64,000 nucleotides of DNA, taken from Thiorhodovibrio litoralis (GTDB lineage Bacteria; Pseudomonadota; Gammaproteobacteria; Chromatiales; Chromatiaceae). Of the stretch, positions 1 through 64,000 are shown piece after piece; position 1 is the first letter of the stretch, and every line of letters starts with the position of its first letter. The position numbers and the translations under genes were made by a program. The notes under the pieces were generated by a model. It saw only the letters and a program-made list of their open reading frames with translations. It searched no databases and was not told where the DNA came from. The stretch covers positions 4,512,501 through 4,576,500 of the forward strand of contig NZ_CP121473.1 in assembly GCF_033954455.1 (NCBI RefSeq), read 5' to 3'.

Positions 1-495
1 CATGGCAAGAGCGTGGACTGGCCGAAGAGCTTTGTCGGTGCCCCCAAGAACGACGGTGTCGCGGCCATGATCAAGCAGACTCCGGGCGCGATCGGCTACA
101 TCGAGTACGGCTATGCTGAGGCGACCGGTCAGCCGATGGCCACCTTGCAGAACAAGGCCGGCGAGTTCGTCAAGCCGGGTGAGGCATCCGGTCAGGCCGC
201 GCTGGCCTCGGCGGAGTTCCCGAGCGGCGATCTCCCGGGTTACGAGGGCACGCCTGATCTGCGCGTCTGGGTGTGTGATCCTGAGGGCAAAGAGGCTTAT
301 CCCATCGCCACCTTTACCTGGATGCTGATGTACCAGCATCAGGATGAGGAAAAAGCCAAGGTGCTGCGGGACTTCGTCGAGTACGGCTTGAATGAGGGCC
401 AGAAATCTGCCCCCAAGATGGGCTACATCCCGCTTCCGGCCAACGTCAAGGCCAAGGTTGAGGAAGCTCTGAAGCTGGTTGGCGGCGCCGAGTAA
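1..495 (+). CDS. pstS: Phosphate ABC transporter substrate-binding protein PstS (3' part)
   Basis: This is the C-terminal 164 residues of the periplasmic phosphate-binding protein of the Pst high-affinity uptake system; the 5' end lies outside the window. The frame is open from base 1 and ends at TAA 493-495. Typical PstS features are the stretch GAPKNDGVAAMIKQTPGAIGYIEYGYA and the terminal region with a PIATFTW segment followed by a helical tail. pstC follows on the same strand after about 170 bases, so the order pstS-pstC-pstA-pstB is canonical. The identification rests on this motif pattern together with the neighbours, and is secure. Confidence 0.93.
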   Translation, partial: HGKSVDWPKSFVGAPKNDGVAAMIKQTPGAIGYIEYGYAEATGQPMATLQNKAGEFVKPGEASGQAALASAEFPSGDLPGYEGTPDLRVWVCDPEGKEAYPIATFTWMLMYQHQDEEKAKVLRDFVEYGLNEGQKSAPKMGYIPLPANVKAKVEEALKLVGGAE

Positions 496-555
496 AGCTC
501 CCCTAAGTACAGCTCATCAAGTAACGCTCCTTAAGCAAAGCCTCTCAATAATGGA

Positions 556-592
556 ACACGCGGCGGGTCACCGAAAGCGATCCACCGCGTGT
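556..592 (+). promoter_or_regulatory. Intercistronic hairpin between pstS and pstC
   Basis: An 8-bp perfect inverted repeat (ACACGCGG at 556-563, CCGCGTGT at 585-592) encloses a 21-nt loop that can extend the pairing. It lies between the pstS stop and pstC. No long T-run follows, so it looks like an mRNA-stabilising or attenuating structure that could keep pstS transcripts more abundant than the permease transcripts, which is common in ABC operons. The role is inferred; the repeat is directly visible. Confidence 0.5.
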
Positions 593-667
593 TTGCCGTT
601 GGATGAGAGCCGCTTTTGAAGCAATCACCCCCTTTCTGGCCGCCAATCAAGTCATTCGCATCGCGTT

Positions 668-1639
668 ATGGTTTCCAATCCCTTTGCTCATGTTGTCACC
701 AAATTCTCCGAGCCGCCCTCGGCGAGCGACTACGCCGTCGACAAAGCGCTGCGGATGATTGTGCAGGGCGCCGCCGCCGTCATTTTGCTGCTGGTGGCCT
801 ACATCATTTTCGAGCTTGGCCGTCAGGCACTGCCCGCCATACTGAGCTTTGGTCCGGGTTTTCTGATCGGAACCGATTGGAATGTGCAGGAAAAGGTCTT
901 CGGCATCCTGCCCGAGATCTGGGGCACGCTCTACAGTTCGTTGCTGGCCCTCTTTATTGGCGGCATCTTTGGCGTGGCCATTGCCATCTTCTTGACCCAG
1001 GATTTCCTTGATCATCGCCTGTCGAACGTATTTCGCACCATTGTCGAGATGCTGGCAGCTATTCCCTCGGTGGTCTATGGCCTCTGGGGTATCTATGTGC
1101 TGATTCCGCTGATTCGACCGGGTGCCGAATGGTTGCACGAGACTTTCGGCTGGTTCCCATTGTTCGGAACCGATCTGGCCGGCCCCGGCATGGCCCCGGC
1201 AGCCTTGGTGCTGGCGGTGATGATTCTGCCGACGGTGGCGGCCATCTCAGTCGACGCCTTCCGCCGCGTGCCCTACAAGGTGAAAGAAGCCGCCTATGGC
1301 ATGGGCACCACGCGCTGGGAGGCGATCATGAAAGTGATGCTGCCAACTGCCTCCAGCGGCATTCTCGCAGCACTGGTGCTGGGCTTTGGCCGTGCACTGG
1401 GCGAGACCATGGCGCTGGCGATGCTCATCGGCAACTCCAACCAGATCAGCCTGTCGCTATTCGCGCCGGCCAATACGCTGGCATCACTGCTGGCGTCGAG
1501 CTTCCCGGAAGCCGGCCCGGTCGAGGTGCAAGCGCTGATGTATGCGGCCTTGGCGCTGCTCGCAATCACACTCATCGTTAACGTGCTTGGCCTCTGGATC
1601 ATGAAGGCGGCCACACGCAAATTCGAGGGTAAGGCATGA
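668..1639 (+). CDS. pstC: Phosphate ABC transporter permease PstC
   Basis: PstC is one of the two inner-membrane permease subunits that, with PstA and the ATPase PstB, import phosphate delivered by PstS. The 323-residue product matches the usual length and has about six hydrophobic segments. The ABC permease EAA loop (KEAAYGMGTTRWEAIMKVMLP region) is near residue 210, and GRALGETMA, typical of PstC, lies near residue 240. The ATG at 668 has no strong ribosome site, so a slightly different start is possible. The last four bases (ATGA, 1636-1639) overlap the pstA start, implying translational coupling. Confidence 0.93.
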   Translation: MVSNPFAHVVTKFSEPPSASDYAVDKALRMIVQGAAAVILLLVAYIIFELGRQALPAILSFGPGFLIGTDWNVQEKVFGILPEIWGTLYSSLLALFIGGIFGVAIAIFLTQDFLDHRLSNVFRTIVEMLAAIPSVVYGLWGIYVLIPLIRPGAEWLHETFGWFPLFGTDLAGPGMAPAALVLAVMILPTVAAISVDAFRRVPYKVKEAAYGMGTTRWEAIMKVMLPTASSGILAALVLGFGRALGETMALAMLIGNSNQISLSLFAPANTLASLLASSFPEAGPVEVQALMYAALALLAITLIVNVLGLWIMKAATRKFEGKA

Positions 1640-2173
1640 CCAGAGTCGCTAGCGAGGCCCTGCTTGAGCAGGATTTGGCCTCGATGAAACAACTGCGAGG
1701 CTCGCTGCTTGAAGGGCGCGGTCTTCAGAGCCGAATTTTCACCGGCATCACCTGGGGCCTGGCCATTCTCGCCTCGTTGCCGCTGTTCTCAGTGATCTAC
1801 ATGCTGATCGCCAAGGGCGGCGCGCGCATCAACTGGGAGACCCTGACCGCACTGCCGCCCGCAGCCTTTGAGTTCGGCGGCGGCATTGGCCCGGCCATTG
1901 TGGGCACGGGCATCATGGTCGGCATCGGCTCGCTCATCAGCATCCCCATCGGCATTCTCGCCGCCATTTATCTGGCCGAGGTCGATCCTTACAGCAAGCT
2001 GGCCGAGACGGCACGCTTTCTGGCCAAGGTGCTGACCGGCTTTCCGTCCATCCTCGCCGGTGTCTTCGTTTATGCCGTGCTGGTCGTCACCATGAAGTCC
2101 TACTCCGCCTGGGCCGGTGGTATTGCGCTCGCGGTGCTGATGCTGCCGACCATCATTCTGACGGCGGAGGAAG
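1636..2173 (+). pseudogene. pstA: pstA, 5' part, split by a transposon
   Basis: This is the N-terminal part of the second phosphate permease subunit. It begins ATG at 1636 inside the pstC stop and reads as PstA through MLPTIILTAEE at 2149-2172. Transposon sequence begins at 2174; the frame continues into it for about 37 codons to a stop near 2286, giving a chimaeric truncated product. The rest of PstA resumes after 6246. Joining base 2173 to base 6253, so that one 6-bp duplicate is removed, restores an uninterrupted frame (TAEEALKQVPQKMKDAAYG) and a protein of about 302 residues, the usual PstA length. As sequenced, this copy cannot make intact PstA. Confidence 0.92.
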
Positions 2174-2199
2174 TGAGCGTAATCACGATAATTGCGGGA
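2174..2199 (+). repeat. Left terminal inverted repeat of the transposon
   Basis: This 26-base end starts TGAGCGTAATCACG and ends ATTGCGGGA. It matches the reverse complement of 6221-6246 at 19 of 26 positions, including the outer TGAGC and the inner TTGCGGGA. The TG start is the usual terminal dinucleotide for DDE transposases of the Mu/Tn7/IS481 type. Confidence 0.88.
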
Positions 2200-2325
2200 C
2201 CCATTTCCAAGCCATTTGAAGGACATGGAATGCGTGTGGGATCACGGGGGCCGTTACTGGCCGACAGCGGGAAGCCGGAATCGTGAACCACGCTCCCCCC
2301 CTGAGGGGGGAGAGACGCAGCGGGT

Positions 2326-3135
2326 TCAGTTGCCTCTAGCGCTCTGGCGAATGGCGCGAGCGAGGGTGTAGCGGGCATAGCGCTCGGCATCGGCTCCGCG
2401 ACGCGGGGACGCGCGCTCGAGCAAGCGTTGGTAGACCGTGGTCGGTGCAAGGCCGGCCTCAAGAGCGCCGCAGACCCAGCCCCATTCGCGGGCAGATTCG
2501 GACGGATCACCGGTGGATAAGCGCGCCCGTGGAGCGCAGTTGACGACCGGCGGCGGAGCCGGAGCCATCGTTGGCAAGGCCGGAGTTGGATCCCAGACGC
2601 GCTCCTGCGGGCTTGGTCGCCGAAGGACATTGACCCACTCCCCGCCACGCTTGGCATTCTTCATCCCGGCGAGCCGACCGAGGTGCTCACCGGAGACCGA
2701 GCCCGGATCGGCGCCAACGCGCGGGATCAGCCAACGCTGCACATCACAGCGCTGCGCCTCATCGAGCGCGCGGGTCAGCCGTAGCCACAGGTGGCAGCCC
2801 CCGAGCGTCGAAGTCTGCACCACCAGGGCCGCATAGTGCCGAGCGATGCGCTGCGCCATCGGCCGTGCGACATCATCGAGAAACACCATTGGCCAGGGAT
2901 AGCCGCGGGCTGGACGGATATAAATATCGGCCTGTTGGACATTGCGCGCTCTGGCCAGCCCCAACGGAAGCTGATCCAAAGAGCGATCATGGAACCACAG
3001 CATCGTCGCCTTGGCGGTGCGCACCGCCAAATCGGCACGCACGATGCCAGCGTCGTGCCATGCCTCAAGCATCACGGCGGTGTGTCTTGCCGCTGTCATG
3101 GCCTGGTGCGGGCGCTCAGCGCTCAAGCGGCTCAT
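2326..3135 (-). CDS. RepB-like DNA primase domain protein (transposon passenger)
   Basis: The 269-residue protein has the hallmarks of plasmid RepB-type primase (archaeo-eukaryotic primase fold). A segment IYIRPARGYPWPMVFLDDV lies near residues 72-90, VVQTSTLGGCHLWLRL near 104-119, and RLAGMKNAKRGG near 153-164, corresponding to the family's 'DD', 'TS-H-WL' and 'R-G-N-K' blocks. The C-terminal third is proline- and arginine-rich. Its start overlaps the ATPase stop by one base, so the two are co-translated. Within the transposon it could act in replication after transposition or be a domesticated plasmid gene; that is inference. Just downstream lies a G/C hairpin (2293-2312). The primase assignment is moderately secure. 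Confidence 0.68.
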   Translation of the reverse strand: MSRLSAERPHQAMTAARHTAVMLEAWHDAGIVRADLAVRTAKATMLWFHDRSLDQLPLGLARARNVQQADIYIRPARGYPWPMVFLDDVARPMAQRIARHYAALVVQTSTLGGCHLWLRLTRALDEAQRCDVQRWLIPRVGADPGSVSGEHLGRLAGMKNAKRGGEWVNVLRRPSPQERVWDPTPALPTMAPAPPPVVNCAPRARLSTGDPSESAREWGWVCGALEAGLAPTTVYQRLLERASPRRGADAERYARYTLARAIRQSARGN

Positions 3136-3986
3136 CAGGCGCCCGCCCTGGCACTCGGGCGTTGGCGGGCGTTGCCCGCCGCTGAACCAAACACCTCAAG
3201 GTAGAGTTGTTCATCGAGCTGCGCGCGTTCGAGCCGAGCAGCCTGCGCCAGCAATTCTGCCGCCATGGTCGTGAGCACGCGATAATTGCCCAACGCATGC
3301 TCAGCGAGCGTCTTCATCAGCCCTGCGCTCATCAGACTCGCATTGCCGGCACTGTGTTGTAAATGCTCCAGGCAGGCGACCAGCGCCTCGCGACTGGCAT
3401 ACTCCATACTCAGGCGCGTACGGATACGACTGCCCAGCGGCAGCAACTCCTCACGGCGCAGCTTGGTCGCCAGGCGGCCATCGCCGGCCAGGATCACGCT
3501 CAACAACGTGCGCGAATCGAACTGCATGGAGGTCAGCAGACGCAGCTCATTGAGCACCGTCGGATGCATCTCCTGCGCCTCGTCGATGAGCAACACCGGG
3601 CGCAACAGCGTCGTCTCCAGATGCGCCAGCCAGCGCTCGCGCAGGATCTTGAAGCCACCCCAGCGGTTATGGGGCTTGAGGTCAACGGCGAACAGATCGC
3701 CCATCTCGCGGTAGAAGTCCGCCACCTTCGAGCTGGGATGCGTGAGCGCCCCAACGCTGATATCGGGCAGCTGGCGCAGACGCTCATCGAGCAGGCGCAG
3801 TACCGCACTCTTGCCGGTACCCGGATCACCTTGAATGAGCGCAAAACCGCCTTCGCGGATCAGGCTCTGCTCGATGCGCCAGCAAAACTGCTCCACCGGC
3901 GCGCTGCGATGCAGTGCCGCCGTCGGCAGCTCCGGGGAGAACGGATTGAACTTCAGTCCATAGAGGGCCAGCAGGGTCTTGTTCAT
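3135..3986 (-). CDS. ExeA/TniB-like AAA ATPase, transposition regulator
   Basis: A 283-residue AAA+ ATPase with Walker A GDPGTGKSA near residues 53-61, Walker B LLIDEAQEM near 132-140, and an arginine-finger-like RIRTRL near 187. The N-terminus (LYGLKFNPFSP) is typical of ExeA-family ATPases, which accompany DDE transposases and resemble MuB, TniB and TnsC in choosing target DNA. It overlaps the transposase by four bases (3983-3986) and the primase by one, so the three form one translational unit. A role in target capture or target immunity is inferred from family and position. Confidence 0.85.
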   Translation of the reverse strand: MNKTLLALYGLKFNPFSPELPTAALHRSAPVEQFCWRIEQSLIREGGFALIQGDPGTGKSAVLRLLDERLRQLPDISVGALTHPSSKVADFYREMGDLFAVDLKPHNRWGGFKILRERWLAHLETTLLRPVLLIDEAQEMHPTVLNELRLLTSMQFDSRTLLSVILAGDGRLATKLRREELLPLGSRIRTRLSMEYASREALVACLEHLQHSAGNASLMSAGLMKTLAEHALGNYRVLTTMAAELLAQAARLERAQLDEQLYLEVFGSAAGNARQRPSARAGA

Positions 3987-5440
3987 CGACTGGATTCCAG
4001 GTCATCGTGTTTTGGCAGATAGGCCGGCGGCAGACCGGTGGCGGCATACTCGGCGAGCAAGTCGCGCAGCAACGGTGGCAGCGTCGTGGCGCGTTGTGAT
4101 GGCGGTGGCGGTGCGCCGGCGGGCTCAAGGCGCCGACGCTGCCCGGAGGCATTGGCGGCTTTATCGAGGGGATAGAGGCGGCAGAGGATGGCGCCCGAGT
4201 GGGGATCAACCACGTCCACAGCACTCAGATCCCAGCGGGCATAAGCGATATGCAGTTGCTCAAGGTGACGCAAGCGCGCCGGCACCTCGAAGCGCTTGCC
4301 CGCCAGGCTGAGCGTCCCATCGCTGCGGCGCTGACGGCGTTGGACGCGACAACGAAAAGCGGCGCGGACCTGCTCGCTGTCCGGACAGGGGCGCCCCACG
4401 TTGGGCGCATCGAGAAGACGCGCAAGCGGCGTGGCGGCGGTCTCACTGTGGACCTTGCGGTGGTACTCCTGCTCCACCCACGCCTGAGTGAGGGTGTTGA
4501 GCCGCTGCAGGCTCAGCTCCTCCAGCCCCTTAAGCATCGCCATCAGGCGGCCTTCCAGCGTGGCCCAGAAGCGCTCCTGCTTGGCGTTCTGATACGGGCT
4601 GTACGGCAGGGTCGGCTCGTGGAGGATGCCCAGCGCATGCAATCCGGCGGTGAATTCCTCGGCCTGCATTGCCGCGCCGTTATCGCTCATCAGGGCGCGC
4701 GGCAGCCCGCGCTTGTGCAACGCCTGTCCCAGACCATGCACCAAGGTCTCGGTGGTCTCATCGAGGTACCACTGCAGATGGCAGATCAGGCGCGAGTGAT
4801 CGTCGATGACCGCCAGCAGCAGGGGCTTGACCCAGACGCCACCCCGGGTGAGGACGTTGCGCGAGCCATGATGAAAGTCCAGATGCCACAAGGCATGGAC
4901 ATACTGGGCTTCATAGCTGCGCACCTCGCAGGCCTCCAGGCGCCGCGCGGCCTGCTCGGCCCCGGGTGTCTTGCGCGCCGGGACACGCCGGCGGTGCAGG
5001 CCCGCGCGCTTCATGAAGCGGCGCACGGTGGCATAGGAGGGCAGCGGCCCCAGGGTTTCATCGCCCGCGCACAAGGCGGCGAGGTTGTCGTAATGCAGCT
5101 GCACCGTCCAACCGGGGTAGTCGCGGTATTGCGCCTGTACGGCCTCCATCAGGCGCGGGCTCAGCGCGCGCTGCTCCCCGGCATCGCTGCGCCGGCGCGG
5201 GCGCAGTGCGGTCACCGGGTCTTGGGCATCGCGTGCGAGGTAATACCAGCGCTCCAAGGTCCCAAAGCTAAAACTGACCGCCCGCCCAGTCACCGGATGA
5301 CGCCATGACTTGGCCGCCAGCGCCTTCAGCCGCGCGCCCAGCGCGTTCGCCGGCGCAGGATCAGCCAATAAAGGACCAATAATGGCAAAGCGCAACCGCG
5401 CCCAACCATCGGGATCACCGAGGCCGTTGTCATCGGACAT
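3983..5440 (-). CDS. DDE transposase (rve/Mu-type integrase core)
   Basis: The 485-residue protein has an N-terminal helical DNA-binding region and a retroviral-integrase-like core. Candidate catalytic acids are Asp in WHLDFH (about residue 190), Asp in SDNGAAM (about 255) and Glu in QNAKQERFW (about 290). The C-terminal part (SLAGKRFEVPARL region) resembles the Mu transposase C-terminal beta domain. It is the transposase for the surrounding element and is co-translated with the ATPase. Family resemblance is to IS481/Mu-like DDE enzymes. The start at 5440 follows a GGTGA-type ribosome site. Confidence 0.88.
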   Translation of the reverse strand: MSDDNGLGDPDGWARLRFAIIGPLLADPAPANALGARLKALAAKSWRHPVTGRAVSFSFGTLERWYYLARDAQDPVTALRPRRRSDAGEQRALSPRLMEAVQAQYRDYPGWTVQLHYDNLAALCAGDETLGPLPSYATVRRFMKRAGLHRRRVPARKTPGAEQAARRLEACEVRSYEAQYVHALWHLDFHHGSRNVLTRGGVWVKPLLLAVIDDHSRLICHLQWYLDETTETLVHGLGQALHKRGLPRALMSDNGAAMQAEEFTAGLHALGILHEPTLPYSPYQNAKQERFWATLEGRLMAMLKGLEELSLQRLNTLTQAWVEQEYHRKVHSETAATPLARLLDAPNVGRPCPDSEQVRAAFRCRVQRRQRRSDGTLSLAGKRFEVPARLRHLEQLHIAYARWDLSAVDVVDPHSGAILCRLYPLDKAANASGQRRRLEPAGAPPPPSQRATTLPPLLRDLLAEYAATGLPPAYLPKHDDLESSR

Positions 5441-5533
5441 TCGTCTTCACCTCCCAGTTGTTTCACACATCACCGGGAGTCTAGAAGGCGCCGCCCAGCG
5501 GCGCGATGAGGTCTTCTGCGGGTTGGCGTTGCC

Positions 5534-6100
5534 CTACAGCAAGCCTGTCGCTGTCGTGCTCGGGGCGATCAATATCAGCAGTTGCACGACGCGCTCGGAC
5601 AACGCTTTTGCGCTCAATTTTTCCAGCAGGGATCCTGGCAGGTGCTCGGTGGCGATCGGCGGCATCAACAGACCAGCCAAGGATCGAAAGCAGCGGGTTT
5701 GCACAAACTGCTCACGCCACCAGTGCTGCCACCGCCGCAGGGTTTGGACGGTGACACCGAGCGTCTTGATCAAGCGCCGGCGACGCGATGCGCTCAGTCC
5801 GTCATGCAGGGCCGAAATCAGCACGACGATGACCCCGAGATAGACCTTGCGGCCCAGAAACCGAACGGAAGGCGGGGTGCTGCGCCGCCGGCACCCGTCC
5901 GCGGCGCAGCAGAAACTCAGACGGCTCTGGTAGCTCTCATCCAAGACGCCACGCACACCTCGGGGCTTACGCGGATAACGGGCGCTGTGCAACGCACCAC
6001 CGCAGTCACAGCCGCCCGCGCGGACTTCCTCGGCAATCGACTCGTCGATCCGGGTGAGCAGTTGGTAAAAGTTCGTGTCGGCAAGAAAGGCGTGACACAC
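5534..6100 (-). CDS. Transposon-borne protein with cysteine motifs
   Basis: A 188-residue protein, first of the four transposon genes. Near the N-terminus it has CDCGGALH and, about 35 residues later, FCCAADGCRRR, which could form a zinc ribbon. The rest is rich in Arg and Leu. It starts at GTG 6100 about 120 bases inside the right inverted repeat and points toward the transposase. No family is recognised. Its constant position beside a transposase would suggest a DNA-binding accessory such as an end-binding or target-site protein, but that is a guess. It may be a conserved companion of this transposon type. Confidence 0.6.
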   Translation of the reverse strand: MCHAFLADTNFYQLLTRIDESIAEEVRAGGCDCGGALHSARYPRKPRGVRGVLDESYQSRLSFCCAADGCRRRSTPPSVRFLGRKVYLGVIVVLISALHDGLSASRRRRLIKTLGVTVQTLRRWQHWWREQFVQTRCFRSLAGLLMPPIATEHLPGSLLEKLSAKALSERVVQLLILIAPSTTATGLL

Positions 6101-6149
6101 TGGGACTGTCTCCTGGTTTTTGGCGAAATTCGGAGACAGCCCTCTCGGA

Positions 6150-6166
6150 CAACTTGCGTCAAGTTG
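6150..6166. repeat. Short perfect hairpin near the right transposon end
   Basis: CAACTTG and CAAGTTG form a perfect 7-bp stem with a 3-nt loop; on the plus strand a G-run and then six T follow (to 6181). It lies between the right inverted repeat and the start of the cysteine-motif gene. It could stop plus-strand read-through from pstA into the element's genes, or be part of their promoter region. Function is not shown. Confidence 0.35.
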
Positions 6167-6220
6167 TTTGAGGGGGTTTTTTGTTTTCCCTCACTGAATT
6201 TGCTCAGAATCGCGGCCGAT

Positions 6221-6246
6221 TCCCGCAAATAGTCTGCTCAGGCTCA
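6221..6246 (-). repeat. Right terminal inverted repeat of the transposon
   Basis: Read on the minus strand it begins TGAGCCTGAGCAGAC and ends TTTGCGGGA, matching the left end at 19 of 26 positions. Immediately inside, at about 6185-6206, a related sequence (CTGAGCA... then GAGGGAA) recurs and may be a second transposase-binding site. Confidence 0.86.
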
Positions 6247-6623
6247 AGGAAGCACTCAAACAGGTACCGCAAAAGATGAAAGACGCCGCCTACGGCATGG
6301 GCTGCACCCGCGCGCAGGTGATTGCCGCCGTGACACTGCCCACCGGCATGCCGGGCGTGATCACCGGTGTGCTGCTGGCGGTGGCGGGCGCGGCTGGCGA
6401 ATCGGCACCGCTGCTGTTCACCGCCCTGTTCAGCACCTACTACGTCAATGGTCTGGAGGGGCTGGGACAGCCGACCGCCTCGCTGTCGATCCTGATCTAC
6501 AACTTCTCCGGCATGCCTTATGACAATCAGCTCGAGCTGGCCTGGGCGGCGTCCCTGGTGCTGGTGCTCATCATTCTGGTGTTTAACATCCTTGCCCGCG
6601 TCCTGGGTCGGCAAAAATTCTAA
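6247..6623 (+). pseudogene. pstA: pstA, 3' part, after the transposon
   Basis: The frame KEALKQVPQKMKDAAYGMGCTRAQVIAAVTLP... continues PstA directly from the break at 2173, including its EAA-like loop and two or three last membrane helices, ending at TAA 6621-6623. An internal ATG at 6276 could start translation of a fragment but has no clear ribosome site and would lack the first helices. The first six bases are the duplicated target AGGAAG. Precise excision of the element would restore pstA. Confidence 0.9.
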
Positions 6624-6649
6624 AAGACAATTTTTGAGGTATTGAAGAC

Positions 6650-7549
6650 ATGAATGCGACCGCAGATGCGAGCATGATTGAGAGCAGGTTATTGGAAACA
6701 GACACTGGCAGCAGCAGTAAAAGCGACACTGCGACGGGGTCTATCACAGAGGCTGCCGCTTGGCACGTCGATCCAAAGCAGACGGTCATGGACTGCCGGT
6801 TGGATAAAATCTTTTACGGCGACTTTCTCGCCGTGCGCAATAGCATTGTGCCCATCGAGAAGAATAAAATCACCGGCTTCATCGGCCCCTCGGGCTGCGG
6901 CAAATCGACCGTGCTGCGCAGCTTAAACCGCATGAACGACCTCATTCCGGTGTTCCGCTTTGAAGGTTCGGTCACCTATCATGGCCAGGACATCTACGAC
7001 AAAACCATTGATCCTGTCCTGGTGCGGCGTTACATCGGCATGGTGTTCCAGCAGCCCAATCCCTTTTCCATGAGCATCTACGACAACGTCGCCTTTGGCC
7101 TGCGGCTCAATCGCTTCAAAGGGGACATGAACGAGCGGGTGGAAAAGGCCCTGCGCAGCGCCGCACTCTGGAATGAGGTCAAGGACAAGCTCAAGAACAG
7201 CGGTTTGTCGCTCTCTGGCGGTCAGCAGCAGCGTCTGTGCATTGCCCGCGCGGTGGCGACTGAACCCGATGTGCTGCTGATGGATGAGCCCTGCTCGGCG
7301 CTCGACCCCATCGCCACCCGTCAGGTCGAGGAGTTAATGCTGGAGCTGAAGGAAAACTACACGGTCGCACTGGTGACACACAACATGCAGCAGGCCACGC
7401 GCGTGGCCGATACCACGGCATTTTTCTCGGTCGATATCTCCGAGGGCGGGCGCACCGGCTATCTGGTCGAAATGGGCGACACCCAGCAGATATTCGCAGA
7501 CCCGCGCGAGAAACTGACCCGCGAGTACATCGCTGGCGAGTTTAGTTGA
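6650..7549 (+). CDS. pstB: Phosphate ABC transporter ATP-binding protein PstB
   Basis: PstB hydrolyses ATP to drive phosphate import. The 299-residue product has Walker [10 protein letters not shown] (79-87), signature [11 protein letters not shown] (187-197) and Walker B DVLLMDEP (207-214), and the Q-loop segment VFQQPNPF characteristic of PstB. It is about 40 residues longer than E. coli PstB because of a Ser/Thr-rich N-terminal extension before the conserved core at about residue 46. An AGG ribosome site precedes the ATG. It lies 26 bases after the broken pstA; its expression may depend on read-through from or past the transposon. Confidence 0.95.
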
Positions 7550-7550
7550 T

Positions 7551-8297
7551 GTGTCGAGAGTTTCCCTGGGCGCGCGTCTGAATCTTCCCACCATCGAGGC
7601 CTCGCTGCGCGCGGTTCAAGATGGGTTCGAGCGCATCAACCAGACGCTGACCACGCCGCGGGACCCGCTGAGCGACCAGGTGCTTGATCAGCTGCTGGCC
7701 GGCTATCGCCAGGTGGATGCCTGGCTGGAGCATGGGCAGGACCCCTTCGCGCTCGGCCAGTCCGCCCAGCTGCTTGGGCTAAATGCCCTGGTGCTCTGGG
7801 GCGAGGCCGAGCCTGCCTGCAGTGAGGCGCGCCACCAGCTCGAAGCAACCGAGGAGCAGTTCTATGCCACCGGCGACGGCGGCATCGGCGAACTCATCAA
7901 CTGTTATCAACTGCTCGAGAAGCAGAGCATCTGGCGGCGCTCCGCGCGGGTTTATATCCAGATCCTAAGCCAGCCGCAGCTCTTCCTGGAGGGCAACCAT
8001 CGCACCGGCTCGCTGGTCATGAGCTACCTGCTCGCACGCGCTGGCAAACCACCATTCGTACTATCAGTCGACAACGCCAAGGCCTATTTCGACCCATCCA
8101 CCCTGGTTAAGAACTCCCGCAAGCACAGCCTGAGCATGCTGCTTGAGCGCCCTAAACTGGTCAAACGCTTCGCTCGCCTGCTGCAAGAATCAGCGGACGC
8201 CAAACATATGGCGCCCAGTTCCCCGCTACATCGCCCTAGCCTGTATCGGCTGGGAGGCCGAGCACCAGCGCGAAGTGGCCTGAGAAAACCGGCTTAG
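7551..8297 (+). CDS. Degenerate Fic-like protein downstream of pstB
   Basis: A 248-residue protein that begins GTG one base after the pstB stop, so it belongs to the pst operon. Residues about 146-165 read LFLEGNHRTGSLVMSYLL, which resembles the Fic motif HxFx(D/E)GN(G/K)RxxR. The catalytic His position is Gln and the last Arg is Ser, so AMP-transfer activity is doubtful. Preceding helices (ELINCYQLLEK) also suit a Fic fold. phoU, the usual last gene of pst operons, is not seen here. A regulatory role in phosphate transport is possible but unproven. The alternative is a wholly different helical protein with a chance match. Confidence 0.6.
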   Translation: MSRVSLGARLNLPTIEASLRAVQDGFERINQTLTTPRDPLSDQVLDQLLAGYRQVDAWLEHGQDPFALGQSAQLLGLNALVLWGEAEPACSEARHQLEATEEQFYATGDGGIGELINCYQLLEKQSIWRRSARVYIQILSQPQLFLEGNHRTGSLVMSYLLARAGKPPFVLSVDNAKAYFDPSTLVKNSRKHSLSMLLERPKLVKRFARLLQESADAKHMAPSSPLHRPSLYRLGGRAPARSGLRKPA

Positions 8298-8412
8298 CCA
8301 AGCATTCAGTCAACCGGTTGCCTTTGACGCAGCTTGATGCGGCTTGAGGTGCGCTGAATGAACGCCGCTAGCGCCGAGCCGCTGCGCAAACAGCCCCCTG
8401 GCCCACGCACAA

Positions 8413-10239
8413 CTAGCCGCCGCGCGCGGCGCGCTTGCGCTCGTGCTCCTTCAGGAAGCGCTTGCGAATGCGAATGCCCGATGGCGTGATTTCCACGAGT
8501 TCGTCGTCCTCAATGAACTCCAGCGCCTGCTCAAGGGAAAAGCGCACCGGCGGCGTGAGCAGGATGTTCTCATCCGAGCCAGCGGCGCGGATGTTGGTGA
8601 GCTGCTTGGCCTTGAGCGGGTTGACGACCAGATCGTTGTCGCGCGAGTGGATGCCGACCACCTGGCCTTCGTAAACCTCCTCACCGGGCGCGACCAGTAG
8701 GCGCCCGCGATCCTGCAAGTTAAAGAGCGCATAGCCGAGCACCTTGCCCTGACTGTTGGAGATCATGGCACCGTTGCGGCGCGGCGCGATACCGCCTTGA
8801 TTGGCCGGGCCATAGTGGTCGAAGACATGGTGCTTGAGTCCAGTGCCGGAGGTCAGCGACATGAACTCGGTTTGGAAGCCGATCAGCCCGCGTGAGGGGA
8901 TTTCATAATCCAGGCGCACTCGGCCCTTGCCGTCCGGGACCATGTCTTTCAGCTCGCCCTTGCGCTCACCCAGTGCTTGCATGATGGCGCCTTGATTGGC
9001 CTCGTCCAGGTCGACCGTGAGCTGCTCATAGGGCTCACAGATCACACCATCGACCTCGCGGAAGATAACCTCCGGGCGCGAGACAGCCAGCTCATAGCCC
9101 TCGCGGCGCATGTTCTCAAGCAGAATGGACAGATGCAGCTCGCCACGCCCGGAGACGCGGAACTTTTCCGGGTCCGTGCCCTCCTCGACGCGCAGGGCAA
9201 CATTATGGATTAGCTCGCGTTCGAGTCGGTCCTTCAGCTGGCGACTGGTCAGGTACTTGCCATCCTTGCCGGCGAAGGGCGAGGTATTCACCTGGAACGT
9301 CATAGTCACCGTCGGCTCATCGACCGTCAACGCCGGCAAGGCCTCGACCGCTTCCGGATCGCACAGGGTGTCGGACACATTGGGCGCATCAATGCCGGTC
9401 AGCGCCACGATGTCGCCAGCCTGCGCCTGTTTCTCCTCGAAGCGTTCGAGCCCCATGTAGCCATACACCAGCCCTATCTTGGCGCGCTGGCGGTTGCCGT
9501 CGCGCTTGACCACAATGATTTGCTGATTCGGCTTGACCGCGCCGCGCTGAATGCGACCGACCGCAATCGCGCCGACAAAGGAGCTGTAGTCCAGGGTCGA
9601 TATCTGCATCTGGAAGCGCCCGTCCGGGTCCACCTCTGGCGGCGGGCAATGCTCAATGATGGCCTCGAACAGCGGGTTCATATCGCCCTCGCGCACATTC
9701 TCGTCCAGGCCCGCATAGCCATTGATGGCCGAGGCATAGACGATGGGGAAATCGAGCTGCTCGTCAGTGGCGCCGAGACGGTCGAACAAATCAAACACCT
9801 GGTCGATCACCCAATCCGGTCGCGCACCGGGCTTGTCGATCTTGTTCACCACCACGATCGGCCGCAAGCCATGCTGAAAGGCCTTGGTGGTCACAAAGCG
9901 CGTCTGCGGCATTGGGCCTTCTTGCGCGTCGACCAGCAGCAGCACCGAGTCCACCATGGACAGCACCCGCTCCACCTCGCCGCCAAAGTCCGCATGCCCG
10001 GGCGTGTCAACGATATTGATGCGGTAGTCCTCGCCCTTAAGCGAGAGGCGCAGCGCGGTGTTTTTCGACAGGATGGTAATGCCGCGTTCTTTCTCGAGGT
10101 CGTTCGAGTCCATGACCCGCTCGACCGGGCCGAAGCGCTCGCCGAGCGTACCGGACTGTTGCAGAAGCTTATCAACCAGTGTTGTCTTGCCATGGTCGAC
10201 ATGGGCGATGATGGCAATATTGCGCAGACGTTCGATCAC
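8413..10239 (-). CDS. typA: Ribosome-associated translational GTPase TypA/BipA
   Basis: TypA is an EF-G-like GTPase that acts on the 30S/50S ribosome in stress and cold adaptation. The protein from GTG 10239 is 608 residues, the family length. Motifs are [11 protein letters not shown] (G1), the switch segment [20 protein letters not shown] (G3) and [12 protein letters not shown] (G4), followed by the domain II/III/V architecture ending [17 protein letters not shown] chose the GTG start ([11 protein letters not shown]) because AAAGG/GGGGAG precedes it and the longer reading adds an unrelated leader. It is monocistronic here. Confidence 0.95.
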
Positions 10240-10270
10240 TGAACCTTTACTCCCCGGGGGCGAAAAACGG

Positions 10271-10307
10271 CAAATCAAAAAAAGCGCGGCCAACAACTGG
10301 CCGCGCT
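10271..10307 (-). terminator. Rho-independent terminator after the methyltransferase gene
   Basis: A perfect 10-bp stem (AGCGCGGCCA / TGGCCGCGCT, 10283-10292 and 10298-10307) with loop ACAAC is followed on the minus strand by seven T and a T-rich tail. It lies between the 10441-11211 methyltransferase and typA, so it ends the former's transcript and isolates typA. Confidence 0.85.
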
Positions 10308-10440
10308 GGCGCGAGTATAGCCGAGTCGCCCATCCCCCGCGCGACCAAGCGCGCCTCGGCAGCGCGCACCGCGCGGCATCAGGGTCTCAAACGTCCCCCA
10401 AAAGCCTCTGGACGCGAACGCAGGCGCCTTGCCAGAGTCA

Positions 10441-11211
10441 TCAATCACCGAGCTTCCGGGCGATATAGAACCCGTAGCTGTAGTAGTCCCGGTAGCGCTC
10501 ATAAAGCGCGCTTTCCTGCTCTTCGGCGGCGACGATGGCCTGCGCGGCCTCGCTGTGCTGGTGCCGCTCGAGGAACTCCGGGAAGCGCGCCTGCATTGGC
10601 CGGTAATACTGATCGATCCAGCACTGTTGCGGCAGAATGAAATAGCCAATGGGAGCGTAGCCTTGCTGCTCGAGGATCTGCAGCTTGGCCGCGGCGGTGT
10701 CAATCTGCGGATACTCCCGCTGCCAATGCGCTTGCACCTCGGCGGGACGCGTGGCGCTGGTCCAGGTGATCTCCGAGACCGCCAGAACACCGCCAGCTTT
10801 CAGATAGCGGCGCCAGTCGCCCACGCCTTTTTCGAAGCCAATGTTGTAGATGGCGCCCTCGGACCAGATCAGGTCGAAGGTATTCGGCTCGAAGGGCAAG
10901 TCTTCCATGCCATGGCACAGCGCTTGGATCTTCTCGCCCACCCCGGCTTCTCGCGCGCGCTCGTCAAGCACATCGAGAAAGTCCCGCAGAAAATCCACCG
11001 CCGTGATCTCGGCATCGAGCAGCCGTGCTAGCACCAGGGTCGAGGCACCAGTGCCGCAGCCGATGTCAGCGATTTGCAGCCGTCTGTTCTGATGAAGAAG
11101 GGCCATGTTGTGCATGGCCAGGCGCAGCGCCTGCTCTGACTCGGCATCTCCACCCGGACCCTGGCGGTCGGCATCCTTGTGCAGGTCGATCAAAAGTTGC
11201 ATGTCATCCAT
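10441..11211 (-). CDS. Class I SAM-dependent methyltransferase
   Basis: The product from ATG 11211 is 256 residues. It has the SAM-binding motif [16 protein letters not shown] near residues 47-62, the acidic loop AEITAVDFL after it, and a post-motif segment [14 protein letters not shown]. Substrate is unknown; the sequence resembles small-molecule or quinone/tellurite-type methyltransferases more than nucleic-acid ones. I chose ATG 11211 because GAGGAAAC precedes it. It is transcribed alone and ends at the 10271-10307 terminator. Confidence 0.75.
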
Positions 11212-11365
11212 TGTGGAAGTTTCCTCATTGGTGAAGCGCTTACTTCGATAGGCACGAACCACGGTGCTGGAAGGTGAAGCCTGACACTCAGGCCGCATCA
11301 GTCAGGGGGGGGTTGGGCGTCGCGTCCGGGTGGCTCAGAAATATATTCTGAACCTAACGGGAACA

Positions 11366-12379
11366 TTAGTGTATGACGGCATCGGGACTGTCGGCACTTA
11401 GCAACCGTTCGGACCAAGCGAGCAGCGTCTCGGCATCGGCTTTCAGAATCCGTTCGCGCACCTCCGGACTCGGCGGACCGAATTTCTGGCGCATCAGACG
11501 CAGCAGCAACTTCGCCTCGCCATTGCGCTCGCCTTTCTCCAACCCTTGCTCCCGTCCCTGTTCCCGTCCCTGTTCCAGCCCCTGTTCCAGTCCTTTCTGG
11601 CGGCCTTGTTCGATGTAGCGATCAATCCAGGTCTGCATGAGTGGATCTCCATCGGCAGTCTGTTTCAACAGGCGGCGGGCGTCGTCTTCTTCCACCCGCC
11701 CGGTGCCTTGGACGTAGTAGCGTAGCAAAGATTCGAGAATCTCCAAGGCCGTGTCGCGGTTGTCGATCTGCTCGATCAGCGCCATAAGCTCGGCCAAGCG
11801 TTCCACGGGTGCGTCCGAGAAAATCCAGCGTAGCGCCAGTTGCACCAACCGGGTAAGCACCGTGCCTTTGACCTCGGCGTCGGCGCGGGCAGAGAGATCA
11901 TGCAGCGCATAGCCAAACTGCGGCACGAAGGGCGCGAGCGCCGCCGGCAATGGGTCGACCAAATCATGAAAGCGGCTCGGCACGCGCCAGGGGCGGGTGC
12001 CGTGGTAGATCACCAGCGGATAGACCGGCGGCAGGGTGCGTGCCTCGGGATGTTGTTTGCGGTGCTCGTCACCCTCGGCAACGAGATAGCGCAGCAATTG
12101 AAGCAGTACCCAATGCTCGGGCTGACTCTTGTGCTCGAACAGAATGTAAACGAAGCAAACCGCCTCGCCGTCACGGCTGTGCAGGCGATAGACCAGATCG
12201 GAGAAGGCGCTGCGCAGATCGGCCGCCACATAGCTGTCCTTGGCGATTTCCAGGCTGTCGAGATCGAAGGCATCTTGCAGCACGCTCGGCAGGTGCAGGC
12301 GCAGAAAGTCGAGCGCGATCTCGCGCCGGCCGAAGCTCTCGCGAAAAAAGGCATCGTGCGGGTTGGCAATCTGATCCAT
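11366..12379 (-). CDS. Rpn-family (YhgA-like) putative recombination-promoting nuclease
   Basis: A 337-residue protein starting [26 protein letters not shown], the standard opening of the Rpn/YhgA-like family (PD-(D/E)XK nuclease fold, once labelled putative transposase). Candidate catalytic residues are in SDLVYRL and FEHKSQPE near residues 60-90. Towards the C-terminus, repeats of the GLEQGREQG kind (about 260-285) form a charged low-complexity linker before a conserved helical tail. GGAG precedes the ATG. Such genes multiply in genomes and act in RecA-independent recombination or defence in E. coli; role here is unknown. Confidence 0.8.
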
Positions 12380-13019
12380 GTAGCTCCGGGTATGTGAGCA
12401 TCAGCGCCCAATCATACTCAAGCCCGGCCGACACTCGCTCTTTCTTCGAGTGCGCGCGTCATAACAAACCTGCCACCAGAAAAGAATTCGACCATGGCCC
12501 CTTTGATTTTCCTTCGATTTTAGCCGAGTCGCCCGCCAGCCGTGCGACCAGCGGACCGCCCGCAGGTCACGGCCGCCCAAGATAGCCGCACACTCTCGAA
12601 CACCGCCTTGCGAGAACGTCCTAACCCACGCGCACCCATGGGGAAAACCCCGATACCCACAATCACTGTGGATAACTCTGTGCAAAAACCGTGATGTCAG
12701 CCACTGAACCCGCCCCACCACTCGCCTTGGGTTAAATTGGCCGAAATCTGATCAATACTATAACGTCTTGATTAATTGATATTATTTGATTTACACCTTA
12801 AGAATCGCGATGCCTGCCAAAGAGCGCAAGCAAACGCGGTCAGCCGTTGTGAATAAGGTTTCTATCTTTCTGTCAAGTGCCTGAGCCCTCCGAGTCTTAG
12901 CCGTCCGCACGGCGGAAGCGAGCGCCCGCAATCGCTACCCAAATGACGGTGATTCTCCTTCGATCCTCTTGCGAAATGCAGACTCTGCGATGCAGCCACC
13001 GCATGAAGGACATTAAACA
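12380..13019. other. Gene-poor stretch upstream of the hydrogenase operon
   Basis: About 640 bases with no convincing gene on either strand. Codon pattern is poor and the sequence becomes more AT-rich from about 12,730. The minus-strand frames here read only as shadow. It may hold distal regulatory sites for the hup operon. Confidence 0.5.
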
Positions 13020-13078
13020 ATTAGCAATTTCTAATGGTTGTATTTTAGACGTTGCTAGATTTCAAATATTCTAATGTT
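13020..13078. promoter_or_regulatory. Palindromic TTAGAAT-type sites upstream of hup
   Basis: ATTAGCAATTTCTAAT (13020-13035) is a 16-bp palindrome with one mismatched pair. A second, half-conserved site ends ATATTCTAATGTT (13066-13078). The 14-mer AATATTCTAATGTT (13065-13078) also occurs at 50193-50206 upstream of the octaheme cytochrome operon. This suggests a common regulator; its identity is not evident. Confidence 0.5.
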
Positions 13079-13107
13079 TTGTCTTAACAGCCTTTTTTAA
13101 TCATTTC

Positions 13108-13169
13108 TTGATACAGATCAAGCGATCGCGTCCGATTGACCGAGAATTATCAATCCCCCCACATATAAT
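13108..13169 (+). promoter_or_regulatory. FNR-type box and -10 element of the hup promoter
   Basis: TTGATACAGATCAA (13108-13121) matches the FNR/ANR consensus TTGATnnnnATCAA at every fixed position. TATAAT follows at 13164-13169. With a start site near 13176 the box is centred near -61, the class I activator position. Oxygen-responsive control of the uptake hydrogenase is therefore likely. Transcription start is predicted, not measured. Confidence 0.75.
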
Positions 13170-13221
13170 AGGCCTACTTGTCATCGCATTGTAACCGTGC
13201 GCTCAATCTGTCAGTAAGCCT

Positions 13222-14358
13222 ATGTCAAGCCCTATACCCACCTCCGATACCTTCTACGACCACTTCCGCCGCCATGGCATCAGCCGGCGGACCTTTCTTA
13301 ACTTCTGCGGTGTGTCGGCGGCCACCCTTGGCCTGGCCCCGAGCATGGCCGGGCGCATCGCCCATGCGATGGAGACCAAGCCACGCACGCCGGTGATCTG
13401 GCTGCATGGGCTGGAATGCACCTGCTGTTCGGAGTCCTTCATCCGCTCGGCGCATCCGCTGGCCACCGATGTGATTCTGTCGATGATCTCGCTGGACTAT
13501 GACGATCTGATCATGGCCTCGGCGGGACATCAGGCGGAGGCGATCCTGGATGACATCCGCACCCGTTATCGCGGTCAGTACATTCTGGCGGTGGAGGGCA
13601 ACGCGCCCTTCGGGCAGGACGGTATGAGCTGTTTCATCGCCGGGCGGCCTTTCCATGAGCAACTCAAGGAGATGGCGGCGGACTGCGCGGCGGTGGTGGC
13701 CTGGGGGTCTTGTGCCTCCTGGGGCTGCGTGCAGGCGGCGCGGCCCAATCCGACCCAGGCGACGCCGGTCGATGAAATTATCCGCGACAAGCCGGTGATC
13801 AAGGTGCCGGGTTGCCCGCCCATTGCCGAGGTGATGACCGGCATCCTGACTTACATGCTCACCTTTGAGCGGATACCGGAACTTGACCGCCAGGGCCGCC
13901 CGAAGATGTTCTACGGCCAGCGCATTCACGATAAGTGTTATCGCCGTCCGCATTTCGATGCCGGCCAGTTTGTCGAGTCCTTCGACGACGAGGGCGCGCG
14001 CAAGGGCTACTGCCTGTACAAAATGGGCTGCAAGGGGCCGACCACCTACAACGCCTGCTCGACGGTGCGCTGGAATAACGGCGTTTCTTTCCCGATCCAG
14101 TCCGGGCACGGGTGCATCGGCTGTTCGGAGAAGGACTTCTGGGACAAGGAAGGCTTCTATCAGCATGTGACCGACACCCATGTGTTCGGCGTCGAGGCCA
14201 ATGCCGACAAGGTCGGGCTGGCGGCGGTCGGCGGCGTGGGCGCGGCCATTGGCGCGCATGCGGCCTACAGTGCCTACCGGCGCGGCAAGCAAAGCGTCGA
14301 TGAATCGGCGGGTGCGCCGGGCACCGCCAAGGCCACTGAAACCGAGTCACAGGACTGA
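13222..14358 (+). CDS. hupS: Uptake [NiFe]-hydrogenase small subunit
   Basis: This subunit carries the three Fe-S clusters that move electrons from the Ni-Fe site to cytochrome b. The 378-residue precursor has a twin-arginine signal ([10 protein letters not shown], residues 21-30). The mature part begins [14 protein letters not shown] with proximal-cluster cysteines, and has CPPIAEV, then distal and medial cluster cysteines ([38 protein letters not shown]). A hydrophobic segment at 330-355 is the membrane anchor typical of membrane-bound group 1 enzymes. It is the first gene of a hup operon with an FNR-type promoter. Confidence 0.97.
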
Positions 14359-14379
14359 GCAACAGGGAGGTAAACCAAA

Positions 14380-16170
14380 ATGACTGTCACCACACCCAAT
14401 GGTTTTTCACTCGACAACAGCGGCCAGCGCGTCGTTGTCGATCCCGTCACCCGCATCGAGGGCCATCTGCGCGTCGAAGTCAATCTCGATGAGAGCAACG
14501 TCATCCGCAATGCGGTCTCCACCGGCACCATGTGGCGCGGGCTGGAGGTCATTCTGCGCGGGCGCGATCCGCGCGATGCCTGGGCCTTTACCGAGCGCAT
14601 CTGCGGTGTCTGCACCGGCACCCATGCGCTGACCTCGGTGCGCGCGGTGGAGGATGCGCTGGGTATCCCGATTCCGGAGAACGCCAATTCCATCCGCAAC
14701 CTGATGCAACTGACGTTGCAGGCGCAGGATCATCTGGTGCATTTCTACCATCTGCATGCACTGGACTGGGTGGATGTGGTCTCGGCGCTTAAGGCTGATC
14801 CCAAGGCGACCTCCACGCTGGCGCAGTCGATCAGCCCCTGGCCGCTGTCCTCGCCCGGCTATTTCCGCGACATCAAGGCCCGGCTGACCCGCTTTGTCGA
14901 ATCCGGCCAGCTCGGCCCCTTCATGAATGGCTATTGGGGCAGTCCGGCCTACAAGCTGCCGCCCGAGGCCAATCTGATGGCGGTGGCGCATTATCTGGAG
15001 GCGCTCGACTTCCAAAAAGAGATCGTCAAGATCCACACCGTCTATGGCGGCAAGAACCCGCACCCGAACTGGCTGGTTGGCGGCATGCCCTGCGCCATCA
15101 ATGTCGATGGCACCGGTGCCGTGGGTGCGGTGAACATGGAGCGGCTGAATCTGGTCTCCTCCATCATTGATCGCACCATCGAGTTTATCGACCAGGTCTA
15201 TCTGCCCGATCTCCAGGCCATCGCGTCCTTCTATAAGGACTGGACCTACGGCGGGGGCTTAAGCAGCCAGTCGGTGCTGTCCTATGGCGACATCCCGGAT
15301 CACGCCAATGACGACTCCGATGCCAATCTGCTGCTGCCGCGCGGGGCCATCATCGGCGGCGATCTCAACACCGTCCATCCAGTTGATCTGCGCGACCCGG
15401 AGGAGATTCAGGAGTTCGTCGATCACTCCTGGTTCCGCTACGCCGACGAGTCCAAAGGCCTACATCCCTGGGATGGCGTGACCGAGCCCAATTTCCAGCT
15501 TGGCCCCAATGCCAAGGGCACCAAGACCAACATCCAGGCGGTCGATGAGAACGCCAAGTATTCCTGGATCAAGGCCCCGCGCTGGCGCGGACACGCTATG
15601 GAAGTCGGCCCGCTGTCGCGTTGGGTCATCGGCTATGTCCAGGGCCGCCCGGACTTCAAGGAGCCAGTCGACAAGCTGCTCACCGATCTTGGCCTGCCGC
15701 TGACGGCGCTCTTCTCCACCCTCGGGCGCACCGCCGCGCGTGGGTTGGAGGCCTCCTGGGCCGCGCACAAGATGCGCTATTTTCAGGACAAGCTGGTCGC
15801 CAACATCAAAGCCGGCGACACCGCCACCGCCAACACCGACAAATGGGAGCCGCGCTCCTGGCCCAAGCAGGCCAAAGGCGTGGGCACCACCGAGGCCCCG
15901 CGCGGCGCGCTCGGCCACTGGGTGACCATCGAGAAAGGCAAGATCGACAACTACCAGGCCGTAGTACCGACCACATGGAACGGCTCGCCGCGCGACCCCC
16001 AAGGCAACATCGGCGCCTATGAAGCGGCGCTTCTCAACACGCCGCTGGCCAAGGCCGAGGAGCCACTGGAGATTCTGCGCACCCTGCACAGTTTCGATCC
16101 CTGCCTGGCCTGCTCGACCCATGTGATGAGTCCCGACGGCTCACCGCTGACCGAAATCCGCGTGCGCTGA
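14380..16170 (+). CDS. hupL: Uptake [NiFe]-hydrogenase large subunit
   Basis: The large subunit holds the Ni-Fe active site that oxidises H2. It is 596 residues, the family size. The two Cys pairs that bind nickel are [10 protein letters not shown] (about residues 74-83) and [10 protein letters not shown] near the C-terminus. The tail after the His ([15 protein letters not shown]) is the peptide removed by the HupD protease after nickel insertion. GGGAGG precedes the ATG, 21 bases after hupS. It is co-exported with HupS via the Tat signal of the small subunit. Confidence 0.97.
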
Positions 16171-16190
16171 CCATGAGGGAGGAACCTGTC

Positions 16191-16883
16191 ATGCATCCAT
16201 CCCTGCCCACCACGCGCCAGACGGCCGTGTATGTCTACCAAGCGCCACTGCGCGCCTGGCACTGGATCAACGCGGCCTCCATCACCGTGCTGGCCATCAC
16301 CGGCTGGTTCATCGCCAATCCGCCGCCAAGCTTAAGCGGCGAGGCCAGCGCCCACTTCCAGATGGGCTATATTCGCTTCTTCCATTTCGCGGCGGCCTAT
16401 GTCTTTGCGGTTGGCTTCCTGTTCCGCCTCTACTGGGCCTTTGTCGGCAACAGCTATGCCCGCCAGCTCTTTACCCTGCCGTTCTGGCGCCCCGCATTTT
16501 GGGCCGAGCTGGTGCACGAGGTGCGCTGGTACGCCTTCCAGGAGTCAGAACCGCGCAAATACGTCGGCCACAATCCGCTCGCGCATCTGTTCATGGTCGT
16601 CATCATCACCGTCGGCGGCCTGGTGATGATTTTCACCGGCTTCGCGCTCTACTCCGAACAAACCGGCCTCGGCAGTTGGCAGGATCAACTTTTCGGCTGG
16701 GTGATTCCGCTGGTTGGTCAAAGCCAGGACGTGCGCATGTGGCACCACTGGGGCATGTGGGTGCTGGTCGTCTTCGTCATGCTGCACGTCTACACCGCCG
16801 TGCGCGAGGATGTGATGTCGCGCCAAAGCCTGATCAGCACCATGATCAGCGGCTGGCGCATGTTCAAGGATGATCGGCCATGA
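16191..16883 (+). CDS. hupC: Ni/Fe-hydrogenase b-type cytochrome subunit
   Basis: A di-haem b-type membrane cytochrome that accepts electrons from HupSL and passes them to quinone. About 230 residues with four hydrophobic helices. The motifs AWHWINAASITVLAITGW near the N-terminus, and MWHHWGMWVLVVFVMLHVY in the fourth helix, contain candidate haem-ligand histidines. I chose ATG 16191 because GGGAGG lies 6-8 bases before it; an upstream ATG at 16173 is in frame but overlies that site. Overlaps hupD by four bases. Confidence 0.94.
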   Translation: MHPSLPTTRQTAVYVYQAPLRAWHWINAASITVLAITGWFIANPPPSLSGEASAHFQMGYIRFFHFAAAYVFAVGFLFRLYWAFVGNSYARQLFTLPFWRPAFWAELVHEVRWYAFQESEPRKYVGHNPLAHLFMVVIITVGGLVMIFTGFALYSEQTGLGSWQDQLFGWVIPLVGQSQDVRMWHHWGMWVLVVFVMLHVYTAVREDVMSRQSLISTMISGWRMFKDDRP

Positions 16884-17521
16884 CGGCGGTGCTTGGGTCG
16901 CAACCAAGGGTTCTGGTCCTCGGCATCGGCAACCTGCTGTGGGCCGATGAGGGCTTTGGCGTGCGCTGCGTCGAAATCCTGAGCGCACGCCATGCCTTCG
17001 ATGATCAGGTGCACCTGCTCGACGGTGGCACCCAGGGTATCTACCTGGTCAACCTGCTCGAAGGCATCGAGCATCTGATCATCTTCGACGCTATCGACTA
17101 TGGCCTGCCGCCGGGGACACTCAAAGTCGTTCGGGATGACGAGGTCCCCCGTTTTCTCGGCGCCAAGAAGATGAGCCTGCACCAGGTTGGCTTTCAGGAC
17201 GTGCTGGCCATGGCCGAGTTGCTCGGCCAGCTGCCACCGAACATGCTTCTGATCGGCGTGCAACCCGAGCGATTGGAAGACTATGGCGGAAGCCTGAGTG
17301 ACAGCGTCAAGGCGATGATCGAGCCGGCTTTGGCCGAGGCACTGGCCCATCTGGACGCGCAGGGCATTCGGCCAGTCGCCGCGGCGGCCGACGGCGAGCC
17401 GCTGGCCGATGGCGCCCAGCCGCACCCGGCGCTGGCGTTGACCGACTACGAAAGCGGGCGCCCATCAACGAAGCAAGCATGGCGCCATGGCGATCAGCGC
17501 GTTCTGCAAACCACCTCCTGA
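16880..17521 (+). CDS. hupD: Hydrogenase maturation protease HupD/HyaD
   Basis: This protease cuts the C-terminal tail off the large subunit once nickel is in place. The 213-residue protein has GIGNLLWADEGFGVR (with the first metal-ligand Glu), IFDAIDYGLPPG (Asp) and SLHQVGFQDVL (His), the three nickel-sensing ligands. It starts within the hupC stop (ATGA). The C-terminal 40 residues beyond the usual domain are variable and low in similarity. It presumably matures HupL of this operon. Confidence 0.94.
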   Translation: MTAVLGSQPRVLVLGIGNLLWADEGFGVRCVEILSARHAFDDQVHLLDGGTQGIYLVNLLEGIEHLIIFDAIDYGLPPGTLKVVRDDEVPRFLGAKKMSLHQVGFQDVLAMAELLGQLPPNMLLIGVQPERLEDYGGSLSDSVKAMIEPALAEALAHLDAQGIRPVAAAADGEPLADGAQPHPALALTDYESGRPSTKQAWRHGDQRVLQTTS

Positions 17522-17555
17522 ATCCACCTCATCAATGCAGCCCCCAGGTGAAACC

Positions 17556-18380
17556 ATGAACGGAAACTCGCAGGTTCGCCCCGCGCTGGACATCACCGAC
17601 TGCCCAGCGGCGATCGAGGTTCTTGAGCAGCTGCGCACGGGCGTCGCGCACAGCATCGCCGGGCGCCGGGCGGAGCCCATCTCCATCGCCACCCTCGATG
17701 CCCCAACCCATGCGCTGGTGATCGAAGCCTTGGGCGAAGGGGAAATCCGCGCCGAGTTCGACGCCTGCGACCAACACCCCAAGGCCATCCTATCCGAGAC
17801 CGGAATCACCGGCGTGTGGCGTTGGCAGCTCATTGATCCCGCAGGCGAGTCCATTGCGGACGCCTTAGAGCCGGGCGACTGTCCTCTGCTGATGCGCGAA
17901 CGTCCTTTCCAGACTGCGAGGGGTCGCATTAACTGGCCGCGTGATTATTCCGAAGACACCATGGACGCGGTGGCGGTGCTCGCCGAGCTTGAAACCCACC
18001 TTGATCTGCACCCGGAAATCGATGCCGCTGCTCGCGCCAAGGCGTCTGGCCTGGACATCGACAGCACAGTCAACGGCGCAGCGCACCGCATTAATCTCAG
18101 CATGCTCCCGCAAAACCCGGCGGCCATGGACCTAATCAACCGCTGCCTCGGCAGCGGACCGGCGCGCATGGTCAACAGCGGCTACGGGCGCTGCCAAATC
18201 GAGGCCACCGCCGTGCGCCCGATTTGGCGTCTGCGACATTTCAACAATACCGGGAAGCTGCTGCTCGACAGCGTCGAAATCTGCCCGGTCCCGACCGCCG
18301 TCCTGGCCACCAAGGAAGATCTGAGCGACAGCCATGATCGGCTCGATAAGCTGCTGACCACCATCGGCGACGGTGGCTGA
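17556..18380 (+). CDS. hupH: Hydrogenase expression/formation protein HupH/HoxQ/HyaF-like
   Basis: A 274-residue cytoplasmic protein. The C-terminal half (GYGRCQIEATAVRPIWRLRHFNNTGKLLLDSVEICPVP) is characteristic of the HupH/HoxQ/HyaF family, which assists assembly of the hydrogenase small subunit in oxygen-tolerant or uptake enzymes. I chose ATG 17556, which AGGTGA precedes; starts at 17535 and 17487 are in frame. It ends the visible hup operon. hypABCDEF and hupK-type genes are not in the window and must lie elsewhere. Confidence 0.85.
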   Translation: MNGNSQVRPALDITDCPAAIEVLEQLRTGVAHSIAGRRAEPISIATLDAPTHALVIEALGEGEIRAEFDACDQHPKAILSETGITGVWRWQLIDPAGESIADALEPGDCPLLMRERPFQTARGRINWPRDYSEDTMDAVAVLAELETHLDLHPEIDAAARAKASGLDIDSTVNGAAHRINLSMLPQNPAAMDLINRCLGSGPARMVNSGYGRCQIEATAVRPIWRLRHFNNTGKLLLDSVEICPVPTAVLATKEDLSDSHDRLDKLLTTIGDGG

Positions 18381-18594
18381 ACAAGCCGTCCATGTAGCTG
18401 TTACAGGGAGTAAAAATCAACGCCCGCAACCTCGACCGAGAGCAAGTCGCCGAGGCCAGACCACCGGCCCTCAGTCATTGATGAAGACCATTCGCGATTA
18501 CACGAAACCATAATCCGCGGCTTACGCAGCCAGGCTCGGGGTCGGCGCAGCCAGTGCGCTAATAGCCGGTCAAGGCCTTTTTCGGAGGTAATTG

Positions 18595-20016
18595 ATGCAG
18601 ACTCCAGTCGCACCTCCTCTCCGCGCTGAGTCCAGCGGAGGCTCGAAAACCCGGGGACCCCAGGCGAATGTCTGCCGCGCCCCCAGTTCGCCCTGCCCCC
18701 TGCTCGCGACCGGCTTCGTGATTCTGTTTTTGCTCCTCTTCGTCGAGGTGGCGCTTAGCCTGTCGCAAATGCATAAGATGCAGGAGCGATTGGCGCAGGT
18801 GGTTGAAGAGTACAGCGCCCGCGGTGCGCTGGCGCAGGAAATGCACCAGAGCTCCCGCGAGCGGGCGATCCTTCTCCACGCCATGATTTCCACCGATGAT
18901 CCGTTCGAGCGCGATGATCTGCTTGTCGATTTACGCGCCCTCGGCTCCCGGTTCCTCAAGGCGCGCGAGCAGATTGCAGCCATGACACTGAGCAAAGATG
19001 AACGCGACTTGCTGCAGCAACAGCGTGAGCTTTCGCGCGCCGCCGGCGCCCTGCAATATCAGGTGATCGACCTCCTTGCCCAGGACCAGCTTGCGGAAGC
19101 GAAACGCGTCTTGCTGCACCAGGCGATTCCTGCTCAAGAGCGCGCGCTAGCCGTGGTGCAGAATTTCGCCGCCTTGCAGCAATCCCAGAATCGCGCGGCC
19201 CTGGCGGCGACATCCGAGGAGTTTCACCAGGCCGACCATTTGTTGCTGATCATTGGCGGCGTGACTCTGCTGCTGAGCGCTTTGGTGGCCGGCTTCGTGC
19301 TGCATCGAACCAACGCCATGATGGCCGCGTTAACGCACTCGAACGCCGAATTGCTCGATGCCCGCGAACGTCTGGAAGAGCGGGTGGCGGAGCGCACCGC
19401 GGATCTGCGCCGAGTCAACGAAAAGCTGCTAGACGAGGTCAACGAGCGCAAACGTGCCGAGCGCCAATTGGCCTTCATGGCAACCCACGATGATCTCACC
19501 GAACTCCCCAACCGCGCGCTCTTCAACGACCACCTGGCAAAGAGCATCGCCCGCGCGCGGCGAGCGGGAACGCGTCTGGCGCTCTTGTTCGTCGACCTTG
19601 ACGGATTCAAGCAGATCAACGACAGCCATGGCCACGCGGACGGCGATCACGTGCTACGCGAAGTTGCCTGCCGGCTTAAGTCCCGTGGCCGGGAGCAAGA
19701 TCTGGTCGCGCGTCTCGGCGGTGACGAGTTCGCGTTGATTCTCGAGCACATCTACCAACCGGCCGACGCGGGCGCAGTGGCGCGCAAGGTTATCGAAGCC
19801 GTCTCGGAGCCCATCACAGTGGCCGAAACCAAGCATCAGGTCGGCGCCAGTATCGGCATCGCTCTCTTCCCCGACGACGCCAAGAACCTCAATGAGCTGG
19901 TCCGACTCGCGGACAATGCCATGTACTGCGTCAAGCGCTCAGGCAAAGGCAACTACAGATACCATCAGGCACCGCGATTGGCATCGGCTGCCGAGGCGCT
20001 GCCTTTTCAGTGGTGA
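18595..20016 (+). CDS. Membrane-bound diguanylate cyclase (GGDEF)
   Basis: A 473-residue protein that should make cyclic di-GMP. A transmembrane helix near residues 36-60 and a second near 215-235 enclose a periplasmic helical sensor domain of about 150 residues. A coiled coil precedes the GGDEF domain (about 300-460). The active-site RLGGDEF is intact, and RxxD five residues before it is the product-inhibition (I) site. The sensor is helical and resembles four-helix-bundle input domains. The ATG at 18595 has GGAGG six bases upstream. It stands alone; the signal is unknown. Confidence 0.9.
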   Translation: MQTPVAPPLRAESSGGSKTRGPQANVCRAPSSPCPLLATGFVILFLLLFVEVALSLSQMHKMQERLAQVVEEYSARGALAQEMHQSSRERAILLHAMISTDDPFERDDLLVDLRALGSRFLKAREQIAAMTLSKDERDLLQQQRELSRAAGALQYQVIDLLAQDQLAEAKRVLLHQAIPAQERALAVVQNFAALQQSQNRAALAATSEEFHQADHLLLIIGGVTLLLSALVAGFVLHRTNAMMAALTHSNAELLDARERLEERVAERTADLRRVNEKLLDEVNERKRAERQLAFMATHDDLTELPNRALFNDHLAKSIARARRAGTRLALLFVDLDGFKQINDSHGHADGDHVLREVACRLKSRGREQDLVARLGGDEFALILEHIYQPADAGAVARKVIEAVSEPITVAETKHQVGASIGIALFPDDAKNLNELVRLADNAMYCVKRSGKGNYRYHQAPRLASAAEALPFQW

Positions 20017-20051
20017 GCCGAGGAGCCCTCTAACATGCAAACTACCGAGAC

Positions 20052-20306
20052 TCAGCCGAATCTCCTAACCACGCGCGCGCCATTCCAGCGTGCCTCCCAG
20101 ATAAAGTGGGCGTCCGGGATACGCGTCGCGTTCGGATTGATCAGCGACAGCAAAATGTAGTCGGCATCGAACCAGGCATCCGACGTAAGGCTTTGCAATG
20201 GGTCCCCGTAAGCGAGGTGGGCTCCGGTATTGAGATCGCCGACGTCCGTAAAAATATCGGCCTGCACGCCTCCCAATAGCGAGGCCATGCGATAGGGCGC
20301 GGTCAT
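20052..20306 (-). pseudogene. Fragment of a molybdopterin oxidoreductase catalytic subunit
   Basis: The minus-strand frame reads MASLLGGVQADIFTDVGDLNTG, then ADYILLSLINPNATRIPDAHF and EARWNGARVV. This pattern (the 'NPxxTRIPDAHFxxEARxxGARVV' block) belongs to the large subunits of the complex iron-sulfur molybdoenzyme group (NarG/DMSO reductase type II). After ARVV the frame becomes unrelated and stops at 20052; no further family sequence appears in other frames, nor upstream of about 20306. It is a remnant of about 85 codons, directly beside moaA, which makes the molybdopterin cofactor. Confidence 0.65.
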
Positions 20307-20374
20307 GTGCCACCAAGATGCGCGCGCCTCTGCTACCCTCTCCCCACAACACATGGAAAACGGAATCGGGCCTG

Positions 20375-21415
20375 ATGACGCCAACTGACTTGCCGGGCAA
20401 ACGCACGGGAACCGGTGCCCACCAACCACCGGCACTTGTGGATCGTTTTGGCCGCCGCATCACCTATCTGCGACTCTCTATCAGCGACCGCTGCGACTTC
20501 CGCTGCATCTATTGCATGCCCGCAAAGCCAGGCTTCACGGATCGCGAGGAGCTGCTGTCGCTGGATGAGTTAGCCGCAGTTGCTGCCGCCTTCGTAGAGC
20601 TTGGCGCACACAAGATTCGGCTCACCGGCGGCGAGCCGCTGGTGCGCCCTGGGGCGCTCGGGTTGATTCGCCAGATTGCGTCGCTGCCCCGCCTGAGCGA
20701 GCTCGTGCTCACAACCAACGGCTCCCAGCTCGAACGTCTGGCCCATCCGCTGCGCAAAGCTGGGGTACGGCGCATCAACATCAGTCTTGACAGCCTGAGA
20801 CCAGAGCGTTTTCGCGCGTTGACCCGCACTGGGGATCTCGAAAAGGTGTTGCGCGGCATTGATGCCGCCATCGCCGCCGGCTTTGAACGGATCAAGCTGA
20901 ATACCGTGATCCTTAAAGGCCACAACCACGACGAGATTCTCGCCTTGACACGTTTTGCAATGGCCAAAGGAATCAATCTCAGCTTTATTGAAGAAATGCC
21001 GTTTGGCACAATTGGCGAACATGACCGGGCCGAGACCTTCTACCCGGCCGACCGTATTCGCGAGGAACTCGCTACGGAACTCGCACTGGTTCCCACAACC
21101 GAAACCACAGGCGGCCCGGCTCGCTATTACCGCATCCCAGGATCAGAGACCCGCGTCGGCTTTATCGCCCCGCGAAGCCACAACTTTTGTAATGCGTGCA
21201 ACCGTGTGCGCGTCACGGCGGATGGCCGGCTGCTGCCCTGCCTGGGCGATCCGCAATCCGTCGATCTACGCGCGGTGCTGCGCTCCCATCCAGGTAACGC
21301 CGAGCAACTGAAAGGAGCAATCGCTGAGGCCATGGGGATAAAGCCAGAGGGCTGCGACCTCAGCCCGGGCAGCAAGCCGATTGAATTCCGACACCTGATG
21401 GAGACAGGAGGCTAA
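20375..21415 (+). CDS. moaA: GTP 3',8-cyclase MoaA (molybdenum cofactor)
   Basis: MoaA is a radical-SAM enzyme that makes the first intermediate of molybdopterin synthesis from GTP. From ATG 20375 it has 346 residues. The N-terminal cluster motif is CDFRCIYC, the C-terminal cluster cysteines are CNACNRVR followed by LPC, and the protein ends Gly-Gly as required for activity. The longer reading from 20318 would add a non-conserved leader. Only a weak ribosome site is seen. Other moa/mob genes are absent, so it is an isolated copy beside a dead molybdoenzyme fragment. Confidence 0.94.
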   Translation: MTPTDLPGKRTGTGAHQPPALVDRFGRRITYLRLSISDRCDFRCIYCMPAKPGFTDREELLSLDELAAVAAAFVELGAHKIRLTGGEPLVRPGALGLIRQIASLPRLSELVLTTNGSQLERLAHPLRKAGVRRINISLDSLRPERFRALTRTGDLEKVLRGIDAAIAAGFERIKLNTVILKGHNHDEILALTRFAMAKGINLSFIEEMPFGTIGEHDRAETFYPADRIREELATELALVPTTETTGGPARYYRIPGSETRVGFIAPRSHNFCNACNRVRVTADGRLLPCLGDPQSVDLRAVLRSHPGNAEQLKGAIAEAMGIKPEGCDLSPGSKPIEFRHLMETGG

Positions 21416-21490
21416 GGGCGCCCCAAGCGCAAGCCGCGCCCATCAGCCCCCCACCCAAGAATCAGCCCTCAGCCGTGTTCGCGCACATGT

Positions 21491-21565
21491 CCGAGAGCAT
21501 CTGAAAGATCTGCTCGAAAAAAACTCCGCTCCGACGCTGCTCAGCACACCCGGACGCGCGTCGCC
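21491..21565. repeat. Direct repeat copy 1 (about 75 bp)
   Basis: This segment recurs at 22307-22379 with a few substitutions and a 2-base length difference. Both copies read, on the minus strand, as the end of a hydrogenase large-subunit gene (TRVRV, stop) plus downstream bases. The YefM-YoeB pair lies between the copies. Either a small duplication or recombination scar flanks the toxin-antitoxin module. The sequence from 21416 to 21769 holds nothing else I recognise apart from the operator near its end. Confidence 0.7.
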
Positions 21566-21730
21566 AGTCGTTAGACGAGCCTTCATCGGGCCATGAGGCC
21601 CCATAAACATCGCCACACAGTGCAGTTGGCCATGCCATCCAAGGCATCACCGCGCAGAGCATCCGAGCCCATTCGGACGGATCACCTTCCCTAAGGTTGC
21701 TTGTCTGACAAGATTGGTCTACCGTCGGTT

Positions 21731-21750
21731 TAGTACATTTTTCCGTACAC
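21731..21750 (+). promoter_or_regulatory. Probable YefM-type operator
   Basis: Two GTACA cores (21733-21737 and 21745-21749), 12 bases apart, lie about 20-35 bases before the yefM start. YefM-YoeB represses its own operon in E. coli through TGTACA-type sites, so this is the expected place and sequence. Known from the family; not tested here. Confidence 0.5.
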
Positions 21751-21769
21751 CTTAACCCGGAGGTTCCCG

Positions 21770-22027
21770 ATGGATGCCATCAGCTACACCGCCGCGCGGG
21801 CGAATCTCGCAAAAACCATGGAGCAGGTCTGTCGCGACCATGCGCCGGTGGTTATTACTCGCAAGCGTGAGTCGCCTGTCGTCATGCTGTCACTCGAGGA
21901 TTATCAGGCGATGGAGGAAACAGCCTACCTGTTGCGTGCGCCAGCTAACGCAAGGCGCCTGTTGGAATCCATTGCCGAGCTGGAGGCTGGGCATGGTCTG
22001 GAACGGGATATGGTTGAGTGCAACTGA
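21770..22027 (+). CDS. yefM: Antitoxin YefM (Phd/YefM family)
   Basis: An 85-residue antitoxin that neutralises YoeB and represses the operon. It starts MDAISYTAARANLAKTMEQVC and contains VVITRKRESPVVMLSLEDYQAMEET, the typical Phd/YefM N-terminal fold; the C-terminal helix binds the toxin. GGAGG precedes the ATG. It overlaps yoeB by ten bases, so the two are coupled. The pair sits between two direct repeats and decayed genes, which suits a mobile or addictive locus. Confidence 0.93.
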   Translation: MDAISYTAARANLAKTMEQVCRDHAPVVITRKRESPVVMLSLEDYQAMEETAYLLRAPANARRLLESIAELEAGHGLERDMVECN

Positions 22028-22278
22028 TTTTCTCCAGTCGCGCCTGGGAGGATTATGTGTACTGGCAAAAGACCGACAAGGCCGTCCTGAAACGCATCAA
22101 CGCACTGATCGCGGAAGTCAAACGAACGCCTTTCGAGGGCACGGGAAAACCGGAACGCTTGCGACACGGCTTGTGCGGCTACTGGTCCCGGCGTATCACC
22201 GGTGAGCATCGAATAGTTTACAAGGCGCTGGATGACGCTATTTTGATTGCACAACTTCGTTATCACTACGAACCCTGA
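22018..22278 (+). CDS. yoeB: Toxin YoeB, ribosome-dependent mRNA interferase
   Basis: An 86-residue RelE-superfamily toxin that cleaves mRNA in the ribosome. Motifs are FSSRAWEDYVYWQKTD at the start, GKPERLRHGLCGYWSRRI, GEHRIVY, and the C-terminal LRYHYEP, with the active-site Glu, Arg, His and Tyr of YoeB. It begins at GTG 22018 inside yefM. The sequence appears intact. Confidence 0.93.
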   Translation: MQLIFSSRAWEDYVYWQKTDKAVLKRINALIAEVKRTPFEGTGKPERLRHGLCGYWSRRITGEHRIVYKALDDAILIAQLRYHYEP

Positions 22279-22306
22279 TTGTCGGCGGTGAGTTCGCCTG
22301 AGAAAG

Positions 22307-22379
22307 CCGAGAGCATCTGCAAGATCTGCTCGAAAAGCTCCGCTCCGACGCTGCTCAGCACACCCGAACGCGCGTTGCC
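22307..22379. repeat. Direct repeat copy 2 (about 73 bp)
   Basis: Second copy of the 21491-21565 sequence. It includes the last codons and stop (22355-22357) of the hydrogenase large-subunit fragment on the minus strand, so it probably represents the original locus and copy 1 the duplicate. Confidence 0.7.
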
Positions 22380-22681
22380 TCCTTTGCCTCAGGATCGAAG
22401 AGATGCACCGCGCAAGCGAGACAGGGGTCGAAGCTATGCACGGTGCGCAGGATCTCTAGCGGCTGATGAGCATCGTGCACGGCCTGCCCCTGCAGGGCAG
22501 CTTCATAGGGGCCGGGCTGGTCGGCAGTATCGCGCGGTCCGGCATTCCAGGTGCTGGGCACCACGGCCTGGTAATTGGCGGTCTTGCCGTTCTCGATCAC
22601 AATCCAGTGGCCCAGCGCGCCGCGCGGGGCTTCCATGTGCCCGACGCCCTGGGCTTTGGCTGGCCAGGTGGATGGATCCCA
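22355..22681 (-). pseudogene. C-terminal fragment of a second [NiFe]-hydrogenase large subunit
   Basis: The frame reads [42 protein letters not shown] and [17 protein letters not shown], then a stop. That is about 108 residues of the large-subunit C-terminus with the nickel-binding Cys pair and the protease-processed tail. It is clearly related to but different from HupL in this window, so a second hydrogenase once lay here. No family sequence precedes residue 1 of the fragment. It appears cut by recombination; upstream (higher coordinates) is an unrelated methyltransferase gene. Confidence 0.85.
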
Positions 22682-22739
22682 GGGAGGACCAGGACACGTC
22701 AGAGGCCCTATCCACCCAAACAGCAACGAAGTGGTCAAT

Positions 22740-23465
22740 TCACTCGCGATAACGCAGCAGGAAGTAGCCGAAAAGCTGTTCCTTGCCCGCTGGTGTCAGG
22801 TGGACCTCCTGGCGTTCGTGCTCCAGATCGAAGGCCGGGCCGAGGGTGTTTTTGATCCGCACCGCATCGTATTGCACGATGTCGAGACCGCTGCATTGAG
22901 TCGGCCCGCCGGGGGCGAAGGCGGCGATGATGACGTGCCCGTCAGGAACCAGGCCCGCCATCAGCCGTTGCACATAGGCTTCACGATCGGCGGCATCGGT
23001 GAGGAAGTGAAAGACCGCTCGATCATGCCAGATGCGGTATTGCTTGGGCGGCAGAAAGTCAGTCACATCGGCCTCGATCCAACGCACCCGCGCGCTCTGC
23101 TTATCCAGGCGCCGCTTCGCGTGCGCCAGCGCATTCCCGGCCAGATCCAGCACCGCGATGTCCGACCAGCCGCGCGCAAGCAGCCGGTCGACCAGCACCG
23201 AGGCCCCGCCGCCGACATCAATGAGCCCGCCATCGGGCCCCGGCGGGCTATCCAGCGCCAAGTCGATCATATCCAGCGACGTCTGAGGTTCTAGCTGATA
23301 CCAACTGACTTCAAGCGGCGACTTATCGCGATAGACCCCCTCCCAGTGCGTTTTCCGACCCGATCTCGAGGAAGCCCGGCTTGGAGCACTCTCTCCCGAA
23401 GACAAGCCCGCCGAACCAGGATAATGGGAAACCGCCGCATCTTGCGATTGACCTCTTATCGGCAT
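22740..23465 (-). CDS. Class I SAM-dependent methyltransferase
   Basis: A 241-residue protein with an unconserved first 37 residues, then [19 protein letters not shown], a pattern common in methyltransferase families that begin with this segment. The SAM site is [16 protein letters not shown] near residues 80-95, and [11 protein letters not shown] follows. The start at 23465 has AGAGGAAGA upstream. Substrate unknown. It lies between a hydrogenase fragment and Fic debris in a decayed region but its own frame is whole. Confidence 0.75.
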
Positions 23466-23485
23466 TCGTCTTCCTCTTTAGCTGA

Positions 23486-23817
23486 TTAGCCCAGCTTATT
23501 AGCCCAGCGTATTGGCTCGATGGTAACGGTCGCTTGGGGCGACTGATGGTTCCCCTCAATATTGTACGCGAAGCAATTGCTTGTACGCCCGAGCTTTTAC
23601 CTGAGCGACTAACTGGAGTCGCGGCGCGACCTGTATTACGAGCGCCTGTTGGCTGTTTCGCGAGATAGGGACTGGACTGGTTGGTGCGTGTATTTTTCTG
23701 GAGGGACTGATCGCGCCGGCGGCCCAGATCGGCCCCGATGACCCGACCACCGAGTACGAGGCCTTCGCCGATTTTCTGCTGGGGTGCCTGCAGCCCGCCA
23801 TGCCGCGCGCGACATAA
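23486..23817 (+). pseudogene. Remnant of a Fic-family gene
   Basis: Three short frames join to a Fic C-terminal half. Frame 1 (23486-23667) has YWLDGNGRLGRLMVPL, matching Fic motif HPFxDGNGRxGR with the His lost. Frame 2 carries DLYYERLLAVSRDRDWTGWC (about 23610-23685) and frame 3 FLEGLIAPAAQ onward to a stop at 23815. Frameshifts and a stop separate them. A 10-bp direct repeat TTAGCCCAGC sits at the 5' boundary. A decayed copy of a cell-filamentation-type AMP-transferase is the simplest reading. Confidence 0.6.
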
Positions 23818-24025
23818 CTGATGTGAGCCGATGACCTCTAGCGCCCAGAATCGACAGCGGCCTGAAGTGGCTGGTCCTGCGCCCGTGGGTCGCATTCCGC
23901 ACCTTTCGTATGTGACCGGATTCACAGAACGCTGTGCTCGGCTTTGCTAAAATTCACACTTATCCATCCACTGTCGATATATATACTGAAATACTTCAAG
24001 AGCATCATGAATTTGCCAGCTAAAA

Positions 24026-24889
24026 ATGCTGCGCATATTAGATATGAAGCCAATCATTAGCCAGATCGGACAAAACCCAATGACGTCCGCCTTAAACCAA
24101 ATTCAACTTGAAACGCTTCGCGATTTTTACCACATCTTCCCAGAATCCCAAAGCACGCTTATTGGTGCCGTCGCATTAGGGTTTTATTTGGAGGTGTCTT
24201 GGCGCAAAACAGCCGATATAGACCTTGTTGTTGCGCTGGACCAAAATGAAGTTTTGACTGCGCTCTCGCAGTACTCTGATTGGACAAGGCATCCAAGGCA
24301 TGCGTATCGATTTCAGTCGCCACAAGGCCCTTTCTTGAATATTATTCCCGCCGGGCAGGAGTTCTCGGAAAAAGGAATGGTTGAGCTGGAAAACGGTCAG
24401 ACCATGAACTTCGCTGGGATTGATTTGGCATTGACCCACTCCGTGGCGCATAAGGCTCTGAATTCTCTTGAAGTCAAGGTTTCGCCTCCTTCCTGTATTG
24501 CAGTTCTAAAGATGGAGTCTTTTTTAATTCGCCCCTATGAAAGACTTCGCGATCTACAAGATATTGCCCAACTGCTTGATGTTTATATCGATGATACATC
24601 CAATCGCTTTTGGGATGTGGGCGTGGAACATATCGGGAATTTCGATTTGGTTCCAGCTTATCTTCTGGGGCAAGATATCGGTAAAATAGTAACCGAGAGA
24701 CACGTCCAGACACTTCAAGATTTTTTTCAAACGCTGATCGATCCTGAATCTGTGCATCATGCATGGATGGAGAGGCATGGGCCCTCCCATTGGAGTGCCG
24801 AAAAAGAGCCGCTTCTCGAAAGGTTAAAGGTGTTGGGTAAAGGTATTGAATATAGTCTTGGCACAAACATACTTGATGGGGAAACTTAA
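24026..24889 (+). CDS. Nucleotidyltransferase-like protein (AbiEii-type fold)
   Basis: A protein of up to 287 residues, in visibly AT-richer DNA. It contains GAVALGFYLEVSWRKTADIDLVVAL near residues 47-71, the 'G-[GS]x9-D[LI]D[LV]' block of minimal nucleotidyltransferases (AbiEii/toxin family). Many such proteins act in abortive infection, but others do not. It starts at 24026 or at ATG 24044 or 24080; no clear ribosome site decides. About 50 bases downstream begins the Roadblock-amidoligase cassette on the same strand, so it could be a member of, or simply a neighbour to, that system. Confidence 0.6.
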   Translation: MLRILDMKPIISQIGQNPMTSALNQIQLETLRDFYHIFPESQSTLIGAVALGFYLEVSWRKTADIDLVVALDQNEVLTALSQYSDWTRHPRHAYRFQSPQGPFLNIIPAGQEFSEKGMVELENGQTMNFAGIDLALTHSVAHKALNSLEVKVSPPSCIAVLKMESFLIRPYERLRDLQDIAQLLDVYIDDTSNRFWDVGVEHIGNFDLVPAYLLGQDIGKIVTERHVQTLQDFFQTLIDPESVHHAWMERHGPSHWSAEKEPLLERLKVLGKGIEYSLGTNILDGET

Positions 24890-24941
24890 ATACGGGAGAG
24901 GCAGCCCGTTCAACTCGAGATGATTACAAAACGGAGGCAAA

Positions 24942-25301
24942 ATGGGAATTCCAAAAGATATTTTAAACTCCCTCAACGGCGATGTTGAGGGGTTGCAGAC
25001 GGCCGCGCTCTTTAGTTCGGACGGTCTCCCACTATTGATCAACAACCCGGCCAATGCCGATGTGGAGTCGTTTTCGGCCAAGTTTGCCATGGTATCCAAA
25101 CTGGTTAGCAAGACCGTGACGTCACTCAATGGTGGTCGCACGGACGAGATCCTGGTGGAGCAGGACAAGGGCTGGATTCTCTTGCGGGCCGTTGGCAAGG
25201 CGGATTTGAATCTCATTATCAGTGTCACGCCCGATGCCACATTGGGGAATCTCAGAATGGTGGCCAAGAGACTGGTGGCGGACATAGCCGCGGCCGTTTG
25301 A
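24942..25301 (+). CDS. Roadblock/LC7-domain protein (MglB-like), cassette gene 1
   Basis: A 119-residue protein with the Roadblock/LC7 fold: N-terminal helix, then QTAALFSSDGLPLLINNP, and a second sheet segment DEILVEQDKGWILLRAVG followed by LNLIISVTPDA and a long helix. Roadblock proteins form dimers that bind and control small Ras-like GTPases (MglB-MglA) or build scaffolds. An ACGGAGG ribosome site precedes the ATG. It is the first of five same-strand genes to 28817. No GTPase gene is present in the window, so its partner is unknown. Confidence 0.85.
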   Translation: MGIPKDILNSLNGDVEGLQTAALFSSDGLPLLINNPANADVESFSAKFAMVSKLVSKTVTSLNGGRTDEILVEQDKGWILLRAVGKADLNLIISVTPDATLGNLRMVAKRLVADIAAAV

Positions 25302-25340
25302 GACGACATAATCTAAGACTATTTGAGTTGGAGGTGACCC

Positions 25341-25811
25341 ATGGCAAGTGAAGAGGAAAAGAAAAGACAATTGGTGCGCGTGCTTTCGTTGATGATCGAG
25401 GGTCTGGCGAAAGGAATCTATGACCTGTTCGACGATTCCGCCTTTGCCCTGATGAGGATAGTGGGCACCGACCTGCTGGAGATCATGCAGAAGGAGATGG
25501 GGCTCGAGATCGAAGGTGAAAACCCAACGGATGTGCTGAACGAATTACTCCGTATCTGGGTCGATGAGATCGGATTCTTTGATGATGCCACCGTAAAAGA
25601 GATTGAGAACGGATGGATGATCGAGGGAAATCGGTGCAAGGGCTGGAATCTGACGCAGAAGATTTTGGCCACAGGGGTCAAGCAGCCGTTCACCTGCCCG
25701 GTGATGAACACCATGAACGCTGCTCTTGCCAAGATGGACGTGAAGACGCACATGAACATCGAACCGATTCCCGAAACCCGAGGGACACGGTTTACGCTCA
25801 CCCGTGTCTAG
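25341..25811 (+). CDS. Small protein of unknown fold, cassette gene 2 (possible V4R-like)
   Basis: A 156-residue soluble protein with a GGAGGT ribosome site, 39 bases after gene 1. The first half is helical and acidic (LLEIMQKEMGLEIEGENPTDVLNEL). The C-terminal half has GNRCKGWNLTQKIL and PFTCPVMNTMNAAL and ends in a beta-rich RGTRFTLTRV. The Cys-Pro pair and last strand faintly resemble V4R/hydrocarbon-binding domains, so a ligand-sensing role is possible, but I cannot confirm any family. It is a candidate regulator or substrate carrier for the amidoligase. Confidence 0.5.
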   Translation: MASEEEKKRQLVRVLSLMIEGLAKGIYDLFDDSAFALMRIVGTDLLEIMQKEMGLEIEGENPTDVLNELLRIWVDEIGFFDDATVKEIENGWMIEGNRCKGWNLTQKILATGVKQPFTCPVMNTMNAALAKMDVKTHMNIEPIPETRGTRFTLTRV

Positions 25812-25974
25812 CCCGCTTTGCCGCGGTTCTCGTACCTGGTGGACTCGAGGAGAGCGCCGTGGCAATCGGGCCGGTCACGTGAGTGGCCGCGTGCGCGGCG
25901 GGTTATGAGGAGATGAGTTGCCGATACGACACGTTTGAGCATTCCGCGGATACTCGAAAATATAACGGTGAGGA

Positions 25975-27261
25975 ATGTCAGAGGAAATCTTTTTCTTCAG
26001 AAGAGAGGATACGCTCTCGCACGAGCAGGACCGATACTATCAGGATCTTTTCTATCGCGTATTGAAGATCGGTCCAGAACTGGAATGCGGACTGCCTGGC
26101 GGCATGCAGTCCAATGTATTCCGGGCTCATCTCGAAAAGCGACTCCGACCGTCACGGGACCTTGAGAATCTGGGAGAACTGGGCATTTTTGATGTGGTTA
26201 AGGAACACTGCGGGGTGGAAATGCAGGTCATCGGCCGGCATCCTCAATGGAACTCCCTCATGGAGCAGTACAGGCAGATCATCGATATCCTCTTGGAAGA
26301 GAAGATGCGCATGCGCCAGACCTGCGGCCTCCATTTCCATCTCATTGCCGTTGGGCTATCCGAGCGAATCCCGCAGATCATTCTGGCCAACCTCTGGAAC
26401 CTGGTGCGTAAACATGCGCCCGGATTAAAGTACCTGTTTAGCGGTGGAGATGTGTCCAGTGGCATGTGCCGCCGCCGACAGCACAATGCGCATCAGGAGT
26501 TCATGGAGCACGCTCCTGTACAAAAGGATATGCCGCAGATTCAAGCGCTCCTGAAACAAAGCCAGAAGGTACCCGAACATCAAAACTTCTTCAATCTTGA
26601 GCATATGGAATTCGATGAGGATGGTCGCATCAAGACTTTTCACCTCGAGATGCGGTTCCCCGACGGGGATCTCGTGCCGACGTCTATTGTGGCCAAGACC
26701 TTTCTCTTTCTGGCGTTGGTGTTGAAATCGGTGGAGCTATCCAAATACGGACTGATCCACACGGGCCGTAAGGGTTCCTGGGAACGGAAAAAGGAACTCC
26801 TGAACCGATTGAGCAATAATGACGGGGAATTGGCGCGAAGTGATACCTCCGGCATAGGTGACGAGGAGATCCGCGAACTAAGACAAGACGCCACAGACTT
26901 GTTGCTGTTTCTCAAGTCCATCTTCAACAAATTTACCAACCCGGCATATCCAGTACTAAAGCATCTGGCCGAACGACCGATCTCCGCTTATCGGATCGAG
27001 GGCTACGGGTGGAGAGATATTGAGCGGGACCTTCAAGGCCATGTTAACTATCCCATGTTCGTGGATGACGTGGATAAGGTGATCATCAAGCATATCGAGT
27101 TGGGACTGGCACGGGGACAGTCCTCACCGGATGATTGGCTTGGTTGCGTTTCCGCCAAATCGGGAGTGACCAAAACAGAGGTGAAGCAACGCATCGATCA
27201 GTATCTGGAAAGGTACCCGTCGTGGGATGGCGAGGAGGGGTCCTATGTGTTTGGAAGGTAG
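25975..27261 (+). CDS. Predicted amidoligase (COOH-NH2 ligase, GS-like fold), cassette gene 3
   Basis: A 428-residue protein that probably joins an amine or ammonia to a carboxylate with ATP. Diagnostic motifs of the amidoligase/glutamate-cysteine ligase-like superfamily are present in order: GPELECG (residues 33-39), CGLHFHL (117-123) and LEMRFPDGD (224-232), where the Glu and His residues bind metal and ATP and the Arg contacts phosphate. The C-terminal third is unique and may bind the substrate. It starts at ATG 25975 with GGTGAGG very close, 163 bases after gene 2. It lies directly before a class II glutamine amidotransferase, an association described for this family by Iyer, Aravind and colleagues. 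Substrate is unknown. Confidence 0.72.
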   Translation: MSEEIFFFRREDTLSHEQDRYYQDLFYRVLKIGPELECGLPGGMQSNVFRAHLEKRLRPSRDLENLGELGIFDVVKEHCGVEMQVIGRHPQWNSLMEQYRQIIDILLEEKMRMRQTCGLHFHLIAVGLSERIPQIILANLWNLVRKHAPGLKYLFSGGDVSSGMCRRRQHNAHQEFMEHAPVQKDMPQIQALLKQSQKVPEHQNFFNLEHMEFDEDGRIKTFHLEMRFPDGDLVPTSIVAKTFLFLALVLKSVELSKYGLIHTGRKGSWERKKELLNRLSNNDGELARSDTSGIGDEEIRELRQDATDLLLFLKSIFNKFTNPAYPVLKHLAERPISAYRIEGYGWRDIERDLQGHVNYPMFVDDVDKVIIKHIELGLARGQSSPDDWLGCVSAKSGVTKTEVKQRIDQYLERYPSWDGEEGSYVFGR

Positions 27262-27374
27262 GATGTCAGATTTGATGGGCATGTGGTGGCTTGGTTACCA
27301 CTTTGGCCTGAAGAAGTAGCGCTGGCTCAGGCTCGAGCGAGATTGATTGAAGTGGATAGGGGTGGGGCGAAATC

Positions 27375-28181
27375 GTGTGTGGATTGATGGGGATCCAGTT
27401 GGGTCGACGATTGACATGCGCCGAGCACCAACGGGTCAAGGAACTCTTCACAGGGGTGTTGCTGGCGAACGAGGAACGGGGCCGTGAGGCCACGGGCGTG
27501 GCTGCATTCTGGCCGGACGGAAGCCACAACATTTTGAAACTGCCGGTATGTGCGAGTGAGTTCGTCGCTTCCCAGGAATTCGCGGATTTCATGAATTCAT
27601 GGGACCTCTCAACCTGCACGTTACTGGGACACACACGGAAACCCACCAAGGGCTCCGTCTGGAATCCCGACAACAATCAACCGATTCGGGTTGGGCAGAC
27701 GGTGGGAATCCATAACGGCACCATACACAATGACAACTTCTTATTTGATACCCAGAACCTTGAGCGCAAGGCTGAGGTGGATAGTGAAATCATCTTCTCC
27801 ATGCTAAACACCATTGAGGATATCTCTCGCATGGACTCGGAGACGATCAGCGCCATTCAACGCGTTTCCAGAGAGCTTACCGGATATTTCACCACTCTTT
27901 CCGTGCAACTGGAAAAGCCCCATCAGGTGTTGGTAATGAAATATAACAACCCTGTTTCATTTCATTATAGCCGTTCATTGCAGGCCTATTTTTTTTCCTC
28001 GAGATATGTGTTCCTGCGAAAGGCGTTTGGTCGGCAGGTGGTAACGGAGGCACTGGAAAGCAAGACTGGTTATCTGTTCGACGCCATGCGTCAGGAAGAG
28101 CCCGTGGGGAGACCCCACGTCCACTTTCCCTTGCAATCAACATCAGATTGCTGTTGTTGCATGGAAACCACCGGTTTTTGA
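27375..28181 (+). CDS. Class II glutamine amidotransferase domain protein, cassette gene 4
   Basis: A 268-residue N-terminal-nucleophile hydrolase that should release ammonia from glutamine. It starts GTG at 27375 so that Cys2 (MCGLMG) is the nucleophile after Met removal, with a G-rich ribosome site ahead. Further family marks are LLGHTRKPTKGSVWN (about residues 77-91), VGIHNGTIHN (about 110-119) and a VDSEIIF near 135. It has no fused synthase domain, so it likely supplies ammonia to a separate partner, most plausibly the amidoligase next door. The C-terminal tail is Cys-rich (CCCCME). Together these imply glutamine-dependent amidation. Confidence 0.82.
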   Translation: MCGLMGIQLGRRLTCAEHQRVKELFTGVLLANEERGREATGVAAFWPDGSHNILKLPVCASEFVASQEFADFMNSWDLSTCTLLGHTRKPTKGSVWNPDNNQPIRVGQTVGIHNGTIHNDNFLFDTQNLERKAEVDSEIIFSMLNTIEDISRMDSETISAIQRVSRELTGYFTTLSVQLEKPHQVLVMKYNNPVSFHYSRSLQAYFFSSRYVFLRKAFGRQVVTEALESKTGYLFDAMRQEEPVGRPHVHFPLQSTSDCCCCMETTGF

Positions 28182-28337
28182 GAAATGTGTCTTCAACCAC
28201 CCTGACGCTTCGCTTTTGGGTAGTTCTTGAATCTTCATCCCGTAACGGAGAAATGCCTTGGCACGCCCAAGGTGCGGCTCGCTGCCGATATATTCCGGTT
28301 TGCGGATACTAGAGCGATCCGGATGCTTGTCGTTCAT
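28143..28337 (-). CDS. Short minus-strand reading frame in the cassette (doubtful)
   Basis: A 64-residue frame (MNDKHPDRSSIRKPEYIGSE at its start, then HLGRAKAFLRYGMKIQELP) overlaps the 3' end of the amidotransferase gene by 39 bases and fills the 195-base gap before gene 5. Composition is protein-like, but no ribosome site is seen and no family is recognised. It could be a small real gene, a remnant of an inserted element, or chance. Listed because the gap is otherwise empty. Confidence 0.22.
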   Translation of the reverse strand: MNDKHPDRSSIRKPEYIGSEPHLGRAKAFLRYGMKIQELPKSEASGWLKTHFSKTGGFHATTAI

Positions 28338-28376
28338 GGAGGTTTTTAGAATCCATCGATTAAGAAGGGGATAGAT

Positions 28377-28817
28377 ATGAGCGAAAATGAGAATAATAAA
28401 GATCGGCGTATAGATCGGTCTGCAATTCCCCTGATCGCCGTTAGAAAACAGCTGGAACGAATAGTGAAAGATGGGAATCTGAAGGCAGCTGTACTGGCCA
28501 GCAGCGACGGTTTAACTCTTGTTGCTCCAGTTAACGATGATCAGTCCGAGGCGATTTCGGCGCTTGCGGGGTATTTAAACAAAGCAAAATCATTGATTGA
28601 GAAGAATCTGCTTAATACCGCAGCAACGGATATCACTTTCACGGGACAAGATGGTACAACTTTTCATTGCCGATATCTTGAACTTTTTGATGAATTAGTA
28701 ACTCTAGCCGTTATTACCAAAGGGGCTGCACCATCGGGGGAAATCCTGAGCCGTGCCATGAGTGGGATCATGCGTATCATGCGGAAGCACGATCAGCTTT
28801 CTACTAGGCACGGATGA
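28377..28817 (+). CDS. Roadblock/LC7-domain protein, cassette gene 5
   Basis: A 146-residue protein: an Asn/Lys/Asp-rich first 15 residues, then IPLIAVRKQLERIVKDGNLKAAVLASSDGLTLVAPV, a classical Roadblock start, followed by the helix and strand pattern of the fold (DITFTGQDGTTFHCRYLELF, LVTLAVITKG). It differs clearly from gene 1, so the two could form a heterodimer. A GGGG ribosome site precedes ATG 28377. It closes the same-strand run. Roadblock proteins are partners of small GTPases; none is encoded here. Confidence 0.85.
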   Translation: MSENENNKDRRIDRSAIPLIAVRKQLERIVKDGNLKAAVLASSDGLTLVAPVNDDQSEAISALAGYLNKAKSLIEKNLLNTAATDITFTGQDGTTFHCRYLELFDELVTLAVITKGAAPSGEILSRAMSGIMRIMRKHDQLSTRHG

Positions 28818-29018
28818 CGATACAGGCGGTGCCTGATTGGGGTGAGGCTACCACGGCCAAGCCAGCGGCGAACCCTCGCTTCCCGGCGCACGATCTCTGG
28901 GTCATACTGACGTCTAGCCGCTCGCGCGACCATACTCGCTCAGAGACCCATATACCGAATGCGCGCGGATCATTCCGTTTCCCGCGGTATGGGGTCTTGA
29001 AGCCAGAATACAGGGAAC

Positions 29019-29954
29019 ATGGCCGTCACAAAAATAGAATTGGGTGCAATCCTAGAGGAACACGCTCTTTGGCTCGGCAGAAAGGGCGGGAGTAGGGCTA
29101 GCCTTAACGGCGCCGACCTTCGCGATGCCGACCTTCGCAAAGCCGACCTTCGCAACGCTGACCTTCGTGGAGCAAACCTTGATGGCACCACCGTTCAAGG
29201 TGCAAAGCTTGACGGTGCCGATCTGTACGGCGCCGACCTTCGCGGCGCCGACCTTGGTGGAGCAAAGCTGCACGGTGCCGACCTTTACGGTGCCGACCTT
29301 CAGGGTGCCGATCTTCACGGCGTTGACCTTCGCAGCGCGGATCTTCAGGCCGCTGACCTTCGCAGCGCCGGTCTTTGCGAAGCGAACCTTCGCGGAGCCA
29401 ACCTTCGCAGCGCCGACCTTCGCGGAGCCGACCTTGAGGGCGCCAACCTTCACGACGCCGACCTTTACGGTGCCGATCTTTACGGCGCCGACCTTCGCGG
29501 GGCCGATCTTTACGGCGCGGACCTCTACGGCGCCGACCTTCGGGAAGCCAAGCTTCGCGGCGCCGACCTCTACGGCGCCTACCTTGCCGGTGCCGACCTT
29601 CACGACGCAGATCTTCACGGCACCAACTTACCAGACTTTGCAATCTGCCCGGAAGAAGGGGGGTTTATTGGTTGGAAGTACGCGGATGGCGCGATCCTTG
29701 AGTTATACATCCCGGAGGATGCGGTTCGCGCGTGCTCGTTAGTAGGACGGAAATGCAGGGCAACGCACGTTGTGACGCGCGCGGTCAGTAGTGGACCAAA
29801 AAAACCGGCCTACAGGACGCGAAAAGGTACGCGATACATCGTCGGAAAGGAAACTTGGGCGGATGCTTGGAATGATGATCCGCGTATTGAATGCACGAGC
29901 GGCATTCATTTCTTTATGACTCGGAAAGAAGCCGAGGAGTATGGCACGCGCTAG
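29019..29954 (+). CDS. Pentapeptide-repeat protein with conserved C-terminal domain
   Basis: A 311-residue protein. Residues about 28-205 are some 35 pentapeptides of the A(D/N)LxG type, which fold into a right-handed square beta-helix; such proteins can mimic DNA (gyrase protection, Qnr) or serve as scaffolds. The remaining 105 residues (FAICPEEGGFIGWKY through HFFMTRKEAEEYG) form a domain often fused to such repeats in proteins of unknown function (DUF5758-like). GGGA precedes the ATG by a few bases. The repeats make long GC-rich shadow frames on both strands, which are not genes. Confidence 0.85.
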   Translation: MAVTKIELGAILEEHALWLGRKGGSRASLNGADLRDADLRKADLRNADLRGANLDGTTVQGAKLDGADLYGADLRGADLGGAKLHGADLYGADLQGADLHGVDLRSADLQAADLRSAGLCEANLRGANLRSADLRGADLEGANLHDADLYGADLYGADLRGADLYGADLYGADLREAKLRGADLYGAYLAGADLHDADLHGTNLPDFAICPEEGGFIGWKYADGAILELYIPEDAVRACSLVGRKCRATHVVTRAVSSGPKKPAYRTRKGTRYIVGKETWADAWNDDPRIECTSGIHFFMTRKEAEEYGTR

Positions 29955-29965
29955 CCCTTTTCCAT

Positions 29966-30283
29966 TTATCCTTCCGCGATGTCCATGCCGCCGGTGAGCT
30001 CCTTCATGGCCTTGGCGGCAGCGTCGGCTGCCTGGGCCTGGGCGGCAGAGATGGCGGCTTTGATGAGGGTTTCGAGCAGGTCATAATCCGTGGTGGGATC
30101 GTTGCGAATCTGCTCGGCGATTTTGAGATTGACAATGGCGAGTTTGCCATTAACGGTAGCGGAGACGGCCCCGCCGCCAGCTTCGGCTGTGAAGTCCGTG
30201 GCGGCAAGTTTCTCTTTCAAGGCCGGCATCTCGGTTTGCATTCGGCCGGCGATTGTCAGAATTTTATCGAGATCTTCAATCAT
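29966..30283 (-). CDS. YbaB/EbfC-family nucleoid-associated protein
   Basis: A small DNA-binding protein of 105 residues with the YbaB pattern: a helical N-terminus, MQTEMPALKEKLAATDFTAEAGGG, then VSATVNGKLAIVNLKI and a long helical tail. YbaB proteins dimerise and bind DNA with little sequence specificity. It starts at ATG 30283 with GGGGTG upstream. In most gammaproteobacteria ybaB lies between dnaX and recR; here it does not, and the region upstream is decayed, so this is probably a second or relocated paralogue. Confidence 0.8.
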   Translation of the reverse strand: MIEDLDKILTIAGRMQTEMPALKEKLAATDFTAEAGGGAVSATVNGKLAIVNLKIAEQIRNDPTTDYDLLETLIKAAISAAQAQAADAAAKAMKELTGGMDIAEG

Positions 30284-30336
30284 AGTACACCCCACTGAGT
30301 TTATGCGTTCTCCAGGCCGCAGGGCACGGCGGCGGA

Positions 30337-30549
30337 TTAGTCAATGTCGTCGGCGTCCTTGTTCTCAGCGACGTCCACGGGCAGGTCGTCAAAAGCCGAG
30401 ATTGATTGTATCGTTTTGCCCGTGTCGATGTGTTTGAGATCGCTCTCGAAGAGCCTCCTGACCGACTGCACAGCCCGGTCGTGGTGAGCACCTTGTTGCT
30501 CAGCCGCATCACCGGCACGGGTGGCGCGGCGGCGGGCGTCGAGTTCGCT
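30337..30549 (-). pseudogene. C-terminal remnant of an unidentified gene, upstream of ybaB
   Basis: The minus-strand frame ends DLKHIDTGKTIQSISAFDDL then PVDVAENKDADDID and a stop at 30337-30339. It is hydrophilic and protein-like for about 55 codons, but an in-frame stop lies just before and there is no start with a ribosome site. It reads as the tail of a larger, lost gene that was probably co-transcribed with ybaB. Family unknown. Confidence 0.35.
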
Positions 30550-31123
30550 CTATGGCTCGCGGACTCGCCATCTCCTCCAAATGGGGAGAGGCTTTGCGCC
30601 GTCGGTGCGGGTCCCCACCCTCCAGCAGGCAATAGACGGAATCATGACTAACCATCCAGCCGCCGCAGATAGCGCTCGCCGCCGAGTTGGCGCATTTGCC
30701 GGCGTATCCAACGCGCGCGCTGGAATCCATCGCCAGCAACCGCGCAATGCTATCGTCATAACCATCCAGCCCACCAGAACCACAGAGCCCCTCACAGCGC
30801 CCATCGTTCGGCGCACAATCCACCTCAGGATCAGAGCCAACCCGCAGCACCCGACTCGGCGCCTGGATATTGAAATCACCGGCCGCTCGATTGATTGGCG
30901 CTAAGACTAAAAGTGTCGCTTGTCTCGGCCAGGTGATGCCCTGAGCAGAATCTAGCACAGCCGGAAAACTGGACAGTCGCACTCCACTTGCCATCCGCCG
31001 AGATTCGCGAGCGCGTGGCACGCTCGATCAAAAACCCTGGCACGCCCAGTCAAGTCCGCGCGCCCGATTGGGAGCAGGATACCCCTGACCCGCTGGCCAA
31101 TTTCCAGCTAATCAGCTCTTCTG
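30550..31123. other. Decayed stretch between ybaB and the wbp genes
   Basis: About 570 bases without a credible complete gene. On the minus strand, one frame reads protein-like near 30720-30900 (segments such as APSRVLRVGSDPEVDCAPND) and another ends QLGGERYLRRLDG and a stop near 30653, but they are in different frames and lack starts. It looks like gene debris; I see no repeat or RNA. Confidence 0.4.
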
Positions 31124-31711
31124 TCATCCGCCTAGCTGTTCAATCCGCCCGTTCTGAAGCCGGTAGCCGTGCCCACCGCTGGGGCAGGTGGCCTGCCCAT
31201 CGCCGCTTAGCGGCAGCTCCAAGCGCTCGCCATGCGCGCTCATCCAGCCGATCTGCCGCGCCGGGACGCCGACCATGAGGGCATAGGGCTTGACGTCTCG
31301 GGTGATAACCGAGCCGGCGCCGATGAAGGCGTATTCGCCGATGGTGACTCCGCAGACGAGAGTGCAGTTGGCGCCGAGGGTGGCGCCCTTTTTGACCAGG
31401 GTCGGACGGTATTCGTCCTTACGCGACACTGCCGAGCGGGGATTGTAGACGTTGGTGAAAACCATGCTGGGGCCGCAGAAGACCTCGTCTTCCAGGGTGA
31501 CGCCATCGTAGACTGAGACGTTGTTCTGAATCTTGACGTTGTTTCCGATAACGACCCGGTTGCCGACAAAGACGTTCTGACCGAGCGAGCAGTCGCGACC
31601 GATGCGGGCGCCGCCGCAGATGTGAACCCAGTGCCAGATGCGGGTGTCGGGGCCGATCTCGGCACCCTCGTCGATGATGGCGGTGGGATGCGCGCGGTAG
31701 GCGTGGCTCAT
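31124..31711 (-). CDS. wbpD: WbpD-like acetyltransferase (UDP-amino-sugar N-acetyltransferase)
   Basis: A 195-residue left-handed beta-helix (hexapeptide) acetyltransferase. It begins [21 protein letters not shown], contains [21 protein letters not shown] and [13 protein letters not shown], and ends with a GVPAR segment, like WbpD of Pseudomonas, which acetylates the 3-amino group of UDP-GlcNAc(3NH2)A in the di-acetylated uronic-acid pathway of O-antigens. The adjacent wbpB-like gene supports this. It starts nine bases after wbpB. The aminotransferase (wbpE) and the UDP-GlcNAc dehydrogenase (wbpA) are not next to it. Confidence 0.85.
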
Positions 31712-31719
31712 GGCTAAGT

Positions 31720-32676
31720 TTATTCCCGCACTTGGGCGCAGAAGGGATGATAGTCGCCGCGCAGACCCTGCGGGCTGGCGTTACGGATTTGATAAACGGT
31801 TTCGACAGCGGTGCGCGCTTCATCCAGACCGAAGCCTTGTCCGCTGAGAATGTGGCGATAGCTTTCGGTGTGAAGATCGGTGAAGCCACCGGAGAATTCG
31901 ATCTCCTCTGCATCGACGGTGATGGAGCGATAGGTGCGCTGGTTTTGCTCGCGCGCGCTCGCGGGCAGATGATCGGCATTGATGGAGAGGAACCAGCGTA
32001 CCCGTGCTTGTGCGAGCTCCAGATAGCCAGCGGCACAGTCCGGGCGACTGAGATGGACCTGGCTATCGCGGACAGGGCCGAAGACCCAGCTCAGCATGTC
32101 GAAAAAATGCACGCCGATGTTGGTGGCAATGCCGCCGGATTTCTCTAGGTTGCCTTTCCAACTGCGCTGATACCAGTTGCCGCGTGAGGTGATGTAGGTG
32201 ATATCGACGTCTCGGATGCTTGTGTCGTCCCTGTGGATGCGTTCGCGCAGCGCGATGATGCTGGGGTGTAGGCGCAGTTGCAGAATGTTGTAGATGCGTG
32301 CGCCAGTTTCGGTCTCAATTTCATGCAGGCCGTCGATATTCCAGGGGTTGAGTACCAGCGGCTTTTCGCAAATGGCATGAGCGCGATTGCGCAGGGCGAA
32401 GCGAATATGGGCGTCGTGCAGGTAGTTGGGCGAGCAGATGCTGACGTAATCGACGGGTCGGCCCTTGCGGCGCAGTTTGTCGACGTGGCGGTCGAAGCGC
32501 TCGAATTCGGTGAAGAAATCCGCCTGCGGGAAGTAGCTGTCGATGATGCCGACGCTGTCATTGGGGTCGAGCGCCGCGAGCAGGGTCTGCCCGGTGTCCT
32601 GGATGGCGCGCATGTGGCGCGGCGCGACGAAGCCGGCGGCGCCGATCAGGGCGAAGGTGGCGGGTGGGTTTGGCAT
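31720..32676 (-). CDS. wbpB: WbpB-like NAD-dependent oxidoreductase
   Basis: A 318-residue Gfo/Idh/MocA-type dehydrogenase. The Rossmann motif is [14 protein letters not shown] at residues 8-21, and [15 protein letters not shown] and [17 protein letters not shown] follow as in WbpB/WlbA, which oxidises the C3 hydroxyl of UDP-GlcNAcA to the 3-keto sugar. The C-terminal half is the substrate domain. It is the first gene of the wbpB-wbpD pair. The long gap upstream (32677-32949) holds its promoter region but no recognisable element. Confidence 0.85.
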
Positions 32677-32949
32677 AGCGCGTTGTTTGGATCCGGTTTT
32701 GGTGTTCCAGTGAGAGTGGTCGACTAAGCGGGCAAAACGTTAATGGTCTCTAAAAATTCCATCGAGCCAGGCATAATCCTTATTTTACGCAGATGTCCAG
32801 TCCCGACCAGAGTTGGAGCGGAGCGCGAGCATCCCTGCCCCAGGGACCGTGAGCCGTGGCCGATGATCGCGGTTATCGGCATGACTTAACCGCGCGCGGC
32901 CTTTGCGCTAGACTCCGACAACCTTTAGCCATGCCAATGGGGCATTTTC

Positions 32950-33528
32950 ATGTCGCATGTTCGCTTACCGTTTTTTGTTCCAGGCAGCGCGCCAGTGCTT
33001 GGCGGCGCGCTGTCGCTAGTCTTGGGCCTCGCCCTGAGCTTGGGCATCCCGGCAACGGCCGAGGCGCAGCAGCAGGTTTATCGCAGTGTCGATGCGCAGG
33101 GTAATGTCAGCTTTTCCTCCTCACCGCCAGCCGGGAGCAATCTTCGCAGTGTAGAGAGCATCGAGCTCCAGCCGGGGCCGAGCGAGGCCGACCGCCAGGA
33201 GGCTGAGGCGCGCGCCCGCGAGATGCAGCAAGCCGCCGATGCCTATGATCAGCGTCGCCAGGCCGCGCGCGAAGAGGCCACTAAGCAGCAGCAGGAGGCC
33301 CAACCCAAGCCAACCGCGTCAGCCGGTGAATCGGGCGATGCCGAGCAGTGGAACGAGCTTCTGGTGAACGGCCGGACCCTCACGCCCGAGCAGCAGATGC
33401 AGGTTGACAAGGCCAAGCGCGAACTGCTCGAGGCCGAGCCCAAAGGACGCGAGTCTTCCGGCGACGATCTGTATCAAAGCCGCGGCAATTTTCGCCCCGG
33501 CACCGGACCGCGCAGTGAGCGTGAATAA
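32950..33528 (+). CDS. DUF4124-domain envelope protein
   Basis: A 192-residue exported protein. A hydrophobic leader (residues 12-35, cut after AEA) precedes a DUF4124 module, QQVYRSVDAQGNVSFSSSPP, that is common in Gammaproteobacteria and of unknown role. The middle is a charged, Gln/Ala/Glu-rich helix (likely coiled coil) and the end is hydrophilic. It sits one base before the TolC-like gene and probably shares its transcript. Confidence 0.75.
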   Translation: MSHVRLPFFVPGSAPVLGGALSLVLGLALSLGIPATAEAQQQVYRSVDAQGNVSFSSSPPAGSNLRSVESIELQPGPSEADRQEAEARAREMQQAADAYDQRRQAAREEATKQQQEAQPKPTASAGESGDAEQWNELLVNGRTLTPEQQMQVDKAKRELLEAEPKGRESSGDDLYQSRGNFRPGTGPRSERE

Positions 33529-33529
33529 C

Positions 33530-34585
33530 ATGTCATTGAAAAAGTCGTTTCCATTATCCGGACATTTCACCAGATCGCGCCCAGTGTTGGCTTTGCGCTG
33601 GCGGACGGCGTCCTGCAACATCTCGGCATTTACGCGCCTTGCGCCTCTGGTTCTGGTGTTGGCGCTGGTGCTGCCGGTGGGCACGGCGAGCGCCGCCGAG
33701 GCCCTGCCCGATCCGCTGAGTCTTGAGCAGGCACTGGAGCTTGCAAAGGCCCATCCCCGCGTCGCCGCGGATGCGGACAACCTGCGTTTTCCGCGCCCGC
33801 TGGCGCTCTTCATCGGCTGTCACGATCTGGCCTTCACCGGGGCGCGCGATGGCGACGTGCGCCGCAATCAGGCCTGGGCTTCATCCTTGATCGACGCCAA
33901 TGCCGCGCAGCGCCTGGAGGTAATGCAGCGGTTTTTCGATGTGCTGCTCGCGGATCTGAGCTTCGCGCGCGATAACGAGGCCATGGCCGTCGCCTTCGTG
34001 CAGCTCGATCGCGCCCGGGCACGTGCCGAGCTGGGACAGTTCTCCCCGCTGCGCGTTGCCGAGCTGGATGCCGAGTATCAGATGATTCGCCGCCAGCGCG
34101 CCGCGAGCGAGGCCGCACAGCGCCTGACCCGCTCCCTGCTCGCCCAGGCGCTGGGTCGCCCGGACACCCTGCCGAGCAAACTGACGCTGCCGAAACTGCC
34201 TGGGGACGACCTCAAACCACCCAAGCTTGAGGATGTCATCAGCGCCGCGCGCGCCGATAATGCCCACATCCGTCAGCTCGCCGAAGAGCTGAAAACCAAG
34301 GAGGCCCGCGCCCTGCTCGACATGGATATTGAACAAAACGCGCTCGAGCTCATCACCCGCCTGGGCCTGCTGGGGCTGATCGCAGAGCAGACGGAGACCG
34401 AGGCCTACTGGCGTGATCTCAAACTGGACGAGAGCCGCACCCTCTATGAGCTTGAAGCCCAGGCCGACCTTGGCTTCTCGATGAGTCAGCAGACCCGCGC
34501 CCGGCGTGACCAGGAGCAAGTCGCGCTGTGCCAGGCTCTGACTCTGGCTGAGCTTGATGCGTTGCAAGGCAAGCCGGTACGCTGA
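33530..34585 (+). CDS. TolC-like outer-membrane factor, short
   Basis: A 351-residue protein starting ATG 33530, one base after the previous stop, with a signal-like hydrophobic region near residues 35-55. After LSLEQALELAKAHPRV, the standard TolC/OEP opening, it has alpha-helical segments with RARAELGQFSPLRVAELDAEY, as in outer-membrane efflux proteins, and a second ELITRLGL repeat. It is shorter than usual (about 420-470) and the first OEP unit is partly unusual (FIGCHDLAFTGARDGD), so it may lack the full barrel. With the HlyD-like gene it suggests a two-component export or adhesion unit; no inner-membrane pump is next to it. Confidence 0.6.
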   Translation: MSLKKSFPLSGHFTRSRPVLALRWRTASCNISAFTRLAPLVLVLALVLPVGTASAAEALPDPLSLEQALELAKAHPRVAADADNLRFPRPLALFIGCHDLAFTGARDGDVRRNQAWASSLIDANAAQRLEVMQRFFDVLLADLSFARDNEAMAVAFVQLDRARARAELGQFSPLRVAELDAEYQMIRRQRAASEAAQRLTRSLLAQALGRPDTLPSKLTLPKLPGDDLKPPKLEDVISAARADNAHIRQLAEELKTKEARALLDMDIEQNALELITRLGLLGLIAEQTETEAYWRDLKLDESRTLYELEAQADLGFSMSQQTRARRDQEQVALCQALTLAELDALQGKPVR

Positions 34586-34708
34586 GTCCGGTACCCTGCG
34601 CGCACTGCTGATCGCGTCTGGCGGTCACCGCCTCCTGTTCCAACCCTATCCCGGTCCCGTCCGCGTCTGCGTCCGGTCCCATCCGGGTGTTGACCTGAGG
34701 ATGTCATC

Positions 34709-35497
34709 ATGGCGTCACCACTGCTAACCAGGCTCGGCCCGCTTGCCCTTGGCCTGATCGTCTCTCTGATCAGCCTGCCGGCGCTAGCCCTGCAAATGAA
34801 CGGCCGGCTTGAATGGGTGAATCGCGTCGAGATGCGCGCGCTGGAGAACGGCATTGTGGCCGAGGTGTTGATCAAGCCGGGGCAGCATGTCAAGAAAGAC
34901 GATGTGCTGCTGCGCATGGATCAGCGCGAAGCCCAGGCGCGACTGCTCGAGGCGAGTGCGCGCCTGGCCCGCACCCAGGTCGCGCTGGAGAACGCCCAGC
35001 GCGAGCTCGACCGCACCCAGGAGCTGTTCGACCGCGGCCTGATTGCCATCGAGGAGCTCAAGGACGCTGAGCTCGAGCACTCCGCCGCCAGCGCCGAAGC
35101 CGAGTCGGCGCGCGCCGGCGAGGCTGCTGCCGCCGTGGCCCTGGAGCACACCGAGCTGCGCGCCCCCTTCGACGCCATCGTGGTGGAGCGCAATGCCGAG
35201 CAAGGGGCGGTGATTTTCCGCTCGTTGCAGCCCAAGCCGTTGCTCACTGTAGCGCCCAACGACAAAATGCTCGCCCGCATTCTGGTGACCTCTGAAGTGC
35301 TGCGCCGTTACCGCCCGGGCCAGGACGCCAAGGTCCGGGTCCGTGGCGAACTGCGCGATGGAGAAGTCTACAGCCTGGGCGTCGAGGCGGTGCGCATCGA
35401 CCCGGACGGCGCGGTCTATGAACTCGACGTCATCTTTGCCAGCGAGCCCGACGAAATTCTGCGTCCGTCGGAATTTGTGCAGGTGATTCTGCCCTGA
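34709..35497 (+). CDS. HlyD-family periplasmic adaptor protein
   Basis: A 262-residue membrane-fusion protein. An N-terminal signal or anchor (LALGLIVSLISLPALALQM) precedes a biotinyl-lipoyl-like segment NGIVAEVLIKPGQHVKKDDVLLRMD, a coiled-coil hairpin (residues 70-130) and the second half-lipoyl part (LRAPFDAIVVERNAEQGAV), then a beta-barrel domain. AGGA lies before the ATG. It follows the TolC-like gene after 123 bases. Transport substrate unknown. Confidence 0.85.
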   Translation: MASPLLTRLGPLALGLIVSLISLPALALQMNGRLEWVNRVEMRALENGIVAEVLIKPGQHVKKDDVLLRMDQREAQARLLEASARLARTQVALENAQRELDRTQELFDRGLIAIEELKDAELEHSAASAEAESARAGEAAAAVALEHTELRAPFDAIVVERNAEQGAVIFRSLQPKPLLTVAPNDKMLARILVTSEVLRRYRPGQDAKVRVRGELRDGEVYSLGVEAVRIDPDGAVYELDVIFASEPDEILRPSEFVQVILP

Positions 35498-35732
35498 GTC
35501 GATGCCGGACCAGAAGGTTGCCCAGATAGCGCGATCACAAAGGAGCCGAAACCCCATGTGGTTGAGGTAGCGCGCGCGGCCGAGACGGAACTTCGGCCCC
35601 GCGCCCGCCTCTAATTTGTCATGTCCCTCTTGATGACAGGCGGGGCATGGTCGCCAGGGAACTCCCCCTCCCGAAACGACCGGGGAACCGGGACTTTGCT
35701 AGATCCCCCTGCTTGATCTCCCGGTGACCATT

Positions 35733-35757
35733 GTCCCGGTGACCCGGTCACCGGGAC
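35733..35757. repeat. Perfect palindrome (11-bp arms, 3-nt loop)
   Basis: GTCCCGGTGAC, CCG, GTCACCGGGAC form a perfect hairpin on either strand. Less strict copies of CCCGGTGACC lie just upstream. It is in the convergent gap between the HlyD gene and der; a bidirectional terminator or a protein-binding site are both possible, but no T-run follows. Confidence 0.6.
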
Positions 35758-35760
35758 TTT

Positions 35761-35790
35761 CTTGATCCGATCTGGCTTGATCCGATCTGG
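35761..35790. repeat. 15-bp tandem duplication
   Basis: CTTGATCCGATCTGG occurs twice in direct succession (35761-35775 and 35776-35790), next to the palindrome. Probably a slippage product. Confidence 0.7.
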
Positions 35791-35893
35791 CTGCTCTGGC
35801 TGAATGTTCGGCTGGTTCGGAATTCCTCCCACGCCACCCACAGCTAACCCGGCCACCCGCATTCCAGGTGCCCGCGCTTGCCAGCCCATGCGC

Positions 35894-37294
35894 TCAGCGT
35901 TTTTTTCGGCTCACGAATCGCTTCAGCCGCTCACGCTGGCGCTGCTGGCTCGGCGTCAGCGTATTGCGCTTGCCGGCAAAGGGGTTGGTGCCGCTCTTGA
36001 GCTCCAGTCGCAAGGGCGTGCCACCCAATTTAAGCTCACTGCGAAAACGATTGATCAGGAAACGCCGGTAAGGATCGGGGACCGCCTCGGCTTGATTGCC
36101 GTGAATCACGATCACCGGCGGATTGCGCCCGCCCTGATGGGCGTAGCGCAGTTTAATGCGCCGCCCGTGCACCAGCGGCGGCTGATGCTCGCTGACCAGA
36201 TCCTCCAGCAGACGCGTCAGCAAGGGTGTTGGCAGATCGCGGAACGCACTGGCGTAGGCACGCTCGACCGCTTCGAGCAGATGCCCCACGTTGGACCCGT
36301 GTAGCGCCGAGATCTGGAAACGCTCGGCAAAATCGAGAAAACCGAGCTTGCGTTGGTAGGTGTCCCGGATCGCGTTGCGCTCCTCGCCACTGAGCCCGTC
36401 CCACTTATTGACGGCAACCACCAGCGCACGACCACTGTCGATGATGTGCGCGGCCAGGGTCGCGTCCTGCTCACCGATGCCGGCGCGTGCATCAATCACC
36501 AAAATAGCGACATTACAGGCATCGATCGCCTGCATCGCCTTGATGACGCTATATTTCTCGATCAGCTCCGTAACCTTGGCACGACGCCGCATGCCGGCGG
36601 TATCAATCAGCGTATAGTCGCGCCCATCGACCTGGAAGGGGATGAACAGGCTGTCGCGCGTGGTGCCAGGCATGTCGCTGGCCACCACCCGCTCCTCGCC
36701 GAGCAGGCGATTGATCAGGGTGGATTTGCCCGCATTCGGCCGCCCGACCACAGCGATCTGGATGCCCTGCCCCGCTGCCGCCGCCTCCGGGTCCTCCACG
36801 GCTTCTGGCAGCGCATCATAGACGCGCTCAAGCAGCGTGCTCAGGCCGCGTCCATGACTGGCCGCGATCGCCACCGGCTCACCGAGACCCAGGCGATGAA
36901 ATTCCGCCAGCGCCTGATCAGCATCGAGTCGGTCGACCTTGTTGACCGCCAGGGTCAGAGGCTTGCCGGTGCGGCGCAGTTCGGCGGCGATGTCGAGATC
37001 GCCCGCCACACAGCCGTCGCGTGCATCGACCATGAATAGCAGATGATCGGCTTCCTCAATGGCCAGGCGGACCTGACGCTCGGTGAGGACCTCAAGTGCG
37101 TCGCGACCGCCGGACAGGCCGCCGGTGTCCACCAGCAGATAGGGCCGCGCGCCAAGTTGGCCGAGACCGTATTGACGATCGCGTGTCAGGCCTGGGAAAT
37201 CAGCAACCAGCGCATTGCGGCTGCGGGTGAGGCGATTAAACAGCGTCGACTTGCCGACATTGGGACGGCCGACCAGAGTGATGACCGGCAGCAT
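35894..37294 (-). CDS. der: Ribosome biogenesis GTPase Der (EngA)
   Basis: Der has two GTPase domains and assists 50S maturation. The 466-residue product has G1 motifs GRPNVGKST (8-16) and GRPNAGKST (about 183), G3 DTGG and DTAGMRRR, and G4 NKVD and NKWD, followed by a KH-like C-terminal domain and basic tail ([11 protein letters not shown]). It is the last of a conserved minus-strand run: rlmN, pilF, rodZ, hisS, yfgM, bamB, der. Confidence 0.97.
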
Positions 37295-37304
37295 GGCAAT
37301 GCGC

Positions 37305-38624
37305 TCAGAGATCGCCAGCAGCGGCGCTGGGCGCCGGGCCGGGATTGATTAAGGGTTGCGAACCAGAACGAGGGGCAGATTGGGCCCCGGTAGCGGACGT
37401 CCGTCTGGCCGAGCCGCCCGCGGTCAGAGCCGCAACAGTGCCATCGTTGGCATAGACGAACACCCGCCCGTCAGCCACTACCGGGCGATGCACAATGCGG
37501 TCCTTGGCCACGCGCTCGCGCGCCAACAGGCGCCCGTTGTTGCGGTCAATCCAGTGCAGCCAGCCGTCCATGTCGGCGACAACCAGGTGGTTGTTCACCA
37601 ACGCCGGTGCGGTCAGGCGTCGGTACTTGAGTCCGTCCTGCTTCCATAATCCGCTGCCGTCAGCCGTCGTGGCGCCCCAAACGACATCTTCGGAGTCCGT
37701 CACGAAAAGCGCGTCCCTGTCCGCCACCAGACCGGCGTAGGCCGAAAGTTCGCGCCGCCACAGCACGGAACCGGTCACGATGTCCACTGCCGCCAGATCG
37801 CCGTTGTAGGTCGCGACATAGGCAATGTCCCCCACCACCACCGGGTCGACATCGAGATCGGCAATGCGCTCGAGCTCGCTGCGCCCGCTCGGTGGCGTGA
37901 CGGTGAGCTCCCAGTTCGGGGCTCCGCGCTCAAGCTCCAGGCTCACCAGGCGGCCGCCCGCGATGCCCACGATGGCGTTGTCGTTAACGATGATCGGCGA
38001 GCTGCTGCCATGCAGGGTCAACACCGGCGCCGGATAACTGTAGCGCCACAGCTGTTTGCCGTCGTTGGTCGAGAGCGCGTAGACGCTATCATCGATCGTG
38101 TGCACGATGACGCGATCACCGGCAATGCGCGGAGTCGATAGAATTTCGCTGCCCAACTGCGTGCGCCAGCGCTGACTGCCATCGCGCGAGGAAAGCGCGA
38201 TCAGCTCGGCATCGCTGGTGCCGAGCACCATCAGGTCACCGACCACTTCGGGCCCGCTGCTCAGGCGCAAATCGGTATCCCGCTCCCAGATCGCCCGACC
38301 ATCACTTTGCGACAGGGCCGCAACCTGCCCGCGGGCATCGGCGACATAGAGTCGGCCATCGCGTGGCAGCGGTGCGAGATTCAAGGCACGGCCACTGGTG
38401 CCCTTGCCGATGCGTGTTTTCCACAGGATGTTCGGCGCGAGCTGCTGCGAAAATTTCTTCTCCAGCGGTGTCGGCGGGCGCGGGTCCTTCTCGCCACCGA
38501 GCCAGGGCACCATGGCGCAACCGTTCAACCCGACAACCAGCACCAGCAGCGCGGCACCGCCAAGCACCAGGCGACTTGCAGAAACTCTGTTTGGAAACAA
38601 TTCTCTATCGCTCGTTGCTGTCAT
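37305..38624 (-). CDS. bamB: Outer-membrane assembly lipoprotein BamB
   Basis: BamB is a lipoprotein of the BAM complex with an eight-bladed beta-propeller. The 439-residue precursor has a lipobox (LNGC at about residue 36), then PQQ-like repeats with [35 protein letters not shown] and similar blades. It ends with a Gly/Ser-rich tail. It lies 10 bases before der and follows yfgM, the normal order. Confidence 0.93.
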
Positions 38625-38641
38625 CTCTGCCTCCTGCGCGT

Positions 38642-39400
38642 TCAGGAATCGCTCGGAGCGGGCAAATCCTGTAACTTCAAGCGCACCAGTCCGGCCGTCG
38701 CAGCATCCCCGTCCAGCGCTTGCTCATAGGCCGCGCGCGCATCCTCGACCCGATTCTCGGTCAGGGCGATATCACCGCGCAGCGCCGCGAAGTCAGCGGC
38801 GAAGCTGCTATCAAGGGTGTCGTACTGATCAATCACGGCGCTTGCCCCCGCGTAATCTCCCGCCGCGAAAAGCACCCGCGCCAGGCGCAAGCCGGCCAGG
38901 CTCTCAAGCAGCGGTGTCGGCGCCTTGCCAATAGCAGCGCGCAGCGCCTGCGCCGCAGGTTCGAGTCGGCCTTGATCGTTCTCCGCCTTAGCCAGCGCGA
39001 GCTGGCCGAAATAGGCATAGACGGTGGAACCGAATTCTTCGTTCAGGCGCGACTGCTGCTCCATGGCGACCGTGAGCAGGGGATTCGGCGCATCGCCGGT
39101 ATTGGCATCGGAGGCGGGGCCAGCCTGGTCGGACTGCGGCTGGGCTGGGGGCTGGGCCGTGGGCGGGGCCGGGGGCTGGGCCGGCGGCGGCATGCTGGCC
39201 ACCTGATCGGTGGTCATCAGCAGTTCCTCAAACGCAAGCGATGCCTGCTGGCCGCGCTGCTCTTGATAACCGGTCCAGCCGCGCCAGCCGAAGATGGCGG
39301 CCAGGCCGATGGCTACGCCGGTGACCACAGCGACGCCGTTTTCTTTCCACCACTTTTTGATGGCTTCGGCTTTTTCTTCGTCGGTTTGAAGATCGACCAT
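38642..39400 (-). CDS. yfgM: YfgM-type TPR-like membrane protein
   Basis: A 252-residue single-span periplasmic protein. The pattern is MVDLQTDEEKAEAIKKWWKENG, a transmembrane helix (GVAVVTGVAIGLAAIFGWRGW, residues 22-42), and a TPR-like domain (LALAKAENDQGRLEPAAQAL, LRLARVLFAAGDYAGASAVI). In E. coli YfgM works with the PpiD chaperone near the Sec translocon. A Pro/Ala/Gln-rich insert (70-95) is unusual. Located between hisS and bamB as usual. Confidence 0.88.
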   Translation of the reverse strand: MVDLQTDEEKAEAIKKWWKENGVAVVTGVAIGLAAIFGWRGWTGYQEQRGQQASLAFEELLMTTDQVASMPPPAQPPAPPTAQPPAQPQSDQAGPASDANTGDAPNPLLTVAMEQQSRLNEEFGSTVYAYFGQLALAKAENDQGRLEPAAQALRAAIGKAPTPLLESLAGLRLARVLFAAGDYAGASAVIDQYDTLDSSFAADFAALRGDIALTENRVEDARAAYEQALDGDAATAGLVRLKLQDLPAPSDS

Positions 39401-39476
39401 GGATATTCCGTATTCTTTTTAACGATGAATGATAAAGCGGATAGCTGGCGTCCAGGGCCAGAGCCGTTATTGGAGG

Positions 39477-40763
39477 CTACTGCGACTGGCAGCCCGCTTC
39501 AGCCAGATAGTCGGCGAGATGATCGAGCGCGATGCGCTGCTGTTGCGCATCACCGCGCAGCGCCTTGACACCAATCTGCCCCTCAGCCAGCTCGTCGTCG
39601 CCAAGCACCAGCGCAAAGCGCGCACCGCTGCGATCTGCCTTCTTGAACTGGCTTTTGAAGCTGCCACCGCCGCAATGGCACAGCAGGCGCCAGCCGGGCA
39701 ACCGCTCACGCACCTGCTCGGCCACCAATACCGCCTCGGCCTCGGCTTGCTCGCCAACGGCGACCAGGTAAAGGTCGGGTGCGTCATCAAGGTCCTCAGC
39801 GGTTGGCGCGCTGAGCTCCAGCAGCCGTTCCAGGCCCATCGCAAAACCGATGGCTGGCGTCGCACGACCACCGAGTTGCTCGACCAGGCCGTCGTAGCGA
39901 CCGCCGGCACAAACGGTTCCCTGAGCGCCGAGCGCGTCGGTGATCCACTCGAAGACGGTGCGATTATAATAATCCAACCCACGCACCAGGCGCGGGTTGA
40001 TCCGCACCTCAAGCCCGGCGCGCTCAAGCCCGCGGCAGAGCGCATTAAAATGCGCGCGCGACTCGCTGCCGAGATAATCGAGCAAACTGGGCGCGCCCTC
40101 AATCAGCGCTTGCAGCTTTGGGTTCTTGCTATCGAGCACCCGCAGCGGGTTGGTGCCGAGGCGGCGCTGGCTGTCTTCATCAAGTGCGTCGCGATGGCTC
40201 TGAAGATAGGCCACCAAATCCTCGCGGTAGCGCACGCGATCAGCCGGGTCGCCGAGGCTGTTCAGTTCCAGATGCAAATCATTAAGACCGAGCGCGTCCC
40301 ACAGACGCCGCGTCAGCAGGATCTGCTCGAGATCGATATCAGGGCCGGCGAGCCCGAACACCTCGACACCGATCTGGTGAAATTGCCGATAGCGGCCGCG
40401 CTGCGGGCGTTCGCGCCGGAACATCGGGCCGGCATACCACAGCCGCTGCGGCTGACTGAGCAGCCCGTGCTCAATGGCTGCACGGACGCAACTCGCGGTG
40501 CCCTCCGGGCGCAGACTGAGGTAATCACCGCCGCGGTCCTCGAAGCTGTACATTTCCTTTTCGACGATGTCGGTGACCTCGCCGATGGAACGTCGAAAAA
40601 GCCCGCTCGGCTCGACCAGCGGCATGCGGATCTCGCGATAGCCGTAGCCGGCGAGCAGCGCACGCGCGCGCCCTTCCAGCCACTGCCAGCGGGCGCTGTC
40701 GGCGGGAAGGATGTCGTGCATGCCGCGCACGGCGCGAATCTGCTGGGAGTTCTGATCAGCCAT
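39477..40763 (-). CDS. hisS: Histidyl-tRNA synthetase
   Basis: A 428-residue class II aminoacyl-tRNA synthetase that charges tRNA-His. Motif 1 is near [16 protein letters not shown], motif 2 [23 protein letters not shown], and a HisA-type loop [12 protein letters not shown] and motif 3 [10 protein letters not shown] are present; the C-terminal anticodon-binding domain follows. It starts at ATG 40763. In this genome it directly follows rodZ, with no ispG between, unlike the E. coli order. Confidence 0.96.
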
Positions 40764-40822
40764 GTCTGGATTGTGGTAATCGGGCGGGGAGAAACCGGCG
40801 TAGAGGAATCGCCCTTGGGCGC

Positions 40823-41959
40823 TCAGAGCGCGGCCGGGTCGAGGTCGAAGCGCGCGACATTGCCGCGTGCGACAGTCTGCACGTCGAAAGGCTTCCCGTC
40901 GATGGTGACAGCTACCGCCGTGGCGTTTCCGAGGATGATTGAATAGGGCGCGCGCCCGCCAAGCACTTCGCGATCGCCCTTATTCATTTCGCCGAACAGC
41001 TTGAACTCGCCGGTGGCATCGCGCACGTCAACCCAACAAGGCCCGTTGAAGGTCATGACGACTTCCGCCGTGCCAGATGGCGCGGCCTCGCCGGGGCGGT
41101 TGGTCGCGTCGGCGCTATCATTCTCCGCAGGGTTATCCTCTTCTCCGGCACCGGCGATGGTGCTGGCGTTCTCGCTGCCTTGATCGCCGGGTGCCGTCCC
41201 GGCATCCTGATCGGAGGGCGCAGCGGATTGCGGATTACCATCAGCCGGAGCACTGTTCTGCCCCGCTCCGGATTCTGCTCCACTGGCCGCCGCATCCCCT
41301 TCTGCCTCGGATACTTCGGCAGCATCTTGGGCCGCCGCAGGATCGCCATCGGCCGCTTCATTCGTGCCCGCGGTGGTCCCTGCCTCATCGCTATCCGCCG
41401 GCGGGCGCGGCAGCACGGGCTGGGGCACTCTCCCGCCCAGGGGCATCGCCTGAGTCTCCTCGCTTTCCGACTGGACGAAAAGATTGCCGAAGAACGCACT
41501 GCCGCCAAGTTGCGTCCACGCAAACCATATACCGCCTCCAAGCACCAGCACCAGAAGGACAATGATCAGCGGCAGCACGAAGGACCGGCTCTCGGCTTCC
41601 CGTTTTCGTTCAAGCGGCAGGACTGGACGGCTGCCGGCCGGCTGCAGGCGTCGGTACTGATCGAGCAGCGGCGCCGGGTCGAGCCCCAGCAGGCGCGCAT
41701 AAGCACGCAGATAGCCGACCACGAAGACCTCGCTCGGCAAGCCGTCATAGTGGTCATCCTCGAGCGCCTCGATGGTCGCAGTCGACAGGTGCAGCTCGTG
41801 CGCCACATCCTTGAGGCTGACCTGGGCGGTCTCTCTGGCAACCCTGAGCTGGCGCCCGGGGCTGTCGTGCAGCGGGTCGGTTGTGTCGGTGTGAAGCGCG
41901 GGCGTCGGTTCTTCGATGCCCTGTATCAATTCAGACCGCAAGCGGTTTCGCGATGGCAT
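40823..41959 (-). CDS. rodZ: RodZ-like cell-shape protein
   Basis: A 378-residue protein with a helix-turn-helix Xre-type cytoplasmic domain ([21 protein letters not shown] near residue 37), then a transmembrane helix ([20 protein letters not shown], about 130-149). A long Ala/Gly/Glu/Asp-rich linker (170-295) and a C-terminal DUF4115 periplasmic beta domain ([21 protein letters not shown]) follow. RodZ couples MreB to the membrane. The linker is longer than usual. Confidence 0.9.
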
Positions 41960-41968
41960 AGTTTAGGG

Positions 41969-42802
41969 TCAGAGCTCCATGATCTCAGGTGCGTCAGGGA
42001 AGCGCTGGCGCAAAGAGGTTTCAAGCTGTTTGGCCGTGGCAGTATTACCCAATTCTCTCTCAATGCGCACCGCGAGAAGCAGCGCCTGCGGTCGGACCGT
42101 ATTCCCGGCAACGGCAGAATAACGCGCCATGTAAATTCTTGCCTGCTCCGCGTTTCCGGCAGCGAAGGCATGACCAGCCATGCTGAGCAGGGCGGGGCCA
42201 AAAGTCGAATTCTTCTCGAGTGCCTGGCGCCAGTAGCGCTCTGCAGCGGTGGCGTCGCCGGCCCGCTTTGCGCAATCGGCGGCATTGGTCAAGGCGACTT
42301 CCGGATTCGAGTACAGTGGTGTGTCAAGCGCCTGCTGGAATTGCTTGTCCGCTTCTTTGTAGCGCTGCTGCTCACACAGCACAACACCCCAGGCATTGCG
42401 GTAGTCGGGGTTTTTCGAGTCGATCTGCACCGCCTTTTGAAACTGCGTTTCGGCCTCTTCGCGTTCGCCGATACGCTGGTAGACGATGGCCAGCATGTAA
42501 TGGGCGCGCGCACTGCCGCGATCCTCGCGCACCGCCTGCTTCGCGCGCGTCAGCGCGGCGTCGATCTGCCCTCTTTGCAGATAGGCCGAGGCCATGTTGA
42601 CGTAGAGATCGGCCGGACTTTCCGCCACAGTACCAAGCTCGACCTGCAGATCGCTGTCGTCAATGCCGTCGTTGTCGCCGACCGGCAGCAAGGTGGTGCA
42701 ACCCGCGCCGAGCCCCGCGCCGAGCAAGGCTCCCGCGAGCATCGTGCCGCGCAGGACAGCGTTTGCTGCCGCTGCAGGATAAACCGGCGTGTGATGACTC
42801 AT
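41969..42802 (-). CDS. pilF: Type IV pilus biogenesis lipoprotein PilF/PilW
   Basis: A 277-residue lipoprotein with lipobox (LGAGC near residue 34), then six TPR-like repeats, e.g. ADLYVNMASAYLQRGQIDAAL and ARAHYMLAIVYQRIGEREEAE. PilF/PilW assembles the PilQ secretin in the outer membrane. It overlaps rlmN by four bases (ATGA). The rest of the pilus genes are elsewhere. Confidence 0.9.
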   Translation of the reverse strand: MSHHTPVYPAAAANAVLRGTMLAGALLGAGLGAGCTTLLPVGDNDGIDDSDLQVELGTVAESPADLYVNMASAYLQRGQIDAALTRAKQAVREDRGSARAHYMLAIVYQRIGEREEAETQFQKAVQIDSKNPDYRNAWGVVLCEQQRYKEADKQFQQALDTPLYSNPEVALTNAADCAKRAGDATAAERYWRQALEKNSTFGPALLSMAGHAFAAGNAEQARIYMARYSAVAGNTVRPQALLLAVRIERELGNTATAKQLETSLRQRFPDAPEIMEL

Positions 42803-43881
42803 GCAGCAGGTCTCGCCACATCCACAGCGTCCCAGCGCACCGCGCGGCGGCGGTTTTCCACCCGCCCCACAAGCTGACCGCAGGCGGCGGCGATGCCCTC
42901 ACCCCGCGTCTTGCGGGTGGTGGTCACCAGCCCGGCACCGATCAGGCGCATGCGAAAGGCATCAATGCGTTCGGGCGGGCTCGTCTCAAAGCCACTGCCA
43001 GCAAAGGGATTAAACGGAATCAGGTTCACCTTGGATGGTACCCCTTCAAGCAGGCGAATCAGCGCCTTGGCGTGAGCCAGGCTATCGTTGACACCATCGA
43101 GCATGACATATTCCCAGGTGATGCGTCGGCGCTTATCGTTGCCAGCGTAGGCCTTGCAGGCGGGAATGAGCTCCTCGAGCGGATATTTTTTGTTGATCGG
43201 CACGAGTTGGTCGCGCAGCGCGTTGTCCGGGGCATGCAGGGAGACCGCCAGCGAAACATCGGCGACCTCTTTTAATCGGTGAATATTCGGCACCAGGCCG
43301 GAGGTTGAAAGCGTCACCCGAGTCTTGGCGAGCATATAGGCCAGATCGTGGCACATGACTTCCATCGCATGCACCACGGCATCGAAATTGGCCAGCGGCT
43401 CCCCCATGCCCATCAGCACGACATTGCTCGGCGCGACACCAATGCGTCGGGTTGCGGTCCAGACCTGTCCGATGATCTCCCCAGGGGTGAGATTGCGGTT
43501 GAACCCCTGACGCGCGGTGGCGCAGAAGCGGCAGTCGAGCGCGCAGCCAACTTGCGACGACACGCACAGGGTGCGGCGCTTGCCCTCAGGAATAAACACC
43601 GTCTCCACCCGCTGCCCGTCGGCAAGCTCGAGCATCCATTTCACCGTGCCATCCGGCGCGGGTTGCTCGAGTGCGATACGCGGCAGCTCGCAGCGGCACT
43701 GCTGCGCAAGAGATTGGCGCATGGCGGCCGGTAGGTCGGTCATCGCCGCGAAGTCCAGCACGCCATGCTTGTGCAACCACTTGAACAGATTGCGACCATG
43801 AAACGCCTTGCCGCCATGGGCGACGGCAAGGCGCTCGCAGCCTTGCAGATCAAGCTCCAGTGGATTGACCGATTGCAGCAT
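42799..43881 (-). CDS. rlmN: 23S rRNA/tRNA adenine-C2 methyltransferase RlmN
   Basis: A radical-SAM enzyme that methylates A2503 in 23S rRNA and A37 in some tRNAs. The 360-residue product has the cluster motif CALDCRFCATARQGFNRNL (about 115-133), MGMGEPLANFD, and the second catalytic Cys in the C-terminal CGQL region (about 338). Start at 43881, directly downstream of three 13-bp tandem repeats in its leader. Confidence 0.96.
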   Translation of the reverse strand: MLQSVNPLELDLQGCERLAVAHGGKAFHGRNLFKWLHKHGVLDFAAMTDLPAAMRQSLAQQCRCELPRIALEQPAPDGTVKWMLELADGQRVETVFIPEGKRRTLCVSSQVGCALDCRFCATARQGFNRNLTPGEIIGQVWTATRRIGVAPSNVVLMGMGEPLANFDAVVHAMEVMCHDLAYMLAKTRVTLSTSGLVPNIHRLKEVADVSLAVSLHAPDNALRDQLVPINKKYPLEELIPACKAYAGNDKRRRITWEYVMLDGVNDSLAHAKALIRLLEGVPSKVNLIPFNPFAGSGFETSPPERIDAFRMRLIGAGLVTTTRKTRGEGIAAACGQLVGRVENRRRAVRWDAVDVARPAA

Positions 43882-43886
43882 ACTTG

Positions 43887-43925
43887 CTTTAGGAACTGGC
43901 TTTAGGAACTGGCTTTAGGAACTGG
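43887..43925. repeat. 13-bp tandem repeat, three copies
   Basis: CTTTAGGAACTGG occurs three times end to end (43887-43899, 43900-43912, 43913-43925), followed by two diverged copies (GGTTTAGCAAATGG-like) to about 43953. It lies between ndk and rlmN, in the rlmN 5' leader. A slipped-strand repeat is likely; expression effects are possible. Confidence 0.85.
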
Positions 43926-43955
43926 GGTTTAGCAAATGGGGTTTAGCGTCTGGGC

Positions 43956-44384
43956 TTAGCGCGTGCGCGCACAAGTCCCTTCGGGGAAGAAAAAGCTGAT
44001 CTCGGTCGCGGCGGTATCGGGCGCGTCCGAGCCATGCACGGCATTTTCCGTAAAGGAATCAGCAAAGTCCGCGCGAATGGTACCGGGCGCGGCTTGCGCC
44101 GGGTTGGTGGCCCCCATGATTTCGCGGTTACGCGCAATGGCGTCATCACCCTCGAGCGCCATGGCCAGCACCGGACCGGACGTCATGAAGCCGACGAGCT
44201 CGTCGAAAAATGGTTTGCCCTGATGCACGGCGTAAAAGGCCGTCGCTTGCTCGCGCGTCATGTGCAGCATGCGCGCCGCAACAATGCGCAGGCCAGCTTT
44301 CTCGAACCGATCGCAAATGGCACCGATGGCGTTTTTGGCCACCGCGTTGGGTTTAATGATGGACAGGGTTTGCTCGACGCTCAT
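43956..44384 (-). CDS. ndk: Nucleoside diphosphate kinase
   Basis: Ndk exchanges phosphates between NTPs and NDPs. The 142-residue protein starts [18 protein letters not shown] and has the active-site region NAVHGSDAP with the phospho-His. I chose ATG 44384 because AGGAG lies just upstream; the longer frame to 44576 is a non-conserved leader. It heads the rlmN-pilF-rodZ cluster. Confidence 0.97.
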
Positions 44385-44695
44385 GCGGACTCCTGGTGGG
44401 CTCACGCCCTGGTTAACGACTAGATTGAGCTGATAAATCACAGAAACAGGGTTGATCGGCGGACATGCGCAGGGTGCGCGAGCAGGCGCGTTTGCCGCTT
44501 GCGTTGGCCGCACGATCGATAATCGGCCCACAAGTCTAATCGGGAAAGGGTCCGGAAATCCATCCGTCGTGCGCAAAATCCCAAGCCATTACCCTTGCGC
44601 TCGCGTCGATTACCGTGACAGTCGCGCCCATGTTCGCGACAATTCGCGCAATTTCTATCTCGGCTGCGCTACCGCAGCCACCGGAGAAGCCCACT

Positions 44696-45652
44696 ATGAG
44701 CGATTATGACCTGTTCAACGGCGATGCGGACGGCCTCTGCGCGCTACAGCAGTTACGCCTGGCAGAGCCGCGCGAAAGCACCTTGGTCACCGGCGTGAAG
44801 CGAGACATCGCGCTCCTTGAGAAGGTCGCACCGACAGCAGGCGACCGCCTGACGGTGCTCGACATCTCACTCGACAAAAACCGCGCAGCGCTGACGCGAG
44901 CGCTCGAGGCCGGCGCGAGCGTGCGCTGGTTCGACCACCATTACGCAGGCGAAATTCCCGCCCATGAGTGCTTCGAGGCCCACATCGACCCGCGCCCCGA
45001 TCAAGGCACCAGCCTGCTGGTGAACCAGGCGCTCGATGGCGCCTTTCTGCCCTGGGCGCTGGTCGGCACCTTCGGCGACAATTTCGACGCCAATGCGCGG
45101 CGCCTGGCTGACGAGGCGGGCCTGTCTAGCGCGGACACCGAAGCCTTGCGCGAGCTTGGCATATTGCTCAACTACAACGGCTATGGCAGCCAGGTTGCTG
45201 ACCTGCATTTTCCGCCCGATCAGCTTTTTCAGCGTCTGCATCCCTATCGCAACCCGCTTGAGTTCATCGCCGCCGACGCTGCCTTTGCCCAACTGCGCGC
45301 CGGCCATGCTGAGGACATGGAGCGCGCGCGGGCACTTAAACCAACGCTGGAAACCGCGACCCACTGCGTGCTGCAACTGCCGGCGCAAGCTTGGACGCGA
45401 CGGGTCAGCGGCGTGCTCGGCAATGCACTTGCACAACAGGCGCCCGGCCGCGCCCATGCGCTGCTGACCGCGCTCGATCAAGGCGGTTACCTGGTTAGCG
45501 TCCGCGCGCCCTTGGAGCACCCCGATGGCGCCGATGCACTCTGCCGTCAGTTCCCCACCGGCGGCGGGCGCAAAGCCGCGGCCGGCATCAACGTGCTGGC
45601 TGACTCCGATCATGACCGCTTCGTCGCGGCCTTTCTCGCCACATTCAGCTGA
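44696..45652 (+). CDS. DHH-family phosphoesterase-like protein
   Basis: A 318-residue protein with the DHH-type motifs FNGDADGLCALQQL near the N-terminus, DISLDKN, and VRWFDHHYAGEIP (about residues 75-87), then DHHA1-like C-terminus with GGGRKAAAGINVL near residue 290. Such enzymes hydrolyse nano-RNA, cyclic dinucleotides or related phosphoesters; the substrate is not predictable here. I chose ATG 44696, with GGAG upstream; a longer reading starts at 44615. It is divergent from ndk. Confidence 0.82.
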   Translation: MSDYDLFNGDADGLCALQQLRLAEPRESTLVTGVKRDIALLEKVAPTAGDRLTVLDISLDKNRAALTRALEAGASVRWFDHHYAGEIPAHECFEAHIDPRPDQGTSLLVNQALDGAFLPWALVGTFGDNFDANARRLADEAGLSSADTEALRELGILLNYNGYGSQVADLHFPPDQLFQRLHPYRNPLEFIAADAAFAQLRAGHAEDMERARALKPTLETATHCVLQLPAQAWTRRVSGVLGNALAQQAPGRAHALLTALDQGGYLVSVRAPLEHPDGADALCRQFPTGGGRKAAAGINVLADSDHDRFVAAFLATFS

Positions 45653-45737
45653 TCGCGGCAAACCTAAACCATAGGGGACTTCGGCTCGTATTGGGCCGGC
45701 CCAAAACCGGAAACTTACTCGTGATGGCTATGACTTA

Positions 45738-47450
45738 ATGGCAAGTACCCCCATGAAAACGCGGCAGCAGACTTGGCTCTGGCCGCTGGCATTGATCGCG
45801 CTGATCGCCCTGTGGCGTCTGGCGATTGCCGCGACCATGCCGATCACCCAGGATGAAGCCTACTATCTCAACTGGACGCATGCGCTGGCTTGGGGCTATT
45901 TCGACCACCCACCGGGCGTCGCGCTGCTTGGGCTGGGCACTCTGTGGGCGCCGGGCTCGGCGCTGGCGGCGCGTCTTGGGGGCTGGCTCGCCGCCACCTT
46001 GACCCTGCTGGTGCTGTGGCGCTTTTTCTGGCGCTGCGGCTTGCGCGACGGGCCTTCCAGTCCCGGCCCGCTGACCATGGCCCTATTGCTGACAGCCGCC
46101 ACCCTGCCCGGGTTTGCTGTGGGTGTGCTAAGCACCCCGGACAGCGCACTGGCGCTGGCTTGGGCGCTGGCACTACATGAGGGGCTGGCGGCGCTCTCCG
46201 GCCAGCGCTGGCGGTGGCTGACAGCTGGCGCAGCGGTCGGCCTTGGTCTGCTCGGCAAGTACGGCATGCTGGTGATCGGCCCGGTCTTTCTCATTGCAAT
46301 ACTCGCCAGCGACGCGCGCGCGCTGCGAACCCGCTGGCCCTATCTGGGGGGCTTGATCGCACTGCTGGTCTTCTCCCCAAATCTGCTGTGGAACGCCCAC
46401 AACGACTGGCTCAGCCTGCGCTTTCAGTTCGGGCACGGATTTTCAACCGACACCGGCCCTTTGCAGCTGGCAAGCAATGCGGTCTTGGGAAAGGCGCTGA
46501 TCGGAGGTTCGTTGGGAGATTCACAGATAGACCCGCTTGGGCGATCCGGCGGGACCGCCGGGACGTCGGCAACGCCGGCCAGCACGGCGGCGCATGTACC
46601 GGTCGACCCGGCGGCCGGCGCACTGGGAGTCGCGAGCTACTTGGGCACCCAACTTGCGTTCTTCGGGTTTCTGCTGCTACCGCTGGCCGCCGCGGCGGCG
46701 CGTCGGGTCCGCACGCCGTCAGCATCCGATCACGACCCGCCGCAGTCATTATCCCGGCAAGCGCGCGGCTTGCTGATCCCGGCGGCGCTCTTTCCGCTGT
46801 TGTTGTTCGCTGTCATCGCGAGCTTCAGTGACGTGGAGCCAAACTGGCCGGTCATGTATCTGCCGGCAACTGCCGCGCTGCTCGCAATCTGGCTACGCCC
46901 CAGGCCCGGCCCGATGCTGACCGCGGCGGCAGGGAACCTGCTGCTGCTCAGCCTCTATGCCCTGCATGCGGCGACCGCCGCCCTGCCGCTCGGCGATGCG
47001 CAGAACCGCATTTTGCGCGAGACCCATGGCTATGCGGAGTTGGCGGCGCGTGTCGCCGATCTGCCAGGCCCGGTGTTCGCCGACCGCTATCAGCTCGCGG
47101 CCATGCTGAACTTCTACCAGGAGCGGCATCGGGTCTCGCAGTGGCCAGGCCTCAACCGCCCCTCGGAATACTCGCGCGGGCGCATCTCGCCCCTGCCGGA
47201 CCCGGCTGTCGTGAAACGTGATGGCTTCTGGCTGGTCAGCCGCAAGAACCATCCCGTTACCATCCAGGGTTTCTCGGGCGAGGGCATCGCCACCTTGAGC
47301 GACTGCGCCGGTCAGCCCCTGCACGTCACCCAAAACCCGGATCAGCGCGCGGTTGCTGGCCAGATGCAAACAGCAGCGCCCGAGCAGCAGCCTTGCGTCC
47401 ACCCCTTGCATCTTTGGCGCATCGCGCGCTACCACGCGAGTCGCGACTGA
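45738..47450 (+). CDS. PMT-type/ArnT-like glycosyltransferase
   Basis: A membrane protein of about 570 residues with many hydrophobic helices. The N-terminal loop QDEAYYLNWTHALAWGYFDHPP (residues about 38-60) contains the Asp-Glu dyad of GT-C glycosyltransferases (PMT/ArnT). The long C-terminal domain is periplasmic and includes DRYQLAAMLNFYQE. It would transfer a sugar from a polyprenyl carrier to lipid A or another envelope acceptor. Start is at 45738 or, in frame, 45753 (MKTRQQTW). It is a lone gene. Confidence 0.8.
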   Translation: MASTPMKTRQQTWLWPLALIALIALWRLAIAATMPITQDEAYYLNWTHALAWGYFDHPPGVALLGLGTLWAPGSALAARLGGWLAATLTLLVLWRFFWRCGLRDGPSSPGPLTMALLLTAATLPGFAVGVLSTPDSALALAWALALHEGLAALSGQRWRWLTAGAAVGLGLLGKYGMLVIGPVFLIAILASDARALRTRWPYLGGLIALLVFSPNLLWNAHNDWLSLRFQFGHGFSTDTGPLQLASNAVLGKALIGGSLGDSQIDPLGRSGGTAGTSATPASTAAHVPVDPAAGALGVASYLGTQLAFFGFLLLPLAAAAARRVRTPSASDHDPPQSLSRQARGLLIPAALFPLLLFAVIASFSDVEPNWPVMYLPATAALLAIWLRPRPGPMLTAAAGNLLLLSLYALHAATAALPLGDAQNRILRETHGYAELAARVADLPGPVFADRYQLAAMLNFYQERHRVSQWPGLNRPSEYSRGRISPLPDPAVVKRDGFWLVSRKNHPVTIQGFSGEGIATLSDCAGQPLHVTQNPDQRAVAGQMQTAAPEQQPCVHPLHLWRIARYHASRD

Positions 47451-47571
47451 GATCAGCGCTGGATCTTGATGCTGCGAGCAACTTCGCAGATCCAGCTTGC
47501 AAAAGCGCTCCACTGTATTAGAATATACTTATAGACTAACTTAACGGCTAAAGCTTTTTTGGAGCGCGATC

Positions 47572-47793
47572 ATGATTGATTGCAACAGTATGCGGGCAGC
47601 CGTCCTCCTGTCAGGTGCGCTGATGCTTGCCGGACTTCTGTTCGGCGGCATTGCGATGACCACGCCGGTGGTCATGCCAGCAAGCTATGCGGCGTTGATT
47701 CTGGTACTGACCGCCAGCGTGGTGCTTGCGGCGATTTTCATCGTTGCCCTGATTCCGGGCGTTTCACGGCGACTGGAAGAGTGCCAGCACTGA
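47572..47793 (+). CDS. Small membrane protein, two helices
   Basis: A 73-residue protein with two hydrophobic helices (AVLLSGALMLAGLLFGGIAM and AALILVLTASVVLAAIFIVALIP) and a short basic-acidic tail. The leader is AT-rich with a half site ATTAGAAT (47517-47524) and GGAG before the ATG. It lies beside the HAO-type cytochrome cluster, on the opposite strand. No family recognised. Confidence 0.6.
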   Translation: MIDCNSMRAAVLLSGALMLAGLLFGGIAMTTPVVMPASYAALILVLTASVVLAAIFIVALIPGVSRRLEECQH

Positions 47794-47915
47794 GACCAGT
47801 GCTGGAGCAATTCCCGGGGTCATTCCCGGAGCCATTCTGGAGCCCTTCCAGGGACGATCCCCGGAGCATTTTCAGGCTCCGGCAACTGCCTAAAAACCAG
47901 TACGCGAATCAGCAA

Positions 47916-47935
47916 GCGCGGCCCCTAGGCCGCGC
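47916..47935 (-). terminator. Stem-loop after the NapC gene
   Basis: GCGCGGCC-CCTA-GGCCGCGC (8-bp arms) lies four bases after the NapC stop on the minus strand. The T-run is weak (TTGCTG), so it may be an intrinsic terminator or an mRNA-protecting hairpin. Confidence 0.45.
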
Positions 47936-47939
47936 GCCA

Positions 47940-48569
47940 TCACTCCCCGGCCATTATGGCCGCGGCCGCACCGGGCTCAAGCCCGAATTCCTCCTCGACC
48001 ATCGCATTCCAGGCATCACGCTTGAAGGTCTGACGCTCCGGCACCTGCCGATGCACCAGATTGATGTGACAGTCGACGCAGGTCTTGCCCTGCGCATCTT
48101 CCGTGTGAATGGCCGCCGTGTTGGCGCGAGTGCCCATGATGGCCTCCTGGGCATGGCAGCGCTTGCAAGTCGCTGAGTCGCGTTTGCGAAACCAGTCGCG
48201 CGCGGCGAAAGCAGCCTCGGGCAGATGCAGGGTATTCACCACCGGATCGTCGTAATCTGGCCCGAACAGCTGCTTGATCAGATCCTTGGTGCCCACGGCA
48301 TGGTCGTAGGTGGCCATGATGATGCCTTCCGAGACATGACAATCACCACAGCTCGCGCGCACGCCCGAGGGCGAGTTGTAATGCGGTGAGCGCTGGTAAA
48401 AATCGTCGGCGTAGGTCATGGAATGACACGACAGGCAGAACTCGTTCGAGCTGGTGAAGTGGTCGAATTCGAGCAGAAAGAACATGAACACCACGCCACC
48501 CAAACCGCCGGCGACCAGCGCAAAGAGCACATGGCGGGTGATGAAAAGCGGGGCGCGCAGCTTAATCAT
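47940..48569 (-). CDS. NapC/NirT-family tetraheme cytochrome c
   Basis: A 209-residue membrane-anchored quinol dehydrogenase: an N-terminal helix (FALVAGGLGGVVFMFFLLE, about 14-32), then CxxCH motifs CLSCH, CGDCH, CKRCH and CVDCH. Such proteins oxidise quinol and pass electrons to a periplasmic cytochrome. I chose ATG 48569, overlapping the HAO-like stop by eight bases; an ORF reading upstream is the neighbour's coding region. It should be the electron donor to the octaheme protein. Confidence 0.92.
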   Translation of the reverse strand: MIKLRAPLFITRHVLFALVAGGLGGVVFMFFLLEFDHFTSSNEFCLSCHSMTYADDFYQRSPHYNSPSGVRASCGDCHVSEGIIMATYDHAVGTKDLIKQLFGPDYDDPVVNTLHLPEAAFAARDWFRKRDSATCKRCHAQEAIMGTRANTAAIHTEDAQGKTCVDCHINLVHRQVPERQTFKRDAWNAMVEEEFGLEPGAAAAIMAGE

Positions 48570-50142
48570 CGGCGCCTCCGTCGCTGTTCGCTGCGTCCGC
48601 CTTTGATTCCTCCTGAGCTGAATCGGCCGCGTCGGCCGCGTCGGCGTTTGAAGTTTCAGCTTCTTCAGCCCCGGCGGCAGCCTCATTTGCTCCAGACCCG
48701 GCATCAGACGCACCATCGGACTCAACCGGCGGCGACCAGCCAAGAATCGGGTTCGCCGCATCCGGGCTTGCCAGCCATTCGTGCTGATTCGTCTGCGCCA
48801 GCACCGGGTCGATCAGCTCGCTCGCGGCATCCCCCGCCACCGCGCGCGCCCGGGGCAGGAAGCGGCTGTAGAAGTTACGCCCAACCAGATACATGCCTTC
48901 CCACCAGGCATGGTTGGGACTGGCCATGGCCGCGCCGTGGCGGGCACGCGCACCTTCGTCGTGCCAAAGTTCCCAATAGGTGAATTCCAACGGTTCGTCG
49001 AAGGGCAAGGGGGTCAGCAGCCCGTTCTGGTAGAGCACCTGCATGATGGCCGAAGCAGGCTCACCGAACTTGCCGTTGTAGAGCTCCACCACAGCGTCGA
49101 ACTGATCCATGAAGCTCGTGGTGAAGTTCTTGGCGTGGCACTCCAGGCAAACCATGCTCATGATCTGGCGGCGCCGGTCGGGGCCGGCGACGACCTTGAC
49201 GATGCCGATGCTGCCGTCGGCCTTGGTGAGTTCGCTACCGCGCTTGGGCGGGTCCTGATCGGCCGGCAGCTCAAGCTTATCGCCGTCCTCAAACACCACC
49301 AGATATTGCTGCACGGAAACCGGCGTGTTCAGGCTCCAGGCGTTGCGCATGCCGACGTCGTGGGTGGAGGGAATCTTGCCCGCGGCGCCCATGTGGCAGG
49401 TGACGCAGGTGGGGGCGGCGGTGTAGTGCTGTCCCGCTATCCAGGTGTCGGCGCCCAGGTTCATCGCCTCGCGCTGAGCCTTGTAGATCATGCCATGCTT
49501 GGATGCCTCAAAGACCTCTTTGTCTGGGGAATCCGGGCCTGAGTGGCAGCGCACGCAGGCATCGGGCTCGCGCGCCTGCGCCTTTGAGAAGGCATGACGG
49601 CCATGGCAGGACGAACAAGAGCCCTTGGAACCATCCGGATTGATGCGGCCGATGCCGGAATTGGGCCAGGTGGCCGGGTCGAGACTGCCGTCGCCGCGCA
49701 CCTCGACACGCGAGCCGTGGCATTGATCGCAGCCAGCCGCTTGCATGGCCGGACCGGTCAGGTTGTGCGCCAGGGCTGGCACCCGCTCGCTGATGATGAG
49801 ATGCGCCTCGGCATGCACCGAGCCCGTCTGCTCCTCAAGTTCGGTCTGGTGGCAGCGCCCGCAGTCCTTGGGCGAGACGATGGTCGCGATCACCTGCCCC
49901 TCGTGGGTGATGGCATCGACATCGGCTGGATCGGCCTGATGGCAATCCATGCAGTTGACGCCAGCCTGCTGGTGGGCGCTGTGGCGCCACTGTTCGGTCA
50001 GGCCGGGCGAGGCCTTGGCGTGACAACTGACGCAATTCTCGCCCTCCGGGTGTCCCCACTCGCTGGGGTCCAGCGTGACTTTCGCGGCCTGCGCCAAAGT
50101 CGCCGCCGCCAATAAGACCAGAAACAGCATTGGATGCTTCAT
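48562..50142 (-). CDS. Octaheme cytochrome c, hydroxylamine oxidoreductase-like
   Basis: A 526-residue periplasmic protein with a signal peptide (cut near AQA) and eight CxxCH motifs: CVSCH, CMDCH, CGRCH, CDQCH, CSSCH, CVRCH, CVTCH and CLECH, at about residues 37-340. The number and spacing fit the hydroxylamine oxidoreductase (HAO)/octaheme family, and pairing with NapC fits the 'reverse HAO' module of nitrite/hydroxylamine reduction. A final segment (about 455-526) is acidic Ala/Asp/Glu-rich and unusual. Whether the Tyr crosslink needed for oxidation is present is unclear; I cannot align it. ATG 50142 has GAAGG upstream; GTG 50148 is the alternative. Confidence 0.85.
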   Translation of the reverse strand: MKHPMLFLVLLAAATLAQAAKVTLDPSEWGHPEGENCVSCHAKASPGLTEQWRHSAHQQAGVNCMDCHQADPADVDAITHEGQVIATIVSPKDCGRCHQTELEEQTGSVHAEAHLIISERVPALAHNLTGPAMQAAGCDQCHGSRVEVRGDGSLDPATWPNSGIGRINPDGSKGSCSSCHGRHAFSKAQAREPDACVRCHSGPDSPDKEVFEASKHGMIYKAQREAMNLGADTWIAGQHYTAAPTCVTCHMGAAGKIPSTHDVGMRNAWSLNTPVSVQQYLVVFEDGDKLELPADQDPPKRGSELTKADGSIGIVKVVAGPDRRRQIMSMVCLECHAKNFTTSFMDQFDAVVELYNGKFGEPASAIMQVLYQNGLLTPLPFDEPLEFTYWELWHDEGARARHGAAMASPNHAWWEGMYLVGRNFYSRFLPRARAVAGDAASELIDPVLAQTNQHEWLASPDAANPILGWSPPVESDGASDAGSGANEAAAGAEEAETSNADAADAADSAQEESKADAANSDGGADD

Positions 50143-50187
50143 GCGCACACCTTCAGGATCTCGAGAGAAAAAACTACCGGGTTAAAA

Positions 50188-50211
50188 ATTAGAATATTCT
50201 AATGTTAGAAT
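50188..50211. promoter_or_regulatory. Three TTAGAAT half-sites upstream of the HAO operon
   Basis: ATTAGAATATTCTAAT (50188-50203) is a perfect 16-bp palindrome. It overlaps a second inverted pair, ATTCTAA-TG-TTAGAAT (50196-50211). So half-sites TTAGAAT alternate in orientation, about 40 bases before the octaheme start and some 200 from the divergent pentaheme gene. The same element appears upstream of hup (13020-13078). Most likely a repressor or activator site controlling both cytochrome operons; protein unknown. Confidence 0.7.
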
Positions 50212-50415
50212 TCTTGGTATCTCTTATTCATTCACGGGCATCATTGCAACCCGGCTGATTACACCAAGAAGGGCCGCAGCTGGCAATCGAGTTTGTTGAC
50301 CTGAGCCATGTTTCCATGCACCATTTCCATGTCATCATGACTTTGCTCAACGGACTCGCACCGCAGAGCCTTTACAAATCTAAAGTGGCTAAAGATACCA
50401 CCGGGAGGATGTCCC

Positions 50416-51765
50416 ATGATTCCAGATCGACTTCATCGCTTCGGAGCTCGCGCTGCTCCGTTCGCGGCTGCCCTAGGCTTTGTGGCAGGCTTGGCCAGCA
50501 TTGGCTTGACCGGCACAGCCTTGGCCGCAGATGCCGCCGCGGACGAAACCAACATTCACCATGTGTCTGCCGAGGTATGCGCCAACTGCCATCAGGAAAT
50601 CTTCAAGCAATGGAAAGGTTCAATGCATGCCAATAGCACCGCATTGAGCGATCCTATTCATGCCACCTTCTATAAAAAAGTCGCTGGTGATCCAACCGAG
50701 GAAGGCGTTGTTCTTAAAGCCTCGGGCAAATTCCCAGTCTGCCTGCAATGCCATGCACCCAATGCCGCCATCGATAAGACCACCAAACTCGATGCCAACA
50801 TCGCGTATGAGGAAGGAGTGAATTGCGTCGCCTGTCATACGCTGGCCAAATTCAATGGCGTTGATGGGCCGGATGGCAAATTAATGCTGGGCTTGAAGTC
50901 TTATGAAGTGTCCGACACCCTCCAGGGTCCATCGGGCATGAACAACAAGCTCTCGGAGCTTGCCAGCGCCGGGGATGATCTCTTCGGCGGCGCGGGTGTT
51001 GGCGGTGCCGACTCGCAAAAGCCCAACCCGCATCTTGGTGAGCCGGTTGAGTACGAAGGTGAAAAAATCCCCGCCTTGCCAATGGAAGCCAATCCCAAGC
51101 TGATGAAAAGCTCGGATGCCTGCATGGGCTGCCATGATCAGCGCAACAACCCCCATGGCGTGCCTCTGTGCCAGACTGGCAACGAATACGAGCAGAGTGA
51201 GTCACAAGTCAACTGTATCGCCTGCCACATGCCGATTGCCGACGGCATGGCGAATCATACGATGGGCGGCGGTCATGATCCCGCCATGCTTGAGCGCGCG
51301 GTCATTTTCGACATCGACACCGAGGCCGATGGCGACAATCTCAAGACCACCGTCTACATGAAGAATCAATTGCCGCACTCCATGCCAACTGGCGCGCCTT
51401 TCCGCAATGTCTATCTCAAGCTCACTGCTTATGACGAAAGCGGCACCGTGGTGTGGGAAAACGCCGAAGGGCACCCCGCCAAGGATGATCCGCAAGCCTA
51501 CTTGTCCTACTCCATGACCGATGACGAAGGCAAGCCGGCGATGCCGCCGACGGCAACCAAGCCAGGCGAGGACACCCGCCTCGCGCCCCATGAGGAGCGC
51601 ACGCTGGTCTATGAGATCCCGGCAAAGACCGTCGCCCTGGTGCGCGGCGAGCTTTACTACAACCTGCTCTGGCCGAAGCTGGTTGAGAACTTCAGCCACC
51701 TGCCGAAGGATCTGACCGATCCAGTCCTGATCGCCGTCGCGGAGAACCCCGTCGGCAAAGACTAA
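50416..51765 (+). CDS. Pentaheme cytochrome c (cytochrome c554-like)
   Basis: A 449-residue exported cytochrome with an N-terminal signal (cut near ALAAD). Five CxxCH motifs are CANCH, CLQCH, CVACH, CMGCH and CIACH. The first half resembles cytochrome c554/c' domains (EVCANCHQEIFKQWKGSMHANS). A long C-terminal beta-rich domain (residues 290-449) follows. GGAGG precedes the ATG. Divergent from the HAO pair, it may accept or donate electrons in the same nitrogen-oxide pathway, as HAO pairs with c554 in ammonia oxidisers. Confidence 0.85.
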   Translation: MIPDRLHRFGARAAPFAAALGFVAGLASIGLTGTALAADAAADETNIHHVSAEVCANCHQEIFKQWKGSMHANSTALSDPIHATFYKKVAGDPTEEGVVLKASGKFPVCLQCHAPNAAIDKTTKLDANIAYEEGVNCVACHTLAKFNGVDGPDGKLMLGLKSYEVSDTLQGPSGMNNKLSELASAGDDLFGGAGVGGADSQKPNPHLGEPVEYEGEKIPALPMEANPKLMKSSDACMGCHDQRNNPHGVPLCQTGNEYEQSESQVNCIACHMPIADGMANHTMGGGHDPAMLERAVIFDIDTEADGDNLKTTVYMKNQLPHSMPTGAPFRNVYLKLTAYDESGTVVWENAEGHPAKDDPQAYLSYSMTDDEGKPAMPPTATKPGEDTRLAPHEERTLVYEIPAKTVALVRGELYYNLLWPKLVENFSHLPKDLTDPVLIAVAENPVGKD

Positions 51766-51790
51766 TCCGGTTCAGTCCGCATCCAACCCA

Positions 51791-51817
51791 ACGCCCGGCC
51801 CCGCCGGGCGTTTTTTT
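51791..51817 (+). terminator. Rho-independent terminator
   Basis: ACGCCCGG-CCCCG-CCGGGCGT followed by seven T. It ends the pentaheme cytochrome transcript, so cobT is transcribed on its own. Confidence 0.9.
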
Positions 51818-51858
51818 GCCTGCAGCCCCCATTGGGTTTGCCCGCGTTTTGCGCGAAA

Positions 51859-53025
51859 ATGGCGGATTGCCTTGGCGAGAGCGCTGCCACTAAACCAGCC
51901 GTGGCCCGATCACCGCCATTCAGCCAATGGAGACCCAGCTTTCTGAACAATCACACGCCCCCCACCATCGAATGGCTCGGCATCGAAGCCGCTCAGCCGA
52001 GCATCAAGTACCGCGAGAACGCCGAAGCACGTCAGGCTCAGCTCACCAAACCAAGAGGCTCGCTGGGACGACTGGAAACTCTGGCCTGCCAGCTCGCGGC
52101 GCTGCAGGCGCGCGAGCGCCCCCAAATCGACCGCATTCACATCACCGTTTTTGCCGGTGACCACGGCATCGCCAGCCCCCAGGCGAGCACCGGAATCTCC
52201 GCCTTTCCGCAGGAAGTCACGGCCGCCATGGTGCGCAACTTCGCCGCCGGCGGAGCTGCCATCAGCGTGTTGGCGCGTCAGCTTGGCGCCGAATTCGAAG
52301 TCGTCAACCTTGGCACCGTTGTCGACCCTGGCCCCCTCGCCGGCGTCAAGGACTACCGTCTCGGGCCTGGCACGGCGAGTTTCCTCGACGGCCCGGCTAT
52401 GACCGAGCATCAGGTGGCCTGCGCATTGGGTGCCGGGCGCCATGCGCTCGAGCGTTCCCGTCTGCAGGAATGCGATCTGTTCATCGGTGGCGAAATGGGC
52501 ATCGGCAACACCACATCGGCCACCGCCATTGCCTGTGCGCTGCTTGAGCAGCCGCCCGAGGTGCTGACCGGCCCGGGCACCGGCCTGGACCTGACCGGCG
52601 TTGCCCGCAAGACCGCGGTCATCGCCGCCGCACTGAAGACGCACAAGGAGGCCTCGGCCTCGCCACTCGAGGTCCTGCGCTGTCTGGGTGGTTTCGAGAT
52701 CGCGGCCCTGGCCGGAGCCTATGTTGCCTGCGCCCAAATCGGACTGCCGGCGCTGATCGATGGTTTTATCAGCAGCGCCGCGGCGCTCACCGCCGCGCGT
52801 CTGTGCCCGGGTGCCGAACAATGGTTCCTGTTCTCCCATGCCTCGGCCGAGCCCGGGCATCGCTTGATGCTGAACGGGTTGCGCGCACAGCCGCTCTTGG
52901 ACCTGGGCATGCGCCTTGGGGAGGGCAGCGGCGCAGCCGTGGCGGTGCCGCTGCTGCGACTGGCCTGTGCTCTGCACAATGAGATGGCCACCTTTGCCGA
53001 GGCGGAAGTCGCCAGTGGTGTGTAG
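51859..53025 (+). CDS. cobT: Nicotinate-nucleotide-dimethylbenzimidazole phosphoribosyltransferase
   Basis: CobT makes alpha-ribazole phosphate for the lower ligand of cobalamin. The core (from [10 protein letters not shown]) has [50 protein letters not shown] and the catalytic [15 protein letters not shown] near the end. It is about 388 residues from ATG 51859; GTG 51901 is in frame. An upstream TTG at 51832 lies just past the terminator and is less likely. No strong ribosome site decides. A Cys-rich protein follows. Confidence 0.92.
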
Positions 53026-53095
53026 TGAGCGGTGAGACATTCCTCGTGAGTGATTGGGGGCGGCTCGGCTTGGGTGATAACGGTAGCCAAGGGTG

Positions 53096-53470
53096 ATGAC
53101 AGTATCGAGCAAGCTCAGACATGGGAAAGCAAGCGCGGCGCAGGCAGCTTTCAAGGGCTTCAGCCACAGTGACTGTGAGTATTTTCCCTGTCACGCCGGC
53201 GTGCGGCGCCCGTTCAACTGCCTGTTCTGCTATTGCCCGCTGATTGAGCACGAGTGCCCCGGGCCTTACCGGGTATTCACCGACGCACAAGGCGAACCGC
53301 GCAAGGATTGCTCGGCCTGCCGGCTGCCGCATGATGGCATCGCGTCATCCTGGCATTTCATTCAACGCTGGCTGAACGCGCCGCGCTGGCATGGAATACC
53401 TCAATCTCGCGGGCGCATCCGCACGCAAGCGCTGGCACTCAGGCAGCAGAGCGATCAAACGCCAAAGTAG
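53096..53470 (+). CDS. Cysteine-rich small-domain protein of cobalamin loci
   Basis: A 124-residue protein with [20 protein letters not shown] then FCYCPL, CPG and DCSACRLPH, the Cys-rich metal-binding pattern of a small family often found next to cobalamin biosynthesis genes. Its function is unknown; a metal-binding or cofactor-insertion role is suggested by context. Its end overlaps the convergent epimerase gene by 16 bases. Confidence 0.78.
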
Positions 53471-54462
53471 TCCCGGTACCAATCCACGAAGCGCCCCACG
53501 CCCTGCTCGACCGAAGTCTGCGGCCGATAGCCAGTGTCTTCGATCAGCTCAGTGACATCGGCATAGGTGTCTGGCACATCACCCGGCTGCAACGGCAGCA
53601 GGTTCTTGTGTGCCTCGCGCCCGAGCGCCTGCTCCAGTACCTCGATGTAGCGCATCAGCTCGACCGGCTGGCTGTTGCCGATATTGTAGAGCCGATAGGG
53701 CGCCAGGCTGGTGGCGGAATCCGGGCGCGCGCCGTCCCAGTCGGGGTTCGGCTCAGGCAGGCGGTCGAGCACCCGGATCACACCCTCGACGATGTCATCG
53801 ATATAGGTGAAATCGCGCCGGTGGTGCCCGTGGTTGAACACATCGATGGCCTCTCCGGCGAGAATGGCTCGGGTGAATTTGAACAGTGCCATGTCCGGTC
53901 GGCCCCAGGGACCATAGACGGTGAAAAAGCGCAGACCGGTAGTTGGCAGCCGGTAGAGATGGCTGTAGGTGTGGGCCATCAGCTCGTTGGCTTTTTTGCT
54001 CGCGGCATAGAGGCTCAGCGGATGATCGACATTGTCGTGCACCGAGAAGGGCATGCTGGTGTTGGCGCCATAGACCGAGCTGCTCGAGGCATAGACCAGG
54101 TGCTCCACCCCGTTGTGCCGGCAACCTTCGAGCACATTGGCAAAGCCCAGCAGGTTGCTGTCGACATAGGCCAGCGGATTTTCGATCGAATAGCGCACCC
54201 CGGCCTGGGCGGCCAGATTTACCACCCGCTGCGGGCGGTGCTTGGCGAAGGCCTCGGCCATGCCAGGGCGGTCTTCGAGGTCCAGGCGAAGATCGGTGAA
54301 ACCCGCATGATCGGTTAGCCGGGCCAAGCGGGCGCGCTTGAGTTCCGGATCATAGTAGTCGTTCAGGTTGTCGACGCCGACGACCTCGTCGCCGCGCTCA
54401 AGGAGCCGCAGCCCCAGAGCGGAGCCGATGAATCCGGCCGCGCCGGTGATCAGGACTTTCAT
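53455..54462 (-). CDS. NAD-dependent epimerase, UDP-glucuronate 4-epimerase-like
   Basis: A 335-residue short-chain dehydrogenase: [14 protein letters not shown] (7-20) binds NAD, with SSSSVYG and [11 protein letters not shown] (catalytic Tyr/Lys, about 146-156) and [15 protein letters not shown]. This pattern matches UDP-glucuronate 4-epimerases (CapI/LspL), which make UDP-galacturonate. It follows the UDP-sugar dehydrogenase gene, so both serve capsule or O-antigen synthesis. Confidence 0.88.
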
Positions 54463-54493
54463 GGCTGGATTTCCTCTTGGTTTCGCATCTCGT

Positions 54494-55792
54494 CTAGAGC
54501 CGCCCGTCGACCGCGTCCTTCGGAAACAGGTGCTTCACATCATAGAGCACGCCGCCCGGCTTGAGCACCGCGCGCACCGCCTCGCTGCCCATGGCGGCAT
54601 AGTCGCGATGCGCGACCGCGAGAATCACGGCATCGTAGGTGGGAGCGGTCGGCCAGTCGACCAGCTTGAGCCCATACTCAGACTCGGCCTCCGCAGCACT
54701 GGCCCAGGGATCATGCACATCGCAGCCGATGCCATGGTCGCGCAACTCGGCGAGAACATCGACCACCCGGGTATTGCGCAGATCCGGGCAGTTTTCCTTG
54801 AAGGTCAGCCCCATCACCAGCACGCGAGTGTCCGGACCGATGCGCGCGCGCCGGCACAGAGCCTTAATCACCTCGCCCGCCACGAAGGCGCCCATGCTGT
54901 CGTTCAGCCGCCGGCCAGCCAGGATAATCTCCGGCTGATAGCCGATGGCCTGCGCCTTGTGGGTCAGGTAATAGGGATCAACCCCGATGCAGTGCCCGCC
55001 CACCAGTCCGGGCCGAAAGGGGAGAAAGTTCCATTTGCTGCCGGCGGCGGCCAGCACCTCATCAGTGTCGATGCCGAGCCGGTTGAAAATCAGGGCTAGC
55101 TCGTTGATCAGCGCAATATTCACATCGCGCTGGGTATTTTCGATCACCTTCGCCGCCTCGGCTACGCGGATGCTGCTGGTCGGATGGGTGCCAGCGGTGA
55201 TGATGCGTCGATAGAGCGCATCAACATAAGCCGCCACCTCCGGCGTCGACCCCGAGGTAACCTTCTTGATGTTGGGCAGCCGCCGCTCAGCGTCGCCCGG
55301 ATTGATGCGCTCCGGGCTGTAGCCAACGAAAAAGTCCTGATTGAAAGTCAGCCCCGAACCCTGCTCGATCAGCGGCACGCAGACTTCCTCGGTCGCACCG
55401 GGGTAGACGGTCGACTCGTAAATCACGATCGCGCCATGCCCGATAATGCCGCCCAACAGCCGACTAGCGGACTCGAGCGGGCGAAAATCCGGCTGTCGAT
55501 ACTCATTGATGGGCGTCGGCACCGTGACGATGAACAGATTGCAGTCGCGAAGCTGTTCCGGGTCGCGGGCGAAACGCAAGGGCTCGGGCAGCGCCGCGAT
55601 CTCCGCAAGCTCAGCAGGCGAGACCTCGCGGGAGCTGTCCTCCCCGCGCTCAAGCTCAGCGATGCGCTCGCGCTTGATATCGAAGCCAGTGGTCAGGAAA
55701 TGCTTCGCCAGCTCTACCGCCAGCGGCAGGCCGACATAACCAAGCCCGATCACACCGATGCGCGGCGGGCGGGACTCCAAGGTCAATGACAT
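54494..55792 (-). CDS. UDP-N-acetyl-hexosamine 6-dehydrogenase (WbpO/TviB-like)
   Basis: A UDP-sugar dehydrogenase of about 432 residues. [16 protein letters not shown] binds [12 protein letters not shown] and [12 protein letters not shown] are typical, the catalytic Cys is in [13 protein letters not shown], and [11 protein letters not shown] marks the UDP-binding part. Similar enzymes oxidise UDP-GalNAc or UDP-GlcNAc to the uronate. I chose ATG 55792 with GAGG upstream; the longer frame starts at TTG inside mrr. It probably forms an operon with the epimerase. Confidence 0.9.
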
Positions 55793-55802
55793 CGCAGATG
55801 CC

Positions 55803-56684
55803 TCATCTGTATTTTTCAAAATAGGCGAGGTCTACATCGAAAACGACCCGCCTCTTCAAACCGAGCTCAGCCCGTTCAAACATTTCCACCAATTTCACGC
55901 CATCCACCAGTTCAACCTTGGGCGCTCCTTCGCGGTTGGCTTCCTGATTTGCCGCGTTGGTAAAACCCGACGTTGTGATAATGATGCCTTTCTCAGCGCG
56001 GCCGATCATGGCATTGCGAAAATCCCCGACCTGAGCCCTGGACACCAGATTGTCTTTCGCATAGCGCTTGCACTGAAACAGCACTTTGAAACTCACGAAG
56101 GGGTTAATCTCCAGCGTGCCGAATCCATCGATTCCACCATCCGCTGATCCACCCGTAATCTCAACATTCTCGAAACCCGATTCCCGCAACAACTCGCGAC
56201 AGACTTTCTCGAAACCAAGCGGTGACAGTGCTCGCAAGGTTGTTATCAGGTCCGGTGCTGCCACCGGGATCGCCTGATCAGACTCGAGTGTTTCCTCCTC
56301 ATCTTCACCTGACGCAACAGCTTCCGATTGCTGCTTTTGCTTGCGATTTTCCGCGTGAATGGCCACCCATTTCAGAAAAATCGCGCGTGACTCTTCGTCC
56401 GTCAGATGCGCGGTCCGGCCTTTTTCGGTCAAGGTCCAAGTGCCATGCTTGGAAGAGTCCAAAAGACCTTCCCATACCAGATACTGCCGCGCCCAAGCGA
56501 CCTGGTTGTGGAACCGGCTGCCACCTGATTTCAGGGTCTCATCGAGAATGTCATCAGGCAGGTGCAGATTCTTCGCGATTTGTGCGGACACTTCCTGCGG
56601 GCGCCCGGAATCGCCGAGATCCCGCAAGGCATCCAGCACCGGACCAAACCATTTAACAAACTCTGCTTTTGAGCCAGCTTTCAT
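55803..56684 (-). CDS. mrr: Mrr-type restriction endonuclease
   Basis: A 293-residue Mrr protein: an N-terminal winged-helix domain (Mrr_N, residues 1-90), a charged linker, and a C-terminal PD-(D/E)XK nuclease. The core has [34 protein letters not shown] (Asp), [13 protein letters not shown] (QxK) and [12 protein letters not shown]. Mrr cuts methylated or otherwise modified DNA. ATG 56684 has GAGGCGG upstream; the frame runs seven bases after the kinase stop, so the two may be co-transcribed. Confidence 0.92.
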
Positions 56685-56691
56685 GTCCGCC

Positions 56692-58014
56692 TCAGTCGCG
56701 ATGGTGCTTGTGATTTTCCAATGACTCCAGCGCCAACCGCGCGACACCATAGGCGGCTTGCTGCTGCTCCGCAGGCTCCACCGGGACGCCCAGCAACCGC
56801 TCGCGCAGACAGGTCCAGGCGGGATTGCGCGCGCCGCCGCCCATGGTCAGCACCCGTCGCGGTGCCGGTGCCCCCAGTTGCTGCAAACGTTCGTATCCAG
56901 CTTGCTCGATGCGGGCGATGCCTTCGAGCAGGCCATGCAGAAATTGCACATCCGATGCCGGGCGTGGCTCCATGCGCGGTGCCAGATTCGGATCATTTGT
57001 CGGAAAGCGCTCACCGACGCCGGGCAGGGGATAATATCCAAGACCGCTGTCGCGCGTTGGGTCGATCCTGGCGCTAAGGGATTTTAGTGCCTGCGGCGAG
57101 AAAAACTGCGCCAGCACCCCACCGCCGCTGTTGGAGGCGCCGCCCAGCAACCAGCCAGAGCCGAGGCGATGACTGTAGATGCCGTATTCAGGCGCGGTGA
57201 CCGCTTGCTCAGCGATCATTTTCACCACCAGGGTGCTGCCCAGACTGGTGACCGCGTCACCGGGCTCAAGCGCGCCCGTGGACAGCACGGCGGCGGTGCT
57301 GTCGGTGGTGCCGGCGAGGATGCGCAAATCCGCAGGCAGGCCAGTCGCAGCGGCAGCTTCCGCTGTGATGGGGCCAAGATCAGTGCCGGGCGCAACCACC
57401 TCGGGCAAGCGCAGCGGGGCCAGCCCAAATTGCACAATCCAGCCTGGCCAGCGCTCGGCTTGCGGATCAAAGCCCATTTTCAGGCTATTGTTCCAGTCGC
57501 TGAGGCCGAAGCGCCCGGTCAGGCAGCCGCTCAGCCAGTCGGCCTGATGCAGCGCCAGCACATCCCCGGCAGGCCGGTGGTGCGTCCGCAACCACAAGAC
57601 TTTGGCGAGGCTGGAACTGGCACCGCGCGCGGGCGAGTCCGGTGGTGCGATGCGCTCGATCTCCGCCGCCTGTTCGCGCGCGCGGCTGTCGTCGTACATC
57701 AACGCCGGGCCGAGCGACTGCCCTTGGGCGTCGCACGGCAGCACCGTGGCCGAGGTGGCGTCCAGGCAGAGCGCCCGCAGCTTCAGCCCGCCGCATTGGC
57801 TTGCCAGGGTCGAGAGCACCTGCCGCACCCCGAGCCACCAGTCCTGCGGCTGCTGCTCGACCCAGCCCGGGTTGGCGCGCACCGAGGCCGGCAGCTCGGC
57901 CTGCGCCTCGGCGATCTGCGTGCCATCACAGGCCACAGCCACGGCCCGACAGCCGGAGGTCCCGACATCGAGTCCGATGACGCCAACATCCCGCCGGCCC
58001 GCGCGCGCGATCAC
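56692..58014 (-). CDS. FGGY-family carbohydrate kinase (xylulokinase-like)
   Basis: An ATP-dependent sugar kinase of about 440 residues. It starts VIGLDVGTSGCRAVAVACDG, has LCLDATSATVLPC, YDDSRA, ILAGTTDSTAAVL, and a C-terminal LTMGGGARNPAW and ATP site. FGGY enzymes phosphorylate pentuloses or related polyols; the exact sugar cannot be read. The GTG at 58014 is the likely start; the longer reading is Arg/Cys-rich and unlike the family. It is shorter than XylB (about 480). Confidence 0.75.
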   Translation of the reverse strand: MIARAGRRDVGVIGLDVGTSGCRAVAVACDGTQIAEAQAELPASVRANPGWVEQQPQDWWLGVRQVLSTLASQCGGLKLRALCLDATSATVLPCDAQGQSLGPALMYDDSRAREQAAEIERIAPPDSPARGASSSLAKVLWLRTHHRPAGDVLALHQADWLSGCLTGRFGLSDWNNSLKMGFDPQAERWPGWIVQFGLAPLRLPEVVAPGTDLGPITAEAAAATGLPADLRILAGTTDSTAAVLSTGALEPGDAVTSLGSTLVVKMIAEQAVTAPEYGIYSHRLGSGWLLGGASNSGGGVLAQFFSPQALKSLSARIDPTRDSGLGYYPLPGVGERFPTNDPNLAPRMEPRPASDVQFLHGLLEGIARIEQAGYERLQQLGAPAPRRVLTMGGGARNPAWTCLRERLLGVPVEPAEQQQAAYGVARLALESLENHKHHRD

Positions 58015-58072
58015 GACGCGATCACGACAGGCGAACCGGTTCCAACAGCATCCTGCCGACTGGCACACGCGC

Positions 58073-58462
58073 TCACGACAAACGCACCGGCTCCGCAGGC
58101 GTCCACCCCGGCGCGCGATGCTCGGCCACAACCGTGGTATAGATGCCGCCGCGAACATTGAACTCTGCGGTCAGCCGAATGAAGCGCGGGGAGAGTGCCG
58201 CAACCACGTCATCGAGAATGCGATTGGTCACGTCCTCATGGAAATGACCCTCGTCTCGGAAGGACCAGACGTAGAGCTTGAGTGACTTCAGCTCCACGCA
58301 AAGCGCATCGGGCACATATTCGATCATCAGCTCAGCAAAGTCCGGCTGCCCGGTCTTGGGACACAGGCAGGTAAACTCCGGCACCTGGATGCGAATGCTG
58401 TAATCGCGCTGCGGCTGCGGGTTGGGAAAGGTCTCGAGCGTCTTGCTCGGTTCGCTAGGCAT
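58073..58462 (-). CDS. queF: NADPH-dependent 7-cyano-7-deazaguanine reductase QueF
   Basis: QueF reduces preQ0 to preQ1 in queuosine synthesis. The 129-residue single-domain (type I) form has [18 protein letters not shown] with the catalytic Cys, and the [28 protein letters not shown] motif (Glu and His). It is adjacent to, but not clearly co-transcribed with, smc. Confidence 0.96.
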
Positions 58463-58679
58463 CTTATCATCCTCAAAAGAAACAGGGTCTGTCGACGCTA
58501 GGCCGACGCACTGGGCAGCATTGTATCGCCATCGAGACTGAATTTTGATCTTGGGCTGCGCAACTCCCCGGCAACAGTCGGCTTCATCGTCAATTCGTGA
58601 TCCTGTGCTCCCGCGACCTGGGTATCAGCAGGCGTTTTCAAGTATCCTCTTGCGCTGCCATTGATTAGCACCCAACCCC

Positions 58680-61600
58680 ATGCGGCTCGAAAAGATAAAA
58701 ATCGCCGGTTTTAAGTCCTTCGTCGACCCGACCACGGTGCCTTTTCCGAGTAATTTGGTCGGTGTTGTTGGGCCCAACGGTTGCGGCAAGTCGAATGTGA
58801 TCGACGCGGTGCGCTGGGTGATGGGCGAGAGCTCGGCGAAGATGCTGCGTGGGGAGTCCATGGCGGATGTCATCTTTAATGGCTCCACGGGGCGCAAACC
58901 GGTCGGTCAGGCGACCATTGAGCTGATCTTTGACAACAGCGATGGCGGTGCCGGCGGCGCCTTCGCGGCCTTCGGTCAGATTTCAGTCAAGCGTCAAGTC
59001 TCGCGCGATGGCCAGTCCAATTACTATCTGAACGGCTCGCGCTGCCGCCGCCGCGATATTCAGGATCTGTTTCTCGGCACCGGGCTCGGGCCGCGCAGCT
59101 ATTCCATCATCGAGCAAGGCATGATTTCGCGCTTCGTCGAGGCGCGTCCGGAAGACCTGCGGCTGTTCATCGAGGAAGCCGCCGGCATTTCCAAATACAA
59201 GGAACGCCGGCGCGAGACCGAAACCCGCATGCGCCATACCCGCGAGAACCTCGAGCGGCTCGAGGATGTGCGCGAGGAAGTGACCAAGCAGCTCGCGCAT
59301 CTGGAACGCCAGGCGGCGACGGCGGAAAAATACCGCCAGCTGCGGGGGCAGGAAGAAGACCTGAAAGCCCAGCTCGCCGCCCTGCACTGGCGCGACCTGG
59401 ACACTGACATCACCGCCCGCGAGCGCGCCCTGGCGGCGGCCGAGAATGCGCTCGAGGCCAATCGTGCCGAGCAGCGCGCTTGCGAGGCGGAGATCGAGCG
59501 CCTGCGCGCCGCCCATGCCGATGCCTCCGAGCAGTTCAATCAGGTGCAGGGCCAATACTATGCCGTCGGCTCGGAGATCGCCCGGCTGGAACAGGCCATC
59601 AGCTTCGCGCGCGAGAGCCGCAGTCGGCAGCAGAGCGAGCTCTCGCGGGTCGAGCAGGAGCTGGCGGATGCCACGCAGCTTGGCGAGCGCGACCGCAGCC
59701 GTCTGACCGAAATAGATGACGAGCTCGCGCGCGATCAGCCCCAGCTCGAGGACGCACGCGAGCATCTTGAGGGCCTCGCCGAGCAGCTCGAGCAGTCGCA
59801 GGAGGCGCTCGATGCCGTGCAACAGCAGTGGGACGAGCTGCAAGGCCGCGTCAGTGAGCCGGCTCAGCAGGCGCAGCTCGAACGCGGGCGCATCAATCAG
59901 CTCGAGCAGCGCCTGGCCCAGGATCAGCAGCGCGTCGAGCGCCTGCAGCAAGAGCTGGAGCGCCTGAACACCGCTGAACTCGAGGCACGGCTCGAACACC
60001 TGGCCGAGCGCAGCGAAGGGCTCGATGAGCGCATCAGTCTGGCCGCCGACGCCCAAACCCGCGCCAGCGAGCAACTGCGCCAAGCCGAGGAAGAACGCCG
60101 CACCCTGGCCGGCCGGCTCGATGCCGCGCGCACTGAGCTGCAAAGCGCGCGCGGGCGGCAGTCATCGCTCGAAGCCCTGCAGGAGAGCGCGCTGGCCAGT
60201 GACGACGAAGCGCGCGCCAACTGGCTTGACGAACAGGGCCTGCACGACGCCCCGCGCCTGATCGATCTGATGGAAGTGACCCAGGGGTGGGAAACCGCCG
60301 TCGAGGTCGCACTCGCTCAGGCGCTGGCGGCCGTCGGCAGCGCCGACTTCGCGCGCCATGCCGAACAGGCCGCGGGCACCGGGTTGATGCTGTTCGACCG
60401 CAGCGCGCAAGCCACCGTCGGGGCGAGCGACAGCGACCGCCTGCTAGCGCGGATTAAAAGCGACTGGCCACTCGACGGATTGCTCGAACAATACCTGTGC
60501 GAAGAAGACCTACCCGCCGCGCTCGCCCGACGCAGCCAGCTGGCTCCAGGTGAGCGCATCGTCACCCGCGACGGCACCCTGGTCGCGCGCGACTGGGTGC
60601 AGGGCAGCGCGGCGGACGGTCAGGGCATGACCGGCAGCCTGGCGCGTGCCGAGGAGCTGAAACGGCTCCAGACCCAGACCGAAGAGCTCGAAGACGTCAT
60701 CGCCGATCTCGCCGAACAGCAAAGCACCCTGGGCGACAACCGCCAGCAGCTTGAGCGCGAGCGCGAAGCAGCCATGAACAGCGTCACCCAATTGAGTCGC
60801 GAGCGCGCCTCGCTTGATGCCGAGGTCGGCGCCGGGCGCGCGCGCCTTGAGCACCTGCGCGAGCGCGGCGAGGCGCTCGCCGGCGAACTCGAAGAACTAG
60901 CCGAGCGCCGCGAGGGCACCATCGAGGAGCTTGAAGACGCCCGCGAACGCCTGAACGCCGCGCTTGAGGCCAGCGAGCAGGTCGCCGCCGAGCGCGACCA
61001 ATGCGGCAGCGAGCGCGATCGCCTGCGCACCGCACTGGCCAGCGCGCGCGCTGAGGACCAGCAAGCGCGTAGCCGGGTGGCCGAGCTGACCCTGAACATC
61101 GAGACGCGCCGCGCCTCGCGCGAGGCCATTGCCGCCAACATCGAACGCGCCGCGCAGCAACTCGCCCAGCTCAGCGCGCGCCGCGAGGACCTGCGCGCCG
61201 AGCTTGAAGCCGCCAGCGAGCCCGAGCAGGACGCCCGCGACAAGCTCGAGACCCAGCTCGAACGCCGGCTGGAAGTGGAAGGCGAACTCAGCGCCGCACG
61301 CACCCAAATGGAGCAACTCAACGGCGAGGTCGGCGAGCAGGAGCAGGAACGCCATCGCCTCGAGCAGGCCAACGCCAACGCCCAGGCAGACCTGGCCGAA
61401 CGCCGCGTGCAGCTTCAGGAGCGCCTGGTGCGCCGGCGCACCTTCGAAGAACAGCTTGGCGCCGAGGGCAAGGACGCGCAAAGGGTGCTCGAAGGGATCG
61501 ACAGCAGCGCCAATGCTGAGCAATGGCAGCAGCGCCTGAACGACATGGGCAGCAAAATCTCGCGCTTAGGCAACATCAACCTGGCCGCCATCGACGAATT

Positions 61601-62183
61601 CCAGGAGCAATCTGAGCGCCTGCGCTACCTTGAAGACCAGCACCAGGACATTCAGTCCTCGCTCGACACACTGGAAAGCGCCATTCGCAAGATCGACCGT
61701 GAAACCCGCACCCGTTTTAAGGAAACTTTCGACCAGATCAACTCAGGCCTGCAGGCGCTGTTTCCGCGCCTGTTCGGCGGGGGTAACGCCTATCTGGAGC
61801 TCACCGACGAGGACCTGCTCGAGACCGGCGTGGCCATCATGGCGCGACCGCCCGGCAAGAGAAATGCCAGCATTCATCTGCTCTCCGGCGGCGAGAAAGC
61901 ACTGACCGCAGTGGCCCTGGTGTTCGCAATCTTCGAGCTCAACCCGGCACCCTTCTGCCTGCTCGACGAGGTCGACGCCCCGCTCGATGACGCCAACGTC
62001 ACACGTTTCTGCCAGCTGGTGCGCGAGATGTCCAACCGGACGCAGTTCATTTTCATCAGCCACAACAAAGTCACCATGGAAATCGCCGATCAGCTGATTG
62101 GCGTGACCATGCATGAGCCCGGCGTCTCAAGGTTGGTCTCGGTCGATATCGATGATGCCGCGCGTTTGGCGGGGGCATCCTGA
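58680..62183 (+). CDS. smc: Chromosome segregation protein SMC
   Basis: A 1,167-residue SMC ATPase. Walker A is GPNGCGKSN (residues 31-39), followed by long heptad-rich arms, a hinge near the middle (about 500-640), then the signature LLSGGEKALTA and Walker B FCLLDEVDAPLDD near the C-terminus. It compacts and segregates chromosomes. The arms cause extensive shadow frames. It starts ATG 58680. Gene order smc-zipA-ligA is conserved in gammaproteobacteria. Confidence 0.97.
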   Translation: MRLEKIKIAGFKSFVDPTTVPFPSNLVGVVGPNGCGKSNVIDAVRWVMGESSAKMLRGESMADVIFNGSTGRKPVGQATIELIFDNSDGGAGGAFAAFGQISVKRQVSRDGQSNYYLNGSRCRRRDIQDLFLGTGLGPRSYSIIEQGMISRFVEARPEDLRLFIEEAAGISKYKERRRETETRMRHTRENLERLEDVREEVTKQLAHLERQAATAEKYRQLRGQEEDLKAQLAALHWRDLDTDITARERALAAAENALEANRAEQRACEAEIERLRAAHADASEQFNQVQGQYYAVGSEIARLEQAISFARESRSRQQSELSRVEQELADATQLGERDRSRLTEIDDELARDQPQLEDAREHLEGLAEQLEQSQEALDAVQQQWDELQGRVSEPAQQAQLERGRINQLEQRLAQDQQRVERLQQELERLNTAELEARLEHLAERSEGLDERISLAADAQTRASEQLRQAEEERRTLAGRLDAARTELQSARGRQSSLEALQESALASDDEARANWLDEQGLHDAPRLIDLMEVTQGWETAVEVALAQALAAVGSADFARHAEQAAGTGLMLFDRSAQATVGASDSDRLLARIKSDWPLDGLLEQYLCEEDLPAALARRSQLAPGERIVTRDGTLVARDWVQGSAADGQGMTGSLARAEELKRLQTQTEELEDVIADLAEQQSTLGDNRQQLEREREAAMNSVTQLSRERASLDAEVGAGRARLEHLRERGEALAGELEELAERREGTIEELEDARERLNAALEASEQVAAERDQCGSERDRLRTALASARAEDQQARSRVAELTLNIETRRASREAIAANIERAAQQLAQLSARREDLRAELEAASEPEQDARDKLETQLERRLEVEGELSAARTQMEQLNGEVGEQEQERHRLEQANANAQADLAERRVQLQERLVRRRTFEEQLGAEGKDAQRVLEGIDSSANAEQWQQRLNDMGSKISRLGNINLAAIDEFQEQSERLRYLEDQHQDIQSSLDTLESAIRKIDRETRTRFKETFDQINSGLQALFPRLFGGGNAYLELTDEDLLETGVAIMARPPGKRNASIHLLSGGEKALTAVALVFAIFELNPAPFCLLDEVDAPLDDANVTRFCQLVREMSNRTQFIFISHNKVTMEIADQLIGVTMHEPGVSRLVSVDIDDAARLAGAS

Positions 62184-62323
62184 GGGCGCGCGCCCTGCTT
62201 CCGAGAAACGACGGTGCCCGTTAGGGGGTCGGTTGTGGGCCAGCCAAGCCCGGATCGCAAAGGCGCGCAACTTTCGGTATATACTCAGGGGCAAGGTCTG
62301 CAAACACGGGAATCCCGACGCTG

Positions 62324-64000
<1,677 letters not shown>

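Follow-up and report, generated by a model that had tools for sequence, protein, structure and literature searches.

A recurrent Roadblock, amidoligase and glutamine amidotransferase gene cassette, a candidate signal-controlled amidation module

Pairs of an amidoligase and a glutamine amidotransferase (GATase) are mostly predicted in phages and metabolite clusters, and we know of few substrates for them. We found no publication that joins amidoligase, roadblock and glutamine amidotransferase, and no Roadblock-amidoligase system among the publications retrieved. The closest described enzymes are those of the Amidoligase_2 family (PF12224) and the phage COOH-NH2 ligases, which resemble the amidoligase-like protein described here in the succession of their GxExE-, HxH- and ExR-type motifs; the phage type also matches it by profile. 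A GATase gene also adjoins an amidoligase gene in an Alcaligenes phage and, by tblastn, on a viral contig (L029). Unlike Amidoligase_2, the 15 members of the present family have no match to PF12224 (cut-off 22 bits) at E values up to 1, and their genes have Roadblock and two-component genes as neighbors.

The locus lies at positions 24942-28817 of the window (the whole stretch of 64,000 nucleotides analyzed) and encodes two Roadblock proteins (Rob1 and Rob2), a small protein (sm), the amidoligase-like protein and the GATase in the order Rob1-sm-amidoligase-GATase-Rob2. Open reading frames and base composition agree with the original prediction of five same-strand (+) genes in lower-GC DNA (51.8% GC in the cassette; 62.5% in the window when 24026-29954 is left out). 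The intergenic gaps are 39-195 bases long, and promoter and terminator scans gave scores no better than shuffles. A defense or conflict island, in which infection would lead the cassette to modify a phage or self component, might be suggested by the low GC, by an AbiEii-like nucleotidyltransferase encoded 52 bases upstream and by the YefM/YoeB pair found at 21770-22278. We consider this very improbable, since Rob1, the amidoligase, the GATase and Rob2 have no PADLOC match at E values up to 0.1 and the single match of sm is weak (E 0.011). Moreover, the nucleotidyltransferase was found neither by blastp in nine loci of relatives nor by tblastn in four 8-kb loci, and the scanned neighbors of the relatives' cassettes are mostly signaling genes.

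Relatives of the cassette were found with a three-motif DNA pattern from the window amidoligase and then with profile searches. They occur in 15 genomes, namely that of the window, one sister species (G001) and 13 others that fall in two classes around Desulfobacterota records. The original prediction had been staked beforehand on recurrence of the gene set, and the profile searches bear it out: 10 of the 15 carriers have all five genes in this order, so the set is no chance arrangement. Rob2 is missing in one carrier and sm in one. The amidoligase of the window is 49-53% identical to those of the 13 carriers outside the genus. In viral contigs, the DNA pattern (CGxHxH...ExRF) matched five stretches, all of which encode in-frame CGxHxH...ExRF proteins. 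The 18 stretches matched in genome contigs are no census (one Cys codon and one Phe are fixed in the pattern); four are relatives, and the remaining 14, ten of which contain stops, have no similarity to cassette proteins. That the pattern misses members is evident from the further carriers that the profile later found.

In three overlapping search sets, the amidoligase was detected in two of 190 close relatives (the window's genome and G001), in one of 369 genomes of the host's class and in one of 398 of its phylum, the latter two being the window's genome each time. The window amidoligase had no tblastn match among plasmid or phage records, neither the window sm nor the L039 amidoligase matched any plasmid record, and four scans of viral contigs with back-translated peptides confirmed nothing. 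The carriers probably span two phyla. The host appears to be a purple sulfur bacterium, and the other carriers appear to be sulfur-cycling bacteria, including an electricity-conducting cable bacterium that is probably Ca. Electrothrix scaldis. The words roadblock, amidoligase and amidotransferase are absent from the main text of a cable-bacterium genome paper (PMC12093952). According to PMC10609205, the presumed genus of the window's host has cultured type strains.

The third gene (25975..27261, + strand, 428 aa) appears to encode an amidoligase-superfamily enzyme of an undescribed family, as judged from profile-profile comparison and motifs. Comparison with seven phage-type amidoligases using hhalign gave a probability of 96% and a score of 71.3 over 212 columns, with the C-terminal ~170 residues lying outside the match. 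In the controls, 30 column shuffles reached at most a score of 25.7 and a probability of 2.7%, four unrelated profile pairs scored 13.5-20.6, and canonical against phage-type amidoligases, the positive control, scored 91.3. The predicted amidoligase is thus upheld at the level of superfamily membership. A comparison that started from two near-identical sequences only, against single or canonical ones, was without a firm result, the canonical amidoligases of related genomes gave no profile match, and Pfam returned only two chance-level matches among the 15 members (E 0.14 for the window's protein and 0.22). We identified a GxExE-type motif (33-37), TCGLHFH (116-122), FNLEH (206-210) and ExRFPDGDL (225-233). 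These include the E35xE37, H120xH122 and E225xR227 motifs originally predicted, and E35, E37, H120, H122, N207, E225 and R227 are invariant in all 15 aligned relatives. The predicted structure is of low confidence (pLDDT 60.6, pTM 0.59) and places E35-E37, HxH and ExR on predicted strands. The amidoligase is under purifying selection (dN/dS 0.06-0.13 in the seven pairs with estimable dS).

The fourth gene (27375..28181, + strand, GTG start, 268 aa) encodes a class II GATase, as had been proposed from its Cys2 and HNG. The window protein exceeds the GATase_6 cut-off in Pfam (37.1 bits against 27) and has an N-terminal Met-Cys2 and HNG at 113-115, with C2, H113, N114 and G115 invariant in six aligned GATases. 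A profile of six sequences matches GlmS and PurF chains in PDB (best E 5e-9). The cassette protein has the same domain, Cys2 and HNG as the class II glutaminase domain of GlmS and PurF; unlike in those enzymes, the glutaminase stands alone, and the amidoligase would serve as its synthase. The GATase is reduced to a remnant in two carriers (L076 and L078), yet their amidoligase motifs are intact, so the coupling to the GATase is not strict. The window GATase also matches 247 phage records, all below 60% identity, and four plasmid records.

Roadblock proteins had been predicted at both ends of the cassette. Rob1 (24942..25301, + strand, 119 aa) is a stand-alone Roadblock/LC7 domain that exceeds the Pfam cut-off of 23 for Robl_LC7 (30.5 bits). 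It shares 30-41% identity with the Roadblock tails found in the 13 relatives outside the genus and corresponds to the C-terminal domain of the Desulfobacterota (REC-)DUF4388-Roadblock proteins. Rob2 (28377..28817, + strand, 146 aa) is a second, divergent Roadblock protein. Its Robl_LC7 match is weak (21.2 bits, under the same cut-off, E 2.5e-4); it matches an iterated cassette-Roadblock profile, itself seeded with Rob1 and Rob2, at E 3e-25 and is 24-30% identical to other Rob2 proteins outside the genus.

The second gene, sm (25341..25811, + strand, 156 aa), encodes a protein outside known families with two invariant cysteines (C99 and C119). It is present in 14 of the 15 cassettes, with 43-54% identity outside the genus, and its structure was predicted at a pLDDT of 78.8. 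Pfam and NCBIfam gave scattered chance-level matches only (the best, at E 0.018 and 0.015, came from single members), and the window sm likewise reached chance level only in Pfam (E 0.13). Archease was rejected as its family (E 0.13 in Pfam, 0.11 in PDB). The succession of helices and strands might, at a guess, indicate a V4R/Bet3-like fold; V4R gave no Pfam match for sm at E values up to 10. Rob1 and sm are the slowest-evolving genes in five of eight locus pairs and the faster ones in the pair L081-L082, and in L074, where sm is absent, Rob1 is far more diverged than the neighboring genes. From these joint rates and the case of L074, we read Rob1 and sm as a unit.

Using Pfam, we detected DUF4388 in all seven scanned Rob1 proteins among the 13 outside the genus, and a receiver domain (REC) in five of these seven. 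Several relatives' cassettes adjoin histidine kinase genes: the five kinase-like neighbor proteins scanned all have HATPase_c, and four have HisKA (L072, L075, L078 and L084; not L080). Sigma-54 regulators lie beside L079 and L083, and the scanned neighbors of L079 also include a chemoreceptor and a REC-HD protein. Ten scanned neighbors in the window contain no REC, DUF4388 or histidine kinase, and no kinase-like ORF was seen in the ORF listings of L039, L049 and L074, read without Pfam. The link to two-component systems and DUF4388 shows only in the relatives, not in the window.

These neighborhoods also bear on a small-molecule pathway, in which the amidoligase and GATase would make a metabolite, such as a signal or an amidated peptide, with the Roadblock proteins serving only to regulate or localize the enzymes. 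Roles in metabolite synthesis were reportedly proposed for amidoligase-GATase pairs (Iyer et al. 2009), and the Alcaligenes phage has an ATP-grasp gene side by side with the two (names as deposited). However, the recurring partners of the cassette are signaling genes, and no recurring transporter, ATP-grasp or tailoring enzyme was seen in the listed flanks (ORF beginnings, few of them scanned with Pfam). We therefore regard such a pathway as rather unlikely.

The original prediction also held that the Roadblock pair could bind a Ras-like GTPase encoded elsewhere. Of that interpretation, the Roadblock, amidoligase and GATase content and its recurrence stand, but not the GTPase in the window's genome: PF08477 was not found there, and an MglA-type query found nothing in that genome (G000) or the sister carrier (G001) at E values up to 0.001. 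The GTP state of an MglA-like protein, rather than phosphorylation, might nevertheless set the amidation activity, given that such a GTPase is present in all 13 carriers outside the window's genus and that, in L080 (G1097), one is encoded with a third Roadblock protein directly downstream of the cassette. L080 is the only locus with the GTPase beside the cassette; in 12 of the 13 carriers that have it, the GTPase lies on another contig or more than 700 kb away. It is also common in one carrier's class, occurring in 202 of 257 genomes. All 11 carriers in that class have it, but so do 191 of the 246 other genomes, and 11 carriers are too few to distinguish the two proportions. Control by the GTPase is thus improbable. 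Weak PF08477 matches in two genomes were at first taken for housekeeping GTPases, an assignment dropped when the MglA-type query showed them to be MglA-like.

From gene content and order, conservation in 15 genomes, enzyme superfamilies, domain fusion and kinase neighbors, we read the cassette as a two-component-controlled, glutamine-dependent amidation module, of which the window copy has lost its input domains. We hold this model to be about evenly balanced between true and false. Phosphorylation, complex formation, ammonia transfer and ATP use are the steps we infer. The REC-DUF4388-Roadblock protein of the Desulfobacterota form is probably phosphorylated by a histidine kinase, and its Roadblock tail (Rob1) would, together with sm, pass the signal on to the catalytic part of the module, made up of the amidoligase, the GATase and Rob2. 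Glutamine would be hydrolyzed by the GATase, and the ammonia would go to the amidoligase for amide formation on an ATP-activated carboxylate of a protein, peptide or metabolite. Where the receiver and DUF4388 are absent, as in the window's host, Rob1 and sm may be fed by another input or be constitutive.

A bolder version, which we offer as speculation that is unlikely to hold, is an undescribed form of bacterial signal transduction. In it, a glutamine-fed amidoligase would be switched by a phosphorelay through the receiver-DUF4388-Roadblock protein and its dedicated two-cysteine partner, and would set a reversible post-translational mark by amidating a protein of the cell, which might even be encoded in the cassette itself. 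Cable bacteria and other sulfur-cycling Desulfobacterota would use this system, as would purple sulfur bacteria, which would have acquired it by horizontal transfer. An operon with an amidoligase-GATase pair beside a kinase-linked Roadblock switch is a defined, testable case of regulated amidation, and in a presumed cable bacterium it is a concrete candidate for a regulatory system.

Among known signaling systems, the actinobacterial conservons (cvn) likewise combine histidine-kinase-like and MglB-type Roadblock proteins in an operon. Unlike the cassette, their four core proteins, as named in PMC13343842, comprise neither an amidoligase nor a GATase but do include a GTPase and a DUF protein. 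The MglA/MglB/MglC/RomR module of Myxococcus xanthus, as outlined in PMC12719032, PMC9481161 and PMC6785124, likewise contains Roadblock and receiver-domain proteins. In contrast to that module, no GTPase was found in the window's genome, the cassette adds an amidoligase, a GATase and sm, and in the cassette's relatives the receiver and Roadblock domains share one chain with DUF4388.

The five-gene Roadblock cassette is a real, conserved operon. Its genes lie at exactly the positions given in the original prediction, all on the forward strand: Rob1 (Roadblock/LC7, 24942-25301), the two-cysteine protein sm (25341-25811), an amidoligase-like protein (25975-27261), a class II glutamine amidotransferase (GATase, 27375-28181) and a second Roadblock/LC7 protein, Rob2 (28377-28817). 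Rob1 (Roadblock) and GATase (class II glutaminase) score above the Pfam cut-offs and Rob2 slightly under the Roadblock cut-off; no credible family was found for the window's sm and amidoligase-like proteins. At the C-terminal end of the GATase we noted an unusual four-cysteine run (SDCCCCMETTGF), shared with the sister species and absent from the other four aligned copies.

The cassette has a GC content of 51.8%, compared with 62.5% for the window outside 24026-29954. An AbiEii-like nucleotidyltransferase gene (24026-24889; 45.6% GC) is encoded on the same strand as Rob1, 52 bases upstream; it was not found in the loci of nine relatives or in the four 8-kb loci searched. The gene immediately downstream of the cassette (29019-29954) encodes a long protein of pentapeptide repeats that ends in a DUF5758 domain, and a YefM/YoeB type toxin-antitoxin pair is present at 21770-22278. 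Scans of ten neighbouring proteins in the window identified a diguanylate cyclase (18592-20016) but no receiver, DUF4388 or histidine kinase.

We found all five genes in a sister species of the same genus (G001), 97-100% identical to those of the window, with flanking nucleotidyltransferase-like and pentapeptide genes 86% identical. Both genomes (5,466,623 bases in one contig for the window's, 5,417,120 for the sister) can be compared with the complete type-strain chromosomes of Thiorhodovibrio frisius, winogradskyi and litoralis (5.42, 5.48 and 5.47 Mb; PMC10609205). A third single-contig genome of the genus (G002) gave no match to the amidoligase; it encodes a divergent second amidoligase (L027, 1348-2445) in addition to a canonical one. 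Within the genus, the Rob1 and Rob2 proteins are identical, and dS is 0.01-0.05 for Rob1, sm, GATase and Rob2 but 0.23 for the amidoligase, which matches the flanks (0.21-0.23) and thus suggests that the cassette is a recombinant patchwork.

Because searches of kin with single proteins did not find the amidoligase beyond the genus, we turned to a DNA pattern in which the motifs C-G-x-H-x-H and E-x-R-F stand at their native spacing. All five matches in viral contigs are in-frame amidoligase-like proteins. Among 18 matches in genome contigs, four encode the amidoligase (49-54% identity) with cassette partners adjoining: a Desulfobulbaceae MAG (L037), Desulfococcaceae bacterium HSG9 (L039), a Desulfocapsa MAG (L048) and a Desulfobacterales MAG (L049). 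The other 14, interrupted by stops in 10 cases and free of them in 4, showed no tblastn similarity to cassette proteins. With a six-sequence profile, 11 of 257 genomes from the class to which L037 belongs proved to carry the amidoligase, those of L037 and L048 among them; so did 2 of 321 genomes sampled from the class of L039, both previously found. Together, the pattern and profile searches yielded 15 carriers, of which the 13 outside the genus are probably Desulfobacterota, going by the four named records and shared class. In the group G938-G944, probably kin of G944 (cassette locus L072), the profile search found the cassette in six of seven genomes, G942 alone being without it.

A census with iterated profiles showed the order Rob1-sm-amidoligase-GATase-Rob2 complete in 10 of the 15 loci (the window, L003, L072, L073, L075, L077, L079, L080, L083 and L084). 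The contig of L082 ends just past GATase, and the census did not find Rob2 in L081 or sm in L074. Only a GATase remnant is left in L076 (7353-7646) and L078 (7901-8024), where the amidoligase motif residues are intact, a hint that the enzyme can use free ammonia or some other donor. A cysteine-rich protein of 113-116 aa follows the last Roadblock in L072 (4262-4612), L074 (4376-4717) and L076 (8845-9186); the L072 copy, the one scanned, has no credible Pfam family.

The amidoligase has a dN/dS of 0.06-0.13 in the seven pairs with estimable dS (not estimable for L083-L084 and L079-L080). Rob1 and sm evolve more slowly than the other genes in five of eight pairs (L076, L078 and L072 each against L077, L083-L084 and L079-L080), all genes are nearly identical in L072-L073, and in L081-L082 divergence is faster in Rob1 and sm than in the enzymes. 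Between L074 and L077, Rob1 has a dS of 3.8 (68% identity) and the amidoligase 0.63 (86%). L074 also lacks sm, and our interpretation is that Rob1 and sm were lost together and an upstream paralogue now occupies the site; because the dN/dS of Rob1 remains low at 0.04, relaxed constraint on it is the less likely explanation. Distances between the five cassette proteins correlate at 0.64-0.96, values that common ancestry alone would raise.

None of the 15 amidoligase members matches PF12224; their only two Pfam matches are at chance level (E 0.14 and 0.22), and nothing was found among PDB sequences at E up to 5. The family profile aligned with that of seven phage-type amidoligases over 212 columns (probability 96, score 71.3), motifs included, compared with at most 25.7 for 30 column-shuffled versions, 13.5-20.6 for four unrelated profile pairs and 91.3 for a positive control. 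It did not match canonical amidoligases of related genomes; the window's genome has one of these (C1:264579-265391). In a low-confidence AlphaFold model (pLDDT 60.6; 38-41 for four others), E35-E37, H120xH122 and E225xR227 lie on predicted strands.

In the 13 carriers beyond the genus, Rob1 forms the C-terminal tail of a longer protein. Pfam scans of 7 of these 13 proteins detected DUF4388 in all and a receiver domain in five (L072, L075, L081, L082 and L083, not L079 or L080). Only four of the seven tails exceed the Roadblock cut-off (L079, L080, L081 and L082), and that of L083 was detected by the cassette profile only. All five kinase-looking neighbours scanned contain HATPase_c and four contain HisKA (L072, L075, L078 and L084, not L080). 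Sigma-54 regulators adjoin L079 and L083, the former also neighbouring a chemoreceptor and a REC-HD (receiver-HD) protein; no kinase-like ORF was seen in the ORF listings of L039, L049 and L074.

As for the Ras-like GTPase supposed to be encoded elsewhere, a PF08477 search of the window's genome gave no match, and an MglA-type query matched neither that genome nor the sister species but all 13 other carriers. In one carrier class, such a GTPase is present in 202 of 257 genomes (11/11 carriers, 191/246 others). In 12 of the 13, cassette and GTPase gene are on different contigs or over 700 kb apart; only in G1097 (locus L080) do they adjoin, with an MglA-like GTPase and a third Roadblock (3812-4915) directly 3' of the cassette.

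The operon is associated with Roadblock switches and, in carriers of other genera, also with two-component proteins; from this anatomy we infer a signal-controlled amidation mechanism. In the literature searched, amidoligase, Roadblock and glutamine amidotransferase were not found combined in any paper, and the cassette amidoligase, judged from its sequence, appears to be a new family in the amidoligase superfamily.
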